Below, piece after piece: positions 1 through 47,025 of a stretch of 47,025 bases of DNA. The DNA is taken from NCBI GenBank assembly GCA_015068965.1, contig SVJN01000002.1, forward strand, positions 1-47,025, written 5' to 3'. The notes under the pieces are model-generated. The model worked only from the letters and a program-made list of their open reading frames with translations, ran no database searches and had not been told where the DNA came from. Made by a program: the position numbers and the translations under genes. Origin of the DNA: Oscillospiraceae bacterium. GTDB taxonomy: Bacteria > Bacillota > Clostridia > UBA1381. Every line of letters begins with the position of its first letter. The first letter of the stretch is position 1.

Positions 1-1364
1 TTCCCATCAAGTAAAAGCTTAATCTGATTTGCAAGCTCTATATTCCGATAAACATCCCCGGTATCAATCATGATGTAGCTCAGGCTATTCTCTTTTGCTT
101 TTTTGCAAATTTCCCGGACGCAATCCATGCCATACAGCTTCTCACAGATACAGTTCACACAATACGGCATATCCGGTAACGGGAAATACTTATCCTCATT
201 CTTTCTCAATTCCTCTAACGCCGAATGTAAGCCCCCCAGCATCCATTCTCTTTGGTCTGCCTCAGCATCATAGATGTGATAATTCAGCGGAAAAGCTCTG
301 TATTCTCCATCCTTTTGTATCGCCAACTGGTTGTTGATAACAAACTGCTTGTATATCTCCCGACTCAATTCTCCAAACCCAAGCATAAATACATCTATTT
401 TCGCATCTGCCTTGACGGAAGTATCCGTCTCAAACAGTTCCGCTCCCATATGCTTGGTAATCGGATTTTTTTCAACAAAGGTCCGTGCAATCAGCTCGTT
501 GCGGTTAAATATCGTAATATACTCCCGATATGTACTCTTTTCTCCGCTTTGATTCTCCGACTCTTCCTTTTTATCAATCTGATTCTGAACAATTTCCAAA
601 ACCCTTGCATCTGCTTCCAGATAAAAATATATCTTCTTTTTCTCTCTCCTTTGCAGATAAGAAAAAATCACATCCATTTCTTCAATCAGATTGTTATCAT
701 TCGGGCAGATAATATTGTAGGTGGTTTGCTGATTAAAAATTCTTCCGCTAAACAGCTCTGCCGACAGATTTTTTCTCAAAATGACATATCCGGTCTCAAT
801 CAGGGACTTTTTGTACTCCTTGTCGACGTTATCGTATAACAACAGTACACAATTGGGATTTTGTTTTGCATACCCCAATGCAGTCTGACTGTTCCCAATC
901 ACGATATCACAAAAGTCCCCTTCCATAATACGCCTGCATCTGCGATAATTCAGAATTTCCTTCCCAAACAATCCGATTGCCGCACCAAACGTTGATATCA
1001 ATGCAAGTGCTGTACCAATGAAAAACACAACCGTGTATAACGGAAATACTTTTGCATAATCTGCAATTTCCTCCACCCTGACTTCTCCCACAAATTGCTT
1101 TATGGTGGCAGATACGCTCTCTAATATATTCAATACAGCATTTTCCTCTTTGCCTAATTCTGAAATGTTATATATCCACGGAATATTATACAAAACCAGA
1201 TTCAAAACAAAAACCCCACACACAAAGAAAAAGGTTTTCCCTGCGTTGTTTTTTCTTAGGACAACCAACGCCCCAACCAATATCAATGCAATTTCTGACA
1301 GCAGCATAAGTATATTGATTGTCTGCCAGATATCCAATATTCCCCCAAAAATTGTTTTTATCAT
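1..1364 (-). CDS. Membrane protein with N-terminal TM helices and a TrkA-N/Rossmann-like domain (RyR/ion-channel-like); C-terminus lies beyond the window
   Basis: My translation of the reverse strand is open from ATG at 1364 to position 1 (MIKTIFGGILDIWQTINILMLLSEIALILVGALVVLRKNNAGKTFFFVCG...). GGGGGA RBS upstream, three hydrophobic segments, then CDIVIGNSQTALGYAKQNPNCVLLLYDN (Rossmann-like). Absent from the ORF track because it has no stop in the window. Confidence 0.75.
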   Translation of the reverse strand, partial: MIKTIFGGILDIWQTINILMLLSEIALILVGALVVLRKNNAGKTFFFVCGVFVLNLVLYNIPWIYNISELGKEENAVLNILESVSATIKQFVGEVRVEEIADYAKVFPLYTVVFFIGTALALISTFGAAIGLFGKEILNYRRCRRIMEGDFCDIVIGNSQTALGYAKQNPNCVLLLYDNVDKEYKKSLIETGYVILRKNLSAELFSGRIFNQQTTYNIICPNDNNLIEEMDVIFSYLQRREKKKIYFYLEADARVLEIVQNQIDKKEESENQSGEKSTYREYITIFNRNELIARTFVEKNPITKHMGAELFETDTSVKADAKIDVFMLGFGELSREIYKQFVINNQLAIQKDGEYRAFPLNYHIYDAEADQREWMLGGLHSALEELRKNEDKYFPLPDMPYCVNCICEKLYGMDCVREICKKAKENSLSYIMIDTGDVYRNIELANQIKLLLDG

Positions 1365-1424
1365 TTGTTTTCCCCCATTGTTTAAAATGGCATATGCGTA
1401 AAAATACACGTATGCCATACTGTT

Positions 1425-2264
1425 TTACACCTTCTGTTTTCTTCCTGCTACAACCCGGTCAATACCGCATAAATCCGGGATGACATCGGTTTTTAGTCCG
1501 ACATCGGAAAGTAGCTTTTCCACCGCTTCTGCCTGCGTATGTCCGACCTCTAAGTAAATGATTCCGCCTTGCTGCAACAGCTTCGGTGCGATTTCTGCAA
1601 TTCTCCGGTAAAAATCCAAGCCATCCGTACCGCCATCCAATGCCAGATGCGGTTCAAAACCGACCACTTCCTTTTGTAAGGTCGGAATCACATCACGCTC
1701 AATATAGGGCGGATTGGAAACAATGACATCATAAACCCCTGCCGGGAGTTCTGACAGAATATCCATCCGAGAAAAACGAACCCGATCAGAAACCTTGTTC
1801 TTTTCTGCATTTTCCTCTGCAATCCGCAGGGCGGCTTCGCTGATATCTATTCCGTGAACATACGCATTTTTATTATAGTGTGCAATGCTTACCGCAATAC
1901 AACCCGAGCCGGTACACAAGTCCAGTACATTCATGCCATGATTTTCCAAAAGCACCGCTTCTACCAGGGTTTCGGTATCTGCTCTTGGAATCAAAACATC
2001 CGGCGTTACTTTAAATTCCAACCCCATAAATTCCTGTGTGCCGAGAATATATTGCATCGGTTCGCCATCAAGCCGTCTTTTTAGCGCCGACAACAGGCGT
2101 TCCTCATCTCCTTGCGAAATCTTCTTCTGATAGGCTAACACCAAATCCAACGCAGAAAGCTTTAAGGTATCCCGCAAAAGGAGGTTTGCCTCAAACAACG
2201 CATTTTCCACGCCTGCTTCCTTGAGTTTTTCCGAAAGTGCATTCAATGCCTCCCGGGTTACCAT
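1425..2264 (-). CDS. prmC: Peptide chain release factor N(5)-glutamine methyltransferase
   Basis: LDLCTGSGCIAVSIAH SAM motif and VSNPPYIE catalytic NPPY motif; HemK/PrmC N-terminal domain. Confidence 0.95.
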   Translation of the reverse strand: MVTREALNALSEKLKEAGVENALFEANLLLRDTLKLSALDLVLAYQKKISQGDEERLLSALKRRLDGEPMQYILGTQEFMGLEFKVTPDVLIPRADTETLVEAVLLENHGMNVLDLCTGSGCIAVSIAHYNKNAYVHGIDISEAALRIAEENAEKNKVSDRVRFSRMDILSELPAGVYDVIVSNPPYIERDVIPTLQKEVVGFEPHLALDGGTDGLDFYRRIAEIAPKLLQQGGIIYLEVGHTQAEAVEKLLSDVGLKTDVIPDLCGIDRVVAGRKQKV

Positions 2265-3223
2265 TTTGCTTCCTCCCTATCCTCCGGAATTACCGCTTGC
2301 ATTGAGGCAATTGCAACCTCAATCTGCGATTCATCCGGCTCCCGGGTGGTCAGCTTCTGAAGCCACAAGCCGGGCTTGGAAAGCCATGTCACGCACGCCG
2401 CCTTGGAACGTCCTGCCCATTTGATTACCTCATAAGAAAGACCTGCAACCACCGGAAGCAATGCTAAACGCATCAGCATTCTTAGAATAATTCCGGTTTT
2501 TGGCAAGAGTGCAAACAAAATAATACTGATAATCATAACAAACAGTAAAAAGCTGGTTCCGCATCTGGGGTGGAATCTGGGGTATTTTTTCACGTTTTCC
2601 ACCGTCAGCTCCTCACCGCTTTCATAGCAGGCAATCGTCTTATGCTCTGCACCGTGGTATTCAAATACCCGGCGAATGTCCTTCATCTGTGAAACTGCCG
2701 CCAGATAACCGATAAAAATCAGCATCCGCAAAATACCCTCTGTGATACTGGTAAATGCCTTGGTCTCTGCGATTGCCGCCGCCGGAGTCAGCGAGAACAA
2801 GAACTCAATGCCTCTGGTGACTGCAGTCGGCAGAAGAATAAACATACCGATGCTCAAAAAGATGGATAACACAATCGAAACATAGATGACAATATCCTTG
2901 ACCTTATCCCCGAATTTACGCTCTAACCATTGGTCGAACTTGCTCTCTGTCTCTTCCTCGTCCTCCAGGTCCATAAACTCTGCCGAAAACATGAGTGCCT
3001 TCATCCCAATCACTAAGCTTTCCACAAAATTAACACAGCCACGAATGATCGGAATCCGCAGAATTTTTTTCTTTTTCTTAGTTCCGTTTTCGTTGCATTC
3101 CACAACGATTTCCCCGTCCGGCTTGCGGACAGCCATCGCTGTTTTGTGCGGACCGCGCATCATAACGCCCTCAATAATCGCCTGACCTCCGATAGAGGTT
3201 TTGTGTTGTTCTTTTTCGTTCAT
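2258..3223 (-). CDS. DUF1385 domain-containing membrane protein (YqhQ-like)
   Basis: IGGQAIIEGVMMRGP start and GAEHKTIACYE...HPRCGTSFLL motifs; overlaps prmC start by 7 bp. Confidence 0.92.
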   Translation of the reverse strand: MNEKEQHKTSIGGQAIIEGVMMRGPHKTAMAVRKPDGEIVVECNENGTKKKKKILRIPIIRGCVNFVESLVIGMKALMFSAEFMDLEDEEETESKFDQWLERKFGDKVKDIVIYVSIVLSIFLSIGMFILLPTAVTRGIEFLFSLTPAAAIAETKAFTSITEGILRMLIFIGYLAAVSQMKDIRRVFEYHGAEHKTIACYESGEELTVENVKKYPRFHPRCGTSFLLFVMIISIILFALLPKTGIILRMLMRLALLPVVAGLSYEVIKWAGRSKAACVTWLSKPGLWLQKLTTREPDESQIEVAIASMQAVIPEDREEAKW

Positions 3224-3241
3224 ATCCCTTTTTTCCTTTCT

Positions 3242-3847
3242 CTAACAATAGCAACAGCAACACCGTGAACAAAGCAGGGTACTGCATAAAAGACTTCCGA
3301 TTCCGCAAGGACTGCAATCATTGTACGAGGTGAATGTACGGTAATTCTGCCCCTGCGTCGTAAAACGATCCTGTGCCTGCTGATATTCATAATTGTTCGG
3401 GTCAAGCCGTACCGCCTCATCAATCGACGCTTTTGCCCGGTCATACCAGCCACGGTTTAAATAAATCAAGCCCATCAGATAATGCCACTCGGCATTATGC
3501 ACAAGCTTTAACAGCATCTGCTCCGCCTCAACCAGCCGGTGCATTGAAATCAGAATCCGCACACTCTGAAAGCTGGTTTCAAAGCTCTGTTGCTGATAGT
3601 AACCGCCCGAACCGCCGTAAGCATTCTGATACGGATTATAGCCCTGCCTTTGACTGGAGCTTGTATTCTTATTCGTCAGAATATCATAGGCTTCATTGAT
3701 TTCCTTCAGCTTTTCGGTTGCCATATCTGCCATCGGCGTATTCATATAACGGTCGGGATGGTATTTTTTTACCAATGCCCGATATGCTTTTTTAATTGTC
3801 TCTTCATCTGCATCGGGACTTACCCCTAACACCTTATACGGATCCAT
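3242..3847 (-). CDS. J-domain protein with TPR-like segment and Cys-rich C-terminal tail
   Basis: [31 protein letters not shown] with HPD motif; C-terminus [24 protein letters not shown]. Confidence 0.9.
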
Positions 3848-4694
3848 TCTTTTCCTCCGTCTGTTTCAAAATTGCGTCCTGACGCATCCGGACGCCGTCA
3901 AATAAAATATTTTTTAAAATTGCATCATAATCAGAAACACTCAGTAAATCATATGCCGCCGCAATATTTGCAAGGCAAAAGGTCAGCGTCACATCCAACT
4001 GCTCGTATAACGCCGGCTGATCGGTTTCTGATTCCCGGATTTTTGCAGAAAACGGATTGTAGCTGTTTCGTTTGATATCCTTTTCCAAATCCTCCGCCGC
4101 ATCTAAAAGATAAATCCATCTGCCCAAGTTATAGCCAAGCCAGGAAAGGATTTTCCGGCTTTGTTCATCCCGGATGAAATCCGGCACAAACAAGGCTTCT
4201 AAAATTTTGGCAAAGCGGTCTGCAACCATATCCACATCCTGCAGATTTTCCTTTTCTGCCCGGGACAAATCCTTTAAGCATTCCGAAATCACCGCACTCT
4301 GATGCGGAAATTCCTTTTGTATACTCCGGACTGTCCGACGGAATAAAAACGCCGATAATGCATATGGCTTTTTTTCGTCCTTCCAATCGTCCAGCAATTT
4401 CTCGTATTGCAACAAAATGCTCATCTTTGCCGCATAGGAAAGCACAATATCCTCACACACCATATTCCGTTTTGCAAACGGATGCAGAAGACACCGTTTT
4501 TTCTTGATTTTAGCTTGCTTGCCCACAACTGCCGACAACAAAATTGCCAGAAAGGTCATGTCATAGCTCAGTCCCAAACGTGCGCCCTGATGATATTTTC
4601 CGATTTGCTTGCAAAGTCCGCAGTAAAAGGCACGGAAGGTGTCATAGTCTGCTTCTGCAAGCGTTGGTTTACAAATGGTTACATATCCGAACAT
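3834..4694 (-). CDS. DUF5685 family protein
   Basis: [33 protein letters not shown]-terminus; overlaps the DnaJ gene start by 14 bp. Confidence 0.8.
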
Positions 4695-4844
4695 CTTCTA
4701 TCTCCCCATTTTATCAACTGTAAATAGTATACCCCGAATCGGTGTTAATTGCAAGTCATTGGATAGAATTTTTATAGAAAATTTTGTTTTTATTCATATT
4801 TTCCGCAAAAAAACAGAATAATAACGGTGAAAGGAGTGAAAAAA

Positions 4845-5294
4845 ATGTCAGAAAAACTCTCACCCGAGGATTATCAGAAGCAGGTAGAGAAGAAAATGCA
4901 CCCCTCCAAAACCTGGAAAAACTGCCTGATGGCATTTTTATACGGCGGCGCAATCTGCACGGTCGGGGAATTTGTGCGAAAGCTTTTTGAATCTCTCCAT
5001 TTAACCGAAGAATTGGTCGGCTCTGCAACCTCCGTTACCATGGTCTTTTTCGGCGTTCTTTTGACCGGCCTGGACCTTTATCAGAAAATGGCAAAGCGTG
5101 CCGGAGCCGGAACGGTTGTCCCAATTACGGGCTTTGCAAATGCGGTCGCCTCCCCTGCCATTGAAGCCAGAACAGAAGGGCTGGTTTTAGGAGTTGGGGC
5201 AAAAATATTTACGATTGCAGGGCCTGTCATTACCTATGGCGTGGTTTCAAGTATTGCATACGGTCTGATTTACTGGTTTTGCAAGCTGATTTAA
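4845..5294 (+). CDS. spoVAC: Stage V sporulation protein AC
   Basis: Translation matches SpoVAC (AFLYGGAICTVGEF...GAGTVVPITGFANAVASPAIEARTEGLVLGVGAKIFTIAGPVITYG). AAAGGAG RBS supports ATG 4845 rather than the GTG at 4827. Confidence 0.9.
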   Translation: MSEKLSPEDYQKQVEKKMHPSKTWKNCLMAFLYGGAICTVGEFVRKLFESLHLTEELVGSATSVTMVFFGVLLTGLDLYQKMAKRAGAGTVVPITGFANAVASPAIEARTEGLVLGVGAKIFTIAGPVITYGVVSSIAYGLIYWFCKLI

Positions 5295-6088
5295 AGCTTT
5301 CGGTATACCTCGCGGTATCGGCTTGGCGACATCTGGTAATGCTTCCGGAACAGCTTATTAAAGTAGATACTGTCCTCAATGCCGACCGCATCGGAAATTT
5401 CAGAAATCCGCATATCGGAACCGGATAAAAGCTCTGATGCAACCGATAACCGATAATGATTCAGATAAGCAATCGGAGATGCTCCGGTTGCTTTTTTGAA
5501 CGCACTAAAAAAACGTGAGGCTGATAAATGAACCATTTCTGCCAGTAGTTCGACGGTGATTTTTTCCCGGTAATGTGTATGAATATAAGAAATCGCCACA
5601 CCCAGCTTCATACCCTTCTTTTTTTCTTTTTCCCGGGCAATTTCCGACAAAATTCTTACAATTTCATAATAACAGACATATTCTGAAAAAGGATTCGCCG
5701 TATCAAACAAGCGGTCAAATATGCAGTTCATTTCCGCCTTTTTTTCATCCGGCAGAAGGGTTGGAACGCTGTAAAGCTCATCGAACCAACAAGCATCATT
5801 CAGTCGGATTTTCAAAAAAACCCATCGGTTTGTCATAGTTCCGGTTTCGGGGTTCACATGATGCACAATGGTCTGCTTCACATCCGCAGGTGCAACAAAG
5901 AAACCGCCCTCACCCGTCTGGTAGGTTGCTCCGGTACCCAGACGAATATCATAGCTCCCCTCCACCGACTGCACCACCGACAGATACGGCAAGGTTTTCA
6001 CGTGGCAAATCCCTTCACAACGGTTTTTCGTATTGTCTTTTTTGCAATATTCTAATCCTATTTTTTGAATCTCCATATTATCACCCAA
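5291..6088 (-). CDS. AraC family transcriptional regulator
   Basis: C-terminal double HTH (AEMVHLSASRFFSAFKKATGASPIAYLNHYRLSVA...IGIEDSIYFNKLFRKHYQMSPSRYR). Confidence 0.93.
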   Translation of the reverse strand: MGDNMEIQKIGLEYCKKDNTKNRCEGICHVKTLPYLSVVQSVEGSYDIRLGTGATYQTGEGGFFVAPADVKQTIVHHVNPETGTMTNRWVFLKIRLNDACWFDELYSVPTLLPDEKKAEMNCIFDRLFDTANPFSEYVCYYEIVRILSEIAREKEKKKGMKLGVAISYIHTHYREKITVELLAEMVHLSASRFFSAFKKATGASPIAYLNHYRLSVASELLSGSDMRISEISDAVGIEDSIYFNKLFRKHYQMSPSRYREVYRKL

Positions 6089-6169
6089 TAGTATTATACT
6101 AAGAAATGATAGAAATGTCCATTGTTTTTGATAGTTTTTTTCTATAAAATGGGTTTGAGGTGAAAAAAC

Positions 6170-8308
6170 ATGGAATTTTTTGCAAGCACCGGCAAGCGAC
6201 CGGTTCGGCTATCTGAACAAACACGACAATTTGCATACGATTCCCTGATGCATAAATATGGAAAACAAACCATGGAAGCTCCGGGGGTTGTAATGGATGA
6301 TACAGAAGGCTTTGCAGAATGCACACCCTTAGAAAAATATGATGCAAGCATCAAAAAAATTGCTGAAACTGCCCCCATCCGCATCTGCGAAGGTGAAAAA
6401 ATCAGCGGTGCGGCAACCCTTGGTCTTGCAATCTCCCACGTCGTTCCTGCAACCTTTGGCAAGGAACCGATTTTTCCGTCTGTCAGCCATCTGACCATTG
6501 ATTTTGAAACGGTATTAAAAAAAGGCATCAATGCCATCCGGGAGGATGCAAAAAATGCTCTGGAACGACATAAAAACACCGGGAAAGAACCGTTTTTAAA
6601 AAGCTGTCTTTCCTGCCTGGATGCGATGAAGTGTTGGCACGCCCGATATTTAGAAGAGCTTCGGGGAAAACCGCAATACCGCAATAACTATGAAAATCTT
6701 TTGAATGTCCCGTTTGCTCCGGCAAAAAGCTTTTATGAGGCGGTGCAGAGCATCTGGTTCACCTTTGCCTTTGTCCGCCTTTGCGGAAACTGGCCGGGCA
6801 TCGGACGCATTGACTGGTTGCTGGGCAGTTATTTAGAAAAGGACCTTTCAGAAGGAATCCTGACCTTAGACGAAGCACGTGAAATCCTTGCACATTTCTT
6901 TATCAAGGGCTGTGAATGGATTCGCGGTGCCGACTATGGCAGAAGAAGCGGAGATGCCCAGCATTATCAGAACATTCTGTTATCCGGCATTGATGAGGAC
7001 GGAACAGATGTGACCAATGCCGTCACCTATTTAGTGCTTGATATTATTGAGGAGCTTGGCATCAGCGATTTTCCGACAACTGTACGGCTCAACCGCAACA
7101 CAGACGAAAAGCTGCTCCGTCGCACAGCCGAGGTACTCCGTTACGGTGGCGGTGTCCTTGCTTTTTACAACGAGGATTTGATTATCGAATCCCTGACCGC
7201 ATATGGCTATCCCTTGAAGGAAGCCAGAAAATTTGCCAATGACGGTTGCTGGGAGGTACAGATTCCAGGGAAAACATATTTTATCTATTGTCCCTTTGAC
7301 TCCTTGCAGATTTTGCAGAAGCAAACCTTAAAGGGCTACGATTCCCCGGTGTCCTTTCCGGATTTTGATTCGCTTTATCAGGCATACCTGTGCGATTTAT
7401 CCGCTCATGTAACAAAAATCTGTACCGATATTGCGAATCGGTATGAGGATACCTCCCTTCCGCAAGACAAATGGAAATGGAAAACGGCTACCCCATGTAC
7501 GGTGGTTTCCCTCTTTGAGCAGGGCTGTATCGAAAACGGTCTTTCCTATTTTGAAGGAGGACCCGTGTATCATATGATTTCTCCGCATATCGGCGGGCTT
7601 CCGGATACTGTAAACGCACTTTACACCATCAAAAAGCTGGTGTTTGAGGAGCAAAAGCTGACACTTTCTGAACTGACAGAAATTCTGAAAAACAATTGGA
7701 ATGACCATGAAGCCTTACGGCAGTATGTGATGACAAAATATCAATATTTCGGGAACGACAATGATGAGGTGGACCTGCTTGCGGCGGATATTGTCCGGCA
7801 CTTTGCCGACGTTTGTGACCGCCAAAGCGGTCGTTATGGCTATCTGACTCCGGCAGGCATCAGCACCTTTGGAAGGCAGCTTGACTGGTCCCCTGACCGC
7901 ATGGCAGTCCCAACCGGGAAACACGCACATGACATTCTTTCCGGCAATTTTTCTCCGGCTCCCGGTACAGATAAAAACGGCGTTACCGCCATCTTGAAAT
8001 CCTATTGCAAAACAGATTTCCACCGTACCGTTTCGGGTGCCGCTTTGGATATTAAACTCCTGCCCTCGGTTGTGCAGGGAAATACCGGTCTGGATTCGCT
8101 GATTGCACTTTTAAAAAGCTTTGTTGTGCTGGGCGGTCATTTTATGCAACCCGATATTGCAGATGCCGAACTTCTGAAAAAGGCACAACTATTCCCGGAG
8201 GAGTATCAGACACTCTCCGTCCGGATTTCCGGCTGGAATGCACGGTTTGTAACACTCAACAAGGAATGGCAGGATATGATTATTGCACAAACAGGCAGTA
8301 AATTCTAA
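6170..8308 (+). CDS. Glycyl radical enzyme (pyruvate formate-lyase-like superfamily), unknown substrate
   Basis: Cys-loop FANDGCWEVQ and C-terminal glycyl radical motif VRISGWNARF; 712 aa; RBS GAGGTG. Confidence 0.9.
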   Translation: MEFFASTGKRPVRLSEQTRQFAYDSLMHKYGKQTMEAPGVVMDDTEGFAECTPLEKYDASIKKIAETAPIRICEGEKISGAATLGLAISHVVPATFGKEPIFPSVSHLTIDFETVLKKGINAIREDAKNALERHKNTGKEPFLKSCLSCLDAMKCWHARYLEELRGKPQYRNNYENLLNVPFAPAKSFYEAVQSIWFTFAFVRLCGNWPGIGRIDWLLGSYLEKDLSEGILTLDEAREILAHFFIKGCEWIRGADYGRRSGDAQHYQNILLSGIDEDGTDVTNAVTYLVLDIIEELGISDFPTTVRLNRNTDEKLLRRTAEVLRYGGGVLAFYNEDLIIESLTAYGYPLKEARKFANDGCWEVQIPGKTYFIYCPFDSLQILQKQTLKGYDSPVSFPDFDSLYQAYLCDLSAHVTKICTDIANRYEDTSLPQDKWKWKTATPCTVVSLFEQGCIENGLSYFEGGPVYHMISPHIGGLPDTVNALYTIKKLVFEEQKLTLSELTEILKNNWNDHEALRQYVMTKYQYFGNDNDEVDLLAADIVRHFADVCDRQSGRYGYLTPAGISTFGRQLDWSPDRMAVPTGKHAHDILSGNFSPAPGTDKNGVTAILKSYCKTDFHRTVSGAALDIKLLPSVVQGNTGLDSLIALLKSFVVLGGHFMQPDIADAELLKKAQLFPEEYQTLSVRISGWNARFVTLNKEWQDMIIAQTGSKF

Positions 8309-8310
8309 AA

Positions 8311-8467
8311 AATGAGGTTGTTGCGTTAAATGCATATCGTGTATAAAAATTCATTTTCTTGTAGGGGACGATGCCCACATCGCCCCGCAATTCGGGCGGA
8401 TGCAGGCATCCGCCCCTACAATTTTGAATCGAATGTACACAAAAATGTGAAACGTAACAGCCTCATT
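8311..8467. repeat. MITE-like repeat M1, copy 1
   Basis: Terminal inverted repeats AATGAGGTTGTTGCGTT / (rc) AATGAGGCTGTTACGTT; inner palindromes GGGGACGATGCCCACATCGCCCC and GGGCGGATGCAGGCATCCGCCC. Confidence 0.8.
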
Positions 8468-9212
8468 TATGAAACATATTAAAAATTGTTTTTGGTTTGA
8501 ATTTCCGGAAGGAAACACTCTGGTTCTGAAGAATTGCTTCTGCATTTTCATTCAGATGTGCAAGGCAATCTGCACCGTAGATTTTTTTGATTTTATCTGC
8601 CGCTTTTCCAAGGTTGGGCGGACGGTGTGTCAGGTTATGCATATCGGTACCGATGAGCTGTACCATCTCATTCCGGAACAAAAACTCAACATCCTTTGCC
8701 GCTTTTGGTGTAAGCATCGATGCAGAATTAATCTGACAAATCGGATCAAAATCCAGAAGAGTCGCAAAATGCTGTTTATGATCCATGAACCGTTCCAGAT
8801 GTGCAAGAATAATCCGATATTTTGTTGAGAGTGCATCCAGCGATTCAAAGTGCTGGGTTGTCCATGGTGTATAGGGCATCTCAACCAGAAGATAATTGGT
8901 ATCGGCAATACAAAGTGAGGAAATCGCTTCTGTCTGCAGAATTTCGGTATTCAACGAAAGCTCGCATCCGAGATAAAGCTTCGGAAGCGGCTCCCCTGCC
9001 GAACGGATTGCATCAGTCAACGCATCATAGCTTTTCTGACGTTGTTCAATATATCCGTTTAATTCTTCCCGCTTAATTGCTCTGCCATGAGAGGTGGCAA
9101 CCACCCCACGAACACCCTGCGCATAGCTTTGGCGGAGCATTTCCATGCTCATTTGGATATCATGAGCTCCGTCATCCATAAAGGGCAGGATGTGAGAATG
9201 AAAATCAATCAT
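8463..9212 (-). CDS. CpsB/CapC family (YwqE-like) PHP-type tyrosine-protein phosphatase
   Basis: MIDFHSHILPFMDDGA, ATSHG, GCEL, IGTDMHN metal-binding motifs. Confidence 0.88.
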   Translation of the reverse strand: MIDFHSHILPFMDDGAHDIQMSMEMLRQSYAQGVRGVVATSHGRAIKREELNGYIEQRQKSYDALTDAIRSAGEPLPKLYLGCELSLNTEILQTEAISSLCIADTNYLLVEMPYTPWTTQHFESLDALSTKYRIILAHLERFMDHKQHFATLLDFDPICQINSASMLTPKAAKDVEFLFRNEMVQLIGTDMHNLTHRPPNLGKAADKIKKIYGADCLAHLNENAEAILQNQSVSFRKFKPKTIFNMFHK

Positions 9213-9230
9213 CTGACTGCTCCTTTAACC

Positions 9231-9500
9231 TTACAGGGTTTTGATATAATTCTTGACCAATTCTTCTATCAGCTCGTCCCGCTCCACACGAACGATTGTG
9301 CCACGTGCGCCGTTATGACTTGTGATATAGGTCGGGTCGTCAGAAATCAGGTAGCCGACAATCTGGCTGACCGGGTCGTATCCCTTTACCTTCAACGCAT
9401 TATATACAGAGGATAGAATTTCCCGGATTTCCCGTTCTTTATCAAGCTCTAAGTTGATTTTTCTGGTGTTATCCATTATCATCAGTCCTTTCTGTTTCAT
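9231..9500 (-). CDS. ireB: IreB family regulatory phosphoprotein
   Basis: [45 protein letters not shown] is characteristic of IreB (DUF965); internal start MDNTRK is possible. Confidence 0.92.
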
Positions 9501-9925
9501 TACTGGTTCAAATAATCTAAAATATCAGAAACGCCTTCCCGGGTGCGGGAGCTGACAAAAAATATTTTTTCGCACCCTGCTTCCCGGAGCCATAATTCTG
9601 CTTGTTGTGGGTTTGCATAGGGTTCGTCAATTTTTGTCACAATGCCGACCACCTCACGGTTGGCAAGTGGTGTAATGCAGGGGCCGAACAAGGAATAAGG
9701 CTCGGTTGCACTTGCTAAGAGTCCGACCACATCCGCCTCAAAGGTGTACATCGCCAGCGCCGCACCGAGGGACTTTGTCTGAATATATTCGCCCGGGGTG
9801 TCGATGATGATGTCCGAGTGGCTGACATACTGCGTCTTTTCATAGTGTAGCTGTTCGCCTCGCAATGCCTGCTGCAGAGAGGTTTTTCCTGCTTCACTCC
9901 TGCCGATTAAAATAATTTTTTTCAT
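9500..9925 (-). CDS. EutP/PduV family microcompartment-associated GTPase
   Basis: [15 protein letters not shown]-loop, [21 protein letters not shown] typical of EutP/PduV. Confidence 0.9.
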
Positions 9926-10305
9926 TATGTACGGGTAATTTCACAGACTGCAAAATCCAGCGTTTCCTTTGCATAGGAAAGAATCGCGCGCATTGCTGTG
10001 TCTGTATCAGATACCTTTCCGGTAATAATCAGCGTTCCGCTGAACCGGTCTACAAATCCAAGCTCAACATTGGAGGATTTCATGGCAATATCTGCCGCAA
10101 TCACTGCGGTTTCTGCCGGGCTGATGGTTAAAATTCCGATTGCACTGTTACTGTAGTCAATATTCGGATTCAAACCCAGCTTTTGATAAAGAATTTCGTC
10201 CGGTGCTGCAATTACATGGGCAAGAGAGATCTGTTTTCCCGGAACCAATTCCTGAATGATACGGAACTTGTCCTGCAATGTCATTGTATTTTCTGAAATA
10301 TCCAT
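9925..10305 (-). CDS. BMC-domain protein (EutS/PduU-like)
   Basis: RIIQELVPGKQISLAHVIAAP plus SAIGILTISPAETAVIAADIAMKSSNVELGFVDRFSGTLIITGKVSD, a circularly permuted BMC pattern. Confidence 0.88.
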   Translation of the reverse strand: MDISENTMTLQDKFRIIQELVPGKQISLAHVIAAPDEILYQKLGLNPNIDYSNSAIGILTISPAETAVIAADIAMKSSNVELGFVDRFSGTLIITGKVSDTDTAMRAILSYAKETLDFAVCEITRT

Positions 10306-10471
10306 AATGGTATCACACCCGTTTCTGATAATTTTTCACCATACTATCAGTATACCATATTCTTTTTCAAATTGCAAGAAAGGAATGCAGTTTTTTTGTT
10401 ACCTGCACATTAAAATTTCATTACCGGAATATTTCTTACTTCTATTCTATGAAAAAAGGGTAAAAAAAAGA

Positions 10472-10613
10472 AGAGGTTATAGCAAAATGTATAAATATGC
10501 ACGAACAACAACCGCAGGGGCGACTATCAGTCGCCCGCGGGCGGATAATATCCGCCCCTACAACGGTCAATTATATTTCGATGCATAAATATTAATTTTG
10601 CTACAACCCCTCG
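10472..10613. repeat. MITE-like repeat M1, copy 2
   Basis: GAGGTTATAGCAAAAT... and (rc) GAGGGGTTGTAGCAAAAT ends; inner GGGCGACTATCAGTCGCCC and GGGCGGATAATATCCGCCC palindromes. Confidence 0.7.
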
Positions 10614-10622
10614 TAAGTATCA

Positions 10623-10724
10623 TTAGTTGTTACACATACAGGTCACGATTACAATGATAATCAAAACCCATAATACCATATCCAGATCAAAGCTGCATCC
10701 GTTGGAGCATCCGCAGTCACCCAT
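10623..10724 (-). CDS. 33-aa Cys-rich, single-TM microprotein (below ORF-track cutoff)
   Basis: MGDCGCSNGCSFDLDMVLWVLIIIVIVTCMCNN; GGGAGG Shine-Dalgarno at suitable spacing. Confidence 0.7.
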   Translation of the reverse strand: MGDCGCSNGCSFDLDMVLWVLIIIVIVTCMCNN

Positions 10725-10820
10725 GTTGTCGCCTCCCTTCTCTGTCTTGTAATACATACTATGAAGAAAGGCTCATTTTGGTCACGCATTTGAGAAGGGA
10801 ATAAAAATTATGTCCAGGCT

Positions 10821-11912
10821 CTATCTGAAGCTGTTATAGGTTTTGTGTGCCGGCATGGTATACCCCTTATAAAGTGCAAGCTCATCCACCGTCACCAGCT
10901 GATATCCTGCCTGAATCAGCGACGGGATAATGGTTTGTGCCGCCGTTGCACTGGTATCGTGGATATCATGCATCAGGATAATATCGCCGTCCTTGACTTT
11001 GGAGAGTACGGCATTGATCACATAAGAGGCATTGCGATGTTTCCAGTCGAGCGTGTCTAACGACCACAGAATCAGCGGTTTTCCAATTGCAGAACGAACC
11101 GTACTGTTCACAGAGCCGTAGGGCGGTCTTACTACAGTCGAATATTTTCCGATTGCACGATAAATATTGTAATCGGTTCCGGATATTTGCGATGCAATTC
11201 CGCCTGCAGACTGCTTTGCCAAATCGGGATGATTATATGTATGGTTTCCAACCTGACAGCCGAGTGCATCCATCCGTTTGAGAATATCCTCATTTCCGGG
11301 GATTCGGTTGCCAACCACAAAGAAGGTTGCCCGTGCCTGATAGGTTTCCAATGCCTTTAAAATCCGCTCGGTGGAGGCACGTTTGGGGCCGTCGTCAAAG
11401 GTGAGTGCCACCATTGGCTTTGCCGGGTCTACCTCTTTCGATTGGCAAAGGAACCATCCTACCTTCTGATAATCTGCAACCTGGGTTTGAAACACAGTAA
11501 TCTGTCTGCCATCTGCGGCACACATCAAAACGGTAACATCACTCTTGTTTTCATACCAGCCGACCGCCTTGTAGGCTTCGATTTCGGTAATCCAGACGGT
11601 TAGCTCCCTACCGTCGGGCGCATACATTGTTTTGGTGACATCGCTTTTATTTTCGTACCAGCCAACTGCCTTGTAGGCTTCGATTTCGGTCAGCCAGACG
11701 GTTAATTCTCTGCCATCCGGCGCATACATGGTTTTCGTCACATCGCTGTAGTTTTCGTACCAACCAACTGCCTTGTAAGCATCCTTGTCGGCAAGCGAAA
11801 CTTCAATTGTCCGTCCGTCAGGCGCAAACATGGTAATGGCAGAATCCTCCGCAGACGGATGCAGAACAATCAGCATAAAAAATACTGTCAGAAAAGAAAT
11901 CAGCTTTTTCAT
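10821..11912 (-). CDS. Polysaccharide deacetylase (NodB domain) with N-terminal tandem repeats
   Basis: Signal peptide; VALTFDDGPK, NHTYNHPDL, RPPYGSVN, LWSLDTLDWKHR, ILMHD NodB motifs. Confidence 0.93.
   Translation of the reverse strand: MKKLISFLTVFFMLIVLHPSAEDSAITMFAPDGRTIEVSLADKDAYKAVGWYENYSDVTKTMYAPDGRELTVWLTEIEAYKAVGWYENKSDVTKTMYAPDGRELTVWITEIEAYKAVGWYENKSDVTVLMCAADGRQITVFQTQVADYQKVGWFLCQSKEVDPAKPMVALTFDDGPKRASTERILKALETYQARATFFVVGNRIPGNEDILKRMDALGCQVGNHTYNHPDLAKQSAGGIASQISGTDYNIYRAIGKYSTVVRPPYGSVNSTVRSAIGKPLILWSLDTLDWKHRNASYVINAVLSKVKDGDIILMHDIHDTSATAAQTIIPSLIQAGYQLVTVDELALYKGYTMPAHKTYNSFR
11433..11837 (-). repeat. Four tandem ~34-aa coding repeats ([TM]YAPDGRELTVWLTEIEAYKAVGWYENKSDVTK)
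   Basis: Residues 26-160 of the deacetylase; repeats 2 and 3 nearly identical, repeat 4 divergent. Confidence 0.9.
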
Positions 11913-11925
11913 TTTTATTCCTCAC

Positions 11926-11984
11926 AAAAAAATATGATTGTAAAAGACTTTTTTGTCGAGCTTTGTCTCTTACAATCATATTTT
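11926..11984 (-). terminator. Intrinsic terminator/attenuator immediately upstream of the deacetylase RBS
   Basis: AAAATATGATTGTAA...TTACAATCATATTTT 15-bp perfect inverted repeat; on the minus strand followed by a T tract and then GAGG. Confidence 0.65.
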
Positions 11985-12020
11985 ATCATAAACAATGGAA
12001 AAAAACAATACCTTTGTGCA

Positions 12021-12536
12021 TCACGATTCGTCATAATACCAGAATACTTTCCGGAATTCATCAAACCATTTATAGTCATAAACGGTCAGATACCGTGAAC
12101 TGAAATTCATCCGGAATTCATTCCGGCTATGTACCCGCTCCAAAACATCCCAATCGGTGCAGTCTACAGTATACTGCCGGGAAACAACATTATGATTATC
12201 ATCATATTCCTCTTTTACAGTTACATCTCCCCACAAAACGAAATAGGTAGGCATATCCCAAAGATACAAATCTCCCGAAATGACATCCTCAAAATTCTTA
12301 CCCACAATCCCGACCGGTTGGTCAGAAACCGTATTCCAATCATACAAGCCTGTTTCGTCCCCTGCTAAAATCCACCAATTTTTCATGCCGTCATATCGTA
12401 CCACACAAAATGGTGCATCCCCGTCAGGGTAAGAGCGAAGACAAAACTTTACCGGAAAAACAAAAGAAACAGAAAGAAGAACAACCATAGTCAAGAAAGC
12501 AATCATCAGGCTTTTGTAAAATATAGTCTTTTTCAT
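12021..12536 (-). CDS. Hypothetical membrane-anchored protein
   Basis: Intact ORF with N-terminal hydrophobic segment (MIAFLTMVVLLSVSFVFPV); no family recognised. Confidence 0.7.
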   Translation of the reverse strand: MKKTIFYKSLMIAFLTMVVLLSVSFVFPVKFCLRSYPDGDAPFCVVRYDGMKNWWILAGDETGLYDWNTVSDQPVGIVGKNFEDVISGDLYLWDMPTYFVLWGDVTVKEEYDDNHNVVSRQYTVDCTDWDVLERVHSRNEFRMNFSSRYLTVYDYKWFDEFRKVFWYYDES

Positions 12537-12557
12537 CGGAGTCTCCTTTCCAACACG

Positions 12558-14336
12558 TTAATCCTGCAATTTTTTCAGCTCATAAAACTCACCTTTTTTC
12601 GCCATCAGCTCATCATAGGTTCCGATTTCGGTAATCGTTCCCTGATTGACTACGGCGATTCTATCAGCATTTTTAATGGTGGAAAGTCTGTGTGCAACCA
12701 GGAAAGTGGTACACTTTTTCATCATATTATCAACCGCCGCCTGGACTTTTTTCTCGGATGCTGAATCGAGTGCGGAGGTTGCTTCGTCAAAGATGATGAT
12801 TTTCGGATTTCTCAATAAAGCTCTTGCAATGGAAATTCTCTGTCGCTGACCGCCCGAAAGCTTACCGCCATGCTCACCAAGCTGGGTATGCATTCCCAGA
12901 GGCATATTGTCTACCAGCTCGTCCAGTCCGACTGCCTGTAACACCTCCATGACCTGTTCATCCGAAACATTGTCAAGCCCATAGGTAATATTATCCTTGA
13001 CCGTTCCCGAAAACAGAATGGTATTTTGCGGTACTACTGCAATCTGGCTTCGGTACTCTGCCATGTCAAGGTTCATCATATTTACCCGGTCAATCAGAAT
13101 TTGTCCCTCCTGCGGCCGGTCAAAGCCAATCAGCAGATTTAAAATGGTAGATTTTCCGGCTCCTGAACCGCCTACAAAGGCAATACTTTCGCCCGGAGCC
13201 ACCTTAACATTGAAATTATTTAAAATCCATCGGTCTCCGTCTGCATACTTGTAGCATACATCCTGGAAGGTGACGCCGCCTTTCATATCCGGAAGCGGAA
13301 TGATAGAATTGTCGGTTTCGATATTTTCTTCGTTTAACACCTCGCTGATAGAGTTAATGGATTCTGCACCCTTGGTAAGCTGGGGATAAAGATTGATGAT
13401 GGTATTTACCGAGGCAACAATCTGCGCAAAATATGTACGGTAAAGCACAACCTCGCCGACCGAAATTTTCCCCTGATACGCCATAATTCCGGTAAATGTG
13501 AGACAAGCAAGGCTCGAAAGCTCCATCAGCACCCAACTGCCGGCACCGAAAAAGCTGTTGGTTTTGTCCAGATGATAACCGGTGTCCATGACACTGCCTA
13601 AACGCCGGTTCATACGGTTTACCTCCCGCTTTTGCAGACCGTGTGCACGGGTGACAGGAATCAACTCCAGCATTTCCGAAACATCGGACTGCGTTTCCTC
13701 CATTTCGGTTCTGAATTTTCGGTTTCTTTTTCTGACATGACCGCCCAAAACACGCAGGAGTAAAATCTCACACGGCACAACAAAAACAAAGAACAGCATC
13801 ACAATCGGACTGTTTTTGATGGTTACGGTAATGGCAATTGCCAGATTGGTGACAATGAAAAATATATGTCGGAACAAGGATGCCAGCATGGCTTCTACAT
13901 TTTCAGAATCACGCATAATCTTGGATTGCAGCCTGCCCGAGCTGACATTCTTGTGATAGGACATGGAAAGCTGTTGAAGCTTCTCGATGATACTGTATCT
14001 TAAGCTATATTCAATTCTTCGCACCAGCTTGTCGTAAACCTTAGAAACGGCGAAGGTGGAAAATGCATTCTGAAAAATACTGATAAACGCAATCACACTA
14101 CACAGAATAATATAGGAAAGCGGTTTGTTCTGATAGGTGACCGCATTGATGATTTCGGTTGTAACAATCGGAATCACCCAGACCGGTAGCTGTTGAAAGG
14201 TCAGCGCAAGGGTACTTTTTACAAGTGTCCACCCCTCCCCCTTGTAAAAGCCGAGCATAATTTTAAAGGGATGCCCCTTGTTTTCGGTGAAATTTCTTAC
14301 ACAATCATTGACCGGATTATTGCTACGTTTTGCCAT
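12558..14336 (-). CDS. ABC transporter, fused permease/ATP-binding protein
   Basis: Walker A GGSGAGKST, signature LSGGQRQRISIARALL, Walker B IIIFDEATSALD, H-loop VAHRLST. Confidence 0.95.
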   Translation of the reverse strand: MAKRSNNPVNDCVRNFTENKGHPFKIMLGFYKGEGWTLVKSTLALTFQQLPVWVIPIVTTEIINAVTYQNKPLSYIILCSVIAFISIFQNAFSTFAVSKVYDKLVRRIEYSLRYSIIEKLQQLSMSYHKNVSSGRLQSKIMRDSENVEAMLASLFRHIFFIVTNLAIAITVTIKNSPIVMLFFVFVVPCEILLLRVLGGHVRKRNRKFRTEMEETQSDVSEMLELIPVTRAHGLQKREVNRMNRRLGSVMDTGYHLDKTNSFFGAGSWVLMELSSLACLTFTGIMAYQGKISVGEVVLYRTYFAQIVASVNTIINLYPQLTKGAESINSISEVLNEENIETDNSIIPLPDMKGGVTFQDVCYKYADGDRWILNNFNVKVAPGESIAFVGGSGAGKSTILNLLIGFDRPQEGQILIDRVNMMNLDMAEYRSQIAVVPQNTILFSGTVKDNITYGLDNVSDEQVMEVLQAVGLDELVDNMPLGMHTQLGEHGGKLSGGQRQRISIARALLRNPKIIIFDEATSALDSASEKKVQAAVDNMMKKCTTFLVAHRLSTIKNADRIAVVNQGTITEIGTYDELMAKKGEFYELKKLQD

Positions 14337-14422
14337 GCCGATTCCCTCCGCATTGTCATTTTTTCTGTATGTACCACCATTATAATTGTTTTTAATGATT
14401 CGTCAAGAGGATTTTAAAAAAA

Positions 14423-14855
14423 AGGGGAAGTTTAAAAATAGTGCAGAACGAATGAAACGAAGTATTGTGCGGTTCTCTGACGCACAATACCTTGCCCGAT
14501 GGCGTACGCGGGTACGTCGAGAGGTTCGTTGAATTCGTAGTTTGACGGCATAACAAAGCGGCTTCGCCGCAACCGCTCCATAAAATTATCGTGTACTTTG
14601 AACTGTTACAGAGCGGTAAGAAGAAGCATAACGCTTTGTTACGCCCATGTGCGTTTCCGCTATTAGCGGAAAATTTCGCACGGGCATTCAATTCTTTTTA
14701 CTTTATAGGAACGAAGTTTCCTATAAAGTAAAAATAAAGAGAAATCCGCATTTTTTGCGGATTTCTACAAAAATTTGCAAGTTTAAACGTTCTGTAATGC
14801 TTGTAAATGCTTATGAAAAGCCGTCAAACGGTCGGTACATTTTTAAACATCCCCT
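14423..14855. repeat. Composite inverted-repeat element enclosing S1 copy A
   Basis: Outer ends AGGGGAAGTTTAAAAAT / (rc) AGGGGATGTTTAAAAAT; inner pair GTTTGACGGC (14540) / GCCGTCAAAC (14820). Confidence 0.6.
14552..14734 (+). repeat. Structured ~184-bp repeat S1, copy A
   Basis: AACAAAGCGGCTTCGCCGC...GCGGAAAATTTCGCACGGGC...TTTATAGGAACGAAGTTTCCTATAAAGTAAAAA; near-identical to copies at 17059 and 32107. Confidence 0.88.
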
Positions 14856-14867
14856 CAAAAATATCTG

Positions 14868-15473
14868 CTACCTTTTTCCCTTGCTCGTCCACAAGGTTCT
14901 TTCGTGCAGTTCATCCTTGCCGATTGTTTTTTCATATTCAATCGCATTGATTTCCAATCGGTTCGGAAAGAACATCACATCAATCAACGCAATCAACATA
15001 AGTATCAGTCTTGTATCTGCCTCATCTGAAACATCAACCCTGTAACAGTTTTTTCCCCAGATTGTGAGGTTGTTTTTTTTCACAAGAGCGATTTGTCGCT
15101 CATCCATCATAATCGAAACATAGTTATCGTTATGTAGATACAGCTCATAGATATGGTCATTGATGACAATGTTCCGCTTTGGCGTATGAAAAGAGACCTT
15201 TGTTTCTCCTGACAATTGATTGCCTATATATATCTTATATTTGGGGAATAAGCCGATTGACAAAATCCAGAACAGCGGAATCCATGTCAGCATTTTAAAT
15301 ATAAAATTCGTTTGTTTCATGCTGCAAGCGACAGTACGCATACAATCTCTGACCAGAATCCTTCTGGTCCATATCCCAAACGTATAATTGCATTCTGCAA
15401 TGTAATCAGGCGATTCCTGGATGTGGTATTCGTATTTGGTTGTTCGCATTTTCCTTACAATATTTAAAATCAT
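14868..15473 (-). CDS. Hypothetical protein with hydrophobic segments
   Basis: Intact 201-aa ORF; no family recognised. Confidence 0.65.
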   Translation of the reverse strand: MILNIVRKMRTTKYEYHIQESPDYIAECNYTFGIWTRRILVRDCMRTVACSMKQTNFIFKMLTWIPLFWILSIGLFPKYKIYIGNQLSGETKVSFHTPKRNIVINDHIYELYLHNDNYVSIMMDERQIALVKKNNLTIWGKNCYRVDVSDEADTRLILMLIALIDVMFFPNRLEINAIEYEKTIGKDELHERTLWTSKGKR

Positions 15474-15494
15474 CTCCGGTCTCCTTTATTTACT

Positions 15495-17006
15495 TCATGC
15501 TTTTGGGGTAATCATCTCACCGGTTTCAGAGAAGAAATAGCCTTTCTGATTCACAAAAAACAAACCGCAATCATTGACAATCATAAACATTTCTGCGTGA
15601 ATATCCCCGGACAGAAAAGCACCCGTTTTATCAATGTAATGATAGATTCCCGGCTCGGTTTCCACAATGGCTTTTCCATCAAAAAATTCGCTTGCATCAC
15701 AAAAAATTGGCGGAATAACTATCTGTTGATTGATATCAAGATATCCCCATAATCCATTTTCACAAAACGCAAACAGACCTTCAGAACAAGGCTTCAGCTT
15801 TTCGTATTGAAAATCAATGATAATTTGATGTTCCATATCTACTACACCGTACCGATTGTTTTTACAAGCAACAATCCAGCCGTCGCACAGTTCAAAGGAA
15901 TCATATTCTTCACCACAAAACACGGTCTCAAACGCTGTATTGATGATATTATGATTTATTTTTGCGTAACCATTCTGAAAATTTCCAAGCGCACAAGATG
16001 AATCATTTCCAGAAGGATATTTTGCTTTTATTTCACCCGTTCTATCAATATAACAATCATAATATTTCCCATTTTCCTGAATCGTCACCGGGGCTAACCC
16101 ATTATGAAAAGCTCCGTCCCCGGATTCGTTCCAGAATCTTTCCGCTATCACAGTATTTCCTTGTTTGTTGATAAAGGAAAACAAACCCGGATAACCATCA
16201 TGCCTTTCAGAAACCATTGCCAGACCTTCCGAAAACTCTTTGGCATAATGATATTTACAAGGAATTACCTCAACGCCCCTCTTATCAATATATCCGTAAT
16301 TCCCATCCTTTTCGACAACTGCCAGTCCCTCCGAAAAGTGACCGATTGCGTTATATTTGGGCGTGGTGATTATATGCCCGTTTTTGTCCATCAATCCATA
16401 AAGCACATCCGATTCGTTTTCGTCTGAATACCACAGATAAATTTCTTTTTCTTCCTGTACTGGTTTTGACAAGCCTTGCATCAAAATCATTCTTTGTTCC
16501 TGATTCCAATCAACAGAAAATCCCAATAATTCTGCCAATTGACGCAATGGAAGATAGGCACTGTTTTGTATAACAACAATCGGTTGTTGCAGCTGTACCC
16601 GATATCCATTGACCTTGATTGAAAAATCGGAAACGGTTGCAGGCACAACCGCAGCCTCTTCCAAAGCCGACATCATGTTTGTTTCCTGTGCATGAATGAT
16701 ACCAATACTGCTGATATTGATTGTTTTTTCGGCGCTATCCCATGCGATATACATTTGAAAAAGCTCTCCGATTTCCCGGATTGGCAGATAAGTATAATCA
16801 TCAACCAAAAACATCGCATTTTTCATTTGATATTCCTGCCCGTTTAACATCAACGGGTACCGGACTGCAAGTGCATTTTTGGTGGTATGATTCTGCGCCG
16901 AAACAACCGGTACAAAAAGTATCATGACAAAAAGGAATAACCATTGTTTTATCTTCATAAAAGCCTTCCCTCCCATTTTATGAACGAAGCCTTCCCACAA
17001 TTTCAT
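15495..17006 (-). CDS. WG-repeat protein with N-terminal copper amine oxidase-like (stalk) domain, secreted
   Basis: YLPIREIGELFQMYIAWDSAEKTI and AYLPLRQLAELLGFSVDWNQEQRMI stalk repeats; multiple GLAVVEKDGNYGYIDKRG-type WG repeats; likely start MKIKQWLFLF. Confidence 0.88.
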   Translation of the reverse strand: MKLWEGFVHKMGGKAFMKIKQWLFLFVMILFVPVVSAQNHTTKNALAVRYPLMLNGQEYQMKNAMFLVDDYTYLPIREIGELFQMYIAWDSAEKTINISSIGIIHAQETNMMSALEEAAVVPATVSDFSIKVNGYRVQLQQPIVVIQNSAYLPLRQLAELLGFSVDWNQEQRMILMQGLSKPVQEEKEIYLWYSDENESDVLYGLMDKNGHIITTPKYNAIGHFSEGLAVVEKDGNYGYIDKRGVEVIPCKYHYAKEFSEGLAMVSERHDGYPGLFSFINKQGNTVIAERFWNESGDGAFHNGLAPVTIQENGKYYDCYIDRTGEIKAKYPSGNDSSCALGNFQNGYAKINHNIINTAFETVFCGEEYDSFELCDGWIVACKNNRYGVVDMEHQIIIDFQYEKLKPCSEGLFAFCENGLWGYLDINQQIVIPPIFCDASEFFDGKAIVETEPGIYHYIDKTGAFLSGDIHAEMFMIVNDCGLFFVNQKGYFFSETGEMITPKA

Positions 17007-17058
17007 TATATACTATTTGCCTGGAAATTACAAGATTTTTCATAGATTCTTAAAAACG

Positions 17059-17242
17059 AACAAAGCGGCTTCGCCGCAACCGCTCCATAAAATTATCCTG
17101 TACTTTGAACTGATGCAGAGCGGTAAGAAGAAGCAGGTCGCTTTGTTACGCCCATGTGCGTTTCCGCCATTGGCGGAAAATTTCGCACGGGCATTCAATT
17201 CTTTTTACTTTATAGGAACGAAGTTTCCTATAAAGCAAAAAA
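17059..17242 (+). repeat. Structured ~184-bp repeat S1, copy B
   Basis: Near-identical to copies A and C; compensatory change in the TTTCCGC[C]ATT[G]GCGGAAA hairpin. Confidence 0.88.
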
Positions 17243-17346
17243 GGCTATTGCGTGAAACATTCTTGTGTATATTTGATTCAAAATTGTAGGGGCGATATAA
17301 ACATCGCCCCTACAAGAATACACTATATGCTTTTCACGCAATAGCC
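17243..17346. repeat. MITE-like repeat M1, copy 3 (short form)
   Basis: GGCTATTGCGTGAAA ... TTTCACGCAATAGCC ends, inner GGGGCGATATAAACATCGCCCC; abuts S1 copy B. Confidence 0.8.
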
Positions 17347-17362
17347 CTCTATATTTTTTATC

Positions 17363-18778
17363 TTATGACAAGTCTTGTACAAACAAGGTTCTTACACCTT
17401 CTGCAGCCGCATTCTTTTCAGCTTCTGCCTTTGCCGCACCACCGTTATCACGGTAATCGAAGAACTTCGGTGCAACCTGCGGGAAGAGTGCATAGCTCAG
17501 AACATCCTCTTCCGACTTTGCAATGCCCTTGGTTTCTTCTCTGTAGCCCGGCAATTCCGGCTTTAACAAATCAGCAGGACGGCAGGTAATCGGAGCTTCA
17601 TCCCCGATTGCGAGCTTTCTTACTTCTTCGTTTACTTCTCCCGGAAGCTGACCGTACTCACCCTTTAACAAGCCCTTGGATTCCTTGGAAATCATCTTGT
17701 ATCTTCCCATCAGGACATTCAGAACTGCTTGTGTTCCGACAATCTGGCTGGTCGGGGTTACGAGCGGCGGATAACCGAAGTCTTTTCTGACTCTGGGCAC
17801 TTCTTCGAGCACCTCATAGTAACGGTCTTCAGCATTTGCCTGCTTCAGCTGAGAAATCAGGTTGGAGAGCATTCCGCCCGGAACCTGGTACAATAACGCA
17901 TTCGGGTCAACATTCAGCACCTTCGGGTCGAGGGTGCCTTCTGCCTTCATCTTGTCTGCAACCTTTCTGAAGTGTTCAGCCGCTTCTGCGAGAACCTTCA
18001 AATCCAGACCGGTATCACGGTCGGTTCCCTTTAAGGTAGCAACCAATGCTTCAGTAGACGGGTTTGCTGTACCGTTTGCCAACGGAGACAATGCACAGTC
18101 AACAATATCAACGCCTGCCTGAACTGCCATGAGATTGGTCATATCACCGGTACCTGCAGTATTATGGGTATGCAGGTGAATCGGAACACTTACATTTTCC
18201 TTGAGCTTCTTCACCAGCTCATACGCATCGTACGGGAGCAGGAGGTTTGCCATATCCTTGATACAGATGGTATCTGCACCCATCTTTTCTAAGTCGCAAG
18301 CCAATCTGACAAAGTAGTCGATATCATGCACCGGGCTGACGGTGTAGGAGATTGCAGTTTCACACATACCGCCATATTCCTTTACGAACTTGACAGCCGC
18401 TTCTAAGTTTCTCTTATCGTTCAATGCGTCGAACACTCTGACAACGTCAATACCGTTTTCAATCGACTTTTTACAGAACTGTTCTACCACGTCATCTGCA
18501 TAGTGCTTATAGCCTAAAATATTCTGACCGCGGAACAGCATCTGGAGCTTGGTGTTCGGCATTGCCTTTTTCAAAGCTCTTAAGCGTTCCCACGGATCTT
18601 CATTTAAAAAACGCATACAAGCATCAAAGGTTGCTCCGCCCCAGCACTCCAAAGACCAATAGCCAACACGGTCTAATGCTTCACAAGCCGGAAGCATATC
18701 CTCAAGCTTCATTCTGGTTGCCGCCTGAGATTGATGCGCATCACGCAAAATTGTATCTGTGATAAATAATTTACTCAT
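17363..18778 (-). CDS. oadA: Oxaloacetate decarboxylase subunit alpha / pyruvate carboxylase subunit B-type carboxyltransferase
   Basis: TDTILRDAHQSQAATRM, MLFRGQN, IHLHTHNTAGTG, VDCALSPLANGTANPS; no biotinyl domain on this chain. Confidence 0.93.
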   Translation of the reverse strand: MSKLFITDTILRDAHQSQAATRMKLEDMLPACEALDRVGYWSLECWGGATFDACMRFLNEDPWERLRALKKAMPNTKLQMLFRGQNILGYKHYADDVVEQFCKKSIENGIDVVRVFDALNDKRNLEAAVKFVKEYGGMCETAISYTVSPVHDIDYFVRLACDLEKMGADTICIKDMANLLLPYDAYELVKKLKENVSVPIHLHTHNTAGTGDMTNLMAVQAGVDIVDCALSPLANGTANPSTEALVATLKGTDRDTGLDLKVLAEAAEHFRKVADKMKAEGTLDPKVLNVDPNALLYQVPGGMLSNLISQLKQANAEDRYYEVLEEVPRVRKDFGYPPLVTPTSQIVGTQAVLNVLMGRYKMISKESKGLLKGEYGQLPGEVNEEVRKLAIGDEAPITCRPADLLKPELPGYREETKGIAKSEEDVLSYALFPQVAPKFFDYRDNGGAAKAEAEKNAAAEGVRTLFVQDLS

Positions 18779-18798
18779 AATTCTATCATCCTTTCTGT

Positions 18799-19073
18799 AG
18801 GGTGACAGAAGTTATCTGAACCTCGATTTTCAATGGTTAATTTTCGCTTCTGCCACGTTAAAATACTCGGTAATCCGCCAGGATTACCTGCGTTTTTGCC
18901 TTACATAAGCATAAATTTCCCTCTTTGAAAATTCTTCGACCTTAAGCTGATGAAATTTCGTGGGGATTTTGGCTCGGAAGATGAAGCAAGGCTGACGCCT
19001 TGCAAAGATGACAAGCCGAAATACACCGAAATTACGCTGCTTAAGGCGTGGTTCGGATATCTCCTGTCACCCT
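18799..19073. repeat. 275-bp inverted-repeat element between oadB and oadA
   Basis: 24-bp ends AGGGTGACAGAAGTTATCTGAACC / (rc) AGGGTGACAGGAGATATCCGAACC, flanked by TA; internal hairpins GTAATCCGCCAGGATTAC and GCAAGGCTGACGCCTTGC. Confidence 0.8.
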
Positions 19074-19077
19074 ATCA

Positions 19078-20328
19078 TTACAGAATCGCAAGCAATACAC
19101 CTGCCGCGATTGCCGAACCGATAACACCGGCAACATTCGGGCCCATTGCATGCATCAAGAGGAAGTTTGCAGGGTTTTCCTTCTGTCCAACCATCTGCGA
19201 AACTCTTGCCGCCATCGGAACTGCGGAAACACCGGCAGAACCAATCAACGGATTGATTTTCTTCTTCAGGAAAAGGTTCATGAACTTCGCCAGCAATACA
19301 CCGCCTGCGGTACCACAACCAAATGCAACAACACCCATCGCCACAATTCCGAGTGTCTTGAAGGACAAGAAGGTTTGTGCGGTTGCGGTTGCACCAACAG
19401 AAATACCAAGGAAAATGGTTACAATGTTCATCAATTCGTTCTGAACGGTCTTGGAAAGTCTTTCGGTTACACCACAAACATTCAACAAATTACCGAGCAT
19501 CAGACAACCTACCAACGGTGTTGCAGACGGAACCAGAAGCGAAACAAAGATGGTTACCACAAACGGGAAAATAATTTTCTCTGTCTGAGAAACCGGACGC
19601 AATTCCTTCATCACAATCTGTCTTTCCTTCTTGGTGGTTAACAGCTTCATAATCGGAGGTTGAATTACCGGAACGAGTGCCATATAGGAATATGCCGCAA
19701 CAGCAATTGGACCTAAGAGGTCAGGCGCCAATCTGGAGGTTACAAAAATTGCGGTCGGGCCGTCTGCGCCACCGATAATACCGATAGAACCTGCTTCTGC
19801 CGGAGTAAATCCAATATAACGTGCACCGATAAATGCAAGGAAAATACCAAGCTGTGCCGCCGCACCCAACAAAAGACTCTTCGGGTTTGCAATCAACGGG
19901 CCGAAATCGGTCATTGCACCAACGCCGATGAAAATCAAACAAGGATAAATACCAAGCTTTACACCCAAGTAAAGAATATCAAGCAAACCAAGGCTGATTT
20001 CTTTTCCAACCTCTACGGTTGCAAGTACGGCTTCTGAAACACCTGCCGCCTTCATTTCTGCGATAAATTCAGCAGTAACCGGTGCACCGCCAAATAAATC
20101 CCAATGAATGTGTCCGCCTGCAAACAGAATTTCATGATACATTTCCGCACCAAACAAGTTGGTCAAAAGCATACCGAAAGAAATCGGCAACAACAATAAC
20201 GGCTCAAACTTCTTTACGATTGCTAAGTATGCCAGCACACAAGCAACCAGAATCATAACTAATTGCAACGGGTTCTGAGAAACCATGTAAAAACCCGTCT
20301 GCTCTAAAAAGTTCAAAATTCCTTCCAT
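19078..20328 (-). CDS. oadB: Sodium ion-translocating decarboxylase subunit beta
   Basis: [59 protein letters not shown] motifs. Confidence 0.95.
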
Positions 20329-20347
20329 GTTTTACTCACCCCTTCAA

Positions 20348-20710
20348 TTATTGAATGGTGCAAAGAACAGTTCCGGTCTGAACGGTGGTACCCTTTGCAA
20401 TGACAGAGGTAACCTTACCTGCGCACGGAGCCATGATTTCATTTTCCATCTTCATTGCTTCCAAAATCATCAGGACATCACCTGCGTTTACGCTCTGACC
20501 TTCAGAAACCTTGACATCCAGGATGGTACCCGGCATCGGACAAGCAACCTGCTCGCCTGCACCACTTGCTGCCGCCGGAGCCGGTGCTGCCTGCGGAGCC
20601 GGTGCCGGAGCTGCCTTAGGAGCCGGAGCTGCTGCAGCCTGGTCGTCTGATAATAATTCGATTCCGATTTCGTATTCTGTTCCGTTTACATTTACCTTAT
20701 ACTTTTTCAT
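20348..20710 (-). CDS. Biotin carboxyl carrier protein (OadA-associated)
   Basis: Ala/Pro linker followed by VMILEAMKMENEI biotinylation motif. Confidence 0.94.
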   Translation of the reverse strand: MKKYKVNVNGTEYEIGIELLSDDQAAAAPAPKAAPAPAPQAAPAPAAASGAGEQVACPMPGTILDVKVSEGQSVNAGDVLMILEAMKMENEIMAPCAGKVTSVIAKGTTVQTGTVLCTIQ

Positions 20711-20737
20711 ATTCTTATCCTTCTTTCTTTAAAATTA

Positions 20738-21031
20738 TTAGACTCTTTTGAATGATACAACACGAATGTTCTTGACATCCGTTCCCAGCTCCTCCGCAAT
20801 CACTGCGCAGATGCCTGCAATCATTGCCTGCTTGTTTTCAATCGGAGCATCCGCAACGGGCTTTGCCGCCGGTGCCGGAGCCGCCTTGGGAGCAGGTGCT
20901 GTTTCCTTGTTTTTTGTGAATGCTCTGACAACTGCGCTCATAATTCCACACAGTAAAACCAGACAAATCAGGCCTACAAAAACCGTACCAAGACCCAAAC
21001 AAATCACAAAAGCATTACTTACCTCTGGCAT
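20738..21031 (-). CDS. oadG: OadG family sodium pump decarboxylase gamma subunit
   Basis: Single TM (VFVGLICLVLLCGIMSAVVRAF), Ala/Pro linker, AVIAEELGTDVKNIRVVSFKRV tail; RBS GAAAGGAGG supports start at 21031. Confidence 0.88.
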   Translation of the reverse strand: MPEVSNAFVICLGLGTVFVGLICLVLLCGIMSAVVRAFTKNKETAPAPKAAPAPAAKPVADAPIENKQAMIAGICAVIAEELGTDVKNIRVVSFKRV

Positions 21032-21375
21032 AAAATGTTTGCCTCCTTTCTGCTGTAGGTTATCGTGCGATTGTAACACACAATCGCAATGCAAAATTCA
21101 AAATGCGAAATGCAAAATGATTGTAGCTTTGCACTTTGCAGCATATTTTTTACCGTCGGATATGGTAAATACAAACAACAATACAATGGTTAAAGCCTTA
21201 TATTTTTGTTCATATTTTTCTTCTTTTTAAAGAAATACCAAAATCCGCCCATTATCATTTTACCTGAAAATAGCAATATTTCAAGTGGAAATTTTATTTT
21301 TTAGCACACCTGACATTTTTTTGTCAAATTCCGCCCTCCCTTTTGTTGGAAATACCCATACACAAGACAAAAAAA

Positions 21376-21691
21376 GCTGTTGCCTAAAACGCATAATTGT
21401 GTATTCATTTTCTTGTATGGGGCGATGCCTACATCGCCCCGCAATCCGGACAGATGTAGACATCCGCCCCTACTGCAATGTAACAACTAAAAGTTGACAA
21501 TCCCTCAGTCACTTCGTGACAGCTCCTTTTACACAAGGGAGCCGGACATGGGAGCCTTCAAGCCCTCCTTGTGTAAAGGAGGGTGGCACGCAAAGCGTGA
21601 CGGGAGGATTGATTTGTGTAAAGTTTTAGTTGATACAAGATACTACAAGCTTGAATCAAATATACACAAGAATGTTTCACGCAACAGCCTC
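21376..21691. repeat. MITE-like repeat M1, copy 4 (interrupted)
   Basis: Left GCTGTTGCC...TTGTGTATTCATTTTCTTGTA and right GAATCAAATATACACAAGAATGTTTCACGCAACAGCCTC ends; interior carries another inverted repeat. Confidence 0.75.
21484..21633. repeat. Second inverted-repeat element nested inside M1 copy 4
   Basis: CAACTAAAAGTTGACAATCCCTCAGTCACTTCGTGAC...GGCACGCAAAGCGTGACGGGAGGATTG...AAGTTTTAGTTG. Confidence 0.75.
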
Positions 21692-21699
21692 AATTATTT

Positions 21700-23118
21700 T
21701 TATGCTTTTGTCAATGTAAAGGTAAACTTTGTAAATTTCACACCGTTTCCTTCCTTGGTTTCTGAGCTATCCACCCAGATTTGTTGCTTGTGCAATGTGA
21801 TAATATTCTTGACCATCGCAAGCCCGAGTCCTGCGCCCTTTTTATCACCGCTTCTGGATTTATCCGTCTTGTAGAACCGGTCAAAAATATGGTTGATATT
21901 ATCTTTTTCAATGCCGATTCCGAAATTCCCGACCGAGACATAAGCACGTTCATCCTTTGCCCAGGTAGAAATCAGAATTTTGGTGTTTTCAAAACTGAAC
22001 TTGATTGCATTGTCTAAAATATTAATGATAACACGTTTCATGGCATCCTTATCTGCAAGCACCTGAATCACATCCCTGGAAAATTCCACCTCAAGCTCTA
22101 AATTTCTGTCGGTGATGCGTTGCTCCAGCTGTATGATACACAAGCGTACCAATTCATTGATGTCAAATTTGGTGATATCCAGCTTGTATTCTGATGAGGA
22201 CATTTTCGACATTTCCAGCATATCATTGGTCATTTTTGTGAGCCGTACCGTCTCATCATATACCAGCTTTAAGTATTTCTTTTCCTCCTCGGGCGGAATG
22301 GTGCCGTCCAAAATACCGCCGATAAATCCGGTGATTGAGGTCATCGGTGTGCGTAGCTCGTGCGATACATCCGAAATAAATCCGGCACGCATTTCCTCCA
22401 ACCGCTCCAGATTATCCGCCATATAGTTAAAGCTGGATGCAAGCTGACCGATTTCATCCGCACTCGATACCTTGATCCGGTAATCAAATTTTCCGGATGC
22501 AATTTTGTTTACCGCACTGTTGATTGCCTTAATCGGTACCGAAATCCGTTTGGACTCAATATATACCAGAATAAAGGCAAGCAGAATTGCCATACCGCAG
22601 GACATCGTGAGCATATACAAAAATTCCAGCACCGTCCGGTTCATGTCGGGTAATGGTGTTGTGAAGAACATCGCCCCGGCAACACGGTCCCGATAATGAA
22701 CGGGAATCCCTACAATAAATTCCTTCTGAGCATAAACATTGCCAAAATAGGAACGGGTGGAAATCGTGTTTCCTGCCAACACTGCTGACATCAGCTGTGC
22801 CGGAACACGTTGCATTCCTGCAGTCGAGGCATACACCTTTCCCTGCGTGTCAATGACCGTGATGTCCGAATTAATCAGCTCCGACCAGGATTCGAGCATA
22901 TCCGCATACATTTTCTCCGACCGGGGATAACCGCCCTCAATCTGAAGCATTCCCGTCAGATACTCGATATCCTCTGCCGCCTTGTGTGCAATTTCAAATT
23001 GCTTGCGTGCGGTGTAGTTGTTGATAAATAAGGCCATTGCGACCGATACTGTCATCAGAACGAGGAAAAAATTCATCGCATTGGTCCAGAACAGTCGCTT
23101 GAAAATTGACCGGAACAT
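21700..23118 (-). CDS. Sensor histidine kinase (HAMP-HisKA-HATPase)
   Basis: FISDVSHELRTPMTSI H-box, NILDNAIKFS N-box, GAGLGLAMVKNI G-box. Confidence 0.95.
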   Translation of the reverse strand: MFRSIFKRLFWTNAMNFFLVLMTVSVAMALFINNYTARKQFEIAHKAAEDIEYLTGMLQIEGGYPRSEKMYADMLESWSELINSDITVIDTQGKVYASTAGMQRVPAQLMSAVLAGNTISTRSYFGNVYAQKEFIVGIPVHYRDRVAGAMFFTTPLPDMNRTVLEFLYMLTMSCGMAILLAFILVYIESKRISVPIKAINSAVNKIASGKFDYRIKVSSADEIGQLASSFNYMADNLERLEEMRAGFISDVSHELRTPMTSITGFIGGILDGTIPPEEEKKYLKLVYDETVRLTKMTNDMLEMSKMSSSEYKLDITKFDINELVRLCIIQLEQRITDRNLELEVEFSRDVIQVLADKDAMKRVIINILDNAIKFSFENTKILISTWAKDERAYVSVGNFGIGIEKDNINHIFDRFYKTDKSRSGDKKGAGLGLAMVKNIITLHKQQIWVDSSETKEGNGVKFTKFTFTLTKA

Positions 23119-23121
23119 CTG

Positions 23122-23808
23122 TTATCTCACCTCAAATTTATAGCCGACACCCCAAACCGTTTTGAGCTGCCAGTTACCTTCAATTCCCTCTAATTTTTCC
23201 CGGAGTCGCTTGATATGCACATCTACCGTTCTGGAATCGCCGAAATAGTCAAAGCCCCAGACCTCCTCCAAAAGCTGTTCTCTGGTAAATACCCGATTCG
23301 GATTGGATGCTAAATAGTATAACAGCTCCAGCTCCTTCGGTGGGATTTCAATGATTTTTTCCTTCAGCTTCAATTCGTAATTGGATAGGTTTACAGAAAT
23401 GTTCTGGAAGGAAATTTCCTTGTCCTGCTCCACATCCTTGCTCTCGTACCGACGCAATACCGCCTTGACACGAGCCACTAACTCCTTGGTTTCAAACGGC
23501 TTTACCATATAATCATCCGCACCAAGCTCCAGACCTAACACCTTGTCAAAGGTCTCTCCCTTTGCGGTCAGCATGATAATCGGTACCTCGCTGGTTTTGC
23601 GGATTTCCCGGCAAACCTGCCAGCCGTCTATCTCCGGCATCATGATGTCTAAAATAATCAGAGCCGGGTTTTCCATTTTGAACTTGTCCATTGCAATTTT
23701 TCCGTTTGCGGCACATACCGTCTGGAAACCTTCCTTTTCCAGATACAGCCGAATCAGCTCGGAAATATTCGCATCATCGTCTACAATCAGAATTTTATGT
23801 GTTGACAT
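23122..23808 (-). CDS. OmpR-family response regulator
   Basis: ILIVDDDANISELI, LIILDIMMPEIDGW, winged-helix VFTREQLLEEVWGFDYFGDSRTVDVHIKRLREKL; GAGGTG RBS supports start at 23808. Confidence 0.95.
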   Translation of the reverse strand: MSTHKILIVDDDANISELIRLYLEKEGFQTVCAANGKIAMDKFKMENPALIILDIMMPEIDGWQVCREIRKTSEVPIIMLTAKGETFDKVLGLELGADDYMVKPFETKELVARVKAVLRRYESKDVEQDKEISFQNISVNLSNYELKLKEKIIEIPPKELELLYYLASNPNRVFTREQLLEEVWGFDYFGDSRTVDVHIKRLREKLEGIEGNWQLKTVWGVGYKFEVR

Positions 23809-23928
23809 AATCATCACCTCATCTCTATTGTAACATAAAAAAAAGAAATAATAAAGTCCCTGTGAAATTATTTTCAAAAATTTAACATTCTTGACACCTT
23901 TTTCGTTATAATCAACAGATCATAACAT

Positions 23929-23976
23929 AAGAAAAAGAATGTTAAAAACCTGAATTTTTTAACATTCTTTTTCTTT
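23929..23976. terminator. Bidirectional-looking intrinsic terminator
   Basis: AAGAAAAAGAATGTTAAAAA CCTGAA TTTTTTAACATTCTTTTTCTT near-perfect long stem. Confidence 0.7.
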
Positions 23977-23994
23977 ACACGAGGGATGCGGACA

Positions 23995-25341
23995 TCATCC
24001 TTTCAACCCTTCCTCCAATTTCGTCATAATCTCAGATGTAATTTCTTTTCCTAATATATTATATTTTCTGTCGGGATACCAAAACATTGTCTTCCCCTGC
24101 CAATGTGTCAAGGCAACATAAGAAGGTGCCGTACAACATTGTTTGTACATACCAAGTGCCACACAATCCGTATCAATAAACAGATACGGCTTTCCGAAAC
24201 GAATCGGTTGTTTTCCTGTTTTGTCAAATTCACCCAGCATGAGATGCAAAGGTCCACGGGTTACATTCATTGCCTGATTCATCATCGGGTAACCGTTACT
24301 GTCAAATCCCAGACGCTTGCCGGGGTTGTTATAAAATACACATAAGAATCTGCCGTCTGCAAGTCTGAACATCGGGCAAGGACCTAACGGATGAGGTACG
24401 GGATTGCCGTCATGTCCAATCATCGGTGCTGTTTCTCTCCAGCTACCGTTTTCATAAACGGTGTAATAAATATAGCCGGTGATGGTACGCATTGTTGCAA
24501 ACATTCTGCCATCCGGTAACAATACAGGTGATGCCTCCTGCGCCACAGAATTCCCCTCAAACATAGGATCCGGCACAGATAAGCCATTTTCCGGCTCAAT
24601 GGTAATTTTGATATCTTCAATTTCAGGATCATCATCCAGATTTTCAAAACACAAAAATGCAATCTTTGTCACTTCATGGGGATAACCCACAACCTCGCCC
24701 CAATACGGACTGCGCTTCATTGTAAAGCCACAAACAAAACGCCCTTTTGCATCCCGGATGGGTTGTTGCTGATTCCACCAGTTCTTTGCCTTGGTTGTGT
24801 CAGGATTATCATAATCGCATCGCGGAAGCGGTACGATTCCCGGTTTTGACCAGCTATGTCCCATATCGTCGGAATAAATCAACGCCAAATCACCGTTGAG
24901 ACATCCGGGCATCCCCGGCTCCTGGCGTTCGCCCTCCGATGCCTGAAGGTAAAGCAGGTAGAGTCTGCCGCTTTTAGTAAACATCGGCATACCCCAGGAA
25001 GACTGCGGTACATCTGCAGTATAAGCACCCACGATTACCTCAGGATAACTCCAGTTTTCACCGTCGCTTGTGCGGGAAATGACAATACGGTTGTTCCCGC
25101 CCCCTTCCACAGAACTCTGTGTCCACACGGCAATCAGTTCCTTACTGTCCGGAGTGGGTGTAACTGCCAACACACAGTTGTCACAGTTGTTACCGCCGTC
25201 CTTTTCGGGAATAAAAACCTTGACATCAGGCTCGCTTCTCATCCACTCATTTTCTGGGTTTCCAAAAGGAATAAAATCACTTACTTTTCCAAATGGATAT
25301 CCCTGTTGTATCAGTTCTTCTCTGCTGAACAATTTTTCCAT
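23995..25341 (-). CDS. Sialidase-like (BNR/Asp-box) glycoside hydrolase, no signal peptide
   Basis: Asp-boxes SRTSDGENWSYP and YSDDMGHSWSKP; RFVCGFTMKRSP; LPDGRMFATMRT. Confidence 0.8.
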   Translation of the reverse strand: MEKLFSREELIQQGYPFGKVSDFIPFGNPENEWMRSEPDVKVFIPEKDGGNNCDNCVLAVTPTPDSKELIAVWTQSSVEGGGNNRIVISRTSDGENWSYPEVIVGAYTADVPQSSWGMPMFTKSGRLYLLYLQASEGERQEPGMPGCLNGDLALIYSDDMGHSWSKPGIVPLPRCDYDNPDTTKAKNWWNQQQPIRDAKGRFVCGFTMKRSPYWGEVVGYPHEVTKIAFLCFENLDDDPEIEDIKITIEPENGLSVPDPMFEGNSVAQEASPVLLPDGRMFATMRTITGYIYYTVYENGSWRETAPMIGHDGNPVPHPLGPCPMFRLADGRFLCVFYNNPGKRLGFDSNGYPMMNQAMNVTRGPLHLMLGEFDKTGKQPIRFGKPYLFIDTDCVALGMYKQCCTAPSYVALTHWQGKTMFWYPDRKYNILGKEITSEIMTKLEEGLKG

Positions 25342-25472
25342 GATAAACCTCCTTCAAAAGCAATTGTTATATCGTTATAACTTCATGCAAATTGTAGCAA
25401 AGTTGCAACAGAAAGTCAATTGAAATTTGTATAGATTATTATGCAAAAAATACACAAAATCATATAGACCTA

Positions 25473-25501
25473 TTGACTATTGGGTAGTATTATGATACAA
25501 T
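25473..25501 (+). promoter_or_regulatory. Predicted sigma-A promoter for ychF
   Basis: TTGACT - 17 bp - TACAAT. Confidence 0.6.
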
Positions 25502-25610
25502 TTTAAAATGTGTTAGAATGTGCTTTTATAATGTAAATAAAGCAAAAAATTGTAAAGTAAATACATACAAACGCTGAAAATACTGATAAATCAAGGAGAT
25601 GTAATAAATT

Positions 25611-26705
25611 ATGAAGTTGGGAATCGTCGGATTACCAAACGTAGGTAAATCCACATTATTTAACGCAATCACACAGGCAGGTGCAGAATCGGCAAACTAC
25701 CCATTCTGTACCATTGAGCCGAATGTCGGCATTGTGGATGTGCCGGACGAGCGGATTGACAAGCTTGCCGAAATGTACAACCCGAAAAAGGTGACACGGG
25801 CGTACATCGAGTTTGTGGATATTGCAGGTCTGGTAAAGGGTGCATCCAAGGGTGAAGGCTTGGGAAACAAGTTCTTATCCCACATCCGTGAGGTGGACGC
25901 AATCGTGCATGTGGTACGTTGCTTTGAGGATGCCAACATCACCCATGTAGACGGAAGCATTGACCCGTTGAGAGATATTGAAACCATTCAATTGGAGTTG
26001 ATTTTCTCTGATATTGAAATTCTGGAGCGTCGCATCGACCGCACCAAAAAGGCGATGAAGGGCGACAAGACCTTAGCATCCGAATTGGAATTATTAGAAC
26101 GCGTCAAGGCAGCTTTAGAGGATGGTAAACCTGCAAGAAGTCTTACCTACACTCCGGAAGAAGCAGAAATCATGAAAGAAATTGCCTTGATTTCCTTAAA
26201 ACCGGTTTTATATGCCGCAAATGTTGCAGAGGATGATTTTGCAAAGGGTATTGAAAACAATGTCTTTGTGCAAAAAGTTGCAGACCTTGCCGCTTCGGAA
26301 AACTCTGAGGTGATGCCGGTTTCTGCAAAGATTGAGGAAGAAATCTCCCAATTGGATGCGGAAGAAAAAGCTATGTTCTTATCTGAGCTTGGCATGGAGG
26401 AATCCGGGCTTGACCGTCTGATTAAAACCAGCTATCGTCTGCTCGGTTTAATCAGTTATCTGACCGCAGGCGAGCCGGAAGTTCGTGCATGGACCATTAC
26501 CAACGGCACAAAAGCACCGCAAGCGGCAGGAAAAATCCACACCGATTTTGAGCGTGGCTTTATCCGTGCCGAAGTTGTTGCTTACGATGACCTGATGGCT
26601 TGTGGTAACATGGTTGCGGCAAAGGAAAAAGGCTTAGTCCGTTCAGAAGGCAAGGAATATGTGATGAAGGACGGCGACATCGTTTTATTCCGCTTTAATG
26701 TCTGA
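25611..26705 (+). CDS. ychF: Redox-regulated ATPase YchF
   Basis: [34 protein letters not shown], ending [10 protein letters not shown]. Confidence 0.98.
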
Positions 26706-27749
26706 TTATTTTGTATCAGCCATATCACAAATCAGAAAGGCAGGCAGTTCGCCTGCCTTTTTTTGATATGCTTCATGTACAGTTTCAATAAAACGGTCTA
26801 CCTCCGCATCCGGAACAATACTGATGATTCCATGCTCTGCAAGCAGATTGCACCCAAGGCTGATTGGCTCTGCAATCCGGAATAAAAGCTCCTGCATATG
26901 TGCTTTCTTTCCGCAGACACGAAGCCGTTCCGCCGCAGAATGGTTCATGATTTTTCCAAATCCGTCACGGTCTTTTTTTTCCAGACAACGCATTGCCTCC
27001 GTAATCCTTCTCTGCTCCGCTTCTGCAAACAAGAGCCAACGCCGGTATCCCGGTTCCGCCTCTGAGGCAGAGCGGCTGATTGCCTCCTTCCCTGCCCCGC
27101 GGTACCTTTTGCAAACCATTTTTCGCAGCCGCTCCGTTTTTTGCGGCTTCTCTGTCAAGGTCAGAACAATTTTACACGCTTCTGCCGGAGACGGAGCATA
27201 TTGCACCTGCTTTCCATCCGTCAAAAGCACCTTGTTCTGCCCGGAAAAGAGTGCTACCGCCTCCTCGCATCGTTTTTCCTCGTCAGTAACCACCGTTTGC
27301 AAAACCTGCTCCGGAATTATTTTTTCCGCATTCATACGCTCTGCTGCAAGTGCAACCGCCATCGGCAGATGGGTTCCGAGTGCAGATATCCGCTTTTGGT
27401 AGAGCAAAAAATCCGTCCCGGTTTCTGATTTTGAAATTCTGCCCAGAACCCCAAACAACTCCCGTGCAAAATCCTTACTTTCATACTGGGACAGTTTTCC
27501 CTTCGGACAGGTACATTCTAAAACAGAATCATGCTCCCGCATCCGGAAAATATCATCCTCCCGCTTCCGGAACGCTACCATAGAATATGGCGTAATCCCT
27601 ACTGCCATCAAAGGCACACTGAGCGGTTGTAATCCGCTTCCGAAAAAAGGGATTGGGGTTGCAACCGAGACAACCTCAACCTTCGCATTCTCCTTACCAA
27701 AGCATTTTTCAAAATCCTCCCGCAGTTGTTGTGCATTCACATCCAACAC
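26706..27749 (-). CDS. Galactokinase-like (GHMP superfamily) protein, apparently degenerate
   Basis: C-terminus VDRFIETVHEAYQKKAGELPAFLICDMADTK aligns with the galactokinase C-terminus; N-terminal LREDFEKCFG; canonical PGR.NLIGEH and GGGFGG motifs absent. Confidence 0.6.
   Translation of the reverse strand: MLDVNAQQLREDFEKCFGKENAKVEVVSVATPIPFFGSGLQPLSVPLMAVGITPYSMVAFRKREDDIFRMREHDSVLECTCPKGKLSQYESKDFARELFGVLGRISKSETGTDFLLYQKRISALGTHLPMAVALAAERMNAEKIIPEQVLQTVVTDEEKRCEEAVALFSGQNKVLLTDGKQVQYAPSPAEACKIVLTLTEKPQKTERLRKMVCKRYRGAGKEAISRSASEAEPGYRRWLLFAEAEQRRITEAMRCLEKKDRDGFGKIMNHSAAERLRVCGKKAHMQELLFRIAEPISLGCNLLAEHGIISIVPDAEVDRFIETVHEAYQKKAGELPAFLICDMADTK
26733..26765 (+). terminator. ychF intrinsic terminator
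   Basis: AAGGCAGGC AGTTC GCCTGCCTTTTTTT. Confidence 0.75.
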
Positions 27750-27941
27750 TCCTATCCTTGAATTTTATTTATTTTGCTGAAAATGTATCATATTTATACA
27801 CACATTTGCATAGAATACTCTATCAGGAGAAAAAAACATTTGACTTTTTTCCAAAAATGTAGTATACTATAGGGCGGTTATGGAATAAAATTGTAGATAT
27901 CCAAGCTATGATGCGATATTTACGGAAAGGAAGAAGACGGC

Positions 27942-28421
27942 ATGACAGAGAATAAAGAAATTATTTTAACTGTTGACGGGATGAAGAGCTTAAAGGACGA
28001 GCTGGAATATTTAAAAACCATCAAACGCAAAGAAGTATCCGAAAAAATCAAGCAAGCATTATCGTTTGGCGACTTGTCCGAAAACTCCGAGTATGACGAA
28101 GCAAGAAACGAGCAGGCTGAAGTAGAGTCCCGTATCAATCAAATTGAGAATATGCTGAAATTTGCACGTGTTTTGGATGAAACCGAAATCGCAAGTGACG
28201 AAATCAGCTTAGGCACCAAGGTAACACTCTGGGATCAGGAATTCGAAGAAGAAGTGACCTATTCAATTGTTGGAACAACCGAAGCAGATCCCGAAAATAA
28301 CAAGCTTTCTCAAGAATCTCCGGTCGGTTCTGCACTTTTACATCACAAGGTAGGCGACATCGTGGAAGTCAGTACGCCGGGCGGCATCATCGAATTTAAA
28401 GTTTTGGCAATTTCCAGATAG
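27942..28421 (+). CDS. greA: Transcription elongation factor GreA
   Basis: LSFGDLSENSEYDEARNEQAEVESRI, ILTVDGMKSLKDELEYLK, SPVGSALLHHKVGD. Confidence 0.97.
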   Translation: MTENKEIILTVDGMKSLKDELEYLKTIKRKEVSEKIKQALSFGDLSENSEYDEARNEQAEVESRINQIENMLKFARVLDETEIASDEISLGTKVTLWDQEFEEEVTYSIVGTTEADPENNKLSQESPVGSALLHHKVGDIVEVSTPGGIIEFKVLAISR

Positions 28422-28437
28422 CATAGCATATCCAAAG

Positions 28438-28475
28438 ACACTCACAGCATATGATAGTTGTGAGTGTTTTTTTGT
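28438..28475 (+). terminator. greA terminator
   Basis: ACACTCACAGCATATGATAGTTGTGAGTGTTTTTTTG. Confidence 0.75.
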
Positions 28476-28487
28476 TTATAGGAATAT

Positions 28488-28722
28488 GAAAAAAAGTTCA
28501 GAACGCAAAAGGCAATCTTAATATGCAATGGAAACAGCTTATCATTCTTAAATTATTTTCATTTGGATGAAAAATCTCAGTTTTATCGATTTTTCTAAAA
28601 TTTAGTGCCTTTTTGCTACGAACAATCTTCGCCACTTGGCGTACCTCTGTACGCCGTCGGGTAACCCAAAACAAGGAAACTCCTTGTTTTGGCTCAGTTT
28701 GTCCGTTCTGAAGCATTTTTTC
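28488..28722. repeat. Inverted-repeat element downstream of greA
   Basis: Ends GAAAAAAAGTTCAGAACG / (rc) GAAAAAATGCTTCAGAACG; internal hairpins GGCGTACCTCTGTACGCC and AAAACAAGGAAACTCCTTGTTTT. Confidence 0.65.
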
Positions 28723-28789
28723 TTATCCCTATCAGACAAATGATGTAAAAAAGCTCAGAACGCAAAACAAAGAAAAAGGAGCTGAACAT

Positions 28790-29809
28790 ATGAAACAGGC
28801 ATTGCTTATCACCGGAGTATTTGTTGCCACCGTAATCGGGGCAGGTTTTGCATCCGGGAGCGAGGTGGTACACTATTTTATTGCCTATCACAATACATGC
28901 TTCTGGGGAATTCTGGTTTCTTCCCTTCTGTTCGGTGTCTTTGCAGAGCTTTTGCTTTCGCTGGAGGGAGCTTCCTTTGAGGCTTGTATGCAACAGCTTA
29001 TGCCTGCACCGTTTGCAAAGCTGACCGACCTATTTTCTTTCTTTTTTATGGGAATTGTTTTTTTAACCATGCTTTCCGGAAGTGGTGAAATTATTGCACA
29101 GACAATTGGGGCGGACCGCCATATCGGTATATTCTTTGTCTGCATCATCTGCCTCATTATCTTTTTATTTGATTTAAAGGGTTTTCTTGCCGCAAACAGC
29201 ATTCTTGCCATTTTTATTATTGTCGGTATGGTAGGCGTATGTGTTTTTCTGCTTGCTTCGGGTTCTCTGCCTGCATCACAGACAAATAGTTCCAGATGGT
29301 TGCTTGCAAGCGGTAATTATGTCAGCTACAATCTTCTGACTGCAGCGGCAGTCCTGGTCAGTCTTGGGAATACACAAAAACCGCCCCGGTTTCTTTGTGG
29401 CATCTTGAGCAGTATCACATTTTTTGTGATTCTGAATCTGCTCCGGATTGTTTTAATGCGCTCGCCCGATTCGGTTCTTGCGAGCGAATTGCCGATGCTG
29501 ACACTTTGTAAACTGCAGAACCCTCTGCTTGCACTTTTTTATGCTGCAGTTCTGTTTGCCGCCATGCTCACCACCGCTCTGAGCAACGGATTTACTGTGG
29601 TCGGGCGCATTCCGCTCCCGCAAAAGCTTTCTGTTTGTCTGCTGATTTCGGTCGGTTATTTCGGTGCCGGAATGAACTTTTCCTTTCTGGTAAACCGAAT
29701 CTATCGCCTGGCAGGGGATTGTGGAATTGTGCTGTTTCTCCTGATTCTGATATTTTATCTAAAAAAATATTTAAAAATGCAAAATAGCAAGAAAACAAAC
29801 GATATTTAA
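28790..29809 (+). CDS. YkvI family membrane protein
   Basis: Multi-TM; VFVATVIGAGFASGSEVVHYF start typical of YkvI-like transporters. Confidence 0.8.
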   Translation: MKQALLITGVFVATVIGAGFASGSEVVHYFIAYHNTCFWGILVSSLLFGVFAELLLSLEGASFEACMQQLMPAPFAKLTDLFSFFFMGIVFLTMLSGSGEIIAQTIGADRHIGIFFVCIICLIIFLFDLKGFLAANSILAIFIIVGMVGVCVFLLASGSLPASQTNSSRWLLASGNYVSYNLLTAAAVLVSLGNTQKPPRFLCGILSSITFFVILNLLRIVLMRSPDSVLASELPMLTLCKLQNPLLALFYAAVLFAAMLTTALSNGFTVVGRIPLPQKLSVCLLISVGYFGAGMNFSFLVNRIYRLAGDCGIVLFLLILIFYLKKYLKMQNSKKTNDI

Positions 29810-29927
29810 AGATAATAAAAGCATTTTAAATCTATTTTGATTATTTGGTATGTTTTTCAACTTGCAATTGTGATAAAATAATGTTATCATATACAAGTCG
29901 TCCGGTGATGGCGAAGAACTGGTCCAT

Positions 29928-30004
29928 CGGGATGTAGCGCAGTTTGGTAGCGCATCTGGTTTGGGACCAGAGGGCCGCAGGTTCAAATCCTGTCATCCCG
30001 ACCA
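29928..30004 (+). tRNA. tRNA-Pro (anticodon TGG)
   Basis: Cloverleaf CGGGATG...CATCCCG-ACCA; loop TTTGGGA; encoded CCA. Confidence 0.97.
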
Positions 30005-30015
30005 GATAAGGAAAT

Positions 30016-30091
30016 GGGAGTTTAGCTCAGCTGGGAGAGCGTCTGCCTTACAAGCAGGATGTCACAGGTTCGAGCCCTGTAACTCCCACCA
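30016..30091 (+). tRNA. tRNA-Val (anticodon TAC)
   Basis: GGGAGTT...AACTCCC-ACCA; anticodon loop CTTACAA. Confidence 0.97.
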
Positions 30092-30122
30092 CTTTCTTTT
30101 ACACCTACGATAGCCACAATTT

Positions 30123-30198
30123 GCTGGTGTAGCTCAATTGGTAGAGCAGCTGATTTGTAATCAGCAGGTCGCGGGTTCGAGTCCCATCACCAGCTCCA
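30123..30198 (+). tRNA. tRNA-Thr (anticodon TGT)
   Basis: GCTGGTG...CACCAGC-TCCA; anticodon loop TTTGTAA. Confidence 0.97.
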
Positions 30199-30203
30199 TA
30201 TAT

Positions 30204-30288
30204 GGAAGAGTTCCCGAGTGGCCAAAGGGGGCAGACTGTAAATCTGTTGCGTCTCGCTTCGATGGTTCGAATCCATCCTCTTCCACCA
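30204..30288 (+). tRNA. tRNA-Tyr (anticodon GTA)
   Basis: GGAAGAG...CTCTTCC-ACCA with long variable arm; loop CTGTAAA. Confidence 0.97.
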
Positions 30289-30289
30289 G

Positions 30290-30320
30290 AAAAAAGCACT
30301 TCTTTGGAAGTGCTTTTTTT
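30290..30320 (+). terminator. tRNA cluster terminator
   Basis: AAAAAAGCACTTC TTT GGAAGTGCTTTTTTT. Confidence 0.85.
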
Positions 30321-30321
30321 A

Positions 30322-30495
30322 ATGAAATACGCCTTTCGGCGTGTGAAATATTGCTACGCAATGTGAAATAGCCTTGCTGTGAAATATTTGCTTCGCAAAT
30401 ATTAAAGGCGTATTTTATTTCACAGAAAGCATAAGCCTTCTATTTCACAATTTCAACAGAAATTATTTCACATCAAGCGTTGCTTGATATTTCAT
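30322..30495. repeat. Palindromic hairpin array with four [AG]TGAAATA followed by four TATTTCA[CT]
   Basis: [AG]TGAAATA at 30322, 30343, 30363, 30379; TATTTCA[CT] at 30416, 30441, 30464, 30488; small hairpins ATTGCTACGCAAT, AATATTTGCTTCGCAAATATT, ATCAAGCGTTGCTTGAT between them. Confidence 0.8.
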
Positions 30496-30571
30496 GTTGA
30501 CATCATTCCTCCTTTATGATATTATGTGAATATTACTTCGCAACAAAATTCATTCCAAAGGAGAATCCGCC

Positions 30572-32089
30572 ATGTCAGCACATACAAAGGAAACCATTGA
30601 CAAACTGATTGCCGACCCGCACCGACCACGATATCACTTTGCCGGTCCCGCAGTAGATTGCGGTCCGGGTGATCCGAACGGTGCATTTTTTGCAGAGGGA
30701 CGTTATCATCTGATGTATCTTTATCACAACAAAGCCACCAATGCCTACCACTGGGGGCATTTATCCTCTGCGGATTTACTGCATTGGCAGAGCCATCCCG
30801 ATGCCCTGACACAAGAAAACGGAGACGGCGGTTGTTACAGCGGCGGAGCATTCTTAGACGATGACCTGACCGCTTACATCCCTTTCTGGAAATTCAAAGC
30901 ACCCGACGGAAGCGACAACGGTGGCATTGCGATTGCCTATTCCAAACCACCCTACGACAAATGGGAACGGATTCATCCGCTTGCAATCAACGGCTCTGCC
31001 GAGCAATGGGGCATTGTGGATTTAGAGGTCGATGGTAATGTGGAGCACTTAGGCTGTTCCGATCCCAGCAATATCTGGAAAGAAAATGGTTACTACTATA
31101 TGCAGACCGGAAATCTGGTGGTTTTAAACGTCTACGGAAGAGCACCTGATTCAGAAGAAAAATACAAAGGAGACTGGACTGATTTGTTCCGCTCCTCCGA
31201 TATGAAACATTGGGAATTTGTGCATCGTTTTTATAAAAACGAACATTCAGACGAGGATTGGCCGGACGAAACCGAGGACGATATGTGTCCCTCCTTTCTG
31301 CCCTTACCGGATGAAAAAAGCGGCGGCAAGCTGACCGACACCTATTTACAGCTTTTTATCTCACACAACAAAGGCACACAATACTATTTGGGGAAATTAA
31401 GAAATGAAACCTTCTCCCCCGAAAAGCACGGCAGAATGTCCTGGAAAAACCGCGGTTTCTTTGCGCCCGAAGCGCTGATTGACGATAAAAACCGTCAGCT
31501 TGCTTGGTTCTGGATGTTTGACGAAAAGAACAGCACCCATTTTGAACAATATGGATGGTCAGGCGTTTATACCTTTCCCCGTGTCTTATGGTTGGAAAAC
31601 AACGAATTGAAGATGGCACCTGCTGAAGAATTAGACCAACTGCAAACGAAACCGCAACAATTTGCATTTGGCACCGTCGACGGCAAGGAAGAATTTTACC
31701 TGAACAACCCAAAATCCTTCCGGATTAAGGCAAAAATTTCGATGAAGAATGCCGATTATGCCGGCTTTATTGTCCGTGCCGGAGACAGCGACGAGGGAAC
31801 CAAAATCATATACTCCAAATCTGAGCAGAAACTGATTTTTGAAAGTATGTCAGATGGAGAACCCATGGTGGAGCAGGCACCCTTTATTCTTACCTCCGAC
31901 GAAATGCTTACATTGGATATTTTTGTTGACCATTCTATGTTTGAGGTCTATGCCAATGAACGCCAAGGAACCGCACGTCAGGTTTATCTGTCCGATCCCG
32001 AAACTGCAATCAAGGCGTTTGCAATTTCTGACGGTGCAGAATTTACCGAGGTTACCGCTTACGAAATGATGCCTGCCAATCTGTTCTGA
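30572..32089 (+). CDS. Glycoside hydrolase family 32-like (beta-fructosidase-like), cytoplasmic
   Basis: GPGDPNGAFFAEGRYHLMYLYHN (DPNG nucleophile motif), CSDPSNIW, CYSGGAFLDDD; C-terminal beta-sandwich (DIFVDHSMFEVYANE). Confidence 0.88.
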   Translation: MSAHTKETIDKLIADPHRPRYHFAGPAVDCGPGDPNGAFFAEGRYHLMYLYHNKATNAYHWGHLSSADLLHWQSHPDALTQENGDGGCYSGGAFLDDDLTAYIPFWKFKAPDGSDNGGIAIAYSKPPYDKWERIHPLAINGSAEQWGIVDLEVDGNVEHLGCSDPSNIWKENGYYYMQTGNLVVLNVYGRAPDSEEKYKGDWTDLFRSSDMKHWEFVHRFYKNEHSDEDWPDETEDDMCPSFLPLPDEKSGGKLTDTYLQLFISHNKGTQYYLGKLRNETFSPEKHGRMSWKNRGFFAPEALIDDKNRQLAWFWMFDEKNSTHFEQYGWSGVYTFPRVLWLENNELKMAPAEELDQLQTKPQQFAFGTVDGKEEFYLNNPKSFRIKAKISMKNADYAGFIVRAGDSDEGTKIIYSKSEQKLIFESMSDGEPMVEQAPFILTSDEMLTLDIFVDHSMFEVYANERQGTARQVYLSDPETAIKAFAISDGAEFTEVTAYEMMPANLF

Positions 32090-32106
32090 TTTGCATTGAA
32101 AGCCAA

Positions 32107-32290
32107 AACAAAGCGGCTTCGCCGCAACCGCTCCATAAAATTTTCATGTACTTTGAACTGATGCAGAGCGGTAAGAAGAAGCATAACGTTTTGTTACGCC
32201 CATGTGCGTTTCCGCTATTAGCGGAAAATTTCGCACGGGCATTAAATTCTTTTTACTTCATAGGAACGAAGTTTCCTATAAAGTAAAAAA
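32107..32290 (+). repeat. Structured ~184-bp repeat S1, copy C
   Basis: Near-identical to copies A and B; starts 17 nt after the GH32 stop. Confidence 0.88.
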
Positions 32291-32349
32291 GCTTCTGATA
32301 GAAGCCCCGCCTGCGGGCGTGGGATTAAGGAAGCAATTTTGTTATTCCA

Positions 32350-32377
32350 GAAATTACAACATAAATGTTGTAATTTC
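32350..32377. promoter_or_regulatory. Perfect 12-bp-arm palindrome upstream of AraC-family gene (candidate operator)
   Basis: GAAATTACAACATAAATGTTGTAATTTC, just upstream of TATAAT at 32381. Confidence 0.5.
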
Positions 32378-32410
32378 CTATATAATAAAAAATATAGTGA
32401 GGACAAAAAA

Positions 32411-33187
32411 ATGTATGATATCAGGTTTGAAGCAGAATTTGAACAATGCGCCCCCGACAAGGGGGAAATCCGGGTAATTCCTGCCCATGCCGTCATCCAT
32501 TATATTACTGCCGGAGAAGGGATGTTTAATGGCAAAAGGCTATCTGCCGGTCAGTTCTTTGCAGTCAACAAGAATCAGCAAATGGTGTATGCCCCCGACA
32601 AAAAGAATCCCTGGTCCTATCTCTATATCCGCTTATATGGGCAGGATGTCAATCAGGCGATGCAGGATTGTGGATTCGGCGATAAAATCACAATCGGACA
32701 GTTTCAGGATATCACCCCGCTTTCCCAGCTTTTAAGCCTTTATCATACCATTTCCAAAACACATCCGAATGATAAAATCCTCGGACAAGCGGCGGCAAAC
32801 CTGTTTTTTCTGCTTCATGCACCGGCACACAACGCAAGCTCTGCAGTCTCCTTGTCCGAGCGACACGTTCAGGAAATCAAGGCATATTTAGATAAAAACT
32901 ATCATCAGAAGCTGAGCATGGACGATGTGGCAAAAAAATTCTTTTTAAGCCGCGCCTATATTCGCAATCTGTTTGTGCGTTATCTGGGTATTTCTCCAAA
33001 ACAATATCTGCAACAAATTCGCCTGCGACGAGCCTGCGAGCTTTTGAAAGAAACGGATCTGAGCATCGGCATCATCGCAAACTCTGTAGGATATGAGGAT
33101 GCATTGCTGTTTTCAAAAATATTTTCTGTTGCAATAGGAATATCTCCTAACATATACCGAAAAACAAACCAAGGGACACAAAACTAA
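32411..33187 (+). CDS. AraC family transcriptional regulator
   Basis: N-terminal cupin-like domain; C-terminal AraC HTH (MDDVAKKFFLSRAYIRNLFVRYLGISPKQYLQQIRLRRACELL). Start at 32411 preceded by GAGG. Confidence 0.93.
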   Translation: MYDIRFEAEFEQCAPDKGEIRVIPAHAVIHYITAGEGMFNGKRLSAGQFFAVNKNQQMVYAPDKKNPWSYLYIRLYGQDVNQAMQDCGFGDKITIGQFQDITPLSQLLSLYHTISKTHPNDKILGQAAANLFFLLHAPAHNASSAVSLSERHVQEIKAYLDKNYHQKLSMDDVAKKFFLSRAYIRNLFVRYLGISPKQYLQQIRLRRACELLKETDLSIGIIANSVGYEDALLFSKIFSVAIGISPNIYRKTNQGTQN

Positions 33188-33210
33188 TCTTTGTTTTGTG
33201 TCCCTTGGTT
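33169..33210. terminator. Bidirectional terminator between convergent araC-like and aldo/keto reductase genes
   Basis: CCAAGGGACACAAAAC TAATCTTT GTTTTGTGTCCCTTGGTTTT. Confidence 0.8.
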
Positions 33211-34056
33211 TTAAAAATCTACCCTATCCGGATGACTGCTTCCGCCACAAGCAGGAAGTCGATTGATGATTGCGACATCCTCTGCCGAAAGCTCAAAATC
33301 AAACACCTTTGTATTTTCATAAATTCTGGACGGTGTAACCGATTTCGGAAGCGGAACAGTTCCGTTTTGCAAGCACCAGCGAATACAAATCTGCGCAACA
33401 GAACGCTGATATTTTTCTGCAAGCTTTACAAGTGTTGCATCCTCTAAAAGTGCGCCTGCTCCAATCGGGCTCCAAGCCTCTATCAAAATTCCGTTTTCCT
33501 TACAAAAAGTAACTGCCTCATCCTGCAGATACCCCGGATGATATTCAATCTGATTGACTGCCGGAACGACATCGGTTTCCATCAGGCTTTTGAGATGATG
33601 CGGCAGGAAATTGGAAACTCCGATTGTCTTGATTCTGCCTTCCTGATAAAGCTTTATCATTGCTCTCCAGGTATCCAGATTCAAAGCATCCCAATTTTCA
33701 AACTGCTTTGCATTTGCCGGCCAATGAATCAGATATAAATCCAGATATTCTAACCCCAGCTTTGTCATTGTTTCCTCAAATGCACGCAGAGTTTTGTCAT
33801 AGCCACGTTCTGTATTCCAGAGCTTACTGGTGATAAAAAGCTCCCTCCGGTCAATGTCTGATTCTGCAATTGCCTGTCCGACACTTTTTTCATTTCCATA
33901 AATTGCGGCAGTATCAATATGACGGTATCCTGCCTCAATCGCACACTTTACCGCAGAAACCGCCACATCTCCATCCGGCGTCTGCCAGGTTCCGTAGCCG
34001 ATGCACGGAATCTCATATCCGTTATTGAGCTTGATTCTGTCTGATAATTGTTTCAT
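33211..34056 (-). CDS. Aldo/keto reductase
   Basis: GYRHIDTAAIYGNEKSVG, LYLIHWP, GVSNFLPHHL, PLPKSVTPSRI. Confidence 0.96.
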   Translation of the reverse strand: MKQLSDRIKLNNGYEIPCIGYGTWQTPDGDVAVSAVKCAIEAGYRHIDTAAIYGNEKSVGQAIAESDIDRRELFITSKLWNTERGYDKTLRAFEETMTKLGLEYLDLYLIHWPANAKQFENWDALNLDTWRAMIKLYQEGRIKTIGVSNFLPHHLKSLMETDVVPAVNQIEYHPGYLQDEAVTFCKENGILIEAWSPIGAGALLEDATLVKLAEKYQRSVAQICIRWCLQNGTVPLPKSVTPSRIYENTKVFDFELSAEDVAIINRLPACGGSSHPDRVDF

Positions 34057-35204
34057 ATTTTGTCTCCTTTCAGGGTTCTGATTAATAAAAATGCCTGCTC
34101 TACACTATCAGCAAGATTGGAAAACGCATTCTTCTCGTCCATTGCCTCTTCCAATGTGCAGGGAATTCTTAGTATCGGGAAAAAGGCATCTATCCCTTGC
34201 TGATTGCACGCCGTTGCATCCGATGTCACACAGCCGGAAAACGCCAGTACCGGCTTTTGATATTGTTTTGCCAACCTTGCAACGCCGACGGGTGCTTTTC
34301 CCATCGCTGACTGTCCGTCAAGGCGACCTTCACCGGTCACTACAAAATCCGATTCCCGGATAAATTTCTCCATACCGGTCTCCCGGATCACCAAATCCAC
34401 ACCCGACTCCAGCGTTGCGCCCAGATAGGACAAAAACGCAAAGCCCAGACCTCCTGCCGCACCTGCACCGGGATATTCCGGGTTCGCAGTCGGATAAACC
34501 TCTTTTGTTTTTTCGGCATAATGTTGCATCCAGGCATCCATCCTTTGCACCATTTCCGGGGTTGCCCCTTTTTGCGGTCCGTAAACGGCACTGCATCCAG
34601 ACTCTCCGCAAAGCGGATTGGTTACATCGCACGCCACACAGAACTGACATTCTGACAACTCTTCCAAGGCGTTTTCTGTCCGGATTGTCACAATCCTTCC
34701 AAGCCCCTCTGCCCCATACGGAACTTCTTTTCCGTCTGCATCCAGAAATTCAAAACCTAATGCCTGCAACATTCCGATTCCGCCATCGTTGGTGGCACTG
34801 CCACCAATTCCGACTACAAAATGCCTGCATCCGCTTTTGATTGCATCTACAATCATCTCGCCAACACCATAGGTTGTAGTCTTTTGAGGATCTCGTTCCT
34901 CCTTTGAAATCAGGGTAATGCCTGATGCAGATGACATTTCAATTACTGCAGTTTTTGTTTTGGAAATCAAACCATACCCGGCAGAAATCATTTTCCCGAG
35001 TGGATTGTGCACCGACACTTCCCTGATTTCTCCATCCATTGCAGAAATAACTGCATTTACTGTCCCTTCACCGCCATCTGCCAACGGACAGATTCGTACC
35101 TCTGCATCCGGATATACACGTTTGATTCCGACACTTGCCGCCTCACCCGATAAAAAGGTGGAAAGACTTCCTTTGAATGAATCAATCGCGACTGTTACTC
35201 GCAT
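34053..35204 (-). CDS. Glycerate kinase
   Basis: MRVTVAIDSFKGSLS, PLADGGEGTV, GIGGSATNDGGIGMLQALG, ETGMEKFIRESDFVVTGEGRLDGQSAMGKAP. Confidence 0.96.
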   Translation of the reverse strand: MRVTVAIDSFKGSLSTFLSGEAASVGIKRVYPDAEVRICPLADGGEGTVNAVISAMDGEIREVSVHNPLGKMISAGYGLISKTKTAVIEMSSASGITLISKEERDPQKTTTYGVGEMIVDAIKSGCRHFVVGIGGSATNDGGIGMLQALGFEFLDADGKEVPYGAEGLGRIVTIRTENALEELSECQFCVACDVTNPLCGESGCSAVYGPQKGATPEMVQRMDAWMQHYAEKTKEVYPTANPEYPGAGAAGGLGFAFLSYLGATLESGVDLVIRETGMEKFIRESDFVVTGEGRLDGQSAMGKAPVGVARLAKQYQKPVLAFSGCVTSDATACNQQGIDAFFPILRIPCTLEEAMDEKNAFSNLADSVEQAFLLIRTLKGDKI

Positions 35205-35241
35205 ATTTTCCCTCCATGTCTATGAGCTACTTAATAACAAA

Positions 35242-36915
35242 TCATATAAGGCCTTTGTTTTCTCTTATCGCTTTTTTCGTTATGGGCGAAACCACATAAT
35301 CAGCCTGTTCAGCATAATAAATCTGTTTCAGCCTTTGTGCTGCTTCTTCAATGGCATCTGTAATATTGCCTTGATTCTTTTCAAGCTCAAAATCAATCAC
35401 TGCTCTCAGATAAAGCATTAAAAATCTCGGGCTTTCCCTGACGGTATCAGAAACCCTGCAATAAAGCGTCTCGGCAATTTCTCTCACTCTTTTCACAGAG
35501 CTTGTATTTTTGATTTCAAACACCGGAAGCCGGTCTGAAGTTTCTCCAAACGGATAATCGTTTATCACCCCGTCTGCACCGATTCGATGTCTGGGAAGGG
35601 TTTCTTCCAGACCGTCAATCAGCTCCGGAGCATATTCTACCGTATTTTCTCCGAAATAAAAACGAAAATAATCTCTTATCACATCTTCACGAGTGCTGTT
35701 ACCCATATAAAGGCTCAACATGAGTGCCTTATTGATATCTTCAAAAATCCCTTCTGAATAACAAAATCCTCCATCTGCATTCAATTCATTTTTTTCAAAA
35801 ACCCCATTCAGATGCTTTGTCGCCGGTGCAGCTCCAAAACCTCCCCACGGAGTAGCGAGCATACTGATATCCGGGAAGCCGACAAGTCCCATACCCGCTT
35901 TTTTCACATACTGATGAAGCTCTTCCGGTGTTTCCGATGCCGCAAAATCTGCCATGATAAAATCAAAATATTCCCTCAGATGATTCAACTCTTTTAAAAG
36001 GATATCCCACTCCCCGGTTGTGAAGTCGTCAAACCTCCACGCCGAAAGAATACATTTTGCTTCCGGGAAAAATTCACGAAGCAACACAGAAAGCTTCTTT
36101 GAAATTTCCAAAAATCCCTTTCCTCCCCACGGACGACACTGACTGCAGGTGCATCCTCCCTGGTCATAAGGCCAGAGCAAAAGAAAATCAAGCTTTGTAT
36201 CTTTAAAAAATTCCAGCATTTTCCTTCTTGCACTTATGATAAGTGCCTCACCCTCAACAGAGGAAGGACAAATTTCGGTTCCGTAAAAGCCCACCATTTT
36301 TTTCGTGTAGCCGGTTCCCTCTGTAGAATTTTGCGCAAGCAAATTTTCGGGCGCACCACAATAATATTCATTTGCAAGCATTGTAAGCGATGTTTTCATC
36401 CCCATGCTCTTTGCAACAGAAAATACATCCCGGATTCTGAAAAGCAATTTCTTTGCCGCCGGATCATCTATGCCACAAAAATGATGCATATCGAACCACA
36501 TAGCAATACAATTACACCCCCAAAGCATTTGTTCTTCCATATGGTGAATCACCTCTTCAATGGGTGCTGACTGATAAAAATTACCAAAATGAGTTGCATA
36601 ATATACTGCCCTGATGTGCTTTTTTGGAGTGCATTGTTCATCCTTTATTTCTTCCATTCCCTTGTGAAGCATTCTCCCGATTCCGTATACCAGTCCCAAA
36701 AAATCAGCCCCATATACAGATATATGTGCATCATCTGTCTTTTCTATGCGATAAGACTCTTTTTCCATATTTTTTTCAAGAAAAAGCGCCACGAAAAAGT
36801 CTGCAACACGATTCTCTTCTTCAATCAGATATAATCCACTATGCCTTTTCATCAATTCAAAAGCAGAAGATATGATATCGTTTTGTTTATCAAATTTCAC
36901 GCCGATTGTATACAT
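35242..36915 (-). CDS. Uncharacterised glycosidase-like protein (GH20b-type N-terminus, GH67/DUF4838-like barrel)
   Basis: DAHISVYGADFLGLVYGIGRMLH (GH20/67-type N-domain) then LLLWPYDQGGCTCSQCRPWGGKGFLEISKKL. Confidence 0.6.
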   Translation of the reverse strand: MYTIGVKFDKQNDIISSAFELMKRHSGLYLIEEENRVADFFVALFLEKNMEKESYRIEKTDDAHISVYGADFLGLVYGIGRMLHKGMEEIKDEQCTPKKHIRAVYYATHFGNFYQSAPIEEVIHHMEEQMLWGCNCIAMWFDMHHFCGIDDPAAKKLLFRIRDVFSVAKSMGMKTSLTMLANEYYCGAPENLLAQNSTEGTGYTKKMVGFYGTEICPSSVEGEALIISARRKMLEFFKDTKLDFLLLWPYDQGGCTCSQCRPWGGKGFLEISKKLSVLLREFFPEAKCILSAWRFDDFTTGEWDILLKELNHLREYFDFIMADFAASETPEELHQYVKKAGMGLVGFPDISMLATPWGGFGAAPATKHLNGVFEKNELNADGGFCYSEGIFEDINKALMLSLYMGNSTREDVIRDYFRFYFGENTVEYAPELIDGLEETLPRHRIGADGVINDYPFGETSDRLPVFEIKNTSSVKRVREIAETLYCRVSDTVRESPRFLMLYLRAVIDFELEKNQGNITDAIEEAAQRLKQIYYAEQADYVVSPITKKAIRENKGLI

Positions 36916-36995
36916 ATATACACACCCTTCTATGCAACAAATCTTTATTTATATATTAACTCATATTCCTTTCTAAGTCAATATATTTTTTTACA

Positions 36996-37037
36996 TAAAA
37001 ACGCCCTTGTATGGAGCAAAAGTTCCACACAAGGACA
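36996..37037 (-). terminator. Terminator downstream of U32 peptidase gene
   Basis: Minus strand CCTTGTGTGGA ACTTTTGC TCCATACAAGG GCGTTTTTA. Confidence 0.55.
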
Positions 37038-37047
37038 CATCTCGATT

Positions 37048-38280
37048 TTATTTTTCCTCCCGTTTTTTTCGGAGCATGGCATCCTTCACAACCGATTGCT
37101 CCATCGGAATTTTTACAATCATTGCCGCATGAGGGGCAACGGTAATTTCCTCGCCCTTTTCATTCTGCATGGTTTTGATTGTCTGGCTGAAGAAGGGTTG
37201 TTGGGGTTGCATCACTTCGATTTCATCACCTGCAAAGAAACGGTTTCTTTGCGTGACGGTTGCTATCTTTGTTTCGGCATCATAATCGGTCACAATTCCA
37301 ATTAAGTCATAGTCCCGGATATAGGAGCTATCGGTATAAACCTGTTCTTCACCGGTCGGTTTTCTGAAGCTAAAGCCGGTGGTATAGGGACGGTGGCTGA
37401 CCTTACAAAGCTCATCAAACTGTTTTTCGTCAAAAACATAGTGTTCGGGGTCTTCAAAATATCGGTCAATTTCCGTCCGATATGCCTGAATGATGGTTGC
37501 AACATAGTAGGAGGTTTTCACCCGTCCCTCAATTTTAAAGCTGGTAATTCCGCTTTCAATCAATTCCGGAATATGCCGGATTAAGCACAAATCCTTGGAA
37601 TTAAAGATAAAGCTTCCACGTTCATTTTCGTAAACATCCATATATTCCCCCGGACGTGTTTGCTCCACTAAGGAATAATTCCAACGGCAGGGATGTGCGC
37701 ACGCACCCTGGTTGGCATCCCGTTGTGTCATATAATTAGAAAGCAGACATCTGCCCGAATAAGAAATACACATTGCACCGTGTACAAAAGCCTCCAGCTC
37801 CAAATCCTCCGGTGTCCGTTCCCGGATTTCTTTCATCTCCGCAAAGCTCATTTCTCTTGCCAGCACCACACGCTTTGCCCCCATTTCGTGCCACTTTGCA
37901 GCAGAACGGAAGTTGACATTATTTGCCTGCGTGCTGATATGAATCGGAATTTCAGGTGCTAACTCCTGCACCATAGAGAACATTCCTAAATCGGATACTA
38001 AAATCCCGTCAAATCCAAGAGGACGGACGACTGCAAGATAGCTTGCAAAATCGTCAATATCCGCATTATGCGGCAGGATGTTTGCCGTCAGATAGACCTT
38101 TTTTCCACGTTCGTGTGCAAAGGAGATTCCCTCCTTCATATCTTCAATGGAAAAATTCTCCGCCGCCACTCTGAGGCTGAACGCCTCACCGCCGATATAA
38201 ACGGCATCTGCCCCGTAGAGAATGGCTGTTTTCAGTTTTTCCAGGCTTCCGCCCGGTGCTAATAATTCCGGTTTTTTCAT
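37048..38280 (-). CDS. U32 family peptidase (TrhP/YrrO-like)
   Basis: PELLAPGGSLEKLKTAILYGADAVYIGGEAFSLR, AMCISYSGRCLLSNYMTQRDANQGACAHPCRW. Confidence 0.95.
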   Translation of the reverse strand: MKKPELLAPGGSLEKLKTAILYGADAVYIGGEAFSLRVAAENFSIEDMKEGISFAHERGKKVYLTANILPHNADIDDFASYLAVVRPLGFDGILVSDLGMFSMVQELAPEIPIHISTQANNVNFRSAAKWHEMGAKRVVLAREMSFAEMKEIRERTPEDLELEAFVHGAMCISYSGRCLLSNYMTQRDANQGACAHPCRWNYSLVEQTRPGEYMDVYENERGSFIFNSKDLCLIRHIPELIESGITSFKIEGRVKTSYYVATIIQAYRTEIDRYFEDPEHYVFDEKQFDELCKVSHRPYTTGFSFRKPTGEEQVYTDSSYIRDYDLIGIVTDYDAETKIATVTQRNRFFAGDEIEVMQPQQPFFSQTIKTMQNEKGEEITVAPHAAMIVKIPMEQSVVKDAMLRKKREEK

Positions 38281-38298
38281 GGTCTGTTTCTCCTGTTT

Positions 38299-39105
38299 TT
38301 ATGACAAAGTACGTAGCTTGTCCTTTAAATATCGTTTATAATATTTCAGTTGTACATAATTTAATATCTTTTTGTAATAAATGGGATTAAACACACCGCC
38401 AACCATACCGATAACCGGTATCCCCTGAATGAACTTTAAAACAAGCATATCGGTTGCAAACAGTCCGGAGGTTTCTTCGATTTCCAGCTCGATTGCAGTC
38501 TCGTTGACCTGCGGAAGTGCTTGGAGCATTTTATCCAGCTCACCATTTCTTTTTTCCCATTCTTCATTTTTAGAAAGTGCCGTTCCCATCAGCTTCAGAA
38601 TGAAATATTTTTCAGACGGCAACTCATAATCATATCCGTAACGCAAGGAAACCTCGTAAATCCCTTTTAATACCATGCCGAGAAACAGCACAACATCCGG
38701 CAAGCCAATTCCCAAGGCACCTAACCCGATTCCCTCAACTGTTGTAATTGACAGATTGAGAAAATCCGATTTTTCTGCCGTTCGTCTTAGCTTTCTGATT
38801 TCCCGACGGTTCCCAATCCGGTCAATGGCAAATTTTTGTATGTCGCTTTCTGCCGTGATATTGTCCTTATTGTAAGTCTTTTCGATGATTTCAATTCCAT
38901 GCTTGAAAATCAGACCGAATGCTTTTGAAAACGCATTCTGCAGGGTGTGATTCAAGCCCTCCGGGATTTTTTTCTGCAGCTTTTCTTTATAGGATGAATC
39001 CTTTTCCCGTGCCTTTTTTCTGCATTTTTCTTCATGCTTCGATACGGATTTTAATTCCTTATAGATAGAATCCTCTAAGCTTCTGCGTGTGCTCTTGATT
39101 ATCAT
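38299..39105 (-). CDS. EcsC family protein
   Basis: LSITTVEGIGLGALGIGLPDVVLFLGMVLKGIYEVSLRYGYDY and IPVIGMVGGVFNPIYYKKI. Confidence 0.85.
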   Translation of the reverse strand: MIIKSTRRSLEDSIYKELKSVSKHEEKCRKKAREKDSSYKEKLQKKIPEGLNHTLQNAFSKAFGLIFKHGIEIIEKTYNKDNITAESDIQKFAIDRIGNRREIRKLRRTAEKSDFLNLSITTVEGIGLGALGIGLPDVVLFLGMVLKGIYEVSLRYGYDYELPSEKYFILKLMGTALSKNEEWEKRNGELDKMLQALPQVNETAIELEIEETSGLFATDMLVLKFIQGIPVIGMVGGVFNPIYYKKILNYVQLKYYKRYLKDKLRTLS

Positions 39106-39116
39106 ACCAGCTCCCC

Positions 39117-39776
39117 TTACATTCTGACCGCTACCGTCACACCGTCACCGACCGGCAACAAGACGGATTTTAGTTCCTTTCTCTGCATTTGTGCCGCAAT
39201 AAAATGACGAAGCCGTTTTACAATCGTTATTTTTCTGCGGACAACGTGCTCCTCATCCGCCGTCATGCCCTTGTAAAGAACATTATCGGCAACCAGAATC
39301 CCGCCCTTTCGCAAGAGCCGGATACAGTCATTGAGCATATGAATGTAATGTGCTTTCGGTCCGTCTAAGAAAATCATGTCATATTCTCCGGTCAGGGTGG
39401 GCAAAAGCTCCTTTGCATCCTGATTCACCACCCGGATTTTTTCCGAAAGACCTGCCTTTTCAATATTGGAACGGGCAATTTGCGTCATATCCGCATCCCA
39501 TTCCACCGTTGTGATACTGCCATCCTCTGCCATGCTCTCCGACATTAAAATTGCAGAATAGCCAATTGCACAACCGATTTCTAAAATCCGCCTCGGACGT
39601 ATCATCTGTGTCAGCACCGTTAATAGCTGTGCCGTTTCCGGCTGTACAATCGGGACACTGTTCTCTTTTGCATATGCCTCTAATTCCCGGAGGATTCCTT
39701 CCTTTGGAGGAATGACTTCCCGTAAATATTCCGTAATGTAGGGATGCACAATCGCATCCAAATCATATTCTATCAT
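39117..39776 (-). CDS. O-methyltransferase (class I SAM)
   Basis: RRILEIGCAIGYSAILMSE, YDMIFLDGPKAHY, ILVADNVLYKG. Confidence 0.95.
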   Translation of the reverse strand: MIEYDLDAIVHPYITEYLREVIPPKEGILRELEAYAKENSVPIVQPETAQLLTVLTQMIRPRRILEIGCAIGYSAILMSESMAEDGSITTVEWDADMTQIARSNIEKAGLSEKIRVVNQDAKELLPTLTGEYDMIFLDGPKAHYIHMLNDCIRLLRKGGILVADNVLYKGMTADEEHVVRRKITIVKRLRHFIAAQMQRKELKSVLLPVGDGVTVAVRM

Positions 39777-40726
39777 GCCAAAAGCTCCTTACAAAGTGCT
39801 ACAATGATTTCTTCTGCTTCCTCGGGGGTTGTTTCAAACAGACGTGCCCCCGCCGCCATCGTATGACCGCCGCCACCCAAGCGACCGGCAAGCTCTGCAA
39901 CATTGTGCTGACCGTTAGAACGGAAGCTCAGCTTTATTTTATCCGGAGTCTGTGTGAGGGAAACCGCTATTTCTGTTCCAAAAAGTTCTCTTGGAATATT
40001 GACAAAATCCCCGGTATCCTTCTCTGCAACTCCATATTTTTGCAGCATTTCCTCCGTGATATTGGCAATACAAAGCTTTCCGTCATAATAGCGGTGCAGA
40101 TTCAGCATAATATGTGCCTTTAACTGCACCACTTCAAATATTTCACTGTCAAAAAGTCTGCGGCAAAGCTCCGCATGGTCAAACTCAAAACGCATCAGCT
40201 CGCCAACGGTATGCACCGTTTCTGCAGATGCACAGCTATATTTGAGACAGCCGGAATCCGACATAATCGCAAGATAGAGATTTTTTGCCATGGAATCGGT
40301 GATTGCTACCTGCATTTCGGAAAATAGCCGATAGAGGATTTCTGCCGTTGCCGCAGCATTGCCGTCCACATAGTTAAACTGTGCATAGCCGGGATTGGTA
40401 TAGTGATGGTCGATATTGACTGTTTTTTCCGCACGGTCGAACAAAATCTCCCGGGTGTCCATGCGTTTTTTGTCGCCGCAATCAATTGCGATACACAAAT
40501 CATATGCCGGCACCTCGGTTTCCTCTGTATAAACCCGGTAATTCTTCTCCAAAAAACGAAGCCGCCACTCCGGCTCCTGACTGACATAAAATTCTGCTTT
40601 TTTCCCGAGATTTCTGATCATCTCTAAAAGAGCCAAGCCACTCCCAAAAGCATCAGCATCCTCGCCCACATGGGCGAGGATGATTACAGATTCTGCTTGT
40701 TTGATTGTTTCTGCGATTGCTTTCAT
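39773..40726 (-). CDS. nrnA: Bifunctional oligoribonuclease/PAP phosphatase (DHH family)
   Basis: LAHVGEDADAFGSGLAL, CIAIDCGD, NIDHHYTNP, LGGGGHTMAAG. Confidence 0.93.
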   Translation of the reverse strand: MKAIAETIKQAESVIILAHVGEDADAFGSGLALLEMIRNLGKKAEFYVSQEPEWRLRFLEKNYRVYTEETEVPAYDLCIAIDCGDKKRMDTREILFDRAEKTVNIDHHYTNPGYAQFNYVDGNAAATAEILYRLFSEMQVAITDSMAKNLYLAIMSDSGCLKYSCASAETVHTVGELMRFEFDHAELCRRLFDSEIFEVVQLKAHIMLNLHRYYDGKLCIANITEEMLQKYGVAEKDTGDFVNIPRELFGTEIAVSLTQTPDKIKLSFRSNGQHNVAELAGRLGGGGHTMAAGARLFETTPEEAEEIIVALCKELLA

Positions 40727-40750
40727 CGTATGAACTCCTTTCGCAGTTGA

Positions 40751-41095
40751 TTATTTTTTATTGATATCATTCAAAACCTGGTTGATGTGAGCGCCGTGTT
40801 CAATGGAGTGATCCAATTCAAAAATGAACTCCGGTGTATGACGCAAGGAAAGCCGATGCCCGATTTCCCGACGGACAAAGCCTGCCGCACTTTTCAATCC
40901 CTGCAACGCTCTCTTTTGCGTTTCCTCATCGCCCATGATGCTGATATAAGCCTTTGCATAGCTCAAATCATTTGTGACCTGAACCGCCACAACACTGGTC
41001 ATCATCGGGATGCGGCTATCCTTTAATTCCCGGATTACCGCACTCAACTCCCTCCGAACCTCTTCGTTGATTTTATTGATTCTTTCTTTCGCCAT
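40751..41095 (-). CDS. rbfA: 30S ribosome-binding factor A
   Basis: RINKINEEVRRELSAVIREL..., VQVTNDLSYAKAYISIMG, LRHTPEFIFELDHSIEHGAHIN. Confidence 0.97.
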   Translation of the reverse strand: MAKERINKINEEVRRELSAVIRELKDSRIPMMTSVVAVQVTNDLSYAKAYISIMGDEETQKRALQGLKSAAGFVRREIGHRLSLRHTPEFIFELDHSIEHGAHINQVLNDINKK

Positions 41096-41121
41096 AATTT
41101 ATCCTTTCCGATTCAGATGGC

Positions 41122-43614
41122 TTAGCGTTCAATTTCCTCCATGATGAAGCATTCAAGGACATCGCCTTCCTTGATATCATTGAACCGTTCCAGTCCGATA
41201 CCGCATTCAAAGCCCTCTGCAACTTCCTTTGCATCGTCCTTGAATCGCTTGAGACTGTCGATTAAGCCTTCGTGAATCACGATTCCGTCACGCACCAGAC
41301 GAATCTGTGCGTTTCTTACAATCTTACCGTCTGTGACATATGCACCGGCAATCGTACCAACACCCGAAACCTTAAAGGTTTGACGGATTTCTGCATAGCC
41401 GATTACCTTTTCGCGGAATTCCGGATCCAGCATACCCTTCATTGCCGCTTCAATTTCTTCAATCGCCTGATAGATAACACGATACAGACGAATATCAACC
41501 TCCTGGCGTTCTGCCGCCGCAGATGCACCGGCATCCGGACGGACATTAAAGCCGACAATAATTGCATTGGATGCGTTTGCGAGCATAACGTCAGATTCAT
41601 TGATTGCTCCAACACCGCCGTGAATTGCTTTTACACGAACCTCTTCGTTGGAAAGCTTTTCCAAAGACTGACGAACTGCTTCAACAGAACCCTGAACGTC
41701 TGCCTTGATGATGACATTAAGCTCCTTCATGTTACCTTCGTCAATCTGTGAGAAGAGATTATCCAGAGAAACCTTAACAGTTGCATTGAAGCGTGTTTCC
41801 TTTTCTTCACGTTTTCTTGCCTCTGCAACATCCTTTGCAAGCTTTTCATCGGTAATGACACGGAACTGGTCACCGCCGGACGGAACCTCATCCAGACCGA
41901 GAATCTCAACCGGAGTAGACGGGCCTGCAACCTTGACTCTGCGTCCCTTATCATTAATCATTGCACGAACGTGACCAACCGCTGTTCCTGCAATTACGAT
42001 ATCCCCAACATGGAGTGTTCCCTCCTGCACTAAAACGGTTGCAACCGGGCCTCTTCCCTTGTCAATCTGTGCTTCGATTACAGTACCCTTTGCCGGCTTA
42101 TCCGGATTTGCTTTTAATTCCTTCATATCAGCAATTAAAAGTACCATTTCCAGCAAGCCGTCAATATTGATATTCTGCTTTGCAGATACCTCTACACAAA
42201 CGGTGTCACCGCCCCATTCCTCCGGAATCAGCTCATGCTCTACCAGCATCTGCTTCACCCGTTCTACGTTTGCACTTTCCTTATCAATCTTATTGATTGC
42301 TACGACAATGGTAACACCAGCCGCACGCGCGTGATTGATTGCTTCTACTGTCTGCGGCATGATACCGTCGTCTGCCGCAACAACGATGATGGCAACATCA
42401 GTTACCTGCGCACCACGCAAACGCATGGTGGTAAATGCTTCGTGTCCCGGGGTATCCAGGAAGGTAATGTCACGGTCATTCAGACGTACATTGTACGCAC
42501 CGATGTGCTGTGTGATACCGCCTGCTTCGGTCGAAATAACCGATGTATTCCGGATTGCATCCAACAAAGAGGTCTTACCGTGGTCAACGTGACCCATAAC
42601 AACAACAACCGGCGGACGCGGAACTAAATCTTCCGGCTTATCCTCTTCCTCCTGGAACAGAATATCCTCTTTGGTCAGAACGATTTCCTTCTTTACCTGA
42701 ACGCCTAATTCTTCTGCAATCAAAGCCGCAGTATCATAGTCAATGGATTGTGTGATGGTAGCCATGATGCCGAGCATCATCAGATTTTTCACGATTTCAG
42801 CCGCACCTCTGCCAAGCTTTTGTGCCAGGTCGCCAACCGTAATGGTTTCCGGAATTTCAATCACTTCATCCACAGCTTCCTTCTTTTCCTTTTTGGAAGG
42901 CTGTGCAGGTGCTTGCTCCTTCTGCATCTGCTTTTCGTGATTCTTGTTCTTCTTTTTCTTTTTACCATGATTATCTGCCAGCTTATGCAGGTCATCCGAA
43001 ACCATATCCTCTAACCGCTCTCTGGTTTCAATCTTATCCAGCTCTACGGTAGCGGTACGGGTGTCGACATAGCGAACTGCCTTGCTCGGTTCTGCCGCAA
43101 TGACCAGCTCCTCGTCGCTGACATCCTCTGCCGGGCGTACCGGTTCTTCCTTCTTTTTCGGCTTCGGAGGCTGTTTTTGTTCTGCCGGCTTTGCTTCCTT
43201 CTTGGGTTCCGGCTTTTTCTCCTCCTGCTTCGGTGCTGCTTTTTTTGCTTCTGCAGGCTTTTTCTCTTCTTTTTTTGCCGGTACTTCCGGCTTCTTCTCT
43301 TCCTTCTTTGCCGGTGCTTCGGGTTTTACTTCCTCCGGCTTCTTTTCTTCCGGCTTCTTTTCCTCCTGCGGAGCTTCCGGTTTTACTTCTTCTTTCTTTT
43401 CCGGAGCCTTTTTGCTCTTCTCCGGACGCACCAGCGGTGCATCGCCGATATCATTTAACTGTGTATAGATATCCATTACAATGCCGAGCTGTTCCTCGGT
43501 CAGCACGGTAGAAGCCTTGACCTCAATTCCGACTGCCGCCAGACGCTCAACAATATCTTTTCCGGTAACTTTTCCCAATTCCTTTGCCAATTCCTGAACC
43601 TTCATACTTGCCAT
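41122..43614 (-). CDS. infB: Translation initiation factor IF-2
   Basis: [44 protein letters not shown]-rich N-terminal linker. Confidence 0.99.
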
Positions 43615-43935
43615 ATGTTCTCACCATTCCTTTCCTGATTCGCAGAATACTTTTGCAAAATAGCCTGCGCAAAATTCCGGTCATTCACCGAAACAACTGC
43701 TCTGTACGCACTACCTGTAAACTGTCCCAATGCCTCTTTGCTTCCATATTCTATATATTGTACCCGATAATGCCTACAGCAATCGGTAATCGCTTTTTTT
43801 GCATTTTCGGAGCTGTCGCAGGCGATGATAATCAGTTGAGAATCGCCTGATTTAATTGCCTTTTCGCATAACTGTTCACCGCTTATCACCCGCCCGGCAC
43901 GTTTTGCCAGACCGAGCATTCCTAACACCTTATCC
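43602..43935 (-). CDS. L7Ae/L30e-family ribosomal protein (YlxQ-like)
   Basis: [48 protein letters not shown]; downstream start preferred over the longer ORF start at 44021. Confidence 0.88.
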
Positions 43936-44184
43936 ATGAACATACTCCTCAATCTGCTGATAAATTTCTTCCGGTACCGCCATTTTAAAATGCTTAGACA
44001 GTGCCTTTTTTTTGTGTGCATTCAGTACACACGCATCATTTCTGCACAAGTATGCACCCCGCCCCGGTAAATTCATTTGTTCATCAAGCCGGGCACCCTG
44101 TTCTGTTTTTATGATTCTGATTAAATCCTTTTTCGGATGCTTCTGCCGGCAGGCAATGCACATCCTTTGGGGTACATATGTCAT
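43930..44184 (-). CDS. YlxR/RnpM (DUF448) RNA-binding protein
   Basis: PQRMCIACRQKHPKKDLIRI...GRGAYLCRNDACV. Confidence 0.93.
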   Translation of the reverse strand: MTYVPQRMCIACRQKHPKKDLIRIIKTEQGARLDEQMNLPGRGAYLCRNDACVLNAHKKKALSKHFKMAVPEEIYQQIEEYVHG

Positions 44185-44207
44185 AGTCTTATCCTTTCTT
44201 GACGAGC

Positions 44208-45275
44208 TTATTCTGCCTGGAATCCATCCTCCGGAGCAGAAGTGATATCTATCTTCCAACCGGTCAGTCTTGCCGCTAAGCGGACATTCTGTCCGGCTTT
44301 TCCGATTGCCAGCGAAAGCTGATAATCCGGAACAACAACACTTGCCGTCTTTTCTTCTTCATTTACGGTAACGGAAAGCACCTTGGAGGGGCTCAGACTT
44401 GCGGCAATAAACTCTGCCGGATTTTCGCTCCATTTTACAATGTCAATCTTTTCACCCTTCAATTCCTCACCGATTCTCTGTACACGCAAGCCATTCGGTC
44501 CGATGCAGGCACCCTGCGGATCCACGTTCGGGTCCTCGGAATAAACTGCAATTTTGGTTCTGGAGCCTGCTTCTCTGGATACGCTCTTAATCTCTACCAG
44601 ACCGTCTGCAATTTCCGGAACCTCCTGCATAAACAGCTTCTTTACCAGACCCGGATGGGTTCTGGATAAAATAATCTGCGTTCCTTTTGATACATTCTTA
44701 ACCTCGCTGACATAGCAACGAATCCAGTCATGGACTTTGAAATGCTCAGATGCAGGCTGTTCTGTAACCGGGATTTCTCTCGACGGCAGAGTTGCGGGAA
44801 CCTTGTCAATGCTGACATAAACATTTCCGTTTTCAATCCGCTCTACCTTTGCAGAAACAATCTCGTTTTCCTTTTCGGTATACTCATTATAAATCATATC
44901 ACGTTCTGCTTCACGCAGTCTTTGTGTGATAACCTGCTTTGCAGTCATTGCCGCAATTCTTCCGAAATTTCTTGGAGTTACTTCAATGTCAACAATATCG
45001 CCGATTTCATAGATACCGCTGATTTTCTTTGCATCCTCCAACGAAATCATTGTCTGTGCATTTTCATCCTCAACCAACTCAACAACCTCTTTTTTTGCAA
45101 CTACCTTTACAACACCGGTTGTTCGGTCTAATTGAACCTCAACATTTTGTGCGGACGCAAAGTTTCTTTTGTAGGCTGCAACCAAAGCCGCCTCCAAAGC
45201 ATCTAAAATGACGTCACGTTCAATCCCCTTTTCCTTGCAAATGTCCGCCAATGCGGTTAATAACTCTTCATTCAT
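44208..45275 (-). CDS. nusA: Transcription termination/antitermination protein NusA
   Basis: S1 domain, GSRTKIAVYSEDPNVDPQGACIGPNGLRVQ, KH repeat LSLAIGKAGQNVRLAARLTGWKIDI. Confidence 0.98.
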   Translation of the reverse strand: MNEELLTALADICKEKGIERDVILDALEAALVAAYKRNFASAQNVEVQLDRTTGVVKVVAKKEVVELVEDENAQTMISLEDAKKISGIYEIGDIVDIEVTPRNFGRIAAMTAKQVITQRLREAERDMIYNEYTEKENEIVSAKVERIENGNVYVSIDKVPATLPSREIPVTEQPASEHFKVHDWIRCYVSEVKNVSKGTQIILSRTHPGLVKKLFMQEVPEIADGLVEIKSVSREAGSRTKIAVYSEDPNVDPQGACIGPNGLRVQRIGEELKGEKIDIVKWSENPAEFIAASLSPSKVLSVTVNEEEKTASVVVPDYQLSLAIGKAGQNVRLAARLTGWKIDITSAPEDGFQAE

Positions 45276-45302
45276 TTTGTTCTCTCATCCTTTCTCTTTT
45301 GC

Positions 45303-45761
45303 TTACATTACAAAATTCAAGCGGATATAAACCGCTTCCTTTGGACTTACCTCGACTGTTGTTCCGTCAAAGGATAAAATCGCTTTTTTATCCCGGTAAT
45401 CTTCTAAAATCGCAACAAACTCCTTTTTTCCGTCTATTGCTTTGTAGAGCTTGACCTCGACCTCTCTTCCGATATAGTAGGAAAACTCACGGTCGGTTTT
45501 TAGCTTCCGGTCTGCACCGGGAGAGGAAACCTCCAGGCAATATGCCTCCGAAATCAAATCCGCCTCATCCAGAAGCACCTCTGCCGCCCTGCTGAATGCT
45601 TCGCAGTCCTGCAATCCGACACCTCCGGGCTTGTCGATATAGATTCTTAAGAAACGGTCACCGTTTTCTTTTTTGTACTCTACATCCACCACATAAACAC
45701 CCTGCTGCTCCGATAATGCCTGTGTCATTTCAAGCACGGCTGTTTCAATTGTATTTGCCAT
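45303..45761 (-). CDS. rimP: Ribosome maturation factor RimP
   Basis: LRIYIDKPGGVGLQDCEAFSRA, EAYCLEVSSPGADRKLKTDREF. Confidence 0.96.
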   Translation of the reverse strand: MANTIETAVLEMTQALSEQQGVYVVDVEYKKENGDRFLRIYIDKPGGVGLQDCEAFSRAAEVLLDEADLISEAYCLEVSSPGADRKLKTDREFSYYIGREVEVKLYKAIDGKKEFVAILEDYRDKKAILSFDGTTVEVSPKEAVYIRLNFVM

Positions 45762-45800
45762 ACCTTCTCCTTTCTCCGGTCAGTTCTTTTTTTGAAATAT

Positions 45801-45831
45801 GAAAGAGTGGGTTTTTTTTACCCACTCTTTC
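45801..45831 (-). promoter_or_regulatory. Perfect 12-bp hairpin in the rimP-nusA operon leader
   Basis: GAAAGAGTGGGT-N7-ACCCACTCTTTC between the predicted promoter and the rimP RBS. Confidence 0.7.
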
Positions 45832-45855
45832 GCAATTCCTATCTTAACATGGTAT

Positions 45856-45884
45856 AGTATACCACATTCTGTTTGATATTTCAA
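45856..45884 (-). promoter_or_regulatory. Predicted sigma-A promoter for the rimP-nusA-infB operon
   Basis: Minus strand TTGAAA - 17 bp - TATACT. Confidence 0.7.
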
Positions 45885-45964
45885 GCCTTTTTTGAAAATT
45901 TTTTAATTTGTATGTGTAATTCTTTTGTTTTTTTATATTTTTCTTTTGTTTTTTATATTTAAAC

Positions 45965-45993
45965 TTGAATAATCCGTTGGTACATGTTATAAT
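45965..45993 (+). promoter_or_regulatory. Predicted sigma-A promoter of the structured RNA/SLOG locus
   Basis: TTGAAT - 17 bp - TATAAT; predicted start near 46000, the 5' edge of a 19-bp stem. Confidence 0.75.
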
Positions 45994-45995
45994 AT

Positions 45996-46175
45996 AGTCA
46001 CCACAATTTATTACTTTAATTAAATATGCCAGATTATACCTATTCTTATTATGTATAACAATGAGTACAAGGTGTACGCTATGTAAAAAGCGTATGCTTA
46101 TTCCGTTATCCTTGTACTCTTGTGCATATGGTAATAAGTTGTGGTGACTTTTCGGAATAGCCTCTGCGTTTTTTG
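45996..46175 (+). ncRNA. Candidate structured leader RNA/sRNA with possible pseudoknot
   Basis: Stem AGTCACCACAATTTATTAC (45996-46014)/GTAATAAGTTGTGGTGACT (46131-46149); GAGTACAAGG/CCTTGTACTC; TACGCT/AGCGTA; TTATAC/GTATAA; ATATGC/GCATAT; possible loop-3' flank pairing TTATTCCG (46098)/CGGAATAG (46153). Confidence 0.65.
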
Positions 46176-46209
46176 GTGCGTGGCTCTGCGAAGAGTCACG
46201 CACTTTTTT
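46176..46209 (+). terminator. Intrinsic terminator between structured RNA and SLOG gene
   Basis: GTGCGTGGCTC TGCGAA GAGTCACGCAC TTTTTT. Confidence 0.85.
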
Positions 46210-46226
46210 AATTTAGAGGTATGATG

Positions 46227-46745
46227 ATGACAGAAGAGAAAAAAACCTGCTGTTTCTTTGGGCATAGAAAAATAGCAGACACAGAGCAGTTACGGGAAAA
46301 GCTTTTTAAAATAATTGAGGGACTTATTATCCATAATCATGTAAATGTATTCCTTTTTGGTAGCCGTAGCGACTTCGACAAGTTGTGCCTTGCAGTTGTT
46401 GCAGAACTAAAAGATAAATACCCACATATACGGCGTGTTTATGTTCGTGCAGAATTTCAGTATATTGATGACGACTACAAGGCATACCTTTTACAAAGCT
46501 ATGACGATACATATTATCCGGAACAGATTTCAGGTTCAGGGCGTGCAGTTTATGTAGAACGTAATTACATTATGATTGACCGTTCTGATATCTGTGTTGT
46601 ATATTATGATGAAGATTATCAACCCCCAAAGCGAAAAAATAGCCGACGTGATATAATACCATATCAACCAAAAAGCGGAACAAAAATAGCATATGAATAT
46701 GCACAGAAAAAGAAAAAAGTAATCATACAAACTGCCGATTTTTGA
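46227..46745 (+). CDS. SLOG-superfamily (DUF1273/YpsA-like) protein
   Basis: KTCCFFGHRKIADTEQLREKL...VFLFGSRSDFDKLCLAVVAELK...IMIDRSDICVVYYDE...GTKIAYEYAQKKKKVII. RBS AGAGG spacing favours the third ATG (46227). Confidence 0.75.
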   Translation: MTEEKKTCCFFGHRKIADTEQLREKLFKIIEGLIIHNHVNVFLFGSRSDFDKLCLAVVAELKDKYPHIRRVYVRAEFQYIDDDYKAYLLQSYDDTYYPEQISGSGRAVYVERNYIMIDRSDICVVYYDEDYQPPKRKNSRRDIIPYQPKSGTKIAYEYAQKKKKVIIQTADF

Positions 46746-46889
46746 CACATTGCTTGCAATTTTAAATTGATTTGTTGTAGAATATGGAAATATATGCTAT
46801 AATAAAGAAAAATGTTGTGTTAGGAGGATTTTATTTGAAAAGTCTAAAAAAAGAACATTTTTGTTACGGTGCAATCTTGTCAGCAATCG

Positions 46890-46917
46890 GTGACAGGGGG
46901 ACGTGCCAGTTTGTCAC
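46890..46917. repeat. REP-like imperfect palindrome
   Basis: GTGACAGGGGGACGTGCCAGTTTGTCAC; resembles REP sequences associated with Y1/RAYT transposases, but no transposase is visible here. Confidence 0.4.
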
Positions 46918-47025
46918 ATTTCCCCGCAAATCAAAAGGAGTTGAGTTTTTTCTCTCAGCTCTTTTTCTCTTTTATTTTATAATCATTTTTACATGAATTT
47001 GACATTATTCTGTTTTTATGATACA

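Follow-up and report, generated by a model that had tools for sequence, protein, structure and literature searches.

What is a densely folded RNA, equipped with its own promoter and its own terminator, doing immediately ahead of a gene for a SLOG-superfamily protein? The question is raised by the last part of the window (i.e. the whole stretch of 47 025 nucleotides analysed here, from contig SVJN01000002.1 of an Oscillospiraceae bacterium). An earlier note had described there a promoter, nested helices, a possible pseudoknot, a terminator and the SLOG gene, and all of them were found, by sequence and by folding, where it had placed them (Table 1). Judging from comparative sequence evidence, the element is likely to act in cis, as an attenuator of transcription, and to belong to a class absent from Rfam. 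The best reading is that of an unlisted orphan riboswitch class, the published ‘SLH motif’ having been compared by description only.

Organization of the locus

Table 1. Features of the RNA element and of the gene behind it, in window coordinates
Feature	Position	Strand	Basis and remarks
Extended -10 promoter, TTGAAT-17-TATAAT	45965-45993	+	Sequence; predicted transcription start ~46000
P1, 5′ strand	45996-46014	+	Fold, covariation; with 46131-46149 forms 19 bp, one G-U
P1, 3′ strand	46131-46149	+	Fold, covariation; as for the 5′ strand
P2, 5′ strand (variable helix)	46024-46029	+	Fold; pairs with 46124-46129, 6 bp, perfect; differs among subtypes (alignments)
Variable side hairpin	46034-46058	+	Fold; 46034-46039/46053-46058, 6 bp, perfect; subtype-specific
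P3, 5′ strand	46063-46072	+	Fold, covariation; pairs with 46110-46119, 10 bp, perfect
P3, 3′ strand	46110-46119	+	Fold, covariation; as for the 5′ strand
P4 apical hairpin, GTACGCT-ATGTAAAA-AGCGTAT	46074-46095	+	46074-46080/46089-46095, 6-7 bp; A-rich loop
Pseudoknot, 5′ strand GCTTATTCCG	46096-46105	+	Helix counts, swap test; partner 46153-46161
Pseudoknot, 3′ strand CGGAATAGC	46153-46161	+	Covariation, swap test; doubles as left arm of antiterminator
Putative antiterminator	46153-46190	+	Pseudoknot 3′ strand to TGCG (46153-46168), U-tract loop (46169-46174), terminator 5′ arm (~46177-46190)
Intrinsic terminator	46175-46209	+	Sequence, fold, swap test; 13-bp stem, GCGA loop, U6
Ribosome binding site, GAGG	46216-46219	+	Sequence
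SLOG-superfamily protein, YpsA-like	46227-46745	+	Pfam YpsA, predicted structure; upstream ATGs at 46221 and 46224

The long stem P1, with its single G-U pair, and the four perfect helices inside it were confirmed: the minimum free energy of a 222-nt stretch is -81.6 kcal/mol, compared to -44.3 ± 4.1 kcal/mol for dinucleotide shuffles (z = -9.2; none of 200 shuffles as good). P4 is the most conserved part of the RNA in our alignments. The core strands of the window pseudoknot, TTATTCCG (46098-46105) and CGGAATAG (46153-46160), form a strong helix of -10.5 kcal/mol. Between pseudoknot and terminator stands a second U tract (46169-46174), which is conserved and constitutes the loop of the antiterminator. 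This tract of five or six U residues follows GCG, and its length often equals that of the A-run in the P4 loop (a weak covariation).

Transcription had been predicted to start at the 5′ edge of the stem. The promoter itself stands (TTGAAT at 45965-45970, a 17-nt spacer and TATAAT at 45988-45993, with the TG of the extended -10, in the form TGt, at 45985-45986), but the predicted start shifts slightly: from the position of the -10 box, initiation is expected at about 46000, within P1, and the outer ~4 bp of this stem are therefore probably not transcribed. No leader-peptide ORF with a ribosome binding site was found in the RNA; a Tyr-rich frame of 10 codons (46026-46058), which reads MPDYTYSYYV, has no such site and is not shared by relatives, and leader-peptide attenuation was accordingly rejected. 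As to the SLOG gene, the spacing to the ribosome binding site and the homologues indicate that it probably starts at the ATG at 46227 (172 amino acids) and not at 46221.

A multi-copy RNA family in Clostridia

When the DNA upstream of SLOG homologues was read, a homologous RNA was seen before about a dozen of them; by covariance model, the RNA also stands ahead of a paralogue from the same genome. A covariance model (R1), built from 12 SLOG-linked RNAs, matched 61 of 296 related genomes, with up to 8 copies per genome; its lower-scoring matches were checked through features outside the model. A second model (R2), built from all 94 fetched members, matched 54 of 392 genomes of the class at an E-value of 1e-5, and these genomes belong to a dozen taxonomic families or more, the class label ‘Clostridia’ resting on named contigs that bear relatives of the SLOG protein. 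None of about 290 genomes sampled from other classes of the phylum was matched by R2 at an E-value of 1e-4. This sample, which leaves Synergistota outside, comprises 63 genomes with LpxC, presumably diderm Firmicutes such as Negativicutes. A phage or plasmid origin was considered and set aside, the RNA giving no match among phages, among plasmids or, with a single 24-nt pattern as query, among viral contigs.

The second U tract and the terminator are present in nearly all members. In 82 of 94, the start of the model is preceded by an extended -10 box at a distance of exactly 4 nt; at a shifted control site such a box was seen in 3 of 92. Tandem copies on the same strand occur at loci L018, L027, L053, L068, L086, L094 and L125, and at the first three of these each copy was seen to have its own promoter. 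Some tandem copies precede one gene (L018:1013-1488 and L053:1501-1928; also L086, L094 and L125), which in L086 and L094 looks like a secreted BspA-like protein. In L027 (2011-2650, minus strand) an RNA followed by a truncated SLOG start forms a tandem duplicate ahead of an intact RNA and SLOG unit. Other neighbours are tRNA genes or a tmRNA close upstream of RNA copies (L080:26-318, L095:1554-1637 and L101:1487-1701) and, at L014:1343-1422, a c-di-GMP-I riboswitch a few hundred bases away on the opposite strand.

A promoter at fixed spacing to P1, a terminator of its own, paired ends and the presence of multiple copies in a genome, some of them in tandem and each with a promoter, are what one would expect of a stand-alone small RNA of ~210 nt acting in trans, like the raiA-motif/ModT RNA, whose neighbouring genes would then be incidental. 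Competing helices, gene position and the recurrence of gene families downstream speak against this.

Covariation and mutually exclusive helices

In the alignment of the 94 members, P1, P3 and P4 guided the fit, whereas the pseudoknot had no part in it. Over 41 pairs, the pseudoknot included, 90.6% of the cells are paired as compared to 72.0% after shuffling, and 37 of the pairs display changes on both sides. The covariation score is 0.508, against 0.182 ± 0.006 (sd) for shuffled alignments and 0.07-0.08 for slid structures. P1 pairs are kept at 96%, every one of them with both-sided changes; P3 is paired at 93%, with such changes in 10 of its 10 pairs, and P4 at 97.7%.

An alignment-free swap test was carried out on 41 non-redundant members, in which duplex energies of each member’s own strands were compared to those obtained when strands were exchanged between members. 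The resulting z-scores are -11.2 for P1, -10.1 for P4, -10.5 for the pseudoknot and -12.7 for the terminator, and two control pairings were null (+1.0 and +1.7). Kinship among members can inflate both swap and covariation tests; the null controls argue against kinship as the whole explanation. The pseudoknot, put forward as a possibility at first, is thus real, and the covariation of helices and pseudoknot, which the earlier note had named as a check on its proposal, is strong, so the proposal was not refuted.

The 3′ strand of the pseudoknot can also pair with the terminator 5′ arm, which would give the antiterminator (z = -6.6; 0 of 2000 permutations). Uninterrupted helices of 5 bp or more can be formed for the pseudoknot in 92 of the 94 members and for the antiterminator in 90; ATTAAAGCTGCGT paired with GCGCGGCTTTAAT in L128 is an example. 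Since their strands are shared in a chain, pseudoknot, antiterminator and terminator are mutually exclusive, and it is this exclusivity that leads us to propose a transcription attenuator. The suggestion that gene expression is controlled by the RNA through read-through of the terminator is supported. A stand-alone RNA would have no need for this covarying antiterminator.

Further pairings, in which P1 strands might exchange with the arms of the terminator, gave lower signals: z = -5.0 for the P1 5′ strand with the terminator 5′ arm and z = -2.5 for the P1 3′ strand with the terminator 3′ arm. A third pairing, of the P4 loop or 3′ strand (AAAAAGCG) with the conserved GCGTTTTTT, was rejected, because its z-score of -3.0 is weak and an extension of the antiterminator explains the GCG part equally well.

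Genes behind the RNA

In 56 of 90 members, the terminator is followed within 60 nt by a start codon that has its ribosome binding site, whereas a gene start within this distance was seen in 2 of 52 cases in the divergent direction and in 2 of 90 when a control position 300 nt further on was taken. The start codons are concentrated 13-60 nt past the terminator. Among 80 downstream proteins, the most common were BspA-type leucine-rich repeat proteins (LRR_5; 13), SLH proteins (10), YpsA-type SLOG proteins (10, a count inflated by our SLOG-linked seeds) and Cu_amine_oxidN1 proteins (6), followed by DUF4177 (3), MazE/AbrB-like proteins (2) and others found singly. Many of them have N-termini that, judged by eye, look secreted. 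Identical kinds of gene recur behind the RNA in unrelated genomes. SLOG genes of other lineages also stand behind members that were found without seed bias (L057, YpsA at 93 bits; L059, YAcAr, below the cut-off), and the gene behind the RNA in L071 probably codes for another SLOG protein of this kind.

Start codons clustered so close to the terminator and the recurrence of the same gene families behind it are not what would be expected of an RNA with incidental neighbours; together with the antiterminator, they make a trans-acting, stand-alone RNA quite unlikely in our view. Nor is the idea of a SLOG-specific system supported, as the same RNA precedes many genes unrelated to each other and is missing from many SLOG homologues.

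The SLOG protein and its relatives

The window protein matches Pfam YpsA at 28.4 bits, slightly above the cut-off of 27.7. Its AlphaFold model (pLDDT 88) has Bacillus subtilis YpsA (2NX2) as best PDB match (E = 5.7e-6), and as modelled the protein has a SLOG fold, nearest to YpsA, in spite of a sequence identity of 14%. We know of no RNA of this sort for ypsA. Searches of the SLOG profile against PDB sequences and of the window protein against a defence database gave no match. The same genome encodes two close paralogues, and many relatives have homologues over the full length of the protein.

When presence of the RNA was plotted on a SLOG tree comprising 35 homologues, four changes were needed, at least two of them forced by well-supported branches. 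These changes, together with the homologues that are without the RNA, imply that gene and RNA are separable. Such RNA-less homologues have an apparent divergent helix-turn-helix regulator (L002:1096-1430, L012, L015, L017, L019, L021 and L022), and inverted repeats lie upstream of some of these genes, e.g. GATATATCG in L002. From the sequences, control of the SLOG gene seems to be achieved in different ways in different relatives. Overproduction of B. subtilis YpsA blocks cell division (PMC6459960); if the analogy holds, tight control of the SLOG gene would make sense.

This block of cell division by overproduced YpsA (PMC6459960) and the ToxIN-like order of promoter, structured RNA, terminator and one gene might evoke a type III toxin-antitoxin or a similar RNA-guarded toxin. 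The earlier note had doubted this, and rightly so: the protein has the SLOG fold, with YpsA as best match, and is not a ToxN/AbiQ-type endoribonuclease, it has no counterpart in the defence database, and the RNA precedes many diverse genes. An antitoxin RNA made of tandem repeats was rejected as well, the window having a single folded RNA and the tandem modules of relatives being separate promoter-terminator units. We regard a toxin-antitoxin function as hardly conceivable.

An attenuator could also be read by an RNA-binding protein instead of a small molecule, either an antiterminator protein or the gene product itself. Binding of nucleotides or of nucleic acids is within the reach of SLOG folds (PMC6459960), and the RNA has no established ligand. 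However, autoregulation by a SLOG protein cannot account for the copies located before BspA, SLH or DUF4177 genes, and a folded domain so large and conserved looks more like an aptamer than like a simple binding site for a protein. Reading by a protein is thus rather unlikely.

Comparison with known RNAs

No Rfam family matches the element, so that the known Rfam family which, according to the earlier note, would have refuted its proposal did not turn up: with the 4227 families of Rfam 15 at their gathering scores, no match was obtained at the element in the window or at about 50 RNA-bearing loci, and in a permissive scan of the element region all matches were far below the family cut-offs. 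The sole matches in the whole window, far from the element, are tRNAs and a Gut-1 RNA. They lie at 29928-30390, where a cluster of four tRNAs is followed by the Gut-1 RNA (RF01706, 64.5 bits).

Pseudoknot-bearing riboswitches that terminate transcription include the fluoride, ZTP and preQ1 classes. Our element shares with such riboswitches a folded domain, a pseudoknot strand that competes with an antiterminator and a terminator just before the ribosome binding site, and differs from them by its long P1, a start fixed at the base of P1 and the lack of an Rfam match. The raiA-motif RNA, or ModT, has its own promoter, terminator and pseudoknot. As far as its description goes (PMC11706538), it is likewise a structured RNA of Clostridia, but its sequence is different (no Rfam hit), and the tight link to diverse downstream start codons and the covarying antiterminator are seen here.

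In several RNA-discovery papers, term searches (the candidate lists of PMC8040213 lying outside them) found no description of a similar gene context except that of the ‘SLH motif’ (Stav et al. 2019, PMC6429828). By this description, the SLH motif is also found in Clostridia, upstream of SLH-domain genes, and was also proposed to be a riboswitch, so that our element could be the same candidate, far more widespread than reported. The same source gives 80 examples, with SLH-domain genes downstream in 60% of cases and with occurrences in Synergistaceae and Negativicutes. Here, in contrast, SLH proteins are a minority partner (10 of 80), SLOG, BspA-LRR and other genes being also common, and R2 matched no genome of the sampled other classes. 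On gene context and taxonomic range, to which this comparison was confined, we consider identity with the SLH motif unlikely.

Discussion

At the level of sequence comparison, the helices, the pseudoknot, the exclusivity of antiterminator and terminator, the anchoring of the promoter and the proximity to genes can be regarded as established. A covarying folded leader, exclusive antiterminator and terminator, and a 5′ leader position are general features of terminator-controlled riboswitches. We may therefore outline how the proposed attenuator would work. RNA polymerase would start at the base of P1; P1, P3 and P4 would fold first, after which the single strand 3′ of P4 would pair with the strand following P1 to give the pseudoknot. 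If the pseudoknot holds, the terminator would form, a short RNA of ~210 nt would be released and the gene would be off. If it fails, the 3′ strand would sequester the terminator arm and the downstream gene would be transcribed. The targets would be the YpsA-like SLOG gene in the window and, elsewhere, surface proteins and a few regulators. Some signal probably controls the genes behind the RNA, for cell-surface and SLOG proteins. We infer that a small molecule stabilizes one of the two states, as in a riboswitch, and that pseudoknot formation is the off direction; any identity given to the signal would be equally conjectural.

Three observations do not sit well with an attenuator. P1 is long and stable, while in many riboswitches it is short and switchable; yet the switch would lie in the pseudoknot. 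A fixed transcription start is unusual among riboswitches and would suit a stand-alone RNA too. Finally, the antiterminator of the window, interrupted by bulges, is weaker than in most members.

What could the signal be? For surface genes, c-di-GMP is the natural guess. As a universal ligand it is disfavoured, because 8 of 42 RNA-bearing genomes have no detectable GGDEF match; 6 of these 8 are at least 90% complete, and they include G110 and G358, with 4-6 copies of the RNA. One speculation, to which we give a low probability, is that the class senses a signal of nucleotide type which SLOG proteins either produce or use up, and thereby links this signal to the surface proteome of Clostridia of the gut; the sensor may then include the 5′ end at P1.

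We thus have a well-supported class of multi-copy regulatory RNAs without an Rfam entry. Like former orphan riboswitches, many of which have unrelated genes downstream and which have repeatedly revealed new signalling molecules (PMC7266159), it may lead to a signal of its own: such a signal is suggested by the regulon, in which adhesin-like surface proteins and SLH proteins are found along with several SLOG lineages. The covariance model and the switch between pseudoknot and antiterminator open the RNA to direct ligand screening, and the RNA offers a way to approach the stimuli that act on SLOG genes.
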